DNA from: Dioszegia crocea
Taxonomy: Eukaryota; Basidiomycota; Tremellomycetes; Tremellales; Bulleribasidiaceae
Reading direction: 5' to 3'
Assembly (NCBI GenBank): GCA_001600615.1
Contig: BCKK01000002.1
Location: forward strand, 1,456,809 to 1,520,808
DNA: 64,000 nt
Shown in pieces: positions 1 through 64,000 of the stretch. The notes under the pieces are model-generated. The model ran no database searches, was not told the origin of the DNA, and saw nothing but the letters and a program-made list of their open reading frames with translations. Position 1 is the stretch's first letter. Each line of letters opens with the position of its first letter. Position numbers and translations under genes: made by a program.

Positions 1-1632
1 GACTCGGCTAAACGGGTGTTGACGAAGGAGTACATGATGGGAGATGCCATGCCGCTGAAGCCGCCGAGGTAGAAGGCGAGGAATTTGGCTGGGTCGGGGA
101 CGTTCCAGATGGATAGGATGACAAGTGCGGTAAAGACCATGGACTGCAGGGTCAGCTTTGAATTGCAGAGGGGAGTTCCGGTACTTACAGCTTGGAAAGA
201 GAAGAGACCGCGGAGACTCAGACATCCAGCTAAGGTCGTGCCGAGCCAACTTGAAATGGCGCGGAGTAGGTCGATGAAAGTAGGCAAGATGTTGACGAGC
301 TCGATCGAGTATTTCTCGTATCGCAGCCAGAGCGCCATGTATCCGGTCCAGTAGTGGGCTTGTATAAGACAGCTATCATGTCAGCTCTGAAAGACAGGGA
401 GAATGAATCTGACTCACACATAGGCAGTGACGGCAATCCACCACATTGGCCTAGAAAGGGCGTATTTGAACGTCTTCCAGGTGATACCCTCATCCTCGAC
501 ATGTGGAATCCGCTGCACTGCAAGTTCATGCTCCTCCTCTGTGAGATACCACCGTTTGGGGGAGCTGGGGAGTCCAGGCCAGAAGATATAGCCAAGGATG
601 GTGATGGGCAGGGTGATCACGCCCTCTGAGCGTGTCAGCTTGTCCTAACAAACATGACGAGCAACACACGAATGATGAAAAGCCATCTCCACCCAGCACG
701 ACCATACACGCCGTTAAGATTGCGATAAGCTGCCGCTTGGAGGTAGCCCTGTGGTGTCAGTGCTGTCACATCAAGCTGTACAGACAGCACTCACACTGAA
801 CATGGAGCCGAGCGAGTTGCCCATAAACCAGACACCAGCACGTTTGAAGAGTTCTTCATTCTTGAACCAACTCCCGACTGTTGTGTGAGCTCTGGACAAT
901 AAGATGGAGAGGCGAGCTTACGGATGAGATGAGTCCCGCCGAAACTTGAGGCTTCGAGGAAACCAGTGATCGCGCGAAGAAGGTACAAGTGCCAGTTTTT
1001 GGTAACGGTAGATTGAGCGAAAGCGACGATGGCCCATGATATCTGAAGGGAAGGTAGGAGGAAGGGTGCACTGGGATAGGTCAGTACTATTCGGGCGGCA
1101 GAGACTCAGCAGGCTTACATTCGCTTCTTTGTTTGGAGGGTCATCAAGGGAATCTGTCCCAAGACGTCTTCGAAGATCAGCTTGGTTCGCTCTAGGTTGG
1201 CAGAACTTACAGGCAGTGTTGTAGGCCACATTGTAGTAGTTAAGCTCGTTGCCAAAGGCATCAAGGTCTTCTCTGAAGTATGGTCAGCGCTGTGTGAGGC
1301 TTGTCAGACGGTGGACCTACCGCATACCCGACACGTAGGCATTGGTGATGTTTTGTTGACCCAAGAATCGACAAAAGACTGGTACATGTCAGCTATATCG
1401 CTCGTTTAAAGACAAGACAATGACTCACAACTCAGACAACCGAAGACTAGGATGGCAAGATCAAGCTTGCGGAGCAGCCTTCGCTCTTTTGCGGGGTAGG
1501 CTTTGGCTGTAGAAGTGGTCAGCAACGAATGGCCCAGTGCAGTGCAAAGTGAGAAAACGTACGATACCAGTCAAAGACAGACGCGACCACCTTGACAATC
1601 TTATTTTGTCGAGCATTTTGAAGAACTCCCAT
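1..1632 (-). CDS. ACS-family (Dal5/Fen2/Liz1-type) anion:cation symporter, C-terminus cut by window edge
   Basis: A plasma-membrane major facilitator of the allantoate/pantothenate-type anion:cation symporter family. The conceptual protein starts [11 protein letters not shown] at the ATG whose complement is CAT 1630-1632. Next come the pre-TM1 signature [17 protein letters not shown], then [10 protein letters not shown] and [20 protein letters not shown], all typical of this family. Further on are [17 protein letters not shown] (TM4) and the central-loop helix [18 protein letters not shown], which is close to the Fen2/Liz1 pantothenate carriers. At least seven short GT-AG introns interrupt it (for example about 1507-1562 and 1385-1430). 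Frame [19 protein letters not shown] reaches base 1, so the last TM helices lie outside the window. Substrate cannot be fixed by sequence: pantothenate, allantoate, biotin-pathway or nicotinate transport are all possible within this family. Confidence 0.87.
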
Positions 1633-2371
1633 GATGAGCGGATCCTCACAGTGGACGCAGCTATCGAGATGAGGTCGGGTCTACAACTTATGGGTGATTC
1701 CCTTCGATCCTTCAATGGCCTGCATGTTATATCTGGTGGCTACAACACCCTCTTGTCCATTCGAAGTCCCGGTCAATCACGTTAGCAAACACCTAGTGAG
1801 CGTGTTATCACGGCTGCGCACGTCATGTCAGGCCGACTCGCCCCTGTGTCATTCTTGGTTCTCTGTCTTCAGTAGTTCTTGAAATCCTTGTCCTCCACAT
1901 GTTTATCCGGCCGGAGTGTTCTGACGCGTCGGCACCGCGATAGCGGAGCTAGATAGCTCCATGATAGATTAGACGATGGCGTGAGAGTTGGAGGAATGGC
2001 GAAATCTCGACCCCGCCATAGCTCGGCGCCGCGTCGGATTTGAGCGGTGCCGAGATGCCGAACGAGGAATGCTGGTTGGAAAGGATGAGGGGGAGTGTCG
2101 CCATCGATGCTCATCACCTCCACTCAGCTGTTCCCATTAGGGCATGCGGAGCCACCTCATCGGTATCTCCAGCCGAGCTCTATTCATCCGGACGACAAGT
2201 TGCAAACGCGCCGCTAGTGGACTTGGTATATCCGCCAATGTCGTGCGAAGAGAAGCTGGAGGATTGATAATCTGATGTTGTCGCTCAGCAACTCCGTCGA
2301 CCCATATATCCGGCACTGATCTCGACCTCCAGTTGACCCTCCAATTCCAGACCATAACCCTCATCTCCAAA
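1633..2371. other. Divergent intergenic region between the transporter and the 2OG oxygenase
   Basis: About 740 bp separate two divergent starts, so it should hold both promoters. I see no convincing ORF, TATA box or repeat. The end nearest the plus-strand gene is C/T-rich, as is usual for a fungal leader. Confidence 0.5.
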
Positions 2372-3603
2372 ATGCCCATCGCCGTCCCCCAATCCTACCA
2401 GTACGCCCACGTTCCCGAGACCAAGGAGCCACTCGATTGGGCCGAGCTCCCAACTATCGATTTGGCGCAGTACAACACATCCCCTGAATCCAACTCTAAG
2501 CTCGCTCAAACCCTCATCGAAGTAATCCGTACAAAGGGTTTCTTCTACGTTATCAATTACGGTGTATCCCAAGCTGCAGTCGACCGTCAATTCTCTCTCG
2601 GCCAGCAGTTCTACAACTTACCTCTTGATGAGAAGCTCAAATTTGAGCCTGATCTTGACTCGGGTGACTACAACGGGTACCGACCGGCGGTGAGTTTCTT
2701 TCAGCCCCTCGATGGAGTCCAGTGCTGACTTGCAGGGCCGGCGATTCCTCAGTGGAGGTCTGAAGGATAAGACCGAGGTGTGGAACATGGCCACCAACGA
2801 TGGGAAGATCACCCAGGCTTTGCCCCAGTTGCTCAAGGAGAACCAGGCCGAGATTGAGGGTTTCGCAAAGGTACGTCTGATCGTACATACCAGTACTCCA
2901 GCTGATTCTTCAGGACCTGCACGACAAAGTCCTTGACCCCCTTCTCCACCTCATTGCTCTCGCTCTCGAGCTCCCTCCTGACTTCTTCACAAACACCCAC
3001 CGCTGGAACACGCACGACGAGTCTCATCTTCGCTACATGAAGTACGAGAAGTTCACCCCGTCCGAGATTGAGCAGCTCGCCGATGGTCTTTGGTCCAGGG
3101 GTCACACCGATCTCGGTACACTCACTCTCCTCTTCCGTCAACCCGTCGCTGCGTTGCAGATCAAGGACCACAGCACCGGCGAGTGGAAGTGGGCGAAACC
3201 ACTCGATGGCAGTCTGACTGTCAACACATGCGATGCCCTCAGCTTCTTGACGGGCGGTTACATTAAGTCGACTGTCCACCGAGTTAGCCTCCCTCCGGCG
3301 GACCAGCGACACGTCGACCGACTGGGCCTGCTTTATTTTGCCCGACCGGAGAATGACCTTCCTTTGGCGACTGTCGACTCGCCGCTGCTCAAGCGGGAGG
3401 GCTTCACGCAGAACGAGTTTGAGAAGGGAGGGCATCCTGTGCCGACTATGGGTGGTGAGTACTCATGCCGTTCACGAGATCCTTCGCTGATCGTTCTAGA
3501 ATTCACCACACTGAAGCAGAAGTGGCAGCAGCAGAAGGGTCAGACATGGGAGGGATCTAACGGTGTGGAGATCGTTCCTGGTTTCTCGGGCCAGTATCAT
3601 TAG
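2372..3603 (+). CDS. 2-oxoglutarate/Fe(II)-dependent dioxygenase (isopenicillin-N-synthase-like)
   Basis: Four exons (2372-2689, 2736-2870, 2914-3454, 3500-3603) join in frame to 365 aa. Start ATG 2372 has the context CCAAA. Order along the protein: a DIOX_N region with LPTIDLAQY and TKGFFYVINYGV, the YRPAGRRF turn spanning intron 1, then the jelly-roll core. The core shows the iron-binding HTDLGTLTLLF (His and Asp of HxD) and the distal His in STVHRV, followed by the R(x)S-like co-substrate site near RLGLLYFARPEND. The active site therefore looks complete. This family hydroxylates or desaturates small molecules in the cytosol; fungal members act in oxalate, thymine, flavonoid-like or secondary metabolism. 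No biosynthetic cluster surrounds it, so the substrate is unknown. Confidence 0.9.
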
Positions 3604-3741
3604 CGATAGTCATTTAGAAAAGGTTGAAAATCAGAAGCAGGATGTAGCGGTATTGCAGCCAGATGAGGTTTCTCTTCAGTTGGATTCATTCACAGATACA
3701 AGATGTACTACGGATACACAGCTCGTTTCCTACTTTGATCC

Positions 3742-4545
3742 CTACTTCTGCTCGTTCTTAGCCTCATCGAAGCAGATACAGATGGCAGCGATAAGTGCGA
3801 GGTCGACACCTGGTGCGACAGTCACTGCGTACTGCAACACGTCAGCATGTCTTCTCTACGATTTCTGATCTAAACGTACACTCTGATTGTTGGTAAAGAT
3901 CTCGCGCATATTGGCGAGGTCCCTCGTGATTTGTGCGATAGGTGGTCCGCCCTCGCCTAGACTGAGGTCCGCTGATCCACCCCACATATCTCCTCGGAGG
4001 CAGATGGTAACGGGCTGGCCAGTAGCGTGGTTGACAAATGTCGCTTCCATCTTGGTTCCAACTGTCCTATCAGCTGATGATCTCCCCAACGGACGAGAGA
4101 GGGTAGCTCACTAGCCATCCTCTTGGTAACTCTGAACAACTCCTTCTCTTGCGCATCCTCCGCTACGAAGGTCTTGTGGATGGACATCATCTTGCTTCGG
4201 AGGTGACACAGCTCTTTGCCTGTAGTGTCGGTGATAACTGGAGGTTTAGCTAGGCACTATTGGGAGAATAGCCCTGCTCACTCTTTCTGTCCCGGAGGGA
4301 GAAGGCCTTGCCGGAGCAAACGACTACAGGAACGCCATTCTGATCTTTGACCTGGAAGTCATCCTGTCCCATCAGCTATCCCATACTTCCTGTTGAGCTG
4401 AGGCTTCACTCACCCCGCTAAATGTGAAAGCCTTCTCTTTCAGTATAAGAGTAGTCGGGCCCGCAACGCAGAAGTGGGGGAAGACGGCGATGTTAGGGTT
4501 CTGGGGTGCGAGAGCTTGAGCAGGTCCGCCGAAGAAAAGTCCCAT
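3742..4545 (-). CDS. LURP-one-related (tubby-like C-terminal fold) protein
   Basis: A roughly 205-aa protein in five exons. It starts MGLFFGGPAQALAPQNPN at CAT 4543-4545 and ends FDEAKNEQK at stop 3742-3744. Features of the LOR/DUF567 fold: TLILKEKAFTFSGDDFQV, then GVPVVVCSGKAFSLRDRK, LRSKMMSIHKTF, RVTKRMA and GTKMEATFVNHATGQPV. The domain ends with the hydrophobic strand/helix VDLALIAAICICFDE, which in this fold is the buried central helix and not a transmembrane segment. Known relatives are plant defence-induced LURP1 and fungal homologues of unknown role; the fold resembles tubby and phospholipid scramblase domains. The last intron is about 3834-3877. Function is not established; the family call is firm, and any role in membrane lipid binding is inference. 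Confidence 0.85.
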
Positions 4546-5372
4546 TGTGTATGATTTGACGTAGTAAAGGTGTACAAGTGAGAGATGCGGTTGAAGTAAT
4601 GCGCTCCGTATAGGTCTGGTATATATATCCTTTGTCCACCGGCTGCTAGTGTCTGCTTGGCCGGATGCTGTGCGTCACTAGCCATTGGGCAAGCGGCGGT
4701 GCACAAGGCCGAGGAGGGCACTGAAACAGAGCGTGACGTCATCACTCGGAGGTATGTCGCCGACCGGCACCGAGGACTAGGAGCTATCTGTTAATGCTGA
4801 TACCTATCTTCATGCTTCACGTCGGAGGAGCTCAATGCATCATAGTCTATCTATATACCCATAGCCGTGTACATTGTCCACACATATACGACCGTTCACT
4901 ATGTACTCGCCCTCGCTAGTCCGACACCCCGACGACATCAACTCTCACCCAGACGTCCACTCCCCTTCGCCCTATCCATCCCAACACCAATCCCTTCACC
5001 CTACTCCACATTCCTCCAGTAAACAGCACACAAAGTGCCCAAATCCACTCACGAGACCGAAAGAACCACTGCGCACGGCTCAAACCCGAAGGTGAGCGGG
5101 TGACAGGGGGATCGGTTACGGAGAAATAAGGGCGGTCTAGGTGGGTCGATCGAAAGAGGTGGGGAAGAAGGGGGAGGAGAGGGCGAGAGAATGGACGGAT
5201 TGTAGATGGAAGTGTGGTCTGACTTCAAGGAGTCTTGAAATGTATTGTTTGTAGCGGTGTATTCGACGAGGATAGATGTTTCGGTCGAGTGTGAATGATA
5301 TCCGGGTATAGTTCGACGGCCGGCGCCAATTGTTGATGTGCTTCTCCCTCATCATATCCTCCCCAACCCAAT
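4546..5372. other. Intergenic: LURP-like promoter and HXL1 3' region
   Basis: Tail-to-head spacer of about 830 bp between two minus-strand genes. It holds the promoter of the LURP-one-like gene and the 3' UTR of the bZIP gene. A short plus-strand frame (4901-5095) rich in Ser/Pro/His has no intron or domain support and I do not call it. Confidence 0.5.
4620..4628 (-). promoter_or_regulatory. TATA-like element upstream of the LURP-one-like gene
   Basis: TATATATA on the minus strand, about 75 bp before the ATG at 4545. Spacing suits a TATA box with a very short leader. Called by eye only. Confidence 0.4.
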
Positions 5373-6722
5373 CTAAATCACCCCAACCTCTCCCCTGATC
5401 CCCAACTCCAGACCACTTGCCGTTACCGGGCCATCCGCCACAACCTCGTTGATCCCTCCAGCCCCCTCCAACTCCGCCAACAACAGCTTCATCCCCTCAT
5501 CCCACCCCGCCTCGACGCGACTCCATTGGTCCGCCTGCGCTCCACCCTCTTGCCCCTGCCAGCCCGCCACTTCCCCAGTGACACCTGTGAAGTCGAAGAA
5601 GGAATCCATCCTCTGATCTTGGCCAATGCTACTAGCACCCTCGCCACTCCATCCAACCGTTTCTCCGTCACCAGCGCCGGATCCCATCTCGCCACTGCCG
5701 ACATATCCGAAATCAAGCCCGAGTCCGTTCTCGCCCGCTGCAGGGACCTCTCTGTTTGCACAGAGGGGGTCGCCACCGCTGCTGGGTGGCAAGCAAGAGG
5801 GGAATTGGGTGATGATTGTTGGATAGTGTCGGTAGAGCCGAGAGGGAGGGAGCTGGAAAGGGAGTAGAGGGTTGGTGAGAGTTGACGAGTAGGTTGTGGT
5901 GCTAGAAAGATGTCGTCTTTTGAGGAAGTTTCCAAGGATGGGTTAGGGGTGGTGGAGGGGTTGAAGATGGAGTCCCAGTTTAGGGGTTCGTAAGAGCCAC
6001 CACTTTGTAATGGTTCCACTTGAGAGGTGTTGACGGCGTCAAGGTTTGACACCGCAGCCACCTGCTTCACAAGGCTCTCAAGGAGGTTAAGCCTGGTGCG
6101 CAAGGCAGCGTTCTCGGCGCGAAGTTGGTCAACAACCGAGGGCGGTGGTGACTGCTCAAACACAAAAGGCTTGATATCGGTATCGATAGATGGGACGCCC
6201 GGTGGAGGTGGGGCGACCGCGGCGAGGTTGATACCGCCAGAAGTGAGGGGGAAGATGCTCGACACGAGGGTATCGGTGGAAGGGGCAGGTGAAGGTGAGA
6301 TGTGTTCGGGTGTGGGAGTAGGGCGAAGCGTTGATTTGGGTGGCGGTGTAGATATCGCACCGCTGCGTAACCGCTTGTTCTCCTCCTCCAGCTCCACCAC
6401 TCTCACTTCCAGCCACGCTAGATGTGCTTTACGCTGATTGCGAGAGCGTTGTGCGGATTCCCGATTACGGATAGTCTGATCTGTCAGCACAGGCGAAAGA
6501 GGGGCAGAACAAAGGATGTACCCTCGCATCTTTCCTAGCCTTCTTTTCTAGTAATGTCTCATCTACCGGCGCTGACTGGTCGTCGTCGTCCTCGTCACCC
6601 ATATCATTGTCATCATCCGGGAGGAGTGACGATGATGCAGATGCGTTAGAAGGGCGCGAACGCTTGGCGGAGGGGGTAGAGGATGAGGAAGGGGCAGATC
6701 GTTTGGTGGCGGTGTTTGTCAT
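5373..6722 (-). CDS. HXL1: HAC1/XBP1/HXL1-type bZIP transcription factor of the unfolded protein response
   Basis: Nuclear bZIP activator of ER-chaperone genes. Exon 1 is 6722-6522 (67 codons, Ser/Lys/Asp-rich). A normal intron with branch TGCTGAC runs 6521-6476. Exon 2 (6475-) opens with the basic region TIRNRESAQRSRNQRKAH and a leucine-zipper heptad series WLEVRVVELEEENKRLR. A second heptad stretch, DQLRAENAALRTRLNLLESL, follows some 100 aa on. Read straight through, the frame stops at 5489 (395 aa) with an Arg-rich tail. Removal of 41 nt (5781-5741), bounded by two Ire1-type hairpins, shifts the frame so that the protein ends at 5373 (420 aa) with an acidic/Gly-rich tail containing MDSFFDFTGVTGE and EGMKLLLAELEGAGG, a plausible activation domain. 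Regulation by Ire1 splicing is inferred from the hairpins and the frame change. Low homology outside the bZIP is usual for this family. Confidence 0.85.
5741..5781 (-). promoter_or_regulatory. Predicted Ire1-dependent non-spliceosomal intron (41 nt)
   Basis: In the mRNA the 5' site sits in hairpin GCCACC-[CAGCAGC]-GGTGGC (5790-5772): six Watson-Crick pairs with a 7-nt loop, cut after the third loop base, G5782. The 3' site sits in GTCC-[CTGCAGC]-GGGC (5747-5733): four pairs including one G.U, again a 7-nt loop, cut after G5741. Both loops fit CNG|CNGN, the Ire1 consensus known from yeast HAC1 and animal XBP1; the 3' heptamer equals that of XBP1 as I recall it. Excision of 41 nt (not a multiple of 3) joins G5782 to CA5740-5739 as an Ala codon and opens the second frame. 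A GT-AG alternative (5776-5730, 47 nt) would enter the same frame but has no branch site or pyrimidine tract. Confidence 0.8.
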
Positions 6723-7050
6723 TGTTGTTGTCGAAAAGGGATTTTTTGGGATGGGATTTGGTGTACAAGATGGGCTGACGATACTATTACAGGGCGTTGG
6801 GTATTATTACAGAATCTATAGTGGTCGACGTGGAAGGTATGAATGATCAATCAATGCTTGTCGACGTGGAATGACCTGGAACTTGCGGTAATTCCCGCTG
6901 TGCTGCAACGACCGCCACACTCACTCTGACCGGAACATCCCGCTCTCCCAAATACTTCCGTCACTCTACTGAGGGCACTCTTTACTCGCATACTATCCAC
7001 CCTATACATTCCACCCCAAACCCTACCCCTACACAACAAAAGTAGCCATC
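6723..7050. other. Divergent promoter region HXL1 / ATP15
   Basis: 330 bp between divergent start codons. The ATP15 side (6990-7040) is CCCTAC/CCAAACC-rich, as in a fungal leader. I see no TATA box and cannot point to a specific factor site. Confidence 0.45.
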
Positions 7051-7573
7051 ATGTCGGCCACCTGGAGAGAATTCATGACGTGAGTAGCCGCAATTTCAAG
7101 CGAGATCCTGCGCAATCTGGAAGTCGAGCTATGCTGATCTGTCTTCTTTTCTCGCTACTCAAATACCTATAATCATCTGCATTGGCATTCATACGAATCA
7201 CCTACCATACTATCTGTGACATAAACTCCACACAATCGTGATCACCCCGTAATACACTACACCCGCACCTCGCCCAACTCTTCTGCCGAATTCCCCACAC
7301 AGCTGGAACAAATACACCCAGGTCGCCTCAAGGGCGCTCCGTCAGGCGCTTACCGAGACTGAGCGCGTGGGAGCTGAGCGACGGGCGCAGATCGGTGTCA
7401 GATACCAGCTATGGGAGAACGGACAGGGTGGAGAGTCTGTAAGTTTGCATCTGTTGGCCAGGCATGAACGAAAGGCGTAATTTGAGCAGCGAGTCTGGTG
7501 TGGACGACGCTGATCACTGCAGAAATTCGTTATTCCTCAAGTGGAGAAGAGCGGTAAACCCAAGGACGCATAA
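7051..7573 (+). CDS. ATP15: Mitochondrial F1-ATP synthase epsilon subunit
   Basis: Three exons, 7051-7079, 7303-7438 and 7523-7573, give a 71-aa protein, the usual size for eukaryotic epsilon. It reads MSATWREFMTWNKYTQVASR, followed by ALRQALTETERVGAERR, and ends KSGKPKDA. The N-terminal W-R-x-x-x-x-x-W/Y-x-x-Y-x-x-x-A-x-x-x-L/I-R pattern is the family signature. The subunit sits at the foot of the F1 central stalk beside gamma and delta in the mitochondrial matrix and, as in yeast Atp15, needs no cleaved presequence. The first intron (7080-7302, 223 nt) is long for this genome and comes only 29 nt after the ATG. Such a large 5'-proximal intron is common in highly expressed basidiomycete genes. 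Confidence 0.9.
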
Positions 7574-8687
7574 GCGAGGCTTGAAGGATGGGCAGAGGCG
7601 GAAGGAGATGGGGTTGGGGCTGGGATATGGGGACCTAAGTATCATGCAGAAAGGAATCATCCCACTGCAGAGCGAGTCTTGTTGGAAATCGGATCGTGTC
7701 GCTGATTAGATACTCATCATCTCGCCGGGTGATTTGATATCCGCTGTCAACTTTTGCCGGACACTCCTTTACCCATCAAAGCAAATAAGATCGTAAGCTA
7801 ATCTACTCCTGGACTCCTCCCGTGGATAGCTACCCTTTGCCCTCCAGCGCTCGGATCCTCCCCCTGGGGTTCATCAAAGGATCTCTGCGCCACGCGGCAC
7901 AGACGTACGGCTCTACACCATCGTCATGTGCCTCTGAGGTCTGTGCGATCCTTTCTTCGGCTCACCCTCGGAACCCTGCGTACGTGCCTGAGGTACGAAC
8001 CAGAGTTGGACCAAGGCAGAAGGTACAGGTCTATAAAGGGTCAGATCTGTCTCGATCGTCCAGTCATCGTGCTCAACTACAGAGTATCCAAATTTGCCAT
8101 CCTACTGACCTTCATTTCAGACTATCACGATCGTTGACGTTCTGCAACCCGCCCACCTCAACTTCCGATGCTCTACCCAAACTACAAACCCCTACCCTTG
8201 CACGAAGCCCAGCATCTCTTCCACCTACAGCAATTCCATCCCTCCTTCCATCAGCCCCACGGATACATGCACGCATATATGCATGCCGGCGGATGGAGGC
8301 GTCATCCTGGTGTAAGCTTTTCTGCTGGCCACGGTATTCGATTAACTCGCGTCAGAGCAGCACTGAATCTACAGTTCCAGAGCATGATTACGCATCACTA
8401 TCCGGCGCAAGGACGGGGAGGGATGACGATGAGGACGACGATGGGAGGGCCGCGGATGCGCTGAGCTAGGCAGATTGGATAGGTCCGGGCGACGTCGATG
8501 ATAGACCTCTCGATGCATCTAATATGCCTGTATGAACACCGGTATCCCCTTGCCACCTTATCAATCGAGTGGTCGTCTTTGAAAGCATCTTACAGATAGT
8601 CAATATACATATGCTTGATACAATATCGCCGCCGCAAAACGCTCAGTCCTGCGTCCGCCCCGCGAACCCCGCTTCTAGCGGACACGC
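7574..8687. other. 1.1-kb spacer with only a weak spliced ORF
   Basis: Between ATP15 and the first Pmp3-type gene. Apart from the low-confidence ORF at 8168-8464 I find no domain or recognisable gene. A good 3' splice site (CTGAC branch, TTTCAG) stands at 8120, which suggests that some transcript is spliced here. Confidence 0.4.
8168..8464 (+). CDS. Possible small His/Met-rich spliced ORF, unrecognised
   Basis: From ATG 8168 a frame reads MLYPNYKPLPLHEAQHLF, then His/Gln/Tyr/Met-rich sequence ending GGPRMR at stop 8462-8464. An intron with donor GTAAGC near 8312 and acceptor CTGAATCTACAG near 8374 would give about 77 aa. A donor two bases earlier (GTGTAAG) would instead keep a different upstream frame that enters from an acceptor at 8120. 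The same span is also open in a third frame for over 600 nt. With three frames open, composition cannot choose between them, so the gene may be real, differently framed, or absent. No family is recognised. Confidence 0.22.
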   Translation: MLYPNYKPLPLHEAQHLFHLQQFHPSFHQPHGYMHAYMHAGGWRRHPGVSFSAGHGIRLTRVRAALNLQFQSMITHHYPAQGRGGMTMRTTMGGPRMR

Positions 8688-9447
8688 TTAGATCTGAATA
8701 CCCGCCTCATTTCGACCCCGCTCGGCATCCTGTTCTGCACGCTCCCGAGCCTGATTCCTGATCGTGCCCGGGACTACAGTAATGACTGAGGATATCAGCT
8801 TGGACCAGTGCTTCGCGTGCAGAGGTGAGGGTAATGGAGACGTACTGTACCACGCGTGCAAAAGGCCGGGAATACCTCCGAACATGGTCAAGATTATGTT
8901 GAGCCAGAAATGACCTCCGCAACCTGTGATGATTAGCCACTGGTATGCCTTCAATCGCGGTGCTAGAGCTCGCGTACCAGTCTTGACAATTCTGTACAAT
9001 CAGCATTCGACCTCTCATAGAGCATGTCGACACTCACACTGAAGCAGGCGGGACTGCAAGCGCGACTATATACAGAAGCACATCGATTATCACTATATCG
9101 GTCAGCATACACCAAACCTGCAACTTGTGACAATCATGAGCCAAAGGCCACAACATACAATCAGCGTCTGTCTGCCTCGGCGCGTCCACCACGTACATCG
9201 TCTGCGTCCCCGCTGGAGATTCCAGTCCAGCAGCACCAGCGCCACTCTCAGCAATTAGAGGTTGCCTAAGACTATGCTCGGTATTCTCAACAGCGACATA
9301 TCCAGGCGGCGCCTGTTCGTCATCGTGTCCGTCGATCCCGCTAGGAGCTCGGTCGTAAGCCTTGCTGGAGCTACTTTCGATTTGCTGAGAGGGCATTTGC
9401 TCGCCGACTTGGCTACCAGACGCAGTGCTGTCGTTATCGTTCTTCAT
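8688..9447 (-). CDS. Pmp3/UPF0057-family membrane proteolipid with long N-terminal extension (copy A)
   Basis: Five exons. The extension (about 95 aa, start MKNDNDSTASGSQVG at 9447) is hydrophilic and ends MYVVDAP. The Pmp3 core follows: TM1 LIIDVLLYIVALAVPPASV, then the conserved GCGGHFWLNIILTMFGGIPG and TM2 leading into LLHAWY. A charged cytosolic tail ends GRNEAGIQI at 8688. Core exons are very small: one of only 14 nt lies between introns and encodes IVKT. Classical Pmp3 is about 55 aa; the extended form resembles yeast Sna2/Sna3/Sna4-type relatives in having extra soluble sequence, though there at the C-terminus. Pmp3 proteins shape plasma-membrane potential and Na+ tolerance. It lies head-to-tail with a second copy about 510 bp upstream. 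Confidence 0.87.
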
Positions 9448-9955
9448 CCTAGGGCTTGGTGCAGGTCTGAGGAGGACGAGTAAGGGACAATAGAGAATGG
9501 AGATGCGCGAAAGTAAGGGCGCTGAAGCGGTGCTGTGCAGCTCCACGTGGTTGGGACAGCTTTTGCCACCCAGCGTTTCATCCGTGTTTCATGTCTTCCA
9601 GGTGGAGTTGACATCGACTATAGCGGAGAGCAGTAGTCGGGAAGCATGGTGGGTTGTGATACGCATGAGAAATAGCAGGCAATGAGGAGTTTGGAGAGCT
9701 GATGTACTCGGTGTAGAATGAAAAATTGCGTGTCGGCGAGGACGTCATGAGAGAAGAGCTGATGTACGTGAATCTGACCTCAGTCCAGCTCGGCTTGGGT
9801 ACAATTGATAGGTGTTCATATATACAAATTCAGGCGCCTCTAGATCGGGATTTCCTCTTTCTTGCCATCGCCATAGCCTCGCCAAATCTCTTCACTCTCT
9901 CCCTCCAACATAGTCGCTCGTCTCTTCCGGACATCACATGAAGTCCCTTGACCTT
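9448..9955. other. Spacer between the two Pmp3-family copies
   Basis: About 510 bp holding the promoter of copy A and the 3' end of copy B. There is a TATA-like stretch at about 9817-9826 (CATATATACA), some 370 bp upstream of copy A. No ORF is convincing. Confidence 0.4.
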
Positions 9956-10685
9956 CTAATGTCGTCTGGGAGCCTTGGAATATGTTCCAGGAGTCACGGC
10001 GATGACTGAGACGATCAGCCTAGATCCTGATTACATGTGCACGCTCGAGCTCGGCGTGGAAAGAGGTGTGATTGCAGTAATCACCGAGACGTGTATAAAC
10101 CGAGAGCCTCAGAGAGGCTAATACGTACTGTAGAAGGCATGAATGAGCCCCGGAAGGAAACCAAGGATCGTCAGGATGATGTTGATCCAGAACTGTCCTC
10201 CGCAGCCTGTTTGATGTCAGTTGAAATACCGCCAGAGTCGCATTCCTCGGCCCACCTCGTTTCACGACTCTGCAAATTGATCAGCTCGTCTCGTGGGTCA
10301 TTTTGGAGTCCGTTTCCATACTCACACTGAAGCAGGTGGCAGGAAGAACGCAACCACATACAACAGAACGTCCAAAATAACTAGCTATCGTCAGCTCTGA
10401 CACCCCCCGAACATCCACAGAAAGGCATAGAAGCAACTTACAGTTGTCGCTGGAGCTCCTGGCGGGTTGATCGACGACGTAAATGGGCTGATTGCCCTGG
10501 ACGTGCGGCTGTTGGTGGGCGCCCATATTACCAACAGCTCCATAGCCCTGTGGCTGTTGAGGATGTGTCCCAAAGCCTCGGTCGGTATCGTTGTAACCCT
10601 GACCGACCGCACCGGGTTGGAGAGGACGGGCTTGGTCTTGACCGTACTGGTTCTGAACGAACGTGTTGTCTGCGTCGCCTTTCAT
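9956..10685 (-). CDS. Pmp3/UPF0057-family membrane proteolipid with long N-terminal extension (copy B)
   Basis: Tandem paralogue of the gene at 8688-9447 with matching intron positions. Starts MKGDADNTFVQNQYGQDQ at 10685. The N-terminal 80 aa are Gln/Gly/Pro-rich (QQPQGYGAVGNMGAHQQP) and end PIYVVDQP, then the core FILDVLLYVVAFFLPPASV (TM1), VVKRGCGGQFWINIILTILG and FLPGLIHAFY (TM2). The tail is short: VIAVTPGTYSKAPRRH, stop at 9956. The core is closer to canonical Pmp3 (VKRGCG, INI, LPG-IHA-Y) than copy A. The shared YVVD-x-P motif just before TM1 in both paralogues argues that the extension is translated and kept. Expected location is the plasma membrane or endosomes. Confidence 0.87.
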
Positions 10686-11347
10686 GTTGGTGATTGTCTG
10701 GTTGGTAGGTAGTGCTGATGGGGTGTGAGGTGATGTGGTGAGACCCAGATGCAACGCGATTGAGGTATATGTACAAGAGGCAATGCGCTGTTGCGGTGCC
10801 AAGGGAGCGAAGCGCGGACTCCGGCGGAAACCGCATGACGTCACGCTAGGTATCAAACTCGACGCTATGAGCCAGGTAAGATTTGCAGGTTTGGATCCTC
10901 TATCGACTCATAGCACCGCTTCCTACAGCAAGGAGTGGCACAGGGACACTGAGGGGGATCACGAATATCCCTCACTGAAGATGTATGAGCGAGTTGGCAC
11001 TGGCGTCCAGCGGCGCAGCTGTTTGAGACAACATCGCTATCTCGAGAATGGGCCAGAGCAATTTCACTTCAAAGGAGTCACAGAGTGGCCGAATGTCACC
11101 TTTACCATCGTCTTGATCTGCCTAGTAGACCATGTACTGGACATCAGGCAGACAGTACAGTGGGAAGTCGGTGGCGAATTGTGCCGCCACTAGTCTTGCG
11201 TAAAACCTTCTCCTTAAATGTTCCTCTCCCTTAAGTGATGCAGTCAAACTCAATCTTGCAATTAGCTATTAGCGGGACATGTTACCTCCTTCAACCGTAC
11301 TTGTCCACCTTCACATACATACAGACCCCCCGGCTCCGCTGCACAGT
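10686..11347. other. Divergent intergenic region Pmp3 copy B / HAPSTR1-like gene
   Basis: 660 bp with both promoters. An open plus frame (10735-11193) has no intron, domain or good start and is treated as chance. Nothing else is identifiable. Confidence 0.4.
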
Positions 11348-12815
11348 ATGGACCTTTCCGCGCTAGGCAACACGCTGCCGCCCGGATTGGCAGATGCAGA
11401 GCGGGAGATGGGAGATAAGTTTAGAGGTGAGTGGTGTTTGGGTTTGGGTATGGCGGGTGGCAAGACCAGAGTGGGGTGTACTTGAAGTGTATCTGTGTGG
11501 ATAATCACACGGACCAGTCACGGCAAGTATGAATAGCTGCTAAACCTTTAGCCTCGGCGTTGAGCATAACGAATCTTTACAAGTCCTCTTTGAGCTACAC
11601 CAAGGTATGTCTTTGTCTGTTGACCGCCTTTGTGGTCTCACTGGTCGTCATATTTGGCCGCAGTACGCTGACTCACCAGCAAGCGTATCAGGTTGGATAT
11701 TCGGCATGCCTGTAAGTCTGTCTGATATCACGCGCAGAGCTGTAACACAACGCCAAGGAAATACGCTAACGAACAGGGCTGATGTCCTTTCCACCGTCCA
11801 AAGCTCGATAGGTGCAGGGCAAGACGCATCACAGACGCTGTCGCGGCTGATGGACTGGGCGGAAGCGAGAGAGGTGAGTCTACTTGTCCCGCGACGACAG
11901 TTGAGCCCTTGGCTGACTTGACAGACGGCAATGGCAGCTTTTGCCGCAGAGGAAGGGGATGATACCTCACTCAACACTCCTGCCCAACCTCATCCACACC
12001 GTCGAGCCGCTCTGACGCGCCATCAACTCCATCTCCAAGCCAACGGAACAAGTCGCCCATCATCCGCACCTATCCCTGAATCATACTACCAGCATCGAAC
12101 GCCAAACGCCCACGTCGCGTCTGATTCCCCTGGTCCGTCCCAATCCCGACTTCGAATGCGAGGCGGTCTGTACGAGAGTGCAACGGCGGATGGAGCCATA
12201 GAGCACACTAGGCAAAGTGCGGCTGGAGGAGATCCGGATCAGACATTTGTCCAAGGCTCAACGCCTATCTCGCTCGACGCGACACCCGCAAATAACCTCC
12301 GTCCCCTTGCATCCACCGAGACTGGCCATCATCCGGTCATTCAAAGTACGCCCGCCTCCAGCCCAACAGTAGCTGCTCGACCAATGCACGGCGGCAATTC
12401 TAGAATCAGCCGCAGTCCCCTTCGATATCGCCATGACACATCTAGCGCATCCTCATCCACACTTCCTTCCCTCCCCTTCGCCCCCGTTCTCCCAACCAAT
12501 TTACCCCATCTACCGTCACAGCAGGCTTTACTATCCCTACCACAAATGACCTCATCGTCAATACCCATCGGGGTCGGCTCGAAACGACCCATCACTGCAG
12601 TCCACCTCGACCCGGATTTAGACGTCGCGATGACGGATGATGGAATGACGGGGGTCGGTGTAGGGAGAGGAGGGAGGGCGACAAAGAGACGGAATATGGA
12701 CAAGAGAGGGGAGAGTAGGGATGCACGGGATGGAGATTCGGGCGGAGGCGATGGGAGCGGGAAGGAAAGGGAAGAGCGGAGGAGGGGAAGGAAAGGGAAG
12801 GATATCGGCGGATGA
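11348..12815 (+). CDS. HAPSTR1/C16orf72-like (DUF4588) protein with long disordered tail
   Basis: Start ATG 11348 gives MDLSALGNTLPPGLADAER. After splicing come DKFRASALSITNLYKSSL, SYTKQAYQVGYSACLADVL and GQDASQTLSRLMDWAEARE. This A-x-x-x-x-x-L-Y-K-x-S helix followed by a Q-x-G-x-x-x-x-L hairpin resembles the core of the C16orf72/HAPSTR1 family, whose human member binds the HUWE1 ubiquitin ligase in stress signalling. The remaining roughly 290 aa are Ser/Pro/His-rich and end in a basic tract with TKRRNMDK and GKERGKDIGG-like Arg/Lys/Gly repeats, plausibly a nuclear localisation signal. Five exons; introns are 40-95 nt. The assignment rests on the short N-terminal core only. Confidence 0.62.
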
Positions 12816-13191
12816 CAGCAGGTCGAGGGAAGCTTTTATCCAGGGTGAAGACGTCTTGGAATAGTGAGAGGCGGGCCCATCCGCACATGGCATGTAGCGC
12901 TACGCGGGCGAGATGGAGGATGAGTGCGCGTTAGACCGCAGATCAAGGTGGACGGACCTTTCAGAGATGTTGTACTTGTATCTACGCCATGACTGGATGA
13001 GATCCAGACATGCATTATTAGCCATTGAGAGTGGTCTCACGAGGCTGGCCAGTGGACACTGGGTTAGGCCCGGATCGACCACAATCACCCCAAGTGCAGA
13101 CCATATTGTACATACATACAAAGAGGACGACTCGATGTTCCTGTATTTGAATGTCTACTGCGCCTTTCCGAATCGATCAACAACGCAAATG
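12816..13191. other. Convergent 3' spacer
   Basis: About 375 bp between convergent stop codons of the HAPSTR1-like gene and condensin CAP-H. I see only 3' UTR-like sequence here. Confidence 0.5.
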
Positions 13192-16100
13192 CTAAGCAGC
13201 GCGTCCAGCTGTTGGGTCCTAAGACATCAGCTACGCTCATCGTGTTTCCTCTTCATCACTCACCTTGTACACCCGCAAAGCCTGTAATTCCCCAATGACC
13301 TTCTCACCCCCATCTCCAGCCGCAGTACCCTTAAGCTTCCTCCGTTTCTGCTGTGGCATACCAATCCCATCGCCCACGCCGGGTAGATCCATCTCCACCA
13401 CACCCTGACACCCCACATCCTCTCCTTCCAGTCCATCAAACCTTGCCGCCTCCAGCGTCAACCCTTCCTCATTTGCCAAATGGAGCAAACAGATGAAGCA
13501 GAAACTAGTCGAGATCTCCGACATTTTATCTCTGGGATAGGTCCGACGGAGGTCGGTGATGATATTCGAGAATGTTTTGGGCTCGCCAACTGGTGTGAAT
13601 TCCTCCGTCTCGGATTCCGGATCATCAATCTCGATATCGTCCCCGTTGACCACTTTTGGCACCAAGGATTTTAAGCCAACCCAAATATCGTCCTTGAGAC
13701 GCTTGACGTCTACGCGCTTGGCACGTTTGGCGAATGTGACATTCTCGGGCCGAGCGCGTTTGATCTGAGTTTGGCTACCCTGCCAGAGATTGTCCTCCCC
13801 ATCCTCGCCGTCGTTATCTCCGAGACCGGAGGGAAGAGGCGCTGACGATTCATCCATCGCATCGTCGACAAAGGCAAAGTCGCCAATGTCAGTCACGTCG
13901 TCGTCTCCGTCATTATCGCCATCGGCGAAAAATTGGGATTCGAAGGGTTGGGGTGTCGAGGAGTCTTGCCAATCAGCTGGGTCGCCTTGGTAAAACTCAC
14001 CATCTCCCCCACCTGCTCTCTCTGCTGCAGCATCGGCCCAGAACGTAGTGTCGATCTCTCCCTCGGCATTCTCTATTCTCGCGTTGGGTGCTCTTCGGCG
14101 CATCCGAAGCTAGGCCATTAGCAAGAGTCTCGGTCGGACTCCTCTGACTTACGGTAAACTTCGGCTTCATAAACAGCCTGACCAATTGACGACTGCTGAA
14201 GTGCATATCGTCCGGTAAGAGATTCGCGCTTTCCTCCTTTTGTCGCTCCTTCTCCCTTCTTCGCTTTTTGTACTTATCCGCCAGATCATTCTTATCCTTG
14301 CTAGACCGCTTGATCCGAGACGACGAGGCCAGCGAAGGGAGGGCGATGGACGTGCGTGATGCAGGCGCAAAGAGAACTTTGGAGGACGAGGCGGAAGGTA
14401 GTGGACAGGCGAAATCTAGGACGAAGGGTGTCTTTCCCGCACCAGCCACCTTATCCTTCTTGGTCGTAGCTGCCGTCGTATCTGAGGTTTGAGCTTTGAC
14501 TCTCTACAGGTCGCCACAACTAACCTTTCTTGGCCACCTTTCTCAATTTCCAATGCTCCACCCCTGCCCATCCCCGCTTTCCGAAACCTTTATCGAAGTA
14601 GTCAAACATCCCATCTTCTTCCCCCTCCCCATCTCTCCCAGCCAACGCCATGACCAATTCGCTCCCTCCGCCACGCTTAGGATCGAACGGCATGAGATTG
14701 TCTCCGGGTTGACCCAACCCAATCGCCCCAGAGCCCGACGCCACCATCCCCATACCTCCACCCACGGGATAGTCATCCCCTCCCACAGATCCGTTATCAT
14801 CATAGCCTCCGCCCATCCCGCCGCCAGAGAAATCGTCGTCGCCGAAGAAATCAACCGGCCCGCCGCCTCCCACAGATCCATAGTCTGACATCCCGCCATC
14901 GTCATCGGCGTTCCACGAGTCTTTAAGTCCGAATATGGATGTCAGATCGGGGATGGCGCTGGGGTCTGAGGAGAATCGAAAGCTGGAGAGTGTATCGGAG
15001 ATCATCAAATTTTCAGTCATTTCGGGAGTTGGCACGAATTCTGGTGATCAGCAAAGTTCCGGTCTCGGTAAAGGGTAAAACGTACGTCGCAGATTCTGCA
15101 GATTGACCTCAACCTCCATGCCAGGTCCAAGTTCCTCCTCTATCTCCTCTTCCTCTACCACGGCGTCACCCGCATCGAACACCACTCTCATCCTCCCGTC
15201 CACACCTAGGTGATTCATCAAAAGTCCCATCGCTCCACCCTCGTCAAAGTCCGCAGAAGTCTTTTTGAATAACGGGTCGACCGAGAACTCTAGGTCAAGC
15301 TTTTTGACCTGCAGTGTGGCGAAAGACTTGGCCAAGGTCGATTCGGACCGGTGGTTGTTCTAGGCGATTAGCTACAGGCCTTTCGAGGTAGGTTATGTTA
15401 CAAACCTTTCGAGCGGTTTTCGGTCGATCCCCATCTTCACCTTCGCCCTCGCCGTCCTCTTCTACATCTTCCCCATTTCCTAGAGGTCTTAGCTTTTGCT
15501 TCATACGTGTTCCTAGAGAATCGCTCACCTCCAGCTAGACCACTTAGAAGTTTCCCTGTTTCCGTCGCTACTGAGTCCACTCGGGATGTCCAGATCTTCA
15601 CACAACCGTCCAGTGTAGACGAGGCTTTCTGGAAGTTGATGCCTGGGCCTATCAGCTATCGCCTTGGATCTCTCTCAAACGGAGCTTGCTGGAAAGTCAG
15701 CTCACTCTGATCGTCAGGTCCATTTCGTAGAAGCGTCATGTCGTGAAAGTAATCGATCAAGGCGAAGTTCCAGGTATTGGTGACAGTGATTTTCTGCACT
15801 TGTCAGCTGCGGGCAGAGCAAATCGATCTGGTTGCTTAGACGTACATTGTCAATGGCCGCCTTCATCCACTCCTCATACTTGCTTTCCCTCTGTTCCCAG
15901 CTTACACCAATCATCTCCGGGTTGACTGCCGACAACCGCTTTCCGAGTCTTCTTCCTTCCTTCCCAGCTTGCACCGCCAGCGCCGAGACGACCCTTTTCC
16001 CTGGTCCATTCTTGCTCCCAGTCGAGGGCCCCGCGGGTTCATCTCCAGGTGCTACACCGATATTTCCAAAGTGAGCCGACTTCCGTCGATTGGCCTTCTC

Positions 16101-16226
16101 AGCCATATCGTTGTTGATTTGCTGAGCGGGGATATTCGAAGTTGATCCTTCCCTCAAGGGCGAATCTGCCGCTTGTATAGCGGACGGTCTTGATTTGCGT
16201 GACTTTGATGTGTCTTTGGCTGGCAT
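13192..16226 (-). CDS. BRN1: Condensin complex subunit CAP-H (Barren/Brn1/Cnd2)
   Basis: The kleisin of condensin I, closing the Smc2-Smc4 ring to compact mitotic chromosomes. Starts MPAKDTSKSRKSRPSAIQ at 16226. The N-terminal Smc2-binding region reads MIGVSWEQRESKYEEWMKAA, then NTWNFALIDYFHDMTLLR across an intron, matching the Cnd2 motif in which the kleisin enters the complex. A middle acidic/Gly/Asp-rich region (around 14520-15030) includes repeated GGG-D segments. The C-terminal winged-helix part shows KTFSNIITDLRRTYPRDK and SEISTSFCFICLLHLANEEG, diagnostic for CAP-H. An open frame stops at 13237, but a GTGAGT donor after LRVYK and a GTAGCTGATGTCTTAG acceptor imply a last exon DPTAGRAA ending 13192. 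Roughly eight introns. Convergent with the upstream-numbered HAPSTR1-like gene. Confidence 0.9.
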
Positions 16227-16493
16227 GATCTATTAGCCTTGACAACAAGATGACTGTATGAGATTGGGTTGAGTTTTGTTGACAGAGACGCGACGCGGTA
16301 ACGGAACCTTCTTTCCCCGGGTGACGTAAGGCAAATTCCCTAATCGCCACCCGCCGATTGACTCAAAGGAGTGCCCATTCTATGCACCTCTTGCTTTGTC
16401 CATATGGCAGAATGTCCTAAAGATCACGGGTGAAGGGGCGGAGCTCTCTTTATAGCTGCCTGGCAGTACTTTCTACGCCCACTCTGAACGAAA

Positions 16494-18623
16494 ATGGGCT
16501 ACACACAGGCATCACGGCGCAAATCCCCTCCCTCCCAGGGAGGCCATCTCACCATGGGCCGACTTTTGGCAAAGCTTCCACTGCTGTGTGCGTGCTCCCT
16601 GATTACACCTAGCTTGCTGACAGCCTCACTGAATCTCATGCTCATCATCTCAGTCAGCTTTTCGATACTAGGAGGTACCTGGTTGTCCTTCATGTTCACG
16701 ATTGCGATCCCGGAGGTTCTGTTACATCGTCGGGAGTACTGGCATTTCGCTGAACAGTGAGTCAAACTGCGAATTGGCTCAGAGTTTGAGTACTGACTTG
16801 ATGATCAGATTTATCGTCTTTAACGTTTTGATGGGTCTCACCATGCTATCCCTCTTCACAGCCTCAAACCGGTCTCCGGGCCACCCTGATCCGTTGCTCG
16901 CTCCGTTCGAGTACTCATCCGAAATGGCCGCGAGCGACGAATCAGGTAGACGTCTTGCCCCTCGTGCTGGTCCCATGCCCACGTCGCATGACATGACCCA
17001 GACCTCGAAGTCAAAATCCCGCCCTCCAACACTTTCGCTTATGCATCCCTCCGCCAATCCCAACTCCACTTCGGGTCAGAATCCCCTCGCCTCATTAGAG
17101 ATCAGTCCCGCCTCCGCAGTGGATCATGATGATATTCCTCTAACATTCTTGCGGAACTCTCCATGGGCAACAACTCGCACAGGTAAAGATCGGCCTTCCC
17201 CTCTACCTCTCCGCTCGCAACGATCAAAACTCGCCACATTGCAGCCTTTACTTGAGGATGAGCAAGATAGTACTCCCTCCGGGTCTGGAGAGTCTTACAG
17301 TCCTACCACATCTCCCTTCCCGCTGGCTCTCAGCCCTTTCGTGCCAAACACAGCGACAGACGCTGGGGAAGACTTGGACTGGACCGATGACGAAACGGGG
17401 AGTGCCGAGATTTCAGGGAAGACCGAGGCCGAGGAAATGGGACTCAGAGAACGGCGGAAAGGCTACTGGATGGACGGAACCGCAGACGGTGTGGATGATG
17501 GAGACGTGGAAATGTCATTGGATCGCATCGAGGCTGAAATGGACCAACTCTTGCGCGAGCAGTCCTTGCATACCGACCATGGTGGGCGGAAAGGGAAAGC
17601 TTTGATGGCGAAGAGCAATACTGGTGGGCCCAGGTATTGTCGGAAATGCCAGGGCTGGAAACCCGATCGCTGTCACCACTGTCGTTTCTGCAAGAAGTGT
17701 GTGTTGAAGAGTGAGTGTCGGACTTGACCAAGCGGGGAACGTCGCTGATGAACAAAGTGGATCATCATTGCGTCTGGCTGTCAACGTGTATAGGGCATGG
17801 TAATTGTAAGAAGACTCAACGCTACTAAGCTGAACCTGGAGACAAACCATTTCTGCTCTTCATCACATACGGAACCATCCTGGCTATATACCTTACGATT
17901 GAAGGAGTCTATCAGGCGTACAAGTTCATGACGGATACTGGGCAGTATGGTACTGGGTCGCAGGGCTCGGTGTCTGAATCAATGGTGGGTGTGTAGTGCG
18001 TCGCAGCTCCATAGCGCTGACATCGTGGCAGGATGCCGACTTTGGTCCTCTCGTTTATATGATGCTCACTATGTCTGCAGCCTTCTTCACGTTAGCTATC
18101 GGCGGCCTGGCGAGCTATCACTGGTTTCTGGTCTGGTGAGTAATTCGACAGGTGTGACGCGATTGTGGATTTGACCGTCGGGCCTCGCTGAACATACAGC
18201 AACAACCTTTCAACCCTGGAGCAGATCTCGCACACCTTCCCATCTGCTCTACTCCCAACCGCTCCTCCTTCTTCCGACACATCAGCCACTCCCCCATCCT
18301 GGAAACCAGATCATCTGCTCACTCGCCCCGAAAGACGCCGATTATCAGACGAAGCCCGCGAGATCAACGTCTATGACCTGGGATGGAAGCGAAATATCGC
18401 TCAAACCCTAATTGGCAATACATCGCGCGAGAGAGGCTGGGCAAGATGGATCAGAGCATTCTGGCCATTGTCGCCTGCGAGGAATGGGGATGGGCATGAG
18501 TTTGATTATGATGAAGAGAAATTGGAGCGGCTTAGGAGGCTGACGGAGGAGTTGAGGTTGGGGAAGATGCGGGAACGGACTAGTGCGGGGAGTGAGGAGG
18601 GTGATGATGAGGCGTCGGAATGA
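16494..18623 (+). CDS. DHHC-type protein S-palmitoyltransferase (Pfa3-like)
   Basis: Integral-membrane enzyme that attaches palmitate to cysteines, through a Cys acyl intermediate. Two N-terminal TM segments (LLCACSLITPSLLTASLN..., then FIVFNVLMGLTMLSLFTA) are followed by an unusually long hydrophilic Ser/Pro/acidic insertion of about 250 aa. The zinc/DHHC domain then reads RYCRKCQGWKPDRCHHCRF, CKKCVLK, and across an intron MDHHCVWLSTCIGHGNY. TM3 KPFLLFITYGTILAIYL and TM4 YMMLTMSAAFFTLAIGGLA follow. The TTxE-like motif corresponds to NNLSTLEQI, the usual T-x-E site after TM4. The tail has INVYDLGWKRNIAQTLIG, close to the NPYDLGWxxNxxxVLG pattern of Pfa3 and Pfa4. Catalytic residues are intact. 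Stop TGA 18621-18623. Confidence 0.9.
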
Positions 18624-19205
18624 TGGAGGGTTCATGAATGGCGTTAGGACATTTGTGTCATTGTGAGTATGCGTTTCTACAAAACGTATCGCGATGCTTG
18701 AATAGGGGCGCTGATACACACAGACTTGTATCATGTATCAAACTTTACGATCAGGCCGCTTCCGCCCTGGATTGAGATGGTCCAGAGATCCTTGCATGGT
18801 TCACCGTCATCACGAAACACGTCACAATCATTGATCCTGCCTACGATACGGCGTCGTTGTGAAAGAAAGGATCAATGTTGCTCTAACGCGCATCAGCTCA
18901 ACTCCTGGTCTGGCTGCTACATGCTCACGATGTAGCATTTCCAAAGGAAGACATACTCGCTAGCAGCTTCAAGCTGCTCGGAGAAACCCGGAGACCGGCG
19001 CAAACACCAGAAAGGATGCTCCGCGCTTGGTAGGCGGTATATGGTGTGAACGCTCTCTCGCCCACTTTCAGCGGTCTACTTTACCTTTGCCACTCGGAAG
19101 CCTCTTAATCTACTCTGACGTATCCATACTACTAAGCAAGGTAATCCTGGTTGTGCAAAGCTTTCATTTACAAATCTTCGTTGCCCCCTGACCATCGCTC
19201 GAATT
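18624..19205. other. Intergenic, promoter region of the HSF-domain gene
   Basis: About 580 bp between same-strand genes. No ORF or repeat stands out. Confidence 0.4.
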
Positions 19206-21047
19206 ATGTTCGGCGCTTGCGAGCAGAGGGAAAAGGTAGGCCTACGCGTGGAAGATGGACAGGCCGGCGGGATCGGCGGTTTTGAAGGTGAAGTGATTGG
19301 CCGTCAGCCCAATTTTCTCCAGAAACTCTTCAAGTGAGTCTTCTTCGCCCTAGCGCGATTGACATCTCTGCTCACAACGTCAGCTTTCTCGCTCTTGATC
19401 CCCATCCGTATGCCGATGTTATCTACTGGGCTGCAGACTCAAAGCAATTGGTCATCGCGCGTCCCGACGAGGTATGTCTCTTTGACTCGTATGCGGTTGC
19501 GTAGACTGAGCATCGCAGCTGGCAAAGAAGGTGCTCCCAATGCTGTTCAAGCACGACAAGGTGTCTTCGTTTGGGAGGCAGCTCAACGTGAGCATCAGCC
19601 AGACGTGACGGTCTCACGCTGATGGTTGCAGATTTACGGGTTTGCACGGGTGTATCCTGGCCGACAGTTCAAGGATGACCAAGGGAACATTCTCGATGCT
19701 TCAGTTTGGGCTCGTTAGTCTGCAGCACACGATGCACATCTATCCACTGCAGCTAAGCGCTAATCACCAGATCCAACCCTTCATCGCCTGTCCACCCCCA
19801 TCGAAGTCAGTGGGGTGAGGCGTCGGGCCGCCCCCAAGCTTTTCCGTACACGTCGACTTGCCAATGGAGAAACGATCCGCGTCAAGGCAGGCCCAGAAGT
19901 TGCGCGCAAGTTCCGAGAGATCAAGGAAGATATGGCTACGGAAAGGCGGATCAAGAATGGGTGGCCGGCAATTCCGATCTATGCAGCGCGCGGTTCACAC
20001 CCCGAGCTTCACGGTCACTTTGACGGTGGGGCTTCCAGCTCACATCAAGAGGGTATGTCTGGGCAACTGCCAGATGCGGCAGATTGGGATATGGGTGGCA
20101 AGGTGGAGTGGCACTTCCCCGTGTCAGCATCAGATCAACAGGCCGAGGAGCTGCAGGAGGTCGACATGGGCGAAGGGTATCACGCATTCCCTCCGTCATT
20201 CAATGTCAACTCCTATCGGCCTGAAGATTCTTACCGACCGCAACCGCTGTCCAGCATTCCCGAAGGCGGTCTCATGTCGTCTGACAGAGCGTTTCCGTCT
20301 CACGCTCACAACCAGTATCCAGACCCCCAAGTCCAGCAGGCATATCAAGTCCAAACCCTCCTCACCCACAGCTTCCTCCCAGCTGCGAATCGTCCTTACC
20401 AGAGCTGTCCCGCAAGTATCCACACCAGCCCTATCCTCTCTCCGTCGTTCCTCCAGACTCCACGCCACTTCCCATCAAGCTTCAATTGTCAACCAACGGT
20501 CAGCGATCAGCGACACAATACGCTGCAGCTGAGGGTCAACACACACATGCCAATGCGGATCGCAGCGCCTGCCGCCGTCGACCCGTTCGCTGCCTTGCCG
20601 TACAATGTCCAGTACGACTTTCAAGCAACCAGCCCATTCGGGATCTCCCCACATGCCGGCAAGACCCAGCAGCTCGGCGATCTTTTCAGCCCACAGTACA
20701 TGCAGCCGCGCAAATCCTCAGCTGACACGACGCCCTCAGACGGAATGTCGCGAGAGGGTTCAGTCTACCCTGAGGGGCAGAGCTGGGAGCGGACTGGCAT
20801 CATTGACCCGCGGTGGGTCAGTCCGAGAGGATCGGCATGGAACACCCCGGCAATGACTCCTCGATCGGGCAGTCCCGTCGCACAGGTTTTCCCAGACTCA
20901 CAGCTTCCCAGAGGCTGGCCGGATGTAGTGGCCCCGATGAGTTTTGGCAGAGGCATGGGCATGCCTGCATCAGCGCCAGTCACAGGCGGGATGGGTCCAC
21001 CTCCAGTTCCGTGGAGCCGCCCGGCGGATTTGCAGCACATAGGTTAG
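19206..21047 (+). CDS. HSF-type DNA-binding transcription factor
   Basis: Start ATG 19206 (MFGACEQREKVGLRVEDG) leads in frame into NFLQKLF and, after splicing, NFLALDPHPYADVIYWAADS, KQLVIARPDELAKKVLPM, LFKHDKVSSFGRQLNIYGFA and RVYPGRQFKDDQG. This is a complete heat-shock-factor winged helix with the recognition helix SSFGRQLN (canonical SFVRQLN, with Gly for Val). Four short introns split the domain. The remaining roughly 400 aa form one exon, rich in Pro/Ser/Gln, with a basic patch RRRAAPKLFRTRRLANG directly after the domain. I see no HR-A/B leucine-heptad trimerisation region, so it resembles the non-Hsf1 fungal members (Sfl1/Mga1-like) more than classical Hsf1. Stop TAG 21045-21047. Targets are unknown. 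Confidence 0.87.
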
Positions 21048-21134
21048 ACGGTGTTGTGTAGATCATGATGTACCAATGAAGATCAGGAACATACAAAGAA
21101 TACATGAGCTAATCGTGCGGTCCGAGACGACATG

Positions 21135-24387
<3,253 letters not shown>

Positions 24388-24720
24388 GATGGTGGAGCAG
24401 CAACTTGGAGTTGGTCGTGTAGGCGTTACACGTCCTTTTAGAGCGAGATTTTCGCGCCAGACCTCGATGATAGATGTGAGGTGGTGATTCCGATGCGAGA
24501 CTAGGTTTCTCTTGCGCCCAAATGGAGTATGATGGAGAGATTGATGATACGAAGGGACGCGCTCTATGGTTGCACCAACTTTTGTTTACAGCGGACATGG
24601 GCGAGATCTCCGAGCGGGTCTTACGGCATCAGCTCGCCCATCACCAGCACACAATTTCAAGTTTTCCCAAGTGTTATACTGCCAGTAAATCCCCCATCAC
24701 TTACTCATACTCGTATCAGA
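24388..24720. promoter_or_regulatory. Bidirectional promoter region between RECQ1-like and TRM4
   Basis: 333 bp between divergent ATGs. It must serve both genes. I see no TATA box or confident factor site. Confidence 0.45.
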
Positions 24721-27650
24721 ATGGGCAAAAGAGGAGCAAGGAACGGACGGGGCGGACGTGGAGGTAGCCGTGGTGGAAAGTCAAGGGATGAGGGACCATC
24801 AAGGGATGGTACTCAACCCAGAGATGAGAAGGCTTGGAACACTTTCGATCCTGTCGACATGAACAACGAAAAGTTCGAGGAGTACTACAAGGTGCGTCTT
24901 GATACAGTATACTGGAAAGGAGGTTACTGATGGATAGGCTCAAAACATCTTGACAGAGGACGAGTGGCCGGCGTTCATGGCTCAGCTTAAGCAAGAGCTT
25001 CCCACAACCTTCAGAGTAACTGGGTCTAGGGAGTGCGTCGATTGCGTTTCATGATCTTACATGCACTGACCTTACAGACACGCGGAGATGATAGCGAATG
25101 TCATCAAGGATGTACATGTCCCCAAATTGCAAAATGTCGAGCATGAAGGTATCACATACGGGCCTCCGGAGCAGATCCCTTGGTTCGTTGATCGCTTTGA
25201 TTTGGATGATATGCTGATGTATGAAGGTACCCCAACCAGCTGGCTTGGCAAGTCTCTGCTCCCAAAAGAATCATCCGGAAATCTCCCCCGTTCAAGAAGT
25301 TCCAGCGTTTCTTGGTGGGCGAGACAGAGGTTGTGAGTAGATTTGAGTGATACGAGATCTCTTGCTGAGCCGCAGGGTAACTTGAGTCGCCAAGAAGCAG
25401 TTTCTATGATCCCCCCTCTTCTACTTGACGTTCAACCACAACACATCGTACGTCCCTGTGAAGATGTCACAGCCCCGGCTGACCCTTAAGTGTCTCGACA
25501 TGTGTGCAGCTCCTGGTTCTAAGGTATGTCAAAAACCTGATGGCTGTACTCTGGCTGACGCGGTAGACCGCGCAAATGATCGAGTCTCTCAACCCTCACC
25601 ACACCGCTGCCACTGGTCTGCTGATCGCCAACGACTCGGACTATAAGCGATGTCACATGCTTGTCCACCAGACAGGTAGGATGCCGAGCAAAGGCCTGAT
25701 GGTCACGAACTATGACGCTTGTCAGTAAATTCCAACCGAGAACGCAGCTCAAGCTGACGCATCAGCGATCTATCCCAAGATCAAACTCGGGAAGAACGAA
25801 AATCTATATTTCGACCGTATCCTCGCGGATGTCCCGTACGTATGAGCATTGATGCGCTGCGCTCCGCTGACCCAATCAGGTGCAGTGGAGACGGAACTTT
25901 GAGGAAGAACATGGAGATATGGAACAAGTGGTCCACTGGCGATGGAAACAGTCTGCATTCGTGCGTTGTCTCATAATGATTATGCTGATATCAGTCTGCA
26001 ACTTCGCATTCTGCATAGGGCGATGGATATCCTCAAGCCCGGAGGAAGAATGGTCTACTCTACGTGCTCCTTCAACCCTGTCGAAAACGAGGCAGTTGTC
26101 GCTGCTGCGTTGAACTCCCGGAAAGGTCAGTACAGGATACGAAAACGCCGAGTCGAAGGCTTCTGACAATATAGGCTTCAGAATAGTGGACGCTTCAGCC
26201 TCAATCCCTCACCTTAAATTCCGACCAGGACTCAGCGAGTGGAAAGTGGCCGGTCAACCTCAGGGCAACAAGCACGGTGACGAAATCACATTCTTTGATT
26301 CGTTCGAAGCTGCGGAGAAGGTCAGGGCGGAGGGTGGGAACGACAAGGCGAGCTGGAAAGAGACTGCACCTACGTTCTGGCCACCTGCGAATGCCAGGTA
26401 TCTGGATCTTGATAAATGGTATGTAGTCCCACCCGTACAAGCTGACTATGTAGTATGCGTCTCGTCCCCCACGACCAAAACACTGGTGGCTTCTTTGTCT
26501 GTGTCCTGGAGAAGCTGAACCATGCTTCCATCGCCGACATGACGGGTGAGACGGACGAGGTCAAGGCTGCTAAGCGGGCGGCGTCTCCCTCCACCCCCGA
26601 AGGCGCGCCACAGGGGAAGAAGGTCAAATCTGAGGAGACCGCCGTCGAGGGAGCTGCAGTGGAGAAGGGAGTCGGCAAGAAGGAGAAGAAGGATTGGTCA
26701 TACAAGGAAGACCCATTCTCCTACATCGACCCAGAAAATGCCGAGTTGGAGAGTATCTGGTGAGTTCATTCAGTCTGCTTGTGCCCTACTGATTTACCCA
26801 GTAAATGGTTCAAGATGAAGGATTCTTTCCCTCTTGATCAGATGCTAGTCAGGAACGACCGTGGCGAGCCTTTGCGAGTTGTCTACTTGACCAACGACAT
26901 CGTCAAGGTACGTCGGATTAGCCTCCAACCAATAAGCTTACTGATTTCCTAGCGCGTAATTGAGAACAACAGTGCCCAGCGCTTGCGCATCATTTCTGCC
27001 GGTGTCAAAGCATTTGTCCGCCAAGATTCACAAAACCGAACCGACATTCACTGCAAGTGGCGAATCCCGGCCGACGGAATTGCCGAAGTCCTTCCACATG
27101 TCGGAGAGGGAGTGGTGAAGGACGTGTCGGAAGTGGGCATGGATGTGCTGAGGATCCTGGTTGAGCATCCCTACCCTATGGTCGATCACTTCCCGGTCGG
27201 ATTCAAGGAATGGGCCGAGGCCACCTTGCTTGGGAATGTTTTGCTCCGGTTCCCACCTGGAGAAGGTGCAGGGGGAAGGTGAGTCATTTTCTCGTGGCAA
27301 GTTGCGGAGCTGATCATTATAGCTTGCCGTTGGCTCTGGTCGTGCCGATCTGGAAAGCCAAGACAAGTCTCAGTATGCTTATTGACAAGCGCGAGAAGAG
27401 GTATGTTGTTGAACTCAGCAAGTGACGAGGTCATAAGCTGAATTTTAGCTCTCTATCGCTTCGTGTCTTTGGCGAGGATATCGTCAGAGCTCCTCTCAAT
27501 CAGGACCAAAGGCTAGCTCAGCAGGCAGAGGTGGCGGCTGCCGGGGAGGAGACTGATGTTGCCGCTTTGGTGGATCACAGCGAAGCGCCGAACGAGGAGG
27601 AGATGGCGAACGCGCCTGTGTTAGGTTCGATTGAGGAGGCTGCTTTGTAG
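24721..27650 (+). CDS. TRM4: tRNA (cytosine-5-)-methyltransferase Trm4/Ncl1 (NSUN2 type)
   Basis: SAM-dependent nuclear enzyme making m5C at several tRNA positions. Start ATG 24721 gives MGKRGARNGRGGRGGSRGGK, an RG-rich RNA-binding leader. Then come QNILTEDEWPAFMAQLKQ, IPPLLLDVQPQH (the substrate loop), motif I LDMCAAPGSKTAQMIESL, motif III-like IANDSDYKRCHMLVHQTGR, and the catalytic pair: motif IV DRILADVPCSGDGTLRKN (release Cys) and motif VI GGRMVYSTCSFNPVENEA (nucleophile Cys). Exons join correctly across DVP|CSGDGT. The C-terminal third (YIDPENAELESIWKWF, KRVIENNSAQRLRIISAGVK) matches the PUA-like part of NSUN2. A Lys/Glu-rich tract with GKKVKSEE before it is a likely NLS. Stop 27648-27650. 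About a dozen introns. Confidence 0.93.
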
Positions 27651-28090
27651 TGTCTTTTGCATTGATATAGTGCAAACCAAGCTAAGGGATGCTATTCATA
27701 CAGGCGTGCTTAGGGTTAGCCTCCAGACGGGTAATATTGCTGCTTGCGGGAATACACGCGTGCGCCATGCCTACTCCATACCCGTACCTATCCTGCGGCT
27801 TGCGAGCTCATCAGTTCAGCATTGGTGTCAGGGCTGTCAGGAATGGAGAATGGGGCCCAGGACGATGGGTCGGAAGGTAGCTGATGCACAGGGAAGGGAG
27901 AGGCTAGGCGGGCGAGAGGAGGGTCCAGAGTTACGTTCGAATGGAAGAGTACTCATACTCAGTGATCGGTTTGTACAAGGATAAATCTTTGGTATCCTTT
28001 CCCTACTGCCGCATCAGTATTCCCGCCGCCCACCACTTGCCTCTCAGTTCGACCGGAATTCACTCGATCGTGGCAAACATGTGATTCATC
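27651..28090. other. Convergent 3' spacer TRM4 / PEX30-like
   Basis: 440 bp between convergent stops; open frames here lack starts, introns and domains. Confidence 0.45.
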
Positions 28091-29853
28091 CTAGGCGGCC
28101 TCCTGAGCCACGTAGACGCGTCTCCACCACTTCCGTCGCCTGGTCACCCTTCTCATAGCTGGTACTGGCGAGTCTGGATCCACGTTGGGTAAGGACGTTG
28201 GGGCGAGATTCTACCAATTAGCGGAGCACGCATGCCGGTGACGGGTCAACTCACCTGCCAAGAGTCATCCGAATACACCCAACCATCTGAACCATCAGCG
28301 TTCTGCTCGGGCGATAGAAAAGCAATACTTACCCGCATCGACACCGACATCACTCCACAGTCCCGACACGTCTACTCTCCATTCCTCTCCTGGTATCCAA
28401 TTCCAACCATCTTTTAATTCTGCTTCTGCTTTGCTCTTTTCCGTCTCAGATACCTGAGTACCCGCTCCACCGTCTCCAGCCCAGAGACTGTCCTCGCCCT
28501 TGATCTTGACCCAAGGCAATCTCTCACCCGCTCGCAAGAACCGCTGATTCCAGCTGCCCACAGGCACGATCCCCCCGGCGACGGGTTTGGCTGTGCTAAT
28601 GACCGGGTCCAAGCGCTCATTCTCCCATACTTCGACTTCGGCGATCGTAGCGCGTCCGACTTGATCTGAAAGAGAGTCGGTCAGCATCAACCGCGTAAGC
28701 AGTGCTTGAGCTCGGCGTATAGGAGCGGAAGAGGGGAGGTACGCTAGGACAGTAGCGATATTGGGGTGGAAGGACAATGGTGGGCCCCAGCCGATAGGGA
28801 GGAGGAGATAAGGTATGAGGTATGTCGGAATGAGGGGAAGGAGTAGACTCGGCGGCAGTAGTAGAAGCAAAAGGTGGGTGGCGGTGAGCGGTAAGGTGGT
28901 GGGTGATTTGGACGGGGTGAGCGTGGTGACGATGAGGCCGTGGACATCGTCGTATGCGTCGGATCTGACTTGTCAGCACTGATGCTGTAGTAAGAGCTTA
29001 CACCCAACCCATCGTGTTCTGAATCGCCTGCAAATTCATATAGTAATCGACTCCACTTTCGGCTTCTTTGGGAGGTACTACTGGCAGTGCTTCACCATCT
29101 ACCCCAGTGGTGATAGACACCGGTCCTCCATCAGGATCTACCTTGGTGCCGGTAGTGCGGAGAGTAGACGCTGAGGGCGCTAAGGTTGGAACGCCGAGCA
29201 GGGATGGGAGGGGGTTGCGAAGCTCGGAGAGGTGTAGGATGATGATCATGAGAATAAGCGATGGAAGAAGAAGCAGAATCCGAGGCTGGAAAGCTGTAGC
29301 ATCAGCGGCGGTAGATAGAGAGCACAGTCGGAAGCACGCACAGATAAAGGTCCAGGCCATCATCCATGCCCAGGTCCAGATGGGCTTCCTCCAGAACAAG
29401 ACTTCCTCTACACGATCCTGAAGCCAGAAAACTGGTCCCGCCTATGGATCAGCTTTGATATCAGCCCATACAGCAGTAACATACCCGAGTGATGAAGCGT
29501 CGAAAGTTGTGGCTCATGATCTCCAACCTCAATCCCTCTCGCTGAGAATTCAGCTCTCTCGGCCGACCTGGCCCTCCCTGCCCTTTGGCGGTGGGCAATT
29601 TGGGCAGATTGGCCGGGAGGAGGGATGAGAGGAGAAGATCAGATACATTGGTCGACAAAGAAGTGGTGGGCAAGGTGTACTTCCGGGGAGCCGCAGCGGT
29701 AGTCGTCGTCGGAACGGGGGGAAAGGATGGTTGAGCCGCAGCAGTCGCTGGCTCTGATTTAGGCGGCTTGGCTCGGGTAGTCGCCGCGCCTGATGCTGGT
29801 GGTATAGGCGTGGCAGATGGGGGGATGGGAATGTAGCTGGGTATAGTAGACAT
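28091..29853 (-). CDS. Peroxisome/ER membrane protein with dysferlin (DysF) domain, Pex30/Pex23 family
   Basis: Starts MSTIPSYIPIPPSATPIPPA at 29853 with a Pro/Thr/Ala-rich leader, then KYTLPTTSLSTNVSDLLLSS. The membrane part has KPIWTWAWMMAWTFICACF, ILLLLPSLILMIIILHLSEL and a later double hydrophobic segment, LLLLLPPSLLLPLIPTYLI, LPIGWGPPLSFHP, a reticulon-like arrangement. The DysFN/DysFC part is ENERLDPVISTAKPV, WNQRFLRAGERLPWVKIKGE, DGWNWIPGEEWRVDVSGLWS and GWVYSDDSWQ, ending VTRRRKWWRRVYVAQEAA: the Trp/Arg pattern that defines the family. Such proteins sit at ER subdomains where pre-peroxisomes and lipid droplets form. Stop 28091-28093; five exons or so. Confidence 0.85.
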
Positions 29854-30040
29854 GATGGCTGGCTCTCCGTCTCAAGACATAGGGCGGTGTGTGGATGACA
29901 GGCCCGAACCTGAAACTTGGCTTGGGTGATGACGCAATGGAGATGTGTCGGCTGAGGTATGAGATGGTGATGAAGCTTGAAGGTGACCTTGATCTCAGTG
30001 ACTGTCCAATCTACTGACATACTCACAAAGCTCACAAGAC

Positions 30041-31024
30041 ATGTCTATACGCTACATCAGTCAGAAAATCGCCCAGCAGGTAGGTCGTCGCTGGTTGCCC
30101 TTGATCCCTGACGGCTGAGCTGACGATGCAGATCGACGAGGAGCTGATGTCCTCGAGCGGCGCCTTCTCTCTGGACCAGGTAGGCCCTTGAGGCAATTCT
30201 GCTTAGGATCTGACTGATCTGGATAGCTCATGGAGCTGGCGGGCTTGTCCTGCGCACAGGCCTTAGCTAAAACGTACCCGCTGAAGACACACCGTAGGGT
30301 CCTGGTCTGCTGCGGACCGGGTAATCAGGTAAGCTGGCTTTTGCTTGCAGATTCAGCTCATGAGCTGACTGTCAGGGGGGAGATGGTCTTGTGGCTGCTC
30401 GGCACCTCCATCATTTCCGCTACCAACCTACAATCTACCTCCCCAAGCCTGGATCTAAAGAGATTTACCAGCGACTCCTGCGACAATGCGAGAATCTCAG
30501 AATACCCGTTCTGAAGAGCCTGGATGATCTGGAAGCAGGCGTCAGAGAGACGGACGTGATAGTGGATGCAATATTTGGTGAGTATAAGTTAAGGGTATCA
30601 GCCCACGACAGACGCTAATCCTCAAGGCTTCTCGTTTCATCCACCACTGCGCCGCCCGTTCGACCGTATCCTCAGCCTTCTAGGCTCGTCTTCTGCACCT
30701 ATTCTCTCTGTGGACATACCCTCTGGGTGGGATGTTGAACGGGGCCGGCAGAAGCTAGAGACTGAACCGGACGAGAGCGGAAAGGTGGATGTCGTGGAGA
30801 CATTTATGCCCGACGCTCTCGTCAGTCTGACTGCGCCTAAAGAGGGTGTGCGGGAGTTCACCGGCAACCATTGGCTTGGAGGGAGATTCGTGCCCGAGTG
30901 AGTTATGTCGTACTTTCTGGCTGGCTTATGTTGACTCTACAGCGAATTCGCGAAGAAATTCGAGCTAAACTTGCCGGAATACCAGGGTGTGGACCAAGTA
31001 GTACAGCTCTCCTCCAAATCGTAG
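30041..31024 (+). CDS. NNR1: NAD(P)H-hydrate epimerase (YjeF_N / AIBP family)
   Basis: Metabolite-repair enzyme interconverting R- and S-NAD(P)HX so that the dehydratase can restore NAD(P)H. Start ATG 30041: [13 protein letters not shown], then [20 protein letters not shown] and [11 protein letters not shown], the conserved N-terminal helix pair. The phosphate-binding [21 protein letters not shown] motif is completed across a splice site. Further motifs are [26 protein letters not shown] and [15 protein letters not shown] (catalytic Asp of VDIPSG present). It ends [18 protein letters not shown], and Lys/Ser at the end matches the usual C-terminus. Seven exons with 40-60-nt introns. The length (about 245 aa) is the usual single-domain fungal size. 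Stop 31022-31024, 72 bp from the convergent GDH2 stop. Confidence 0.93.
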
Positions 31025-31096
31025 CCATTTTGCATACCAATACCACTCAAACGTCCATATATACAGTTCCGCCTACCAGTACACTATCAAGAAACC

Positions 31097-34000
31097 CTAT
31101 TGAGCCAACCTTGAGAAGAAGTGGAAGAAGTCCACATTGCTCGCCCCCATCCCGCACTCGTAGATGTAGTTGCTGCTAACCCACGCACTCCAGATCGCCC
31201 GTTGGTACTGCTCGGGCAATCGCTGCATCAACTCGTCCAGACCCAGCTTGTCGACAAGGGTCTTGGGGATGGCATGAGCCAGGACGTTCTTGCGAGATCG
31301 GAGGTTGTCGTAGAGATCGGAAACCTCGAGCTCATTCTGGAGGTTGTTGAGAGTGGAGGATAGTTGGTCGGTAATGCGGGTTCGGGGCATGGCGCCCTTC
31401 TGTCGTTGCCACTCTTTGGCAATGCACGAGTACTCCGAGGCGGCGTTCTCGCAAACCTTCTGCTGGATATCCTTGACGTAGGATTGGTCTGGAGGTCAGC
31501 GGAAGTCACGGCACATCTAGAAGATACTCACAGAAGGGAGACGGCTTGCCATCCTTGAAGATCATCAAATCTCCGTACTCCTCGTCCTTCAAGCTCAACC
31601 CAGCGAGAACCTCCAGCGAACTCGACGTGACACCTCCCTTGTTGGTAGACGCATCCTTGAACAACACCACGCCCTTCTTCTCGAGATACAGGCGGGCCTG
31701 CTGGGTGAAGAAGAGGTTGGCACCTTCAATGACGTATTTGAAGTGGGGTTTGCCGTCGCCATCGAGGAGGTTGGCGACATTCGAGACATTGACAGCCTCA
31801 GGACGACCACCACAGGGGACAAAGAGGTCGGCTTTGACTCGGAAGTGGAAGTTGTTTCGGAGGTCGGTTCCGTCGGGGATGATCTCGCCCGAGGGCAAGC
31901 GGACATCCTTCTCGTCGACGAGCACGCGGTAGCCTTCGGGACCGAGCTTCTTGGGGTCAAAGCCGGAGATGGGCGAGCGGGTCTTGGCGAGACGGATGAG
32001 CTCGGGTCGGTCGAGTCCTGAAGGATCGTATAAGACACCGGAACCATCGATGATGGCGATGGTCTTGTCCTTGCTGAGCAGGATTTCGTCTGCGATGTTA
32101 GCCATGTCGAATACTGGAGACGGCTGAACTCACTGGATCCCAAGTCTCCATCAGGACCACCAGTTTGGAACTTGGTGACATCCTTCTCGTTCAGACCGTG
32201 GGCCTTGAGGACACCGTAGATGTACTGCCTGACTGAGAGACTGGTCATACCATCTAGACAGTCAGTGAAGGTTTTCGCGGCGGCGGAAAGACTCACAGAT
32301 GTCATGCGGGATACCACCCAAAGACTCTGCCGATTTGCCGGTGGTGAAGGACTTCCACCAAGGTGCGCCTCGCTTCTTGGCATGGAGAGCTGCCCAGTCC
32401 ATGAGATCGGCTGTGTTCTCGTCTGGCCCGAAGAAGAGGATCTCGGGATCTTGTCGGTTTGAGACATCGACGATGGGACCCTTGATACCGGGGGAGTGGC
32501 CGGGGATGAGGAGATCGATGATTGCCTTTAGTGTCAGTTCAGTACATGTCAACGACTGAGAACAACCTACATCGACGTATTTGTGGAAGGCCTGCTTGAT
32601 GTCTGCGCCGACGACAGGCAAAATGGTGCCCTTGGCGCCTCCCTCTGGGATATCCTTGTTCTTCAAGTTTTGGGTAGCCGCCAAGGCGTAGTTCTCATCA
32701 AAGAGGGTCCGGACGTTGGAGTTGTAGTTTCTGAAGTCAGCACGGTTCTAGCAGCCAGACTCACTCCTTGCCCCGAGACCTGATGATTCGGATACCACCT
32801 CGAGCGACGTCTCTGAACCTGACGTGGAAGCCTCGGAAGTCGGAACCGACCACAAAGAACATTCCGAAGGGCTGCTTGGGGTACTCAACCTCTGGGAGGA
32901 AGGCGGGGTTGAGGCGGAACGAAAGCGCGACCTCTGAGCATTGTCAGCAAAATCATCAATAGGACTTACTGGTAGGCTGGTAGAAGTTGCACTTGATGAC
33001 GTGCTTGTTGAAGACGAGCAATGCCTCGAGGATCTGGAAGGCGTGCGGGTTGGCCGCCTCTTTCCGGATCTTCTGGTAGAGTTCCTGGTCGGACAGGGGC
33101 TGTTCAGTCTTGAGTCGCTGGAACGACAGTGTGGGGGTGAGGTGAGATGCCTCATCGGCAGCGGGATCTGGAAGTCAGCTCCTGTCAGGTCTGAGCACTT
33201 ACAGTGAATCATGGCAAAGTTGATGTAGAGCATCCTGACCAGTTCGGGATGAGCCAAGAGCACATCCTTGATGCTTTCCCGAGTGTAAGTCTCCTCTCTG
33301 AACCTTGTCTTGATCTTGTTCAAAACCTCCATGTGGCTGGAATTGCTCTCGTCGAGGGCTGGATGTTAGCCGAAACCCCACCGCACGATAACTCACCATC
33401 CTTGAGGGCAATGTAGGCTGAGCCGAGCCGATTACAGAAGTGCTGGGCAAAGATCCACCCAACGTAAGCGTAGGTCGCCTCTTGAACGGCGTGAGTGGTG
33501 TCGTTGTCATCGATGACGTTGAAGAAGGGGTTGTCGGGGAGACAGAAGAGTAGCGACGCCTCGCGAACAACCTGGTGGATGGAGTGCTCGATAGGTGGCG
33601 CGCGTGTGTTGGGAACGGGGTTGAGGTACATCGCTGGGAATCAGCACATGTCTAGTTTGGAGTGAAGGGCCTACAGATGATGGTGACGCCATTGGCGAAC
33701 TGCTCAACGTATTTCCTGGCCGAGTATAGACCATAGAAATGGTACAAATCACTGAGAGCCGAGAAGAACTTCTTGGTACCGCCCATCCTGACTGATCAGC
33801 AAGGTCACCCGTACCCCAAAAAGGACTCACTTGTATCCAATGACCACCCGCCTCTCCCTGCTCTCCTCGACCTCGTACATCTCAATGACTGGGCCCTCCC
33901 TCCGCTCAACCTCATCCAGAACTTCTTGGTAGATATCCAGGGTGTTCTCGGTAGCCTTCTCCAAGAACGACTCATCCGAGACGGATCGGATGTCGACTTT

Positions 34001-34847
34001 GCCGGCGGCATTCTTCTTGGGGCCTTCGACGGGGAACGAGCAACGCTGGACGAAGTAGCATCGGAGCTGCTGCGAGATGGTTGATGAGATTGCGCCGGCA
34101 GATCGGTAGGTCTCAAGGCGGTAGGCTTTGTCCGGGGTGGAGTTGTCGATGTAGAGAGCGTCAATTCTGGCTGTCAGCAAAGGCAGAGTTATGTAACGTA
34201 CCGCTTCTCAGTGTTGGCGCCGGGACCTTGACTGGCAGACACACCGGGCTTGCTGGAGTGGATCCAAACAGCGCCTTCCTTGGTACCGACCTTGTCGCCT
34301 TCGGGCGTGATCTTCTCGAGATCAATCACGAGCATCTCGGGGTCGTGCTTGGTGTACGCGAGGAGCTTGGCCGAGTACAAGGCGAGAATGTGATCTGCAA
34401 TAGCTTCGGGAGTCTCGGCCAGGAAGTAGCTAAAAATCAGCAGTGGCGCACATATTGGCTGGTGGACTTACGCGTTGTCGATACCGAGGTGGTTGTAGAA
34501 CCAGTTCACCTCACCATCAACGAGCTCTCCAGGCATGAAGCCGGTCCCGCTGAGGATCCGAGCGACATCTGCCTGCTGATTGGCCTTGAGAGGAAAGGGC
34601 GAGGACTTGTAGCCACTAAATGGTCAGTTGAGCTTCTATATATGAATGGCCATACTCACATTGTGTCCTTTCTGACCCTGTTGACATTGTCGCTCGACCC
34701 TTGGCGATTGAGACCGGCGGCGTTGAGGGCACCGTTCATCAGATTGGTGAGTTGCTGGGGAAGAGCAGGGTTCTGGTCATCAGCCCTGGATAACGATGCA
34801 GAGATGCCACAACTTACCTGAGCGGTAGTTCCAGTAGGGGTAGACAT
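31097..34847 (-). CDS. GDH2: NAD-specific glutamate dehydrogenase (large, fungal Gdh2 type)
   Basis: Catabolic enzyme releasing 2-oxoglutarate, NADH and ammonium from glutamate; mitochondrial or cytosolic. Start MSTPTGTTAQ at 34847, first exon only ten codons before an intron, then LTNLMNGALNAAGLNRQGS. The long N-terminal regulatory part (EVNWFYNHLGIDNAYFLAET, KLLAYTKHDPEMLVIDLEK, SHMEVLNKIKTRFREETY) is typical of the roughly 115-kDa enzyme. The catalytic and Rossmann domains follow: RDVARGGIRII-type region near 32790, DGSGVLYDPSGLDRPELIR, KADLFVPCGGRPEAVN, YVIEGANLFFTQQARLYLEK and VLFKDASTNKGGVTSSSLEV. The C-terminus is NYIYECGMGASNVDFFHFFS. About 12 introns; expected size near 1,050 aa. Confidence 0.94.
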
Positions 34848-36512
34848 GATGTTTGTTCAGATGGTGATTGAGAACAAAGAATTCTGCGGGATCAGCATCA
34901 AATGCGACTCGATCAGCTGATAATTACAGGGGCCCCGCTGAAGTTCGGCTCTCCTGTTTCAAAGGGGGGTAAGGCAGGGCCACTTACGAAAGAGTAGGAG
35001 AAGTAGAGTTGAGGGGGTTTCCTGATCGCGTCAGCTCGGAGCTTTATAGCCATCGTTATGATGATAAGGACATGATTGTGGAGATAGGAGGAAGGCCCAT
35101 TTGCTCTCGCACCTCTGGTAGCAGATAAGGTGAGATACGACGGGATAACACGGGCAAGAGATAGCACGTGAGATTGAGACAGAGAAAGGACGTGCGGCTA
35201 GAGAGATAGGGAAAAGATAAGCCTGATAGGAGACGGCCTGTGCCTGAAATCCTTTGACAATGTATCGATAGCGATAAAGTCCCAGCCAGCCGCAGAAGAC
35301 TTGATGGACAAGAAGAGATGAGGAGGGGAAAGACTCACCAGGCACCCGTGTCTTGGCTGACGTTCAGCGGGAGGGGGTTGGGTCAAGACGAGAAGTGAAC
35401 ACGGGACAGTCGGGGAAGTTTGCGAGGAGTTCCTGTCGATCCTGTCTCTTTATATATACGGTATCGAGACTGTGGATGCGTGTTTTCCTCACACTGTGAC
35501 GAAGATGTGAGGGATATTTGATGATTTCGAACTGGATGTGCGGATTCGAAATCATACCTCAGTGAATGCGGTTCGGGGGCCCCCCAGTGACCAAGGTCCG
35601 GACACGTGTCACGGCACAGCCGACCCTTCTTTCGGCTATCCCCGGCCCGAACTGATTAGATTTCGAATATGCGGGGACCCTCATGAAGAGATGGGAAATT
35701 GATGAACGCTTTATCGATTTGCGTGTCAAGGCTGTGGGGATGGCATGGGGTGCGCATGCTCCTCGCGCAATGCTCGCATGTTGTATGTCTGAGGAAACAG
35801 GTTGGATGGATTGGGAAAGAAATGTGCTGCTGGTGAGAGTAGGGATTCCAGTTGAGGCCGAACTGGAGCACCTCCACAGTGATGGCCGAGTCGCGCGTCC
35901 TCGTGTAATCAGTCAGCAGTCCGGCTTTCTTCAACTGACGCCCTAAACAGGGATCTTGGGTCCAACAACTTCTAAGTGGGGCTGTGAGCCAGAGTCTATG
36001 TATCTTGGCACGATAGTTTTACGCGGTGTCCCAATCTCTGCCGCCTGCCTGATATGACTCTGCTCTTCGAAGGCTGTTGTCGGGGAGTCAGACCTGTGGA
36101 TAGATGTCACCTCGCCGGCATCAAGCGGAGCCCATCACACATACCTCGCGCCCATCCGACGCTCCACACACCCGTCCCAGCTTGCACCGAGCCCATTTGA
36201 GAATTACTTGAAGGGCTGCCCGCTGAGTGACCCCATGTCCCTCTGAAGCTGCGGAGCCGCGAAGGGGACCGGAGCCGACCACCACAGCAGGGTGACTACG
36301 TAAGATGCGGGTTTTGGGTGTGTGGCACACATGTAGTGGGGTGGCGAATTCCTAAAACATGACGGCACATCGTCCAACAGCTACCCCAATTTTCACTTCT
36401 CATCCAAAAATCGCTACAGGCCATAAAAAGTGGTTCTGAAAGGACAGGATGATAGCTAGGAGTGTCCTCTTCATGCCTGCATGCATAAAAATAGTGGTCA
36501 ATAAGCCCAAAA
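34848..36512. other. GDH2 leader and promoter, then spacer to the tRNA gene
   Basis: The first about 550 bp upstream of GDH2 look transcribed: minus-strand splice sites define a likely 5'-UTR intron 34987-34884 (GTAAGT donor, GCTGAT branch, CCGCAG acceptor), a 34-nt exon 35021-34988 and a larger intron about 35338-35022. Beyond 35450 to 36512 I find no ORF, repeat or RNA gene that I can support. Confidence 0.5.
35450..35458 (-). promoter_or_regulatory. TATA-like element of GDH2
   Basis: TATATATAA on the minus strand, about 110 bp before the proposed first leader intron and 600 bp before the ATG. The distance only makes sense with a spliced leader, which the splice sites above support. Confidence 0.45.
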
Positions 36513-36601
36513 TGATTTAGGTGGGGATCGAACCCACGACCTCCCGCGCATCGCAAACGAGCTTGTGAAGCGGGTGCTCTAACCAACTGAGCTACCAAAC
36601 C
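36513..36601 (-). tRNA. tRNA-Val (anticodon CAC) with 15-nt intron
   Basis: The 89-nt gene folds to a standard 74-nt tRNA. The acceptor stem GGTTTGG/CTAAATC has two G.U pairs and discriminator A. After TA comes D-stem GCTC/GAGC with loop AGTTGGTTA, anticodon stem CCCGC/GCGGG, variable loop AGGTC, and T-arm GTGGG-TTCGATC-CCCAC. The anticodon loop is TTCACAC after removal of a 15-nt intron (36563-36549) at the canonical 37/38 position. Anticodon CAC reads GTG. TTTT directly after the discriminator (36512-36509) is a Pol III terminator, with another TTTTT near 36490. The internal A and B boxes (TAGCTCAGTTGG, GGTTCGATCCC) are intact. Confidence 0.95.
36549..36563 (-). other. Intron of tRNA-Val(CAC)
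   Basis: Fifteen nucleotides between A37 and C38, removed by the tRNA splicing endonuclease. The boundary is set by requiring the CCCGC/GCGGG anticodon stem and a 7-nt loop. Confidence 0.8.
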
Positions 36602-37216
36602 TTGACAAAAGATTTGCTTGGACAAAAACTATAAACAGAGAGCACACGTGAGGACCTAGGCTCAACATTAGCTTACCGGGACGGCCCGAAGGCTGGATGG
36701 GGGTTTGGCTCTGGAGATGCCAAGAGTAGACGTCTATTCTGTGTAGCCGGGGCAGTTGTGGCATCCAGCTAGGGGAGGATGCTGCAAGGGCTAGGTGACC
36801 ATACCCAGGGCTTCAAACTTGCCATGCCCCAAAAAAAACTCCTGCAGCCGCCAAGGATGACGATCCGCCACTTAAAAATTGCGATTCGCCACCCGGCCTC
36901 ATCCGAATGTGGCACTTCGCCACGTGTTGTGACCCAATACGAAGCCATCCGATTTGGAATTCGTTCGTCGTACCGATACCGACCCGCCCTACGAATCCAT
37001 GACTGTGATCATTGGGAGTACATCCAAGGGAGGAGAAGGTATTCGGTACTGTCGCGGTGCAGAGACCATTAGGAAGATGTTTGGCTGACTCATATATAAC
37101 GCTCAGTACTAGTTCTCCTCCCCCCTTACATCTTACAACACGCTCACATTTGGAATAGCCGCCAACGACTGATTAATAAAGCTTCTCCCCAGCACATACT
37201 GCAGCCGGAATTCCCC
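36602..37216. other. Intergenic with repeated TCGCCAC-type motifs
   Basis: Between the tRNA and the DUF1275 gene. At 36863-36923 the motif CGCCAC occurs three times (after GATC, GATT and CACTT), the last one merging into an E-box CACGTG. A TATATAA stands at 37093-37099. Confidence 0.4.
37093..37099 (+). promoter_or_regulatory. TATA-like element of the DUF1275 gene
   Basis: TATATAA 118 bp upstream of ATG 37217, a suitable position for a fungal TATA box. Called by eye. Confidence 0.4.
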
Positions 37217-38237
37217 ATGACGACCTCATTACCGACACACGCCGGCGAAAAGTCCTTAGATGGGCTATCCGCAATAGCTTCATCTTCTACAGGGGAATCT
37301 GAACCGAAGAATGAGGCTGCCGTACTTTCAAGCACAATCATCACCAGTCGCCCAACATGGAGCATCTGGCTCGGCGAGGATTTGGGCACAGCGTCGCTAG
37401 TACCAACCTTAATCTTACAGGCGTTCGCGACTGGGTAAGTCTCTGGCATCCTCCCGCGACAGCGGCTTTAGCTGAAGACTTAGGGTATTGGACGCGACTA
37501 CATATGCCGACTTCCTTACATTTGCCTCGAACCAGACGGGGAACACCATCCTCCTCTGCGTTGCAGCTGTTGGCACGTCCACAACTACCAACGAGATCAG
37601 GCTTGTCCTGACCGCTATCTCTCTTGGGAGCTTCCTAGTATGCGCGGGGATATTTGGTCATCTGGGCCATGTCATGGGTACGTCTTTGTCATGCTCTCTT
37701 GTGTCCCCCGCTTACAATCCAGGCACTCGTCGTCGCTCATGGCTGCTCATATCCAATTTCGCTCAACTCATCCTCTTGGCCATCTCCCTCATACTCCTCA
37801 TCATGCCTTCCACCCCCGAATTTCACGTCGGCGCCACGCACGAATGGCTTCCGCTGGCTTTGTTCGCCAGTATGTCTGGCGCTCAAGTTGCCCAGGCTCG
37901 CCAGTCTGGTAGCGCGGAAGTCCCCACCGCTCCAATGACATCCTCGTATGTGGATCTCATGTCCGACCGGCACCTATTTCGCAGCTTTCGCGACCCTCGG
38001 GCGGGACCAAGAAACAAGCGGGCGGCTTATATAATTGTGATGGTCGGAGGAGGGATGATAGGGGCTGTGGTGCACAGATGGGCGGGAACAGGGGCAGTAG
38101 TTGGGTTGACATTGGGACTCAAGGGCGTGGTGACACTCTGGATTGCGGTCTTGAAGGGGGATTTGAAGACTGCTTTCGGTGACATCGAGAGTACGGGGGA
38201 AGGGAAGGGTGGATCTCCCGGTCCAGGACACTCATAA
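37217..38237 (+). CDS. DUF1275 (YoaK-like) multi-pass membrane protein
   Basis: Start ATG 37217: MTTSLPTHAGEKSLDGLSAI, a Ser/Thr-rich cytosolic leader. After exon 1, VLDATTYADFLTFASNQTGN contains the family's hallmark F-x-x-x-x-x-N-x-T-G-N; TM segments NTILLCVAAVGTSTT, LVLTAISLGSFLVCAGIFGH, LLISNFAQLILLAISLILLI and WLPLALFASMSGAQVAQAR follow. Later come SYVDLMSDRHLFRSFRDPR, KRAAYIIVMVGGGMIGAVVH and GTGAVVGLTLGLKGVVTLWI. Six TM helices are predicted, as usual. Three exons. Family function is unknown in fungi and bacteria; there is no neighbour that suggests one. Stop TAA 38235-38237. Confidence 0.87.
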
Positions 38238-38691
38238 TATCAGTTGGTTGAGTTGTATATAGGAAATCGTTGTATATAGGTAATAATATAGGTGGGGGTC
38301 TGTGTGCGGTGGCTGAGTGCTTTTAACCCTGTGAGAGTGAGAGCCTCGGGGTGGCCAGTGTACAGTACCGTCCCAATGTCGTCCCAGTGTTGGTCCGGTA
38401 TAGTCCACTGCTAGCCACGCTGGCTACGTACGAGTACTACCATGGTCAAAGGAGGACGATGCCGCGGGGAAGTCCGCGCTCTCTGGTCCAAGCTTTCGAA
38501 AAGACGACGATCGCTCTCTCTGACTCTGTACCTACTCGACATTGCTCTAGCTTGCAATACTACATCCTTCAAAGGACCTCAACTGAGTTTGCATTCGAAG
38601 ATATCATCGTCGGTACCAGGCTCAAAACCGATACCATCACCAAGTGACCCCGCCTTCGACCTTCAGCGGGGTCTGATCCTCCCTTCACAAC
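38238..38691. other. Intergenic, upstream of the CSC1-like gene
   Basis: About 450 bp between same-strand genes. Two short frames are open (for example from ATG 38442) but have no domain or membrane segment. Probably promoter. Confidence 0.4.
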
Positions 38692-41600
38692 ATGTCGATG
38701 TCTTTCTCCCCAGCGTCTATAGGGAGTGCTTGGAATATCACAATGAAGGCGATAAATGATGGACCAGGTTTACCGCCTGGTACGGGTCCGACTCGTAAGT
38801 CAATGGCACCCATCCTTTATCGGCTGGAAGGGAGCAGCTGAGGAAGTGGAAAGAGGAGGGCGTACTGCCTACGGGACTGGTGGATGATGTCAAGTGCGCA
38901 ACGGCAATTCGGAAGGGCAACAGGATGAGGAGAATGCCTATCGAGTGATTGATGGACTTGGGTGTTTGGGCAGAATGGAATAATTTGCTCGACATCAGAC
39001 CGAGTGGACGATCCCCCTCCGTCTGTTGCGATGGGTCTCTGTCTTGAGGTGCAGAATAGACTGGACTGGACTGGACTTAGCTATCCCACTGATCAAGGAG
39101 CTCGAGCTGACACATTGAACAGAGAAATTTGTTGGTACGCCATACCCCTGTCGCCCTAGCGGTTCCCAAGCAGCGCGCTCTGCTACCCGTAAACACGGCT
39201 CATTGTAACAGGTCCCTGGTTTTCCACCCAGATGATCTTATCCCTCACCATTGGGATATCGAGTTTCTGCATCTTCTGCATACTACGGACCCGATGGGAT
39301 GTGGTGTACATGGGCCGGACCAAGCTAAAATGTACGTGCAGTCCTTCCTCGAAGCCCGACTCGGCTTGATCGCTGACTTGACAGACTTTTCGCCGACACC
39401 TGCTCACTCACCCGATAATCAGAAAGCATCGGGCGGGAAGCTATTGGGTTGGATTATGCCAACTGTACGAACGAGCGAGTTTACAGTGCTACAGACTGTC
39501 GGTCTGGACGCCGCCGTGGTGGGTTTTACAGGGCCTCATATCAAGGACCTAGCTGACACATCAGCTACTGGATTTCTTCAGAATGAGCTTTCTTCTGTTC
39601 TCACTGGCGGCAATCCTTGCGACAGTCGTTCTGATGCCATTGAACTACTTCGTGAGCTTGACGCTCTGCGCGAGCCTCGACACAGCTCACACTGCAGAAA
39701 CACGGGACCACAGACTCAGAGCCTGATGATCCCCAAGACAACTCTACTTCTTTCGCCTCCACATATTATAATCCCACCAACACATCACATCCCCTTCCTC
39801 CAACGCTGTCCGAACTGATCCTCGACCCCCAAACCTCTGCTACTATCAACTTACTCTTCACCTACCTCTTCACCGCCCTCACCCTGTCCTTCCTACACCG
39901 CAATTTCAATCGCTTTGTCCAGTCTCGGCAAGCCTTCGCCTTGCACCTCACCCACTCCATCTCAGCACGTACTGTGCTTGTCACCAACATCCCTCAACAC
40001 CTTCGCGGTGACCGCGCACTCGCGACCTACTTCGAGGGGTGCGGGTGGCAAGTTGAGAGCGTCAGTGTCTGTCGGCAAGTGGGCAAAGTCCGGGCGGCGC
40101 TAGAGAAGCGGACGGAAGCGTTGCTGAGCCTTGAGAAGGCATGGTCTGATTGGATGGGCAACCCGGCTAGTCCTGTCGCCAAGGGGTACAATCCGCGCCT
40201 ATACACCGTTCCGAGAAAGCGAGCCGCTTTGCGGGCTGCAGCTGCCGGTACGGAAAGCCCAGAGCAGGTGACGGAGCCACTCATACCGGGTCTGGACGAT
40301 GAGAGTTCTACCGCCAATGCTGCCCCATCCCGCGAGTCTTCGGGCGAACCTTCGCGGATCCAGACAGATTCTAGCAACGGAGACGGCTCCAATCCCTGGC
40401 TGGCTACACCGTCGAGTTCAGAGGACCCAACACGTGCAGCAGAAAATGGAATGCAATCGTCAGCAACCTCGATATCGACTAACAGGCCGAGACCTACATA
40501 TCGGCCGCGGTGGTTTGGCACCTCTGTCGATGCGATAGAATACTGGGAGAAGCGATTTTTGGAGGCTGACACACTGGTGCGAACGCTAAGGAAGACGGGG
40601 AGCTTTGAAGCTACGCACGCAGCATTCGTCACATTTGACAACATCAATAGTGCAGTGAGTGTAGAATCTTCACCAAGTAACCAGAGCTGACAAGCCAAGC
40701 AAATGGCATGTCAAGTTGTTCACTACCCGCAACATTCCCAAGTTGTTACGCAACCGGCCCCCGAGCCCCGTGACGTTGTCTGGAGCCAGATTGGGATCTC
40801 AGCGCGCGAGGGAATGATCAGATTCTGGGCCGTCATGGCCGCAATGGGAATTCTGCTCTCCTTTTGGATACGTGAGTCTATGCACTAAGCATTCGCTTCT
40901 ACAGCTGACATGTAGCTCCCGTGTCGGCCTTGGCTTCCCTTCTGTCATATGAGGAAATCAAAAAGGCACTTCCGTGGCTGGCGCGGATCATCAAAACGAG
41001 TCCAAGACTAGCCGCGATTGTCCAAAATTCTCTGCCTTCGTTGGCATTGATAACCTTCAACGCTCTACTGCCGTTCTTGTTGTCCTGTAAGTTCCGGCTA
41101 CCTCATCAAGGCAATATACTGAAATCTAGGGCTATGCTATCAACAAGGATTTGTGTCAAGGAGCGGAACAGAGTACTCGCTGATGAGAAAGTGGGTTAGC
41201 CTCCGCCAAACACCGCATTCAAAGCTGAGACACCCAGATACTACCTCTTCCTCCTTATCTCGGTGTTGTTCGTTTTCCTCCTCACGACGACATACCTTGC
41301 TCTCATCCGCGATCTGGCAGACTCGCCTATGAAAATCCCTGAGAAGCTCGCGGCGGCTTTGCAAGCTTCAAACGCGCGCAATTTCATGGTGTCATACGTT
41401 ATGCTTCAAGGTGAGTCCCGTTCAGGCCTGTGCGAGAAGATGCTGAAGTGACGTAGCGCTCGGTCTGATGCCGCTACAATTGCTCAATCTTGGTCCACTG
41501 TTCTCACTGGGATTCGCCAGAGGCTTCTACACCAAAACTCCACGAGGTACGTATAGGTTTTTTCCGCTCCAGGAAGAACGTTAACGTCATAGACTACGCT

Positions 41601-42994
41601 GAGGCCAACGCGCCACCCATGCTCAATTTCGGATGGGTCTACCCTCCTGCCCTGCTGGTGTTCACCATAACGCTGGTATACAGCGTCGTCTCTCCACTCA
41701 TCTTGGTCTTTGGAGCGATGTACTTTGGAACCGCCTGTAAGTGGCAACTAGGATGGCGTGATCCGATGCTAACTGTGCAGATGTGGCGTACAAATACAAA
41801 CTCCTCTTCAGTGAGCTCTGTTCCGTTTTTATTATTGGATCGACGACTGTTAGCTCATCCTGCAGTCTACTTCAAGCCCTACGAATCCAACGGCGAAGCC
41901 TGGCTCATCACCTTCCGCCGTCTAGTTTGGGCGCTCATCTTATTCCAAATCTTCATGACCGGCCTGTTCTCACTCGGACAAGCTTCGCCCTACCTTTCTT
42001 TGGCAATGGTACCGCTGACACTTTACACCTTGTGGTGGAGCTATTCTATGACCAAGGACTTCAAGCCGCTCAGCACGTACCTTGCCCTTAGTAGTGTATG
42101 CGAGGTACAGCGTGGTGAGGGAGCGGATCAAGCCGCGGGTGTCCGTGATGAGAGTATCCCAAGCTCGCAAAGGTGTGTGCAGTCCTTTTCATGCGTTAAC
42201 AAGGAGCTCAAGCTCATCATTTAGCAACCTCAACCATCGGCGATATGGAATGAATGATGAAACCCTCTATGTTGCCCCTTCGTCCAAGCATACCGACTAT
42301 TCTCAGCCCCCTCTCAACAACTTCTACTCTGGTGTACTCAATACCGGGCGGAGACGATACGCTCATCCAGCATTATCAGGCAAACTTCCCTTCCCTTGGC
42401 TGCCAGCTGTGGCAAAGCCGCGGGCGTTCGGAGATGGGGCGAAAGAGCGCAGAGGTGTGGTCTTGAGCCTCAGAAGGAAGACGGGCCAGAAGCTCAACAG
42501 GGGTAAAGGGGGAAGTGAAGAGGGGGAAGCAACGACCACGAAATCATCCGATGATCGCGGTCTGCCGAATGACTGGGTGACGGAGGGAAGATGGGATGAC
42601 AGTGCGAATGCCGGAGATCATGACGCACAAGGGAGGGGCGTTGGGTCTTCGTCGTCTTCCTCCTCAAACGTGAATCCTTGGGGTGAGACGTCTACCTCAA
42701 TTGCTGGACAGCAGGGACGGCAGCCTCCGTACAATCCCCGCTCTGGTGTGATCGCGCTTCCGGACGAGAGCAACGTTTGGGATGATCCAGAGAGCGAGGA
42801 AGAGGACACAGCAGAGGCTGTATCGCCTGTAAGTCACCGGGGCTCGCTACACCCATAGGCGAGCTATGCTGATCCTTTAGTCTACCTACTTCCATCGCCC
42901 TGAACGGAGGCGAAGCATGGGCGGATCTGACGCAACATTGGAGGCGACTCCGGGCCTAGCGAATCGGCCTTCCCAGAACCAGCTGCGGGTATAG
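38692..42994 (+). CDS. CSC1/OSCA/TMEM63-family (DUF221) osmosensitive calcium-permeable channel
   Basis: Core certain, start tentative. TM0 begins in the exon after 39211: WFSTQMILSLTIGISSFCI then LRTRWDVVYMGRTKLK. Next are LLGWIMPTVRTSEFTVLQ and TVGLDAAV, FLLFSLAAILATVVLMPLNY, and the cytosolic RRM-like loop opening ARTVLVTNIPQHLRGDRAL, a strong family signature. The loop is stretched by a Ser/Thr-rich insertion. The pore domain follows (PVSALASLLSYEEIKKALPW, LSSVLFVFLLTTTYLALIRD, GWVYPPALLVFTITLVYSVV). A long disordered C-tail ends NQLRV at 42992-42994. A possible first exon, 38692-38794 (MSMSFSPASIGSAWNITMKA...), splices in phase to 39212 over a 417-nt intron. If that is wrong, ATG 39232 would be the start. 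Membrane-tension-gated channel by family. Confidence 0.88.
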
Positions 42995-43099
42995 GACCGA
43001 AATTACTTTAGGTCGATATCTCATGCAGTGCATATAATGTCCGGAGTCTAGAATCTATATACAGCGATGGTGTCTCATGCAATTGGGACGGCCGAGGTC

Positions 43100-45257
43100 C
43101 TAACAAGTATCGACAAGTCGGTTTTTGGGCCAGGACAGACCTGTCTGCGAAAATTGCGAGATGTTGGGATTGTTGTAGATGTCGAAATGTCGATCTATAA
43201 ATGCCTTTGTAGGGCGGTCTGTGCGGATCAGTCCTGAAGTCTGCCTCTTTTGGGGTGTTAACACACCTTCTGGATCGCACCCAACAGTCCCGTCGCCGCG
43301 CTGGTATACCCGAATAAAGTCTGTACGGTACTCTGCCGGCCAATTGAGCTGAGCGAAGTTGACCGCTTGGAAGTTATTGGACTATTGGTGGCGTCAGTCT
43401 CGCACTCCCGTATGCTCTATCAGTGAAGAAGGGGAAAACTCACCATATGAAGATTGAAGATCATATACATGGGTTCTTCGGCAATTATCCGATCCCCAAT
43501 TTCCACCAAAGGGTTCGCCGCAATTGCCCCTGGCCTCATTGTCCACGCCCTCTTGTTATCCACCGCCCAAGTAATGTGACCATTCTGACGATTTTCAAAG
43601 TCCGCCACCCACTCTAGCTCAAAAGAGGCAAACTCGCCTCTTCTGCCACCGACCACCTGATCCCGGTAGATCCGAGAGGGCACTTGAGTCAACACCGAAA
43701 CGGCTTCTTGATATATCCCGCCAAGGTAGGTATTGAACATCGATACGCCCGAATCTGCGATGTTACAATTGATCGAGGCGTTGTTGTACTGATAGTACGC
43801 ATCGAAAGGGGCGATTTGATCCGATTGTGATACTTCGCCGACACCCAGGCTGATGATGATTTGAGCCTCGATCAGATCGATTTCGGGCGCAGATCGACCG
43901 ACGCCGACATTCGGACCGGGATGATCTTCTCCTGGACAGGTACAGGCAGAGTAACGCTGACCCGGAAGAAAAGACAAGGGACCGCCTTCGCTGCCGCTGT
44001 TCAAGGCAGCAGCGGGCCCAGTGCCGTTGGGATAGGTCTGATTGGGAAGTGTGCCGATGTCGCAAGTATCGTAGGAGTATCTTTTCCGTCAGACTTGTTC
44101 AATAGTCATCAGACGAATATAAACTAACGGCCACAGGCCATCGTTGGTACCTCCGTATCCCGCCCGTCCCAGATTCCCCATCGTCCAAAAGGCAGGCCAA
44201 AACCCTCCAATGCTCGACACCCCAGGCAAAGACACCGATACCTCCCAAATTGCATTTCGATTGAAGCAGAGTTTATTCCACGACTGTATCATGCCTGTGC
44301 GTGAGCTTGACCCATCCGAGGACGACAATGAACTCACCCGATTTGAAATTAAGATCATTGATGGGCTCTTGGGTCATTGTGATGACAAGATGACCATCTC
44401 GGGTTGTAACAGCGGACGGGTCGAGCCATTCAAAGTCACTGCCACGTCAGTATAGTCAGACAAGCGAAAAGTGTCGACTCACCCCGTGGGCCAATAGTGA
44501 ATATCCATAGCTTCCCAGAAGGGATCATCTCCAGGATAGAACGTTCGACCGTCGGTATTGAACTCGTCCGAGTAGACTAAGTCCCACATCTCCCCATCAT
44601 ATCCTCTCTTGGTGTAGACATCTCGCGGTGTATCCGGATCTATCAAGCGCGGAATAGGGACGTCGGGATATTGACCTGGTGCGAGTCAGAGTCTGTTTCT
44701 GGACGAGATGAAAGAGCCTACTCACCAGTCGAATTGATCCCCCCCAGGTTATATCCCGCAGTATTCACGCCGTTCCCCAATTCCCCATTCTGATACGCGG
44801 CGATGATGGGATATCCAGCAAATAACGCGAGTACCGCGGCTGCCAAAAATGCTAACATGAGAGCATTCGCCCAACCTCTCGCACTCGTTATATCAAACGT
44901 CGACTGCAGATCCTGCCGATCTTTTGCGGAGAAGGTATGTATCTCATCGTCGAGATCATCATCGTCTAGCATCGCCACAGAGGCCCCCGTGCCCGCTCCT
45001 AGCCCCGCTGGAGTGGCTGCGGGCCCTCGTGTGACCGGTGTTGAAGGATGGATCGAGGCGGAAGGCCCGAACCGCTGATGGGCAGGGCGATTGGAGGGAG
45101 ACGATGCCATCGAATCGTCAATATCCTGGCCGGACGTGGTGTAATAGGTGTCGTGTGAGGCGAAAGATGAGCCAGAGAGGCGCTGAGAGACACCTGGACT
45201 TTGGGCTTGTCGGAGCAGGGGTTGATCGTGAGGGGCTCGAGAGTTATAATGGGGCAT
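43100..45257 (-). CDS. KRE6/SKN1-type GH16 beta-glucan synthesis protein, copy 1 of 4
   Basis: Type II membrane protein of the ER/Golgi-to-surface route required for wall beta-1,6-glucan. Start 45257, MPHYNSRAPHDQPLLRQAQS. The cytosolic part holds RFGPSASIHPSTP, an acidic DDDDLDDEIHTF and SAKDRQDLQSTFDIT. The TM anchor is WANALMLAFLAAAVLALFAG, then the lumenal NTAGYNLGGINSTG. The GH16 domain includes DGEMWDLVYSDEFNTDGRTF, GDDPFWEAMDIHYWPTG, GGFWPAFWTMGNLGRAGYGG and catalytic PEIDLIEAQ (both Glu and Asp kept). Six-plus introns, including one between NFKSG and MIQSW. Copy-specific: LSFLPGQRYSACTCPGEDH. C-terminus WPKNRLVDTC, stop at 43100. All four copies lie head-to-tail on the minus strand. 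Confidence 0.93.
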
Positions 45258-45974
45258 GGCCTAGTCAGGGCTTGTCGTGTACGAGATAGTGAGGGGTCGG
45301 AGGATTTGTGAAGTGGCCAGGATCGTGAAAGGGACGTGATTTTGCTACTTTGGCGAGTTGCTGTTCTCTGCGCTGGTGAGCAAACTTTGAGAGACGGAGA
45401 GATCGTGAGCCACTTTAGTCAGGACCAGCTGTTCGTATGAGAAGAACAAGGCCAGAGATTGAATCAAGGACAGCACAGCATAGCAGAAAGACAGACCGGG
45501 CCAAGTCCTCGTCTGCCGCCAAGCCATTCTTGACAGCTAAGACTGTTATCTTAGCAGCCCTGGTTGACGGAGCCCGAGCTTCGAGACACATGTTGCTGTA
45601 TACAGGACGATATCAATATCGATGGCTGTAGCATGTATCGTAGAAGGTAATGAGGAGGAGTGCAATGTGCATCTGTAGGTCAGCTCTTTGCAAGCTCGAA
45701 AGAGCCCGCCCAGAATGTAACGGCAGCCCACTCGGACTACCGGCCCGAAGCCCCGAAGCATGGCTTGGCCATAGGTGTGACTGTGTGTCATACTCAGTCA
45801 AGCTCAGGCAACAGTCCCGCGCTGATGATAGTAGCATATGACCAAGCAATACACATTCCCAATCGGCGCTATTCTATACGACTTGATACTGCTCTAGATT
45901 TGGAGGCCCGCCCCGCCTGATCTAAATCTCCGGATCCGCTCCTTCTTTGCCTCACCCGTTCCCGCCACCCACTC
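45258..45974. other. Spacer between KRE6-like copies 1 and 2
   Basis: About 720 bp; promoter of copy 1 and 3' end of copy 2. No ORF is supported and I see no flanking direct repeat at gene ends that would mark a recent duplication breakpoint. Confidence 0.4.
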
Positions 45975-48263
45975 TCAGCAAGTGTCGATCAGGCGATTTT
46001 TGGGCCATGTCATTCCCGTTTGGCTGAATTGCGAGATGTTGGGATTGTTGTAGACTCCCGCATTACGGTCAATGAAGTCCTTCGTAGGCCGATCTAAAAG
46101 GATCAGCGCTGAACTTGGTGGAGCGCTACGACGGCTGGGACAGAGAGAGGGTAGAGAACAGGAGACAGAACGCCGGACAACGGGATTCAAGACAGCCCTA
46201 TAGGCTGGAGGGACGATAAAAGATACACTCACCCGCAGGATCACACCCAATAGTCCCTGGTCCACGTTGATACACGCGCAGGTAATCAACTCGGTACTCG
46301 TTGGGCCATGTCAACTCTTTGAAGTTGACAACTTGGAAGTTGTTTGACTAAAGACGCATTAGATTTATCTCTGGAATGAATGACATAAAACTCACCATGT
46401 GCAAGTTGAAGATCATGTACATGGGCTCCTCTGCAATGATCCGATCCCCGACGCCCGACAATGGCTCGGCTGCGATGGCTCCCGGATGCATGGTCCAAGC
46501 CCGCTTCCCGTCAACTGCCCAGGTAATGTGACCATTCTTCCGATTATCAAAATCGGCGAACCACTCGAGCTCGAAAGAAGCGAATTCGCCTCGCCGACCG
46601 CCAACCACTTGATCCCGGTATATCCGGGATGGTACGTGGGTCAAGACAGAGACTGCCTCTTGGTAAAATCCGCCCTTGTACCCGTTGAACTTCGAGACTC
46701 CCGTGTCGGCAATGTCGCAGTAGATGGAGGCATTGTTGAACTGATAACCTGCGTCGAAGGGTGCGATCTGATTTGACTGCGAGACTTCGCCGATTCCGAG
46801 GTTGATGATGATCTGCGCCTCGATAAGATCAATCTCAGGCGCCGCCCGACCTACGCCGACGTTCGGTCCCGGATGGTCTGAGCCCGGACAGGTACACGCT
46901 GAGTAGCGCTGACCGGGAAGTCGGGAGAGGGGACCGCCTTCGTCGCCGGTAGTTAATGCTGCAAGGGGACCGGATCCGTCAGGTGTGGTCTGATTCGGAA
47001 GGGTTCCGATATCGCACGAGTCGTACGAGTACCTTTTGAATGAGCTACGAAAGCAGCGAGTATGTGGATGAACTCACGGCCATAGACCGTCCGTAGTGCC
47101 GCCATACCCCGCCCGCCCCAAATTGCCCATCGTCCAGAACGCCGGCCAGAATCCACCGATCCCTGAGGTTCCCGGCAGCGAGACTGACACCTCCCACAAC
47201 GCGTTCCGATTGAAGCACACTTTGTTCCACGATTGAATCATGCCTGGATGTCAGCTGAAATAGATTCACGTCTGATTTCGCGTACCTGATTTGAAGTTGA
47301 GATCGTTGATGGGCTCCTGCGTCATGGTAATAACCAAGTGACCGTCTCTGGTAGTTACCGCGGCCGGATCTAGCCACTCAAAATCGCTGAGAGTTAGCTG
47401 ACTTTCGCAAAGATTCACCCGGCCGCGCTGTAGAAGTAATGGTCTGACTCACCCTGTAGGCCAATAGTGAATGTCCATGGCTTCCCAGAACGGATCATCT
47501 CCAGGGTAGAACGTTCTGCCCTCCACGTTGAACTCGTCTGAGAAGGCCAGATCCCACATCTCCCCATCGTAGCCTCGTTTGGTGTATGCGCTCTGAGGCG
47601 TATCGGGATCACGCATTCGGGGGATACCGATGTCTGGGAATTGCCCTGTAATTCATCAGCCCCTGCTGCTGTCGTCTCAAGGGATACGATAAACTTACCA
47701 GTCGAATTTATCCCTCCCAAATTGTATCCCGCCGTGTTACGCCCTGACGACAAAGACGAGTCCGTGAACGCCGATATAACAGGATACGCCAAAAACAGAA
47801 CGAGGACAGCTGCGGCGAGGAACGCTAGCATGAAACCGTTCGCCCAACCCCTGGAGCTTGTGATATCGAAGGGAGAGGCAAGATCCTTCTTGTCCTTCGC
47901 GGTGAACGTGTGCAGTTCATCGTCAAGATTTTCGTCATCCTCAATTCCCGCCGTTCCACCAGCTCCCATGCCTGTGGGGACGATGTCCCGCTCGTGCTTG
48001 ATTGGTGTGTTCCGGTGGAATTGGATCGATGCGGTAGGTCCCAAACGCTGATTGCTCGGCTGGAAGGGGGTTGATGAGTTGAACGAATCGGTCGACGAGG
48101 AGTACGCGACTCCATCGGCGAGAGGGGGATTAGGGTTGCGATGGGACATGTTGTTGTCTACGTTCGTAGAGATGAATGATGTGTCTGATAGAGGTCGAGA
48201 TTGACCAACGGCCTGAGCTTGGGCGAGAAGAGGCTCGCCGTTGCGGGATCCGAGCTTAGGCAT
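45975..48263 (-). CDS. KRE6/SKN1-type GH16 beta-glucan synthesis protein, copy 2 of 4
   Basis: Same layout as copy 1. Start 48263: MPKLGSRNGEPLLAQAQAVG. The cytosolic part is longer and more Ser/Asn-rich (SSTDSFNSSTPFQPSNQRLG), then DDENLDDELHTFTAKDKKDL and the TM WANGFMLAFLAAAVLVLFLA. The GH16 domain keeps the catalytic PEIDLIEAQIIINLGIGEV, LSRLPGQRYSACTCPGSDH and FNGYKGGFYQEAVSVLTHV. It retains the intron between NFKSG and MIQSW. The intron before DRPTKDFIDR is long (about 130 nt) and pyrimidine-rich. Possible 5'-UTR intron at about 48372-48429 (GTAAGT donor, CATCAG acceptor). Ends WPKNRLIDTC at 45975. Closest to copy 3 in the LSRLPGQ and KFNGYKGG blocks. Confidence 0.92.
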
Positions 48264-49247
48264 GACCCGAGGATCACGCCGAGGGCACGTTGCGAGGGGG
48301 GATCTCGGTGGTGTCGAGATGGGCTACGAAGAAGGCAAGGAGATCTGTATCGCTCCGCCTTGCTCTGATAGGGAAGATACTGATGAGATTAGAAGCAGTT
48401 GTGTAGCTAGGGGGAGATGGTTGACTTACGATTGAGTTCAGCGCTTGGACCATGGGGGCCGAGGCCGAGGGGTCCGTGACCCAAAGGACATCCTCCTCCT
48501 GCCTCATCAACACCATCATATGTTGTGTCTTGACCTTTCTCGTTTGGGATAAATAGTACAGCCTGCTGGCTCAGGCTATCTGAAAGATACAATAGCCGAA
48601 TAGCCGAATAGCTGAATACCTTAAGGTTTAGTATTTGGTGTGGTGGCCGGGTCTCCAAGCCTCTCCAAGCCGAGCGTACGTGCCCAGCAAACTGGGGTTG
48701 TAGTACGAGCTAGCTGGCTCGTCGGAGTAGCTCGGAGTGCCTCCCGCAGGAATGAGGGTCGATACTGAAGTGTGCTGTTGCGCAAGTTGGCGGGACGACA
48801 GGAATGCATACCGAACCGTGGCTCGGTCTCTTTCGCTTTTATGCTCGATTTTCTGCGTCGTGGCCGTGCGGGGTTGAGGTGATCTGCTCTCAGAAGAGAA
48901 CTGTTACTGGGATCATGCAGAGTAAATCATGGATGCAGCCTTCCTGTTCACGCCCAGACATGCGTTCAATACAGGCTGACGAGATTACATCATCACCGAA
49001 TCACCCCTAACCTTGGCCTAGACCTGGGCCTGTCATCTTACGAGCTATCAGCGCTGATCCGCTTATCAGATACTACCAGCGTCCAGGCGTTCCCCAGAAG
49101 AACTTCTGCTGGCGCTGCCAAGATGTCACATTTTGCCAACATACATCAGAGAGACCGACTACTGTGTCCCTCCCTATCTGCCCCTCACCGACGACAATCC
49201 CCGAATCCCAAATCAACATTGTCCATATTCACAACACCAAATCCGCC
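48264..49247. other. Spacer between KRE6-like copies 2 and 3
   Basis: About 985 bp. It includes the likely spliced leader of copy 2 (splice sites near 48372 and 48429) and a short tandem repeat, three copies of a CCGAATAG-like 9-mer at 48595-48617. No other gene is apparent. Confidence 0.4.
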
Positions 49248-51471
49248 TCAACAGGTATCGATCAAGCTATTCTTAGGCCACGTCAAGCCCGTCTGAGCGA
49301 AGGAGGAGATATTGGGATTGTTGTAGATATCCCGGTGTCGCTCGATAAAGTCCTTGGTAGGACGATCTGCGATTTATCAGCTGGGCACAGGGGCGTGAGA
49401 AACACTCAAGCGTAAGGCTTGACGTAGCAAGTAGTCGCCGGACCGGATGTGGTGTGTGGTGAAGCCAAGTGAAGAGCAGAAGAGAGCTAGCTCACCATCG
49501 GGGTCACATCCTACTGTCCCATCATCCCTCTGGTACACCCGGATCCAATCGACCCTGTACTCATTCGGCCAAGTTAATTCGTTGAAATTGACGACTTGGA
49601 AGTTGTTTGACTGAAAAAGCAGTCAGCGATCCGGAGGCCAATGGGGCGAGAAGAAAAGATAGAGGGAACTGGGGTTAAGAACAAGCAGCTTACCATGTGG
49701 AAATTGAATATCATGTACATGGGCTCCTCTGGGATTATACGTTGCCCGATTTCCGTCAATGGATCTGGACCGAGAGCACCAGGGTGCATGGTCCATGCCC
49801 GCTTCTTGTCGACCGCCCATGTAATGTAGCTCTTCTGACGATCGTTGAAAGAAGCTGACCATTCCAGCTCGAAAGACGCGAATTCTCCTCGTCGGCCTCC
49901 GACCACCTGGTCTCGGTATATCCGAGAGGGTACGTGGGTCAGGACAGAGACTGCCTCTTGGTAGAAGCCGCCCTTGTATCCGTTGAATTTGGAGATTCCC
50001 AGATCCGCAATGTCGCAGTAGACCGAGGCGTTATTGTATTGGTAGCCTGAGTCGAAGGGCGCGATTTGGTTGGATTGGGAAACTTCACCGATTCCGAGAT
50101 TGATGATGATTTGCGCCTCGATGAGGTCGATCTCAGGCGCCGCGCGACCTACGCCCACATTCGGCCCGGGGTGATCGGAACCCGCACATGTGCACGCAGA
50201 GTATCGTTGACCGGGTAGGCGGGAGAGCGGGCCGCCCTCGTCACCGCTGGTCAGAGTCGCGAGTGGACCAGATCCATCAGGTCGGGTCTGATTTGCGAGA
50301 GTACCGATGTCGCAAGTGTCATAGGAGTATCTGGATGATCAGTCTCGGTAGCGTCCAAAACCGGATCGGATTCTGTACTCACGGCCATAATCCATCGGTC
50401 GTCCCGCCATATCCCGCCCTTCCCAAGTTTCCCATTGTCCAAAAGGCAGGCCAGAATCCACCGATTCCTGACGTGCCCGGCAAGGAGACAGACACCTCCC
50501 ATAGCGCATTCCGGTTGAAACAAACCTTGTTCCATGACTGAATCATGCCCGATTTGAAGTTGAGCTCGTTGATGGGCTCCTGAGTCATCGTAATGACCAG
50601 CTTTCCATCCTTGGTTGTAACCGCCGAAGGGTCAAGCCATTCGAAATCGCTGGATGTCAGCTTCGGTGATCGCGTAATGCAGGCGGAAGAGAAGGTGAAG
50701 AATCAGGGGAATGCGACCTACCCTGTAGGCCAATAGTGGATGTCCATAGCCTCCCAGAATGGATCATCCCCGGGGTAGAAAGTCCTCCCATCGGTATTGA
50801 ACTCATCCGAGAACGCCAAATCCCATGTCCTTCCATCATAACCCACTTTGGTGTACGCGCTTTGTGGTGTGTCTGGGTCGAGTAGTCTCGGGATACCCAA
50901 ATCGGGATATTGACCTATAAGACCATCAGCACTCGGAGGTTCATTCTGGGCGATCACGAAGCGACTTACCAGTCGAATTGATCCCTCCCAAGTTGTATCC
51001 AGCTGTATTGCTTCCCGAGCCTAACAAGGACCCGTTCTGATATGCCGAAATCACAGGATATGCCCCGAATAGCGCAAGAACCGCAAGTGCGAGAAACGCC
51101 AGAGTGAGGGCATTGGCCCAGCCCCTGCCACTCGTGATGTCGAATGTTGAACGAAGATCCTTCTTGTCCTTCTCCGTGAATGTATGGATGTCATCGTCCA
51201 GGTCATCGTGGTCCAACATGGCCATCTGCTCTGCCCCACCGCCTCCGGCACCTATCCCTACGGGAACTCCACTTCGTCCTTTCTCAGTGGGACCTGGGTG
51301 CGTTGAGGCTGAAGGACCATAGCGCCTTTTGATCGGTCCGGCGATCGCTGGGTCTGAGGAGTTGGATGATGGATGGGATGGGAGTTCGCGAGAATTGGGA
51401 GGGTACATTGCGGAGGGATCACTGTCCAGAGGAGGATTAGTCCGAGTAGGTATCGCCTTGTATTGAGCCAT
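49248..51471 (-). CDS. KRE6/SKN1-type GH16 beta-glucan synthesis protein, copy 3 of 4
   Basis: Start 51471: MAQYKAIPTRTNPPLDSDPS. The cytosolic part includes IKRRYGPSASTHPGPTEKGR and acidic DHDDLDDDIHTFTEKDKKDL; TM WANALTLAFLALAVLALFGA. The GH16 domain has PEIDLIEAQIIINLGIGEV, AGSDHPGPNVGVGRAAP (Ala in place of Pro after CTC) and FNGYKGGFYQEAVSVLTHV. The NFKSG-MIQSW junction is contiguous: the intron seen in copies 1 and 2 is missing. Also unlike the others, ITEIGQRIIPEEP-like sequence (TEIGQRIIPEEPMYMIFNF) replaces GDRIIAEEP. Ends WPKNSLIDTC at 49248, with ISSFAQTG in place of ISQFSQTG. Catalytic residues are intact. Confidence 0.92.
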
Positions 51472-52419
51472 GGCCTGGGGTCAGGGGGACGCTAGGCGAA
51501 AGAACGCTTTGTTGTTGTCAAGCCTGTTGACGACGATTGGCAGCGGTCGTGGCTATATGTATGCCAGGCCTTTAGTCTGGAATAGGTGTTCAGGAGAGGC
51601 GTGTGGGTTGTTGTCGTCGACTGGGAGGCTCAATCAGCTCGAGTTTCCAAGTGGCAGCAAGAAACCCCGGGACGCTTAAGGGCCCTTTGAACGTACCTAA
51701 GTGCACAGCTAAAGAGCACCTCCTTTCGCCAAGCCAGACCAGGCCTATTCTCGGTTCACTCTTCACTCTTCTCCTTAAGTTTCTGTCAATTCGACTGAGT
51801 CGACCCCGTTTCTTCAAGAGTCGATAGCAAGCGAGCGCATAGAGTAGATGTCAATGTGAGAGGCGATGAGAGGCATCGCTGTAATGTCAAAGGACCCATC
51901 AGTACAAAAAGCTGATATCGGAGAGTTTGCGTGAAACTGAGTTTGAAGTTTGAAAGCTGTGCGAGACGCGCCGACGCGCGACGCGCCGAATTCGTCAGGC
52001 AATGTGGGAGAGCAAGCATCTCTAACAGTAGTGGTGGAGATCAGCAGACTGACTGAGCATGGAGAGCATCGAAGAGAAGAGAGCGAGCTAAGAATCACTC
52101 GTACTGTGCGCTTTTGAGCCAAATTTCGATCGAGACGGCAGTCACCGAGGAACCTCGTCTTTGGAAACTCGTCGGTGGTGGGCGCATGCACACTCGGACT
52201 CTAGTGCAAATTTCGTCACGTATGTCATGATATGGAATGTCCACCATCTAAGCTTGGCAGAGGCGGGTGGGTAAGATAAAAGACAAGAAGAGAAAGAGCA
52301 AGAATAAAAATATCTAGACAATTCCTTCAGCTGTAGGGCTACACGGATGTCATATCCGCCACTTCTCCATCTCCAACTTCCGACCCGCCGTCCTATACCG
52401 TCATCCCCAATCTTCCGCC
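51472..52419. other. Spacer between KRE6-like copies 3 and 4, with GACGCGC cluster
   Basis: About 950 bp. At 51962-51989 four ACGCG cores (GACGCGCC/GACGCGCG type) stand side by side, about 490 bp upstream of the copy 3 ATG. These resemble MCB cell-cycle boxes. No ORF is supported. Confidence 0.45.
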
Positions 52420-54464
52420 TTAACAAGTATCTATCAGCCTGTTCTTGGGCCATGTCAGACCGGTCTGAGAGAATTGCGAAATGTTGGCGTTGTTGTAGAT
52501 GTCGAGGTGGCGGTTGATGAAGTCCTTGGTCGGGCGGTCTACATCTGTCAGCGAGGGTCTTTTCGTATGATGGCTTAGGCTCAGACTCACCGCTAGGATC
52601 GCACCCGATAGTTCCATCTCCACGTTGATATACACGAATGTAATCCACTCGGTACTCATTTGGCCAAGTCAACTGAGCAAAGTTGACGGCTTGGAAGTTG
52701 TTTGACTGGAGGATCAGCACTAGATACCAACCAGATCAGAGGGAATACTCACCATGTGGAAGTTGAAAATCATGTACATTGGCTCCTCGGCAATGATCCG
52801 ATCTCCAATCTCCGTCAACCGATTGGCGGCCAAGGCCCCTGGCTTCATCGTCCATGCCCGCTTTCCATCTACTGCCCAGGTGATGTGGCCATTCTGCCTC
52901 GCCTTGAAGTCGGCATACCACTCCAATTCGAAAGCCGCAAATTCTCCCCTTCTGCCGCCAACGACTTGGTCCCGGTAAATCCGTGATGGGACCTGTGTCA
53001 AGACCGACACAGCCTCCTGGTAGATTCCTCCCTTGTACGTGTTGAAATGCGAGATACCGGCATCCGCAATATCACAGTAGATGGAGGCGTTGTTGTACTG
53101 ATAGTAGGCATCGTAAGGTGCAATCTGGTTGGATTGCGACACCTCTCCCACGCCGAGGTCAATGATGATTTGCGCTTCAATCAAATCGATCTCGGGTGCC
53201 GCTCGACCGACATTGTTGGAAGGTCCGGGATGGTCCTCGCCTGGGCATGTGCAAGCAGAGTATCGCTGTCCAGGCAGGAAAGAGAGGGGACCTTGGTTGT
53301 CGCCGGTAGTAAGAGTTGCCAAGGGGCCAGTCATATTGGCGTATGTCTGGTTTTTGAGAGTTCCGATATCGCAAGTGTCGTACGAGTAGCTGGACAATGA
53401 GCATGATACAAAACTCCAACCTGAAAACTTACGGCCACAAGCCATCGGTGGTTCCTCCGTATCCCGCCCGACCTAAATTGCCCATTGTCCAGAACGCAGG
53501 CCAGAACCCTCCTATGCTCGATGTTCCGGGCAATGACACCGATACCTCCCAGTGGGCATTTCGGTTGAAGCAGAGCTTGTTCCAAGATTGGATCATTCCG
53601 GATTTAAAGTTGAGATCGTTGATTGGTTCTTGTGTCATGGTGATGACCAAGTGGCCGTCTTTGGTGGTCACGGCGGAGGGGTCCAGCCACTCGAAATCGC
53701 TGCAGAGTCAGCAGAATATTCGCAGTCAACACTGGTCTTTGACTTACCCCGTTGGCCAGTAGTGGATGTCCATCGCTTCCCAGAATGGATCGTCACCTGG
53801 GTAAAAGGTCCGCCCTGGGGTATTGAACTCATCCGAGTAGACCAAGTTCCAGTTCTCTCCATCGTAGCCACGTTTTGTGTATACATTCTGCGGTGTCTCG
53901 GGATCAAGAAGACGAGGTATGCCTAAATCGGGGTATTGGCCTGAAAGTCAGCTTATCCGAAGTGAAATGCGGAGGAGCCAACTGCCTAGACTCACCTGTC
54001 GAGTTGATACCTCCCAGATTGTAACCCGCCGTGTTACTCCCAAATCCTAGCTCTCCGTTCTGATACGCTGAGAGGATAGGATACCCCATGAAAAGCATAA
54101 GAACCGCCAACGCCAAGAACGCCAGCATAAGAGCGTTTGCCCATCCTCTGCCACTCCCAATGTCGAAAGGCGTAGCGAGGTCCTTCTTGTCTTTTGCTGT
54201 AAAGGTGTGTAGAGCATCGTCCAGATCGTCATCGTCCATCATGGCTCCACCTCCTGCGCCTACACCGGCACCTAATCCAGAAGCGCCGCGCGTGTCGCCT
54301 CCGGGCGTACTAGGGTGCATAGATGCGGTAGGCCCGAAGCGTTGGTTGCCCGGACCCAGGGGAGTGGCGGAAGAGAACGAATGTGTGGAGGAAGAGTTTA
54401 CCATTCTGGCGTTGGGATGGGTGTCGTAAGACGCGAGGGATGATTCAGAGAGGCGCTGAGACAT
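52420..54464 (-). CDS. KRE6/SKN1-type GH16 beta-glucan synthesis protein, copy 4 of 4
   Basis: First in-frame ATG is 54464 (MSQRLSESSLASYDTHPNAR), which aligns with the middle of copy 1's leader; see the finding on its 5' end. Then RFGPTASMHPSTPGGDTRG, DDDDLDDALHTFTAKDKKDL and TM WANALMLAFLALAVLMLFMG. GH16: DGENWNLVYSDEFNTPGRTF, PEIDLIEAQIIIDLGVGEV, LSFLPGQRYSACTCPGEDH and FNTYKGGIYQEAVSVLTQV, these blocks being closest to copy 1. The motif after PGEDHPGP is SNNVGR where the others have NVGVGR. Like copy 3 it lacks the NFKSG/MIQSW intron. Ends WPKNRLIDTC at 52420. All catalytic acids are kept. Confidence 0.92.
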
Positions 54465-55090
54465 GCCAGGGCCTTGTACGTTGCCGAGTAAGGGCTCGTT
54501 CTGGACGGGGGAAGATGATCCGAACTGTTGGGTGGGCCATGAAGAGAGGGATCATCGATGGCGGTAGTCAAGGTGGCGATCAGGGAGAGGTCGGGTGGGG
54601 ATGGGGTTCGGACGCATTTTGCATCGAGGATGATCAAAACGTCGAGAGGATAGGAATGAAAGAGTCGAAAGAAAGATAGTGATCAGCTCTCATATCACGA
54701 CAGATGAAGACGAAGGTCGAACTCCAGACGAAGATGCGACAAACTCGCGCCAAGCACTGTTGCGCTCGGTCCTCGTCCTCTTTGCGCTTTGCAGCTCGGT
54801 CTCCCCTTGGCGACGATGAAAACTTACGATATTTGGGCCTGTTCTGTTCTTGTCGTTACCTCGGACCATCATACGCTCATGGCCGCAGAGTGTTGAAGTA
54901 AGGGGTCTATAGTGGTGATCGTTTGTAAATGGGTCAGTTCGAGGTGTTGGTGAAAAAGCAGTGAGCACGTCCAGGGATTAGGAAATTCGATTACGAAATT
55001 CCAAGCTAATGGCCGCGGGATCTGACTCTGACTCTGAGCCAGATTCGCTGCTGCACAATCAATGATGCATCGTGCACGCGCTGCACCTTG

Positions 55091-55238
55091 ACGCGTTTCT
55101 GCTGATCAGTCCATCTATGAGCAGAGCGACTGGTATCCTGCAGAGTCCATCAAGGCTCGTGCATTGCACTCTATCCCATCCTCCTCCGGCCTCCTTCAAC
55201 TGCCGCAGCAAAGTCACGCGTCACGCGTCACAACGCGT
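55091..55238. promoter_or_regulatory. Cluster of four ACGCGT (MCB-like) palindromes
   Basis: Four perfect ACGCGT hexamers in 148 bp, three of them within 23 bp and two spaced 7 bp apart. ACGCGT is the site of MBF (Mbp1/Swi6)-type G1/S factors in fungi. Which flanking gene it serves is unclear: copy 4 starts about 630 bp to the left, the plus gene about 720 bp to the right. Confidence 0.5.
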
Positions 55239-55784
55239 TCTGACACAACCTGAAACACCTCTTTTCCCTGACTCCAAATTACCCAAACAGGTAAATACAG
55301 CTCGGCGTCACATTGCGCGTCACGCACTACCCAGTGGCACATCCTGTATATCGCTTTGCCTTTGATCACTGCGAGGGACCTTTGAGGCAGGGCTGTCGAA
55401 GGCTGTCGACTGCTTGCATGCAACGCTACAGTACACAATCTGAAGCTGTCAATATGCGTGAAGAGACAAGCTCGCTCGATCCCCCGCTGCCGTAAATGGT
55501 GACATCTGTGTGACCCTGCCTGAAACCGCTCTCTCTTATCGCCCTTTTGTCCTCGTCCAAACACAACACCTTCAACAACCATGCACAATGTACCTGATCC
55601 ACTCTCATACCATCAGCGGCACCTCCTGCCATCCGGCGGTAACCTCACTTTCCCCTTGGGTCGGAGGTTTTGCACAACGGTAGGCTTGCGCCGCCCGGGC
55701 TACCTTTGCTTTGCGCAAGGGGGCCCGCTTTGACGTTTCATCTTTCAAGCTTCAGAGAGCGCTAACAACAGGGAATCGCGCCTT

Positions 55785-55791
55785 TATATAT
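55785..55791 (+). promoter_or_regulatory. TATA-like element of the single-TM gene
   Basis: TATATAT followed by C, about 165 bp upstream of ATG 55957. Called by eye only. Confidence 0.35.
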
Positions 55792-55956
55792 CATGGTCCT
55801 TGACAACGATGATATCAGTGTCTGTCTTTCATTGCCCTTCATTCTTCTTTGTCTCGTACTAACCGCCTAACTAATCGTCACTCTTTTGCCCCCACCCCGT
55901 TAGATCCCCCCCACTCCTCCAGCCACTTCACTCCTCCTCCAACCTCCCTTTACGAC

Positions 55957-57251
55957 ATGTCCAACTCCTACGTATACAACCCCCGCCCTTACCTTCCCGC
56001 AGCCGCCAGTCCTAGCACACCCAATGATCGCTTCTCAACAGCATCTGCCGCTCCCCTTTCTTCCATCGGCAACATGCTTGCATCCGCATACGACACGGAC
56101 GACTCGGACGCAGAAGATATCATCCGGACACCCTCGGACGGTCCTAGCGGCAATGCCCGAGCCAACCGTGGAGACAGGCGCTTGACCCAGTCGAGACAGG
56201 TCCCCCCAAAGTACATGCGCAGCATCGCGGGTGAGGTCGAGGTCATCTCCTTCCAGGCCGAGGACCAAAATCCCCAAGCTCGGTCTCCGCAGTCAAAGGG
56301 CCGGATCGACGCAAACGGTCACAAGCGAGTCACTATCATCGACTTCCCCTCGCCCTCTCTCTCTCCTTCATCACCTCGGTCCTACCCATTTCCTACCCAG
56401 CCTAGAACCCCCGAACCCCCAGCGAGAATCTACAACCCCATGACCACCCCCGTTAGGAAGCCGTTGACAGCCCCAGTCTACCCTTCTCCATCCCGGCCGG
56501 GCCTCATGTCCTCCCCCGTCGGCCCAAATGCCTTCCATCCACCCTCCCCTGCTCGCAACTATCCCAGCTCGCCCACAACCCACGGCCGACCCCAACTTCA
56601 ACTCCTCACTCAGACGGCTTCACACCACGGTCTCACTGCCCCGCGCCAGATCCCCATCCTTCCACCTCCCGCATCTCCCATCTCTCCCCTCCTGGCACGG
56701 CCGCCTGCTTCCCACTCGTCCCCTATTCCCCGCTTCTTTGGCGCGGCGGCAGGCGATCGCGCTTCGACCGCTTCGGGTATCTCCACCAACGAGTCCGTTG
56801 CGGGCTTTGATACCATGAAGGAGAAGAATGCCTTGTTCCGGGGCGGAGAAGAGGAGCTTATGGCGTTCAGCCCAAGGATCAAGCGGATGGGAACAGGCGC
56901 TGGGGCAGGTCACAGGAACACATGGATGGGCAAGAGAAGGACTATCATGGGTGCAGCTGGAGCAGATTTCTGGAAGAGATTCAGCGTGATGGGTGCAGAG
57001 GGTCTGTCGGCGCGGAAAGAGAGGTAAGTTGACGATAACTCTACCGGTCGGGCTGCAGCTGACGTATCAGCGAGTGGTTGTCCAGCCACAACAGCGGCTG
57101 GAAGTCGATCAAGCGATGGATCGTGATTGGACTCATCCTGGTTAGTTCAACCTCTTCCCACTGGATATTACACGCTGACACCGCATAGTTGCTGCTCGCA
57201 ATTGGAGGAGGCGTCACCGCTGGTATTCTTCTCTCGCAAAAGAAGGTCTGA
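55957..57251 (+). CDS. Pro/Ser-rich protein with C-terminal transmembrane anchor, unrecognised
   Basis: ATG 55957 (MSNSYVYNPRPYLPAAASPS) is the first ATG in the frame; the frame is open a further 108 nt upstream without one. The protein has about 355 aa before the first intron. It is Pro/Ser/Thr-rich with an acidic SAYDTDDSDAEDIIRTPSD and a moderately conserved-looking QVPPKYMRSIAGEVEVISF. A basic region follows: SPRIKRMGTGAGAGHRNT, WMGKRRTIMGAAGADFWKRF. Two short introns later the end reads WKSIKRWIVIGLILLLLAIG then GGVTAGILLSQKKV, a single TM with only a few residues after it. That is a tail-anchor layout, so ER, vacuole or plasma-membrane inner face is likely. I do not recognise the family. 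Confidence 0.8.
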
Positions 57252-57683
57252 GGCTTGGACAGGAGAGGCATAAGGACACTGCTTCGGCTCGGAACCAAGG
57301 ACAATTGAACATTTTGTTTGGACATTAAGAAAATTTAGCATGTTGCGTTCTCATCTAGATGTATGTATCTGCTGGTCAGGACCTCCCGCCCCTGGTTGAC
57401 ACCAGAGCCTTTAGATATCCATGCAAGCAATGGACATCGCTGTTATGGGCGAAGAAGGGCCGGGCAGCTAATTTTCAGATTTCTTGCATAGTTCTCCACA
57501 CCTATACATACAGTCGTCATGGGTATAGTCTGTTCTGGGGTATAGAGGGCCCTTTTATCGCTTAGGGCGTGACCGGTACAAGATTCTCCACAATATAGGC
57601 GGAGAGGCGGGAGGTTGTTGAGGATTTTCGTCATGCCATTAGAAAACAGAGAGGGGAGGCGATCTGTGAGAATTGTCCGACAT
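57252..57683. other. Convergent 3' spacer
   Basis: 430 bp between convergent stops. 3' UTR-like, nothing else seen. Confidence 0.45.
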
Positions 57684-59024
57684 CTAGAACAGATCTTCGA
57701 GCGTCATTTGCCTGTGCGGTCAGTGAAGCGCCCTTGCCGAAAGAAAGTTCTACCGAGCTGCAGACTCACTTGACTATATCTGTGCTCGCGACCATGGCTG
57801 AAAATTCCTCAAAGCTGAGTTTACCGTCTCTGATCGATCAGCCCCTATTCTTGCTGGACCGCCGCGGCCGTAGAGGTACACCCTTTTAGGTCTCGCTAAA
57901 GGGAAATGCCTAAACTCACCCGTCCTTATCCGCCTCCATGATGGTCTTATCGACAATCTGCTGTAATTGTTGATCCTAAAACCGTCAGTAAAGATCTCTG
58001 ACATCTGCATGCAGGCGACAGGAAGCTGTGATGTTGGGGAATTGCGTCCATCATTGGCCGACTTCTGACACCTGGATTCCACTCGCAATGCTCACCTTCA
58101 AATTGTTCCCCACCATCTGTTTCAATACGAGATACAGCTCTCCATTGGAGATGAACCCATCCCGGTCCATATCGTAAACTTTGAAGGCGACTACTTGGAT
58201 AAAGGTAACAGGGCGAGCGAGTGAGTGCAGGAGGGACGTGCGAGTGAGGACAGCGACCGATGAGAAAATAGAAAAATTGGGAGATGGCAAGTGTCAAAAG
58301 CGAGTAGAGGGTTTGAATCAGCGCTTGTACTTTCTTACCGCAATATGTAGACCTCGCACTTACATCGAAGCTTTTCTTCACGGCCACCTTTACTGCTGAA
58401 AGCGCTTAAACCACCGACAAACTCTTGGAAGTCGACTGTTCCGCTCCCGCTACGATCATTAGCGACTCCTCTTTGCATCTTGGTTTGCGCAGCTCGGCTC
58501 ATGGCGTCTGTTGAGGTTGTCCCAGACGTGTGGATCCGCCCCTTTCCACCATGAACGGCGCAGACCACAATGATTCTCCTTCGCCTTCAAACACCCCCAT
58601 CCCAGCCCCAAGCGTCATCTAGTCCCTGCGAAATATCCCCGTCGAGGCCTTATCCCACCACTCGAAAGACAAGCCTCACTCACTCTTCATCAAAGATGGC
58701 AATCATCCGATGTGCCAATGGGTTATTCGCAATCTGAGGAATTTGTAGGAATTCATCCCGGTCTATAGTCCCCGAACCGTCCTTGTCAAGCTTCATAAAC
58801 CGCTTCTTTAAACGAAGTAGCTCCGGAGCGGAGACTTAGCTGTCAGCTTGGATACATATGGAGATGCAGGAGGCCTGGTTGTGGGTAGGAGGTGAGGAAT
58901 GCTGGCGAAAGGGAGGGGAGGAATGATGAATGACCGGTGATCAATGTGAATGGGGCACTTGGATCAACTTACAATTCGAGCTCTTCTCGAGCGAGTTGAA
59001 GACTGTTGATTCTGCTTGACCCAT
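57684..59024 (-). CDS. CNB1: Calcineurin regulatory subunit B
   Basis: Ca2+-binding regulatory subunit of the calcineurin phosphatase, needed for stress and high-temperature growth in related yeasts. Starts [17 protein letters not shown] at 59024; Gly2 followed by a small residue is a myristoylation site. Four EF-hands are spread over exons: [39 protein letters not shown] (with splice), [19 protein letters not shown] and [16 protein letters not shown]. The linker [20 protein letters not shown] and the C-terminus QMTLEDLF match the family well. The last exon is tiny. Seven or eight short introns. The stop is at 57684-57686. All loop Asp positions that I can read are kept, so four Ca2+ sites are expected. 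Confidence 0.94.
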
Positions 59025-59495
59025 ATTGTCTGTGTCGATACCTGTAATAGCTTCGTATAATGGATGTGATCAAGCTTGAAAGGTGGAAAGAAGCAACACC
59101 ACCCAAGCTTGTGTTGGCGCGACATGAAACCGGCGCATGCGGTGATCCCCGCGACGCCTGACAGCTTGGTCAGGCGAGTGATTGTCCAACATTGACCAAG
59201 CCTCAATCATTAGCGCTCAGCCCCAGCTGCTGGCCCAGGGAGCCAGTCGGGAGCCAGTCGCACAATAAACACACAGAAGCATGCAATTTATAATCATATC
59301 ATCATATCGAATCTCCCTATTCAACCCCCTTACTTTCTACTCGCAACCGCCTTCTGGCCACCCTCACCCTCTCATTGCCCAAAAACCAAATAGATGACAA
59401 GAAAGCATCCCACTTGACTAGTCAAACACGTATGCACAAACCCTCTAGACGTCTTCCAATTCCCTTGTTCGCACTTTTCCCCACCTTTCATCCCC
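59025..59495. other. Intergenic, CNB1 promoter and 3' end of the coiled-coil gene
   Basis: 470 bp between two minus-strand genes. I see no further feature. Confidence 0.4.
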
Positions 59496-61442
59496 TTATT
59501 CCTTCTTGTCCAATCGCTCCTCCAACTTCTTGATTCGTTCCTTTAGCTCATCCACCTCCTTTTTGCCTTCCTCGCCACCACTACCTGGAGCAGCCGTCGC
59601 ATTCGCCGCGATGCTCCTCCCCACCTCATACCGCACCATCTCCTTGAGACTCTCGGCGCTCTGCTGCAAGTTGCCCAACAGGGTGTTGCTGCTCGCCGCC
59701 GTGCCCTTGAACTCCTGCATCGCCACCTGCTGACCGGCGTACAGACCCTCATACCGGACCATCAGATCCTGTAGGTTGTACCTGAGCCCGTCGGCTTGGT
59801 GGAGGAGATCGTAGAGTTGATTGTACGGGGCAAGAAAAGCTTCCCGACGGGCCGACATCTGGGGCGGCCCGGTGGGAGCGGGGGGTTGGTTTCGGTGAGG
59901 GGGAGGAGGTGAGGGCGAGTTGGAGTCCGAGTGATGGTCGTGCGACGTGTAAGTAGCGCTGGGACCGGGATGACCGTGCCCACCGCTGCCTTGGGTCCCG
60001 CTGCCGCCCTGGTAGCCATTTCGGGAACCTCCGCCACCAGCTGTGGGCGGTGGCATCCGGTCGTCATAGCCGCCTCGAGACGAAGAGGTGACTATACGGC
60101 CAGAGCTACGCGACGCGCCATCCGTCACTGATCGGTTGTGGGAGTGTCCGGGTTCGTACCGACGATAGTACTGGCTGGAGGCCGGGGCTCCTTGTTGACG
60201 GGTGAATTCGCCATCGTCAGCTCGGCTTCCGCGGACGTTGGACATGGGGGCAGTGCGGGGGTCGCTGAGGCCGTTGGGGTTTATTCCAGACGGAGGGTGT
60301 CCCGTAGATGCGCCGGACTGAGGATCGCCGCGCTCGGACTGCTGAGCCGACAAGTTCTGGTTCATTGGGGCAGACTGGGGGATCAGCTAGCTTCACAAAA
60401 GGCTAGAAAGTAGCTCACTTTAGAACCCATGTTGTCCTTATCGCCACCAGCAGTGACAATGCTCATCCTCTCAACCTTGTCCCTCGTCTTGTCTCGCCTA
60501 CGTCCGACACCACCGCTACCGGAGGCCGATGCAGGTGGCACCGAGGAGGGCGCACGATCCTGCTCCTTGGGCTGCCACCCTTTAAAAGTAAGTTCCTTGG
60601 GGGTGTTTGGAGTGCTAGCCGCCACATCTCGCCTGCGTTGAGCGATAAGGGCTTCTTGCTGCGCCTTGATGCCGATAGTGTCACGGACCTGCACCATCAG
60701 CAGATATCCGAAATTCCCACTGTGGACTTACAGTCTTGAGCTGATCCTCATCGACCTTTTGGAAATCGAATCCCATGACCACCGGACTGGGCAACGCAGA
60801 GTCGCCGACACCGCCCCCGCTTTCTCGCCTATTCTCGCGGGAAGCAGCGAACCCGATCGGTTTGATGGGAGCCAGACCGCTAACCCTACGCTGCTGAGGC
60901 TGGCCCTGAGGAGGGTACTGCTCGCCGCCTACGCTACCGGGACTTTCGCCGGTGCCAACAGCACTGCCCATAGGCGAGTCGGCTCGGTCGGGGTTGGACG
61001 TCGGGGCAGCCTTCCTTGTTCGGCGGCGCTTGTCCGCTCGGGGGTTGGGTGACCCAGGGGCGGGTGATTCATCCATTTCATCCCTGTTTGTTTTGACGGA
61101 AGCATGTAGGTGGATTGGAGCGATCGTGAGACCATGCGGATAATGGGTGTTGGGAGGTGCGTAGGAGTCGGGAGTGAGGGTAGGTCGAAAAGTGAATGGT
61201 TTGGCAATATTCGAAATCGCGTGGGTGGGGAGCGGGAGGGGCGATTGAAGAGCGGGATCGATGAGAGGGCAAGGCGATAGGGAATGTGGTTGAGCACGGG
61301 GAATAGACGTGCGCGACGTAGTGGAGATCACATGGGTGGGATTTTCATTGGCCCGAGTGGACATGTGAAGGGACCGAGTAACGGAGGGATATCGAGTAGT
61401 GGGTACAGTTGGAGGAGGGGTAGGGTACAGAGTGGAAGCCAT
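59496..61442 (-). CDS. Large disordered protein with C-terminal coiled coil, unrecognised
   Basis: Exons join at FQKVDEDQLKT|VRDTIGI (intron about 60690-60732) and NMGSK|SAPMNQ (about 60376-60418). The best-looking conserved block is GFDFQKVDEDQLKTVRDTIG, IKAQQEALIAQRRRD and TPKELTFKGWQPKEQ. A long Gly/Ser/His-rich region follows, and the end is helical: NQLYDLLHQADGLRYNLQDL, SNTLLGNLQQSAESLKEMV and a coiled coil ELKERIKKLEERLDKKE at 59496. A basic stretch ADKRRRTRKAAP suggests a nuclear protein. The start is uncertain. Option one is ATG 61442 (MASTLYPTPPPTVPTTRYPS). Option two is a 782-nt intron (61865-61084) that joins the frame at 61866 to RDEMDESPAPG, making the next entry its first exon. 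I do not recognise a family. Confidence 0.68.
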
Positions 61443-61781
61443 GATCAGCGTTTAGTCACTATAGATGTATAGAGGCGAATGTAGGAAAGACAGAGTCCTT
61501 GAAAGAGGGTGTAGAGCGAGCTGTGTAGACGAAACACGGGCGATAAGGGAGCTCTAGCGGGTGCGGGGAGGTGAAACGGTAAAAGCACGAAAAGAAGGCG
61601 GAGTGCGGGACTGGGTGCTGGGAAGGGAGGGAATGGATACCAAGAAAAGAGGAGGAGAGAGATGGTGAGATGAAGAGAATGATGGTGATGAGAGGATGAG
61701 GGGCGATTTGGATCCGAGCGTCCGAGCGCCCTGAATTAAGAAACGAGAAGCATCCAGGCACCCTCCTTCCAAACATGAAAT

Positions 61782-61801
61782 ACACACACACACACACACA
61801 C
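61782..61801. repeat. (AC)10 microsatellite
   Basis: Ten AC dinucleotides in a row, inside the putative long intron or promoter between the two ORFs of the coiled-coil gene. It could vary in length between strains. Confidence 0.9.
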
Positions 61802-61861
61802 GCCACTCCTCCGACAATCCCCCGCCCCCAAAGGTACCCCGCGTTTATATGAATCTCAAAC

Positions 61862-62500
61862 TCACCGTTCATCTCTCGCAGTCTTGCCCTTCTTCTTCTT
61901 GCCAGACCCTACAGCACCACCGCCTACTCCGACTCCAATACCCACTCCTACGCCTCGCGTCTGATGCGCCATAAATTCGTCTTCGCCTTCTACTTCCGAC
62001 ATGCTGCTGCCTGATGCGGTTGCGGTTTGGGGTCCAGTGTGGACGTCGGGCCCGTATTGATATGGGTTGAGAAGAGGGTGAGGCTGATAATTCGAGTAGG
62101 GTTTTATTCGAGCTGGGTAATCAAAATGTCTGGGATCTGGTGGATATTCCAAGGCAGGCCTGTTTGGGTGATACATATGCGGGAGATACGGACGAGCGAG
62201 TTCCGGAGAAATAAATTGGGGCGAGGCGGGGTAGAAGGACGGTGGAGAAGTTGATGTGGGGTGTATTTTTGCCAGTGGAGGTGGACCGAGTGGGGGTGGC
62301 GTAGGAGCAGACGTCAAGTCGGAGAGGGGTGGGTAGGAATGGCGTATGCGGGCAAAGGGCGGAGGTGCAAGGACGGAGGGGTAATTTGTGGGTGAGGCAG
62401 ATTGCAATGGCCAGTCAATCGAGTGACGATGTTGATGAGAGTGATGTGGGTAGGTCGAGACAAGGTGGGGCGAGGCCGCGTAATACGATGGATTGTACAT
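61862..62500 (-). CDS. Tyr/Pro/His-rich ORF; separate gene or 5' exon of the coiled-coil gene
   Basis: ATG 62500: MYNPSYYAASPHLVSTYPHH, Tyr/Pro-rich throughout (PRPYLP-like, PHMYHPNRPALEYPPDPRH), then an acidic SMSEVEGEDEFMAHQTRG, a Gly/Val repeat VGIGVGVGGGAVG and a Lys-rich KKKKGKTARDER. The open frame ends at 61862, but a clean GTGAGT donor at 61865 just before the stop suggests that the exon continues elsewhere. Splicing to the acceptor at 61084 keeps frame. The long intron would hold the (AC)10 repeat. Its composition, biased against Ile/Leu, looks like a transcriptional regulator's disordered segment, but no domain is present. Confidence 0.55.
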   Translation of the reverse strand: MYNPSYYAASPHLVSTYPHHSHQHRHSIDWPLQSASPTNYPSVLAPPPFARIRHSYPPLSDLTSAPTPPPLGPPPLAKIHPTSTSPPSFYPASPQFISPELARPYLPHMYHPNRPALEYPPDPRHFDYPARIKPYSNYQPHPLLNPYQYGPDVHTGPQTATASGSSMSEVEGEDEFMAHQTRGVGVGIGVGVGGGAVGSGKKKKGKTARDER

Positions 62501-64000
62501 GGTAAGAATCGTGACCGTGGCGATGGGATGTGGGTGCCAGGTGTAGGTAGAGTGAGGTGAGCAGGGAGAGGCCCGGTGGTGGAGGATGTCACCGACGAGG
62601 AGTAAACAAGGAGATGATGGCGAAAAGGAGGAGGGTCGCGAGGGCGATAAGGTTCAGGAGGAGGCGTTGGTGTTGAGCAAAACGAGGCGCAGCAGCAAAG
62701 AGAAAGTATCGTAAGCGGGAAGTGTGGGGTAAGGGTAGGTACAGAGATAGGCTGGATCAGCGTGTGTTCTCAAGCGGTATCCCAGAAGCTTGTACAAAAG
62801 GGGTCAGATCGTGCAGTGTGCCTGGCATCGCCGGCGTGTACGCGATGCGGCAGGAAAGAGGGGATTACTGGAACGAGGAATCCGAGGTGGGGACTGAGGG
62901 AGCGAACAGGCAGCGAGGCAAGAGGGAAATATCACGTACGATTGATCTAGAATCACGCGACTACCTTACGTTGGGGAACGCCTTGAGTGTCGGGAGGCAG
63001 ACGGGAGTGGTGACGACGTGGCTGTCGAGGAATGCCTTGGAATGGATGCTGGAGAATTCCGGTCTATCGTTTCGCCTGTACCTCTTTTGGTAATTTCTCC
63101 CTGATGCAGCCTTGGAATTTGCCTGTGCGGGCTTTGTGTGCAGATCTACGAGAAGGTCTGGATGTATCAGGGCGGTGCTGATGTCACCAAGTGTTGCCAG
63201 ATAGGGTAGAAATTGTTGACTGAGGACGGGAAGAGAGGATGAGTGGGCAGCGTTCCCGTCGTTCCCGTGTGTTTACCGTGCCGCGGATGTTTATCCGGTG
63301 TTGATATTGAGGGCGGGACAGGGTGATGACCAACGTCTATAACAAGATGCCGTCAAGATGGTGTGTTGGGGCAGTGATGATGCCTGCCGAAGGGGAGAGA
63401 TGTATGCAGATGATGATACTTTGTGGGGGCAAGGATCAGTGAAGGAAATCGATCCGACAAGGGGTAAAAAGGTGAAACGCTGCGAGCTTGCACTTCGGTA
63501 AAACTAGCCTCTTGCCTCTTGCGGAAATTATGAATTCAGGGTAACTCATCCACCGGGATTAGCCGAAAGAGGCACTTTGTCGGAATGCCACACCCAGCAT
63601 TCCTTCATCCGTCCATCCATGTGCAGCTGGGCTCGAGGCTAGATTCTAATTCAAGAGGCATGAGCTAGCGCCGAATAGCTCTCAGCGTGTCCATCCAATT
63701 TATACGCTGACTAGGCTCTGTGTGAGGTCGACCCTGTATCGACTGATATAGGAGTAGATGTCGACTCTCCGGCAAGCCAGGAGCCTGCAGTCTCCGTTTT
63801 TGCTGGACTCTGTAGATTCGCGACACGAAACGCTGTCAGGCAAGCTCTGTGATGCAGTGACAGCTCATGCAAAATTCGCTGTCGGAGCAAGTCCGCTCAC
63901 CACTTCAGCTATGTGGAGATCGCGCAATCGATTCTGGGACCCCCACAGGACCAATCCATCAGCCCTTTAGTCCCCGCTATGCCAGCTGCGTGTATAAGAG
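62501..64000. other. Terminal 1.5 kb without a supported gene
   Basis: Promoter side of the Tyr/Pro-rich ORF, then sequence with only short frames (62722-63093 and 63758-63970, plus strand) that lack domains and convincing splice sites. If a gene starts here its body must be outside the window. Confidence 0.45.

What the first reader, a model, noticed from the sequence alone, without database searches (positions are those of the whole stretch)
5733..5790. Two Ire1-type hairpins and a frame-switching 41-nt intron in an HXL1/HAC1-like gene
Seen directly: on the minus strand a 6-bp stem with loop CAGCAGC and, 35 nt on, a 4-bp stem with loop CTGCAGC. Both loops obey CNG|CNGN and are exactly 7 nt. 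Cutting each after the third base and joining removes 41 nt and shifts the frame from an Arg-rich tail ending at 5489 to a 122-residue acidic tail ending at 5373. Established: yeast HAC1, animal XBP1 (26-nt intron) and Cryptococcus HXL1 (56 nt, from memory) work this way. Inference: this is the local HXL1 with a 41-nt intron, shorter than that of Cryptococcus. Spliced form 420 aa, unspliced 395 aa.
Basis: partly seen in the sequence, partly recalled or inferred. Interest (0 to 1): 0.9.

Follow-up and report, generated by a model that had tools for sequence, protein, structure and literature searches.

The report
Fungal stress-response mRNA with Ire1 intron
This is the local copy of a known fungal stress-response gene (HXL1) whose message is cut and rejoined to change its protein ending; the cut site is ordinary for this fungal class, but the ending made when the message is not cut is also conserved, which suggests that the uncut form has a job of its own.

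Summary
The gene is a tremellomycete HXL1 orthologue, closest to Dioszegia hungarica (48% over 96%). Six relatives' ORFs on short, probably RNA-derived contigs read H-(P/S)-A-A|G-E, the junction that the Ire1 cuts predict and the GT-AG alternative does not. Ire1 kinase-RNase and RNA-ligase domains are in the genome. The one Rfam match is the Hac1/Xbp1 intron family, below cut-off. The length is ordinary: 32-101 nt inferred in 35 relatives. Against the drawing: the 3' hairpin is weak in folding (p about 0.02 or less). New here: the unspliced frame carries an 18-residue segment, RLxxVARVxVALAKxRGW, found in 41 of 85 relatives held. It is conserved as protein while the spliced frame over the same bases drifts (8-17 of 18 against 1-7 of 17 identical; 0 of 40,000 recodings reach it). 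So unspliced Hxl1 is probably translated and used, as argued for vertebrate XBP1; ER targeting or a degron are the likeliest roles.

The parts
6522..6722 (-). exon 1 of the HXL1 orthologue, ATG at 6722-6720
   Evidence: the protein aligns with relatives from near its start
6476..6521 (-). conventional GT-AG intron, 46 nt, phase 0, before TIRNRESAQRSR
   Evidence: the junction ARTIRNRES is contiguous in many relatives
5489..6475 (-). exon 2 read without Ire1 splicing (unspliced frame, stop 5491-5489)
6362..6472 (-). bZIP domain
   Evidence: Pfam PF00170 E 8.4e-11, PF07716 E 8.3e-7, both above cut-off
6047..6136 (-). second predicted helix, coiled-coil-like (holds LRAENAALRTRLNLLESLVKQ)
   Evidence: AlphaFold helix 114-143 of exon 2, block pLDDT 83, 94, 93 up to residue 140
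5772..5790 (-). 5' splice-site hairpin GCCACC-CAG|CAGC-GGTGGC, cut between 5782 and 5781
   Evidence: RF04247 alignment
5741..5781 (-). Ire1-type intron, 41 nt
   Evidence: spliced junctions in relatives
5750..5765 (-). hairpin inside the intron CTCTGT-GCAA-ACAGAG
   Evidence: in the MFE fold of each of the four windows tried
5733..5747 (-). 3' splice-site hairpin GTCC-CTG|CAGC-GGGC, cut between 5741 and 5740; weak in folding
   Evidence: loop aligned by RF04247
5720..5807 (-). whole twin-hairpin region with exon-exon pairing, full-length match to Rfam RF04247 (bZIP non canonical Hac1/Xbp1 intron), below the gathering score
   Evidence: 27.4 bits, gathering 41, E 0.016 in 1.6 kb
5373..5740 (-). 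3' exon in the spliced frame: acidic tail, stop 5375-5373
   Evidence: tail aligned with relatives
5463..5504 (-). conserved spliced-frame motif WDEGMKLLLAELEG; the unspliced stop TGA 5491-5489 lies inside it
   Evidence: alignment of spliced tails
5606..5659 (-). unspliced-frame segment RLDGVARVLVALAKIRGW (residues 340-357), conserved across Tremellomycetes, predicted helix

Best explanation
The locus is the HXL1 (HAC1/XBP1-type) gene of a tremellomycete. Its mRNA loses a 46-nt GT-AG intron in the nucleus. Under ER stress, activated Ire1 would cut both CNG|CNGN loops in the cytoplasm, remove 41 nt, and the fungal-type RNA ligase (Trl1) would join the exons. That moves the ribosome from a 97-residue basic tail to a 122-residue acidic tail with the conserved WDEGMKLLLAELEG motif, making the active transcription factor. 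Shown here: anatomy, orthology, the junction in relatives, conservation of parts of both tails, Ire1 and ligase domains in the genome. Inferred: Ire1 dependence and stress regulation in this organism, the ligase's identity as Trl1, and the activator role of the acidic tail. Added inference: the unspliced tail is also translated and selected.
For: Exact anatomy; rarity of the twin loops; bZIP; tremellomycete orthologues, best Dioszegia hungarica 48% over 96% of the query. Junction H-(P/S)-A-A|G-E in six short-contig sequences P0002, P0004, P0015, P0018, P0024, P0044, contiguous across the place of the GT-AG intron. Unspliced and spliced forms of what appears to be one gene, contiguous there in both, in two taxa (P0036/P0018, P0058/P0015; 25 of 25 and 24 of 25 overlapping residues compatible). 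RF04247 is the only Rfam match in 5300-6900 at E up to 1. Ire1 kinase and RNase domains, RNA ligase PF09511 E 2.4e-57, no RtcB match. C. neoformans HXL1 splicing is Ire1-dependent in print (PMC3154848, section 7 and passages read).
Against: The 3' hairpin is not in the MFE fold. RF04247 scores 27.4 against a gathering score of 41, and a genome-wide RF04247 search listed nothing, this site included. Pfam found no domain in the three frames expected to hold the Ire1 luminal part and membrane span, so Ire1 rests on its kinase and RNase. The PF09511 match spans two in-frame TGA, which I take for introns without test. No RNA from this organism was available. No DNA of relatives was available, so base-pair covariation was not tested.
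Confidence: 0.93

Rival explanations
1. A spliceosomal GT-AG intron 5776-5730 (47 nt) makes the frame switch, and the hairpins are incidental.
For: It exists and reaches the same frame, giving 418 aa.
Against: It would remove the G-E that follows H-P-A-A; the six relatives' short-contig spliced sequences keep it. Donor GTGGCG and acceptor GGCGAG look poor by recalled fungal consensus (not tested). Twin loops of this kind are rare by chance.
Confidence: 0.04
2. The conserved unspliced tail segment is a co-translational ER-targeting signal: the nascent chain brings the unspliced mRNA to Ire1, as hydrophobic region 2 does for unspliced XBP1.
For: Segment in 41 of 85 relatives held, selected in its own frame, short hydrophobic run between basic residues, predicted helix. 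The 3'UTR bipartite element of HAC1 mRNAs was not detected in C. neoformans HXL1 (PMC3154848, passages read), so another route may be needed. The XBP1u precedent is in print (PMC4456659, passages read).
Against: It is short, its mean hydrophobicity is near zero and it is not amphipathic (17 sequences). The product of unspliced HXL1 mRNA was not detected in C. neoformans (PMC3154848). No pausing peptide was identified.
Confidence: 0.35
3. The conserved unspliced tail segment is a degron that removes any factor made without stress, as the 10-residue Hac1u tail does in budding yeast.
For: The product of unspliced HXL1 mRNA was not detected (PMC3154848); degron precedent (PMC5114014, passages read); exposed hydrophobic segments are common degrons (recalled).
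Against: A degron alone would not obviously need about 18 positions of sequence conservation.
Confidence: 0.3
4. The unspliced-frame conservation is a by-product of selection on the spliced frame, codon use or RNA structure.
For: The two frames share bases; the spliced frame at the same place is also better than random given the unspliced frame (z 2.4, 235 of 40,000). The Arg-rich end beyond the segment may be such a by-product: it is weak in two Kwoniella (5 K/R of 30 in P0014, 1 of 34 in P0021).
Against: 0 of 40,000 spliced-frame-preserving recodings reach the observed score (z 5.6; z 5.1 with four relatives only); two near relatives share 17 of 18 residues in the unspliced frame but 7 of 17 in the spliced frame over the same bases.
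Confidence: 0.1

Closest known systems
HXL1 of Cryptococcus neoformans / C. gattii
   Same: bZIP, one GT-AG intron upstream and the Ire1-type intron downstream of the bZIP region (PMC3154848), H-S-A-A|G-E junction and acidic WDEAMKMLIEDLEG tail (P0004), conserved unspliced segment (P0026, P0055)
   Different: intron 41 nt instead of 56; this protein is 39% identical over 92% to P0004; no experiment in this organism
bZIP gene MKK02DRAFT_44074 of Dioszegia hungarica (P0001)
   Same: 48% identity over 96%; same intron length of 41 nt inferred
   Different: its public gene model passes into the spliced frame by some other join and skips the unspliced segment
vertebrate XBP1
   Same: short Ire1 intron that switches frame; unspliced tail argued to be functional from the evolution of the overlapping frames (Nekrutenko and He 2006, seen only as cited in PMC7580959)
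   Different: 26-nt intron (seen in an abstract of the listing); unspliced XBP1 has a known targeting region 186-208 and a pausing sequence (PMC4456659); homology of the tails was not tested
Saccharomyces cerevisiae HAC1
   Same: Ire1 and Trl1 splicing of a bZIP mRNA
   Different: 252-nt intron and translation block by 5'UTR pairing (PMC3154848), 10-residue degron tail (PMC5114014); no such pairing was detected for C. neoformans HXL1

Membership tests
HXL1 (HAC1/XBP1-type Ire1-spliced bZIP factor) | bZIP domain | tested here: met
   PF00170 and PF07716 above cut-off
HXL1 (HAC1/XBP1-type Ire1-spliced bZIP factor) | orthology to Cryptococcus HXL1 along the protein | tested here: met
   P0004 39% over 92%, E 1.2e-38; in the own genome only one other match, weak (E 3e-5, 32% over residues 7-117); no tree was built
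HXL1 (HAC1/XBP1-type Ire1-spliced bZIP factor) | two 7-nt loops CNG|CNGN at the intron ends | tested here: met
HXL1 (HAC1/XBP1-type Ire1-spliced bZIP factor) | both loops held on stable stems | tested here: inconclusive
   5' stem p 0.75-0.88; 3' stem p 0.025 or less in unconstrained folding
HXL1 (HAC1/XBP1-type Ire1-spliced bZIP factor) | removal switches the C-terminal frame | tested here: met
   395 to 420 aa; spliced tail aligns with relatives
HXL1 (HAC1/XBP1-type Ire1-spliced bZIP factor) | Ire1 and a ligase in the same genome | tested here: met
   kinase plus PF06479 on contig C6; PF09511 on C4
HXL1 (HAC1/XBP1-type Ire1-spliced bZIP factor) | Ire1-dependent, stress-induced splicing | not testable with these tools
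   needs RNA from this organism
Rfam RF04247 (Hac1/Xbp1 intron) | score at or above the curated cut-off | tested here: not met
   27.4 bits against 41, though full length and with both loops aligned
XBP1u-like unspliced tail | unspliced frame under protein-level selection | tested here: met
   protein-level comparison, no DNA of relatives
XBP1u-like unspliced tail | hydrophobic region able to reach membrane or SRP | tested here: inconclusive
   short basic-flanked hydrophobic run, predicted helix, not amphipathic, mean hydrophobicity near zero
XBP1u-like unspliced tail | translational pausing peptide | not testable with these tools
   ribosome profiling needed

The most novel reading that the evidence does not exclude
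In Tremellomycetes the unspliced HXL1 mRNA is translated, and the 18-residue segment in its overlapping frame does an XBP1u-like job: the nascent chain takes its own mRNA to the ER and Ire1, in place of the yeast 3'UTR element that was not detected in Cryptococcus HXL1. This would be a basidiomycete counterpart of vertebrate XBP1u, either convergent or ancestral.
Probability: 0.35. Interest if true: 0.75.

Novelty: new member of a known kind. Interest (0 to 1): 0.5.

Why it matters
The splice site adds one more case to a known kind. The conserved unspliced tail is more useful: it predicts that unspliced Hxl1 is a made and working product in a fungal class, and it turns the question of how HXL1 mRNA finds Ire1 without a detected yeast-type element into a testable one. 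Seven relatives' sequences, gene models by their look, pass into the spliced frame without showing this segment, so annotation hides it.

Tried and rejected
GT-AG splicing 5776-5730: rejected because six relatives' spliced sequences keep G-E at the junction. 41 nt as an unusual length: rejected. Amphipathic membrane helix: rejected, hydrophobic moment not high among shuffles of the same residues (41-88% of shuffles reach it in 17 sequences). Arg-rich end as the selected part of the unspliced tail: doubted, weak in two Kwoniella. 5'UTR-intron pairing: best run 11 nt with wobble pairs, not tested against chance, not pursued. Region search with the unspliced tail alone gave only P0001 and P0003 (2 of 129 candidates). 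Genome-wide RF04247 search: uninformative, missed this site and rang in 7 of 14 prokaryote controls, none over the cut-off. Structure model: only the helices are usable, pTM 0.21. Covariation of the hairpins: not tried, I had no DNA of fungal relatives; the scans of viral contigs and genome contigs were not used.

Full report
What is there. On the minus strand a two-exon gene runs from ATG 6722. A 46-nt GT-AG intron (6521-6476) precedes TIRNRESAQRSRNQRK, the basic region of a bZIP domain. Two hairpins with 7-nt loops CAG|CAGC and CTG|CAGC lie at 5790-5772 and 5747-5733; cutting after the third base of each removes 5781-5741, 41 nt.

Chance. A pair of such loops on one strand, 15-300 nt apart, with each stem at least 4 bp and one at least 6, occurs once in the 64-kb window, at this place; 60 dinucleotide shuffles give 0.1 on average, and 1 of 5000 gene-length shuffles gives one of 110 nt or less with the right frame shift. 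The only Rfam match in 5300-6900 at E up to 1 is RF04247, the Hac1/Xbp1 intron family, full length with both loops aligned, 27.4 bits, E 0.016, but below its gathering score of 41. Folding supports the 5' hairpin (p 0.75-0.88) and a hairpin within the intron, but not the 3' hairpin, which is 4.9-6.3 kcal/mol worse than the best fold. The loop sequence is in place; its stem is weak on paper.

Whose gene. The best relative is a bZIP protein of Dioszegia hungarica (Tremellales, Bulleribasidiaceae), 48% identical over 96%. Of the 54 hits, those that carry an organism name are Tremellomycetes (placed by recall, except Dioszegia). Both homologue searches scored only the candidates sharing most words (7989 and 7990), so the lists are capped. 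The window's genome is 20.6 Mb in 17 contigs. It holds Ire1 by its kinase and RNase domains on contig C6 (no Pfam match in the three upstream frames), an RNA-ligase domain of the Trl1 kind, no RtcB match and no second HXL1 beyond one weak bZIP-region match. The experimentally known member is HXL1 of C. neoformans: Ire1-dependent removal of 56 nt (PMC3154848, section 7 and passages).

Is the cut where predicted? Among the 85 relatives held (the last eight, P0078-P0085, are agaricomycetes, unnamed or, in one case, a plant), 11 contain [H/G][P/S]AAGE. Six of them (P0002, P0004, P0015, P0018, P0024, P0044) are single ORFs on contigs of 1.6-3.0 kb and are contiguous across the place of the GT-AG intron. 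I infer that they come from RNA; the tool does not say so. P0064 (Naematelia encephala, 158-kb contig) is a gene model with the same junction. The other four (P0010, P0012, P0041, P0043) read G-P-A-A-G-E after unrelated letters and look like gene models that enter the frame by an annotated intron. All six short-contig sequences read H-(P/S)-A-A|G-E, as cutting at CTG|CAG predicts; the GT-AG alternative 5776-5730 would delete G-E. In two taxa both forms of what appears to be one gene are held, each contiguous across the GT-AG intron (P0036/P0018 and P0058/P0015), so removal of the second intron looks separate and partial.

Length. From unspliced-frame proteins the intron length can be counted: 32-101 nt in 35 relatives (101 is the Cryptococcus paralogue P0052; 32-80 without it), 41 in the window, in Dioszegia and in two others (P0003, P0042), and 56 in C. 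gattii P0026, the published figure for Cryptococcus. In yeasts 19-848 nt is in print (PMC6222058, passages). So 41 nt is ordinary. The count assumes no further annotated intron inside.

The unspliced tail. In the unspliced frame, 54 bases at 5659-5606 encode RLDGVARVLVALAKIRGW. A matching segment is found in 41 of 85 relatives. Ten others have the upstream Q-R motif but no segment: seven of these end in the spliced frame, so they must leave the unspliced frame by an annotated join (P0001, P0006, P0009, P0013, P0027, P0032, P0069), and three lack it (P0051, the Cryptococcus paralogue P0052, the agaricomycete P0081). The remaining 34 could not be judged by that script. The census used a pattern built on the first sequences seen, and the 41 include near-duplicates, so it is neither blind nor a count of independent events. 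AlphaFold, from an alignment of 25 unspliced forms, makes the segment a confident helix (residues 338-355, block pLDDT 86-88) in an otherwise poor model (pTM 0.21).

Which frame is selected? For five taxa both frames are known (the window by DNA, four by a pair of proteins whose overlapping residues fit one DNA at 24 or 25 of 25 places). Over the segment the unspliced frame has 8-17 of 18 identical residues between taxa and the spliced frame 1-7 of 17; the unspliced frame is ahead in each of the ten comparisons. An earlier run with two looser pairs (P0049/P0024 at 23 of 25, P0050/P0015 at 24 of 25) gave the same ranges. The two nearest taxa (P0063/P0024 and P0058/P0015) share 19 of 19 upstream and 17 of 18 segment residues in the unspliced frame, against 13 of 17 and 7 of 17 in the spliced frame. 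If the window's spliced protein is held fixed and its codons are drawn at random by local use, none of 40,000 recodings matches the relatives' segment as well (59.0 against 11.7 plus or minus 8.4). The reverse test gives a weaker signal for the spliced frame (z 2.4, 235 of 40,000), so both frames seem constrained, the unspliced one more. The ten comparisons are not independent, and codon use came from 831 codons.

What the segment may do. It is a short hydrophobic run between basic residues; it is not amphipathic and its mean hydrophobicity is near zero. Two precedents fit. Unspliced XBP1 carries a weak hydrophobic region that is captured by SRP and takes the mRNA to the translocon and Ire1 (PMC4456659, passages). 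Unspliced Hac1 carries a degron (PMC5114014, passages). In C. neoformans HXL1 the 3'UTR bipartite element and 5'UTR-intron pairing were not detected, nor was the unspliced product (PMC3154848, passages). The first fact favours targeting, the last a degron or a short-lived nascent role. In C. neoformans the spliced but not the unspliced gene restored most ire1 phenotypes (as reported in PMC7580959, passages), so the unspliced product is not a substitute activator. I put targeting at 0.35 and a degron at 0.3. The Arg-rich end after the segment may be a by-product of the acidic spliced frame, since it is weak in two Kwoniella.

Novelty. The intron is a new member of a known kind. For vertebrate XBP1, functionality of the unspliced product has been argued from its overlapping frames (Nekrutenko and He 2006, seen only as cited in PMC7580959), and functions of unspliced hacA have been proposed in Aspergillus (same passages). 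I found no such claim for HXL1 in the searches, which cover open-licence papers only and were read mostly as listings. Hooks and Griffiths-Jones 2011, a survey of these introns, is not held.

Noticed in passing
relatives P0052, P0053, P0054 and P0044 (Cryptococcus; P0044 unnamed, placed by its sequence; not in the window): A second HXL1-like bZIP gene in Cryptococcus has an Ire1-type intron of about 101 nt by frame count (P0052), and a probable transcript of a relative reads the spliced junction HSAAGE (P0044). The published RT-PCR screen of five C. neoformans candidates reported splicing only for HXL1; whether this gene was among them is not known.
   Followed up: partly
relatives P0078-P0084 (P0078, P0081, P0084 are named agaricomycetes; not in the window): Unspliced-looking proteins carry HLAR(V/M)A and (L/Q)QR(V/A) blocks that resemble the two hairpins here, so the same frame switch may be present; P0081 lacks the unspliced segment, the others were not judged.
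   Followed up: no
relatives P0001, P0006, P0009, P0013, P0027, P0032, P0069: These sequences begin in the unspliced frame after the Q-R motif but end in the spliced frame, so annotation seems to bridge the Ire1 frame switch with an ordinary intron and loses the unspliced segment.
   Followed up: partly
36513-36601: tRNA gene on the minus strand (RF00005, 58.4 bits), 89 nt long, so perhaps with an intron.
   Followed up: no
5765-5750: A stable extra hairpin sits inside the 41-nt intron between the two cut-site hairpins; its role and conservation are unknown.
   Followed up: no
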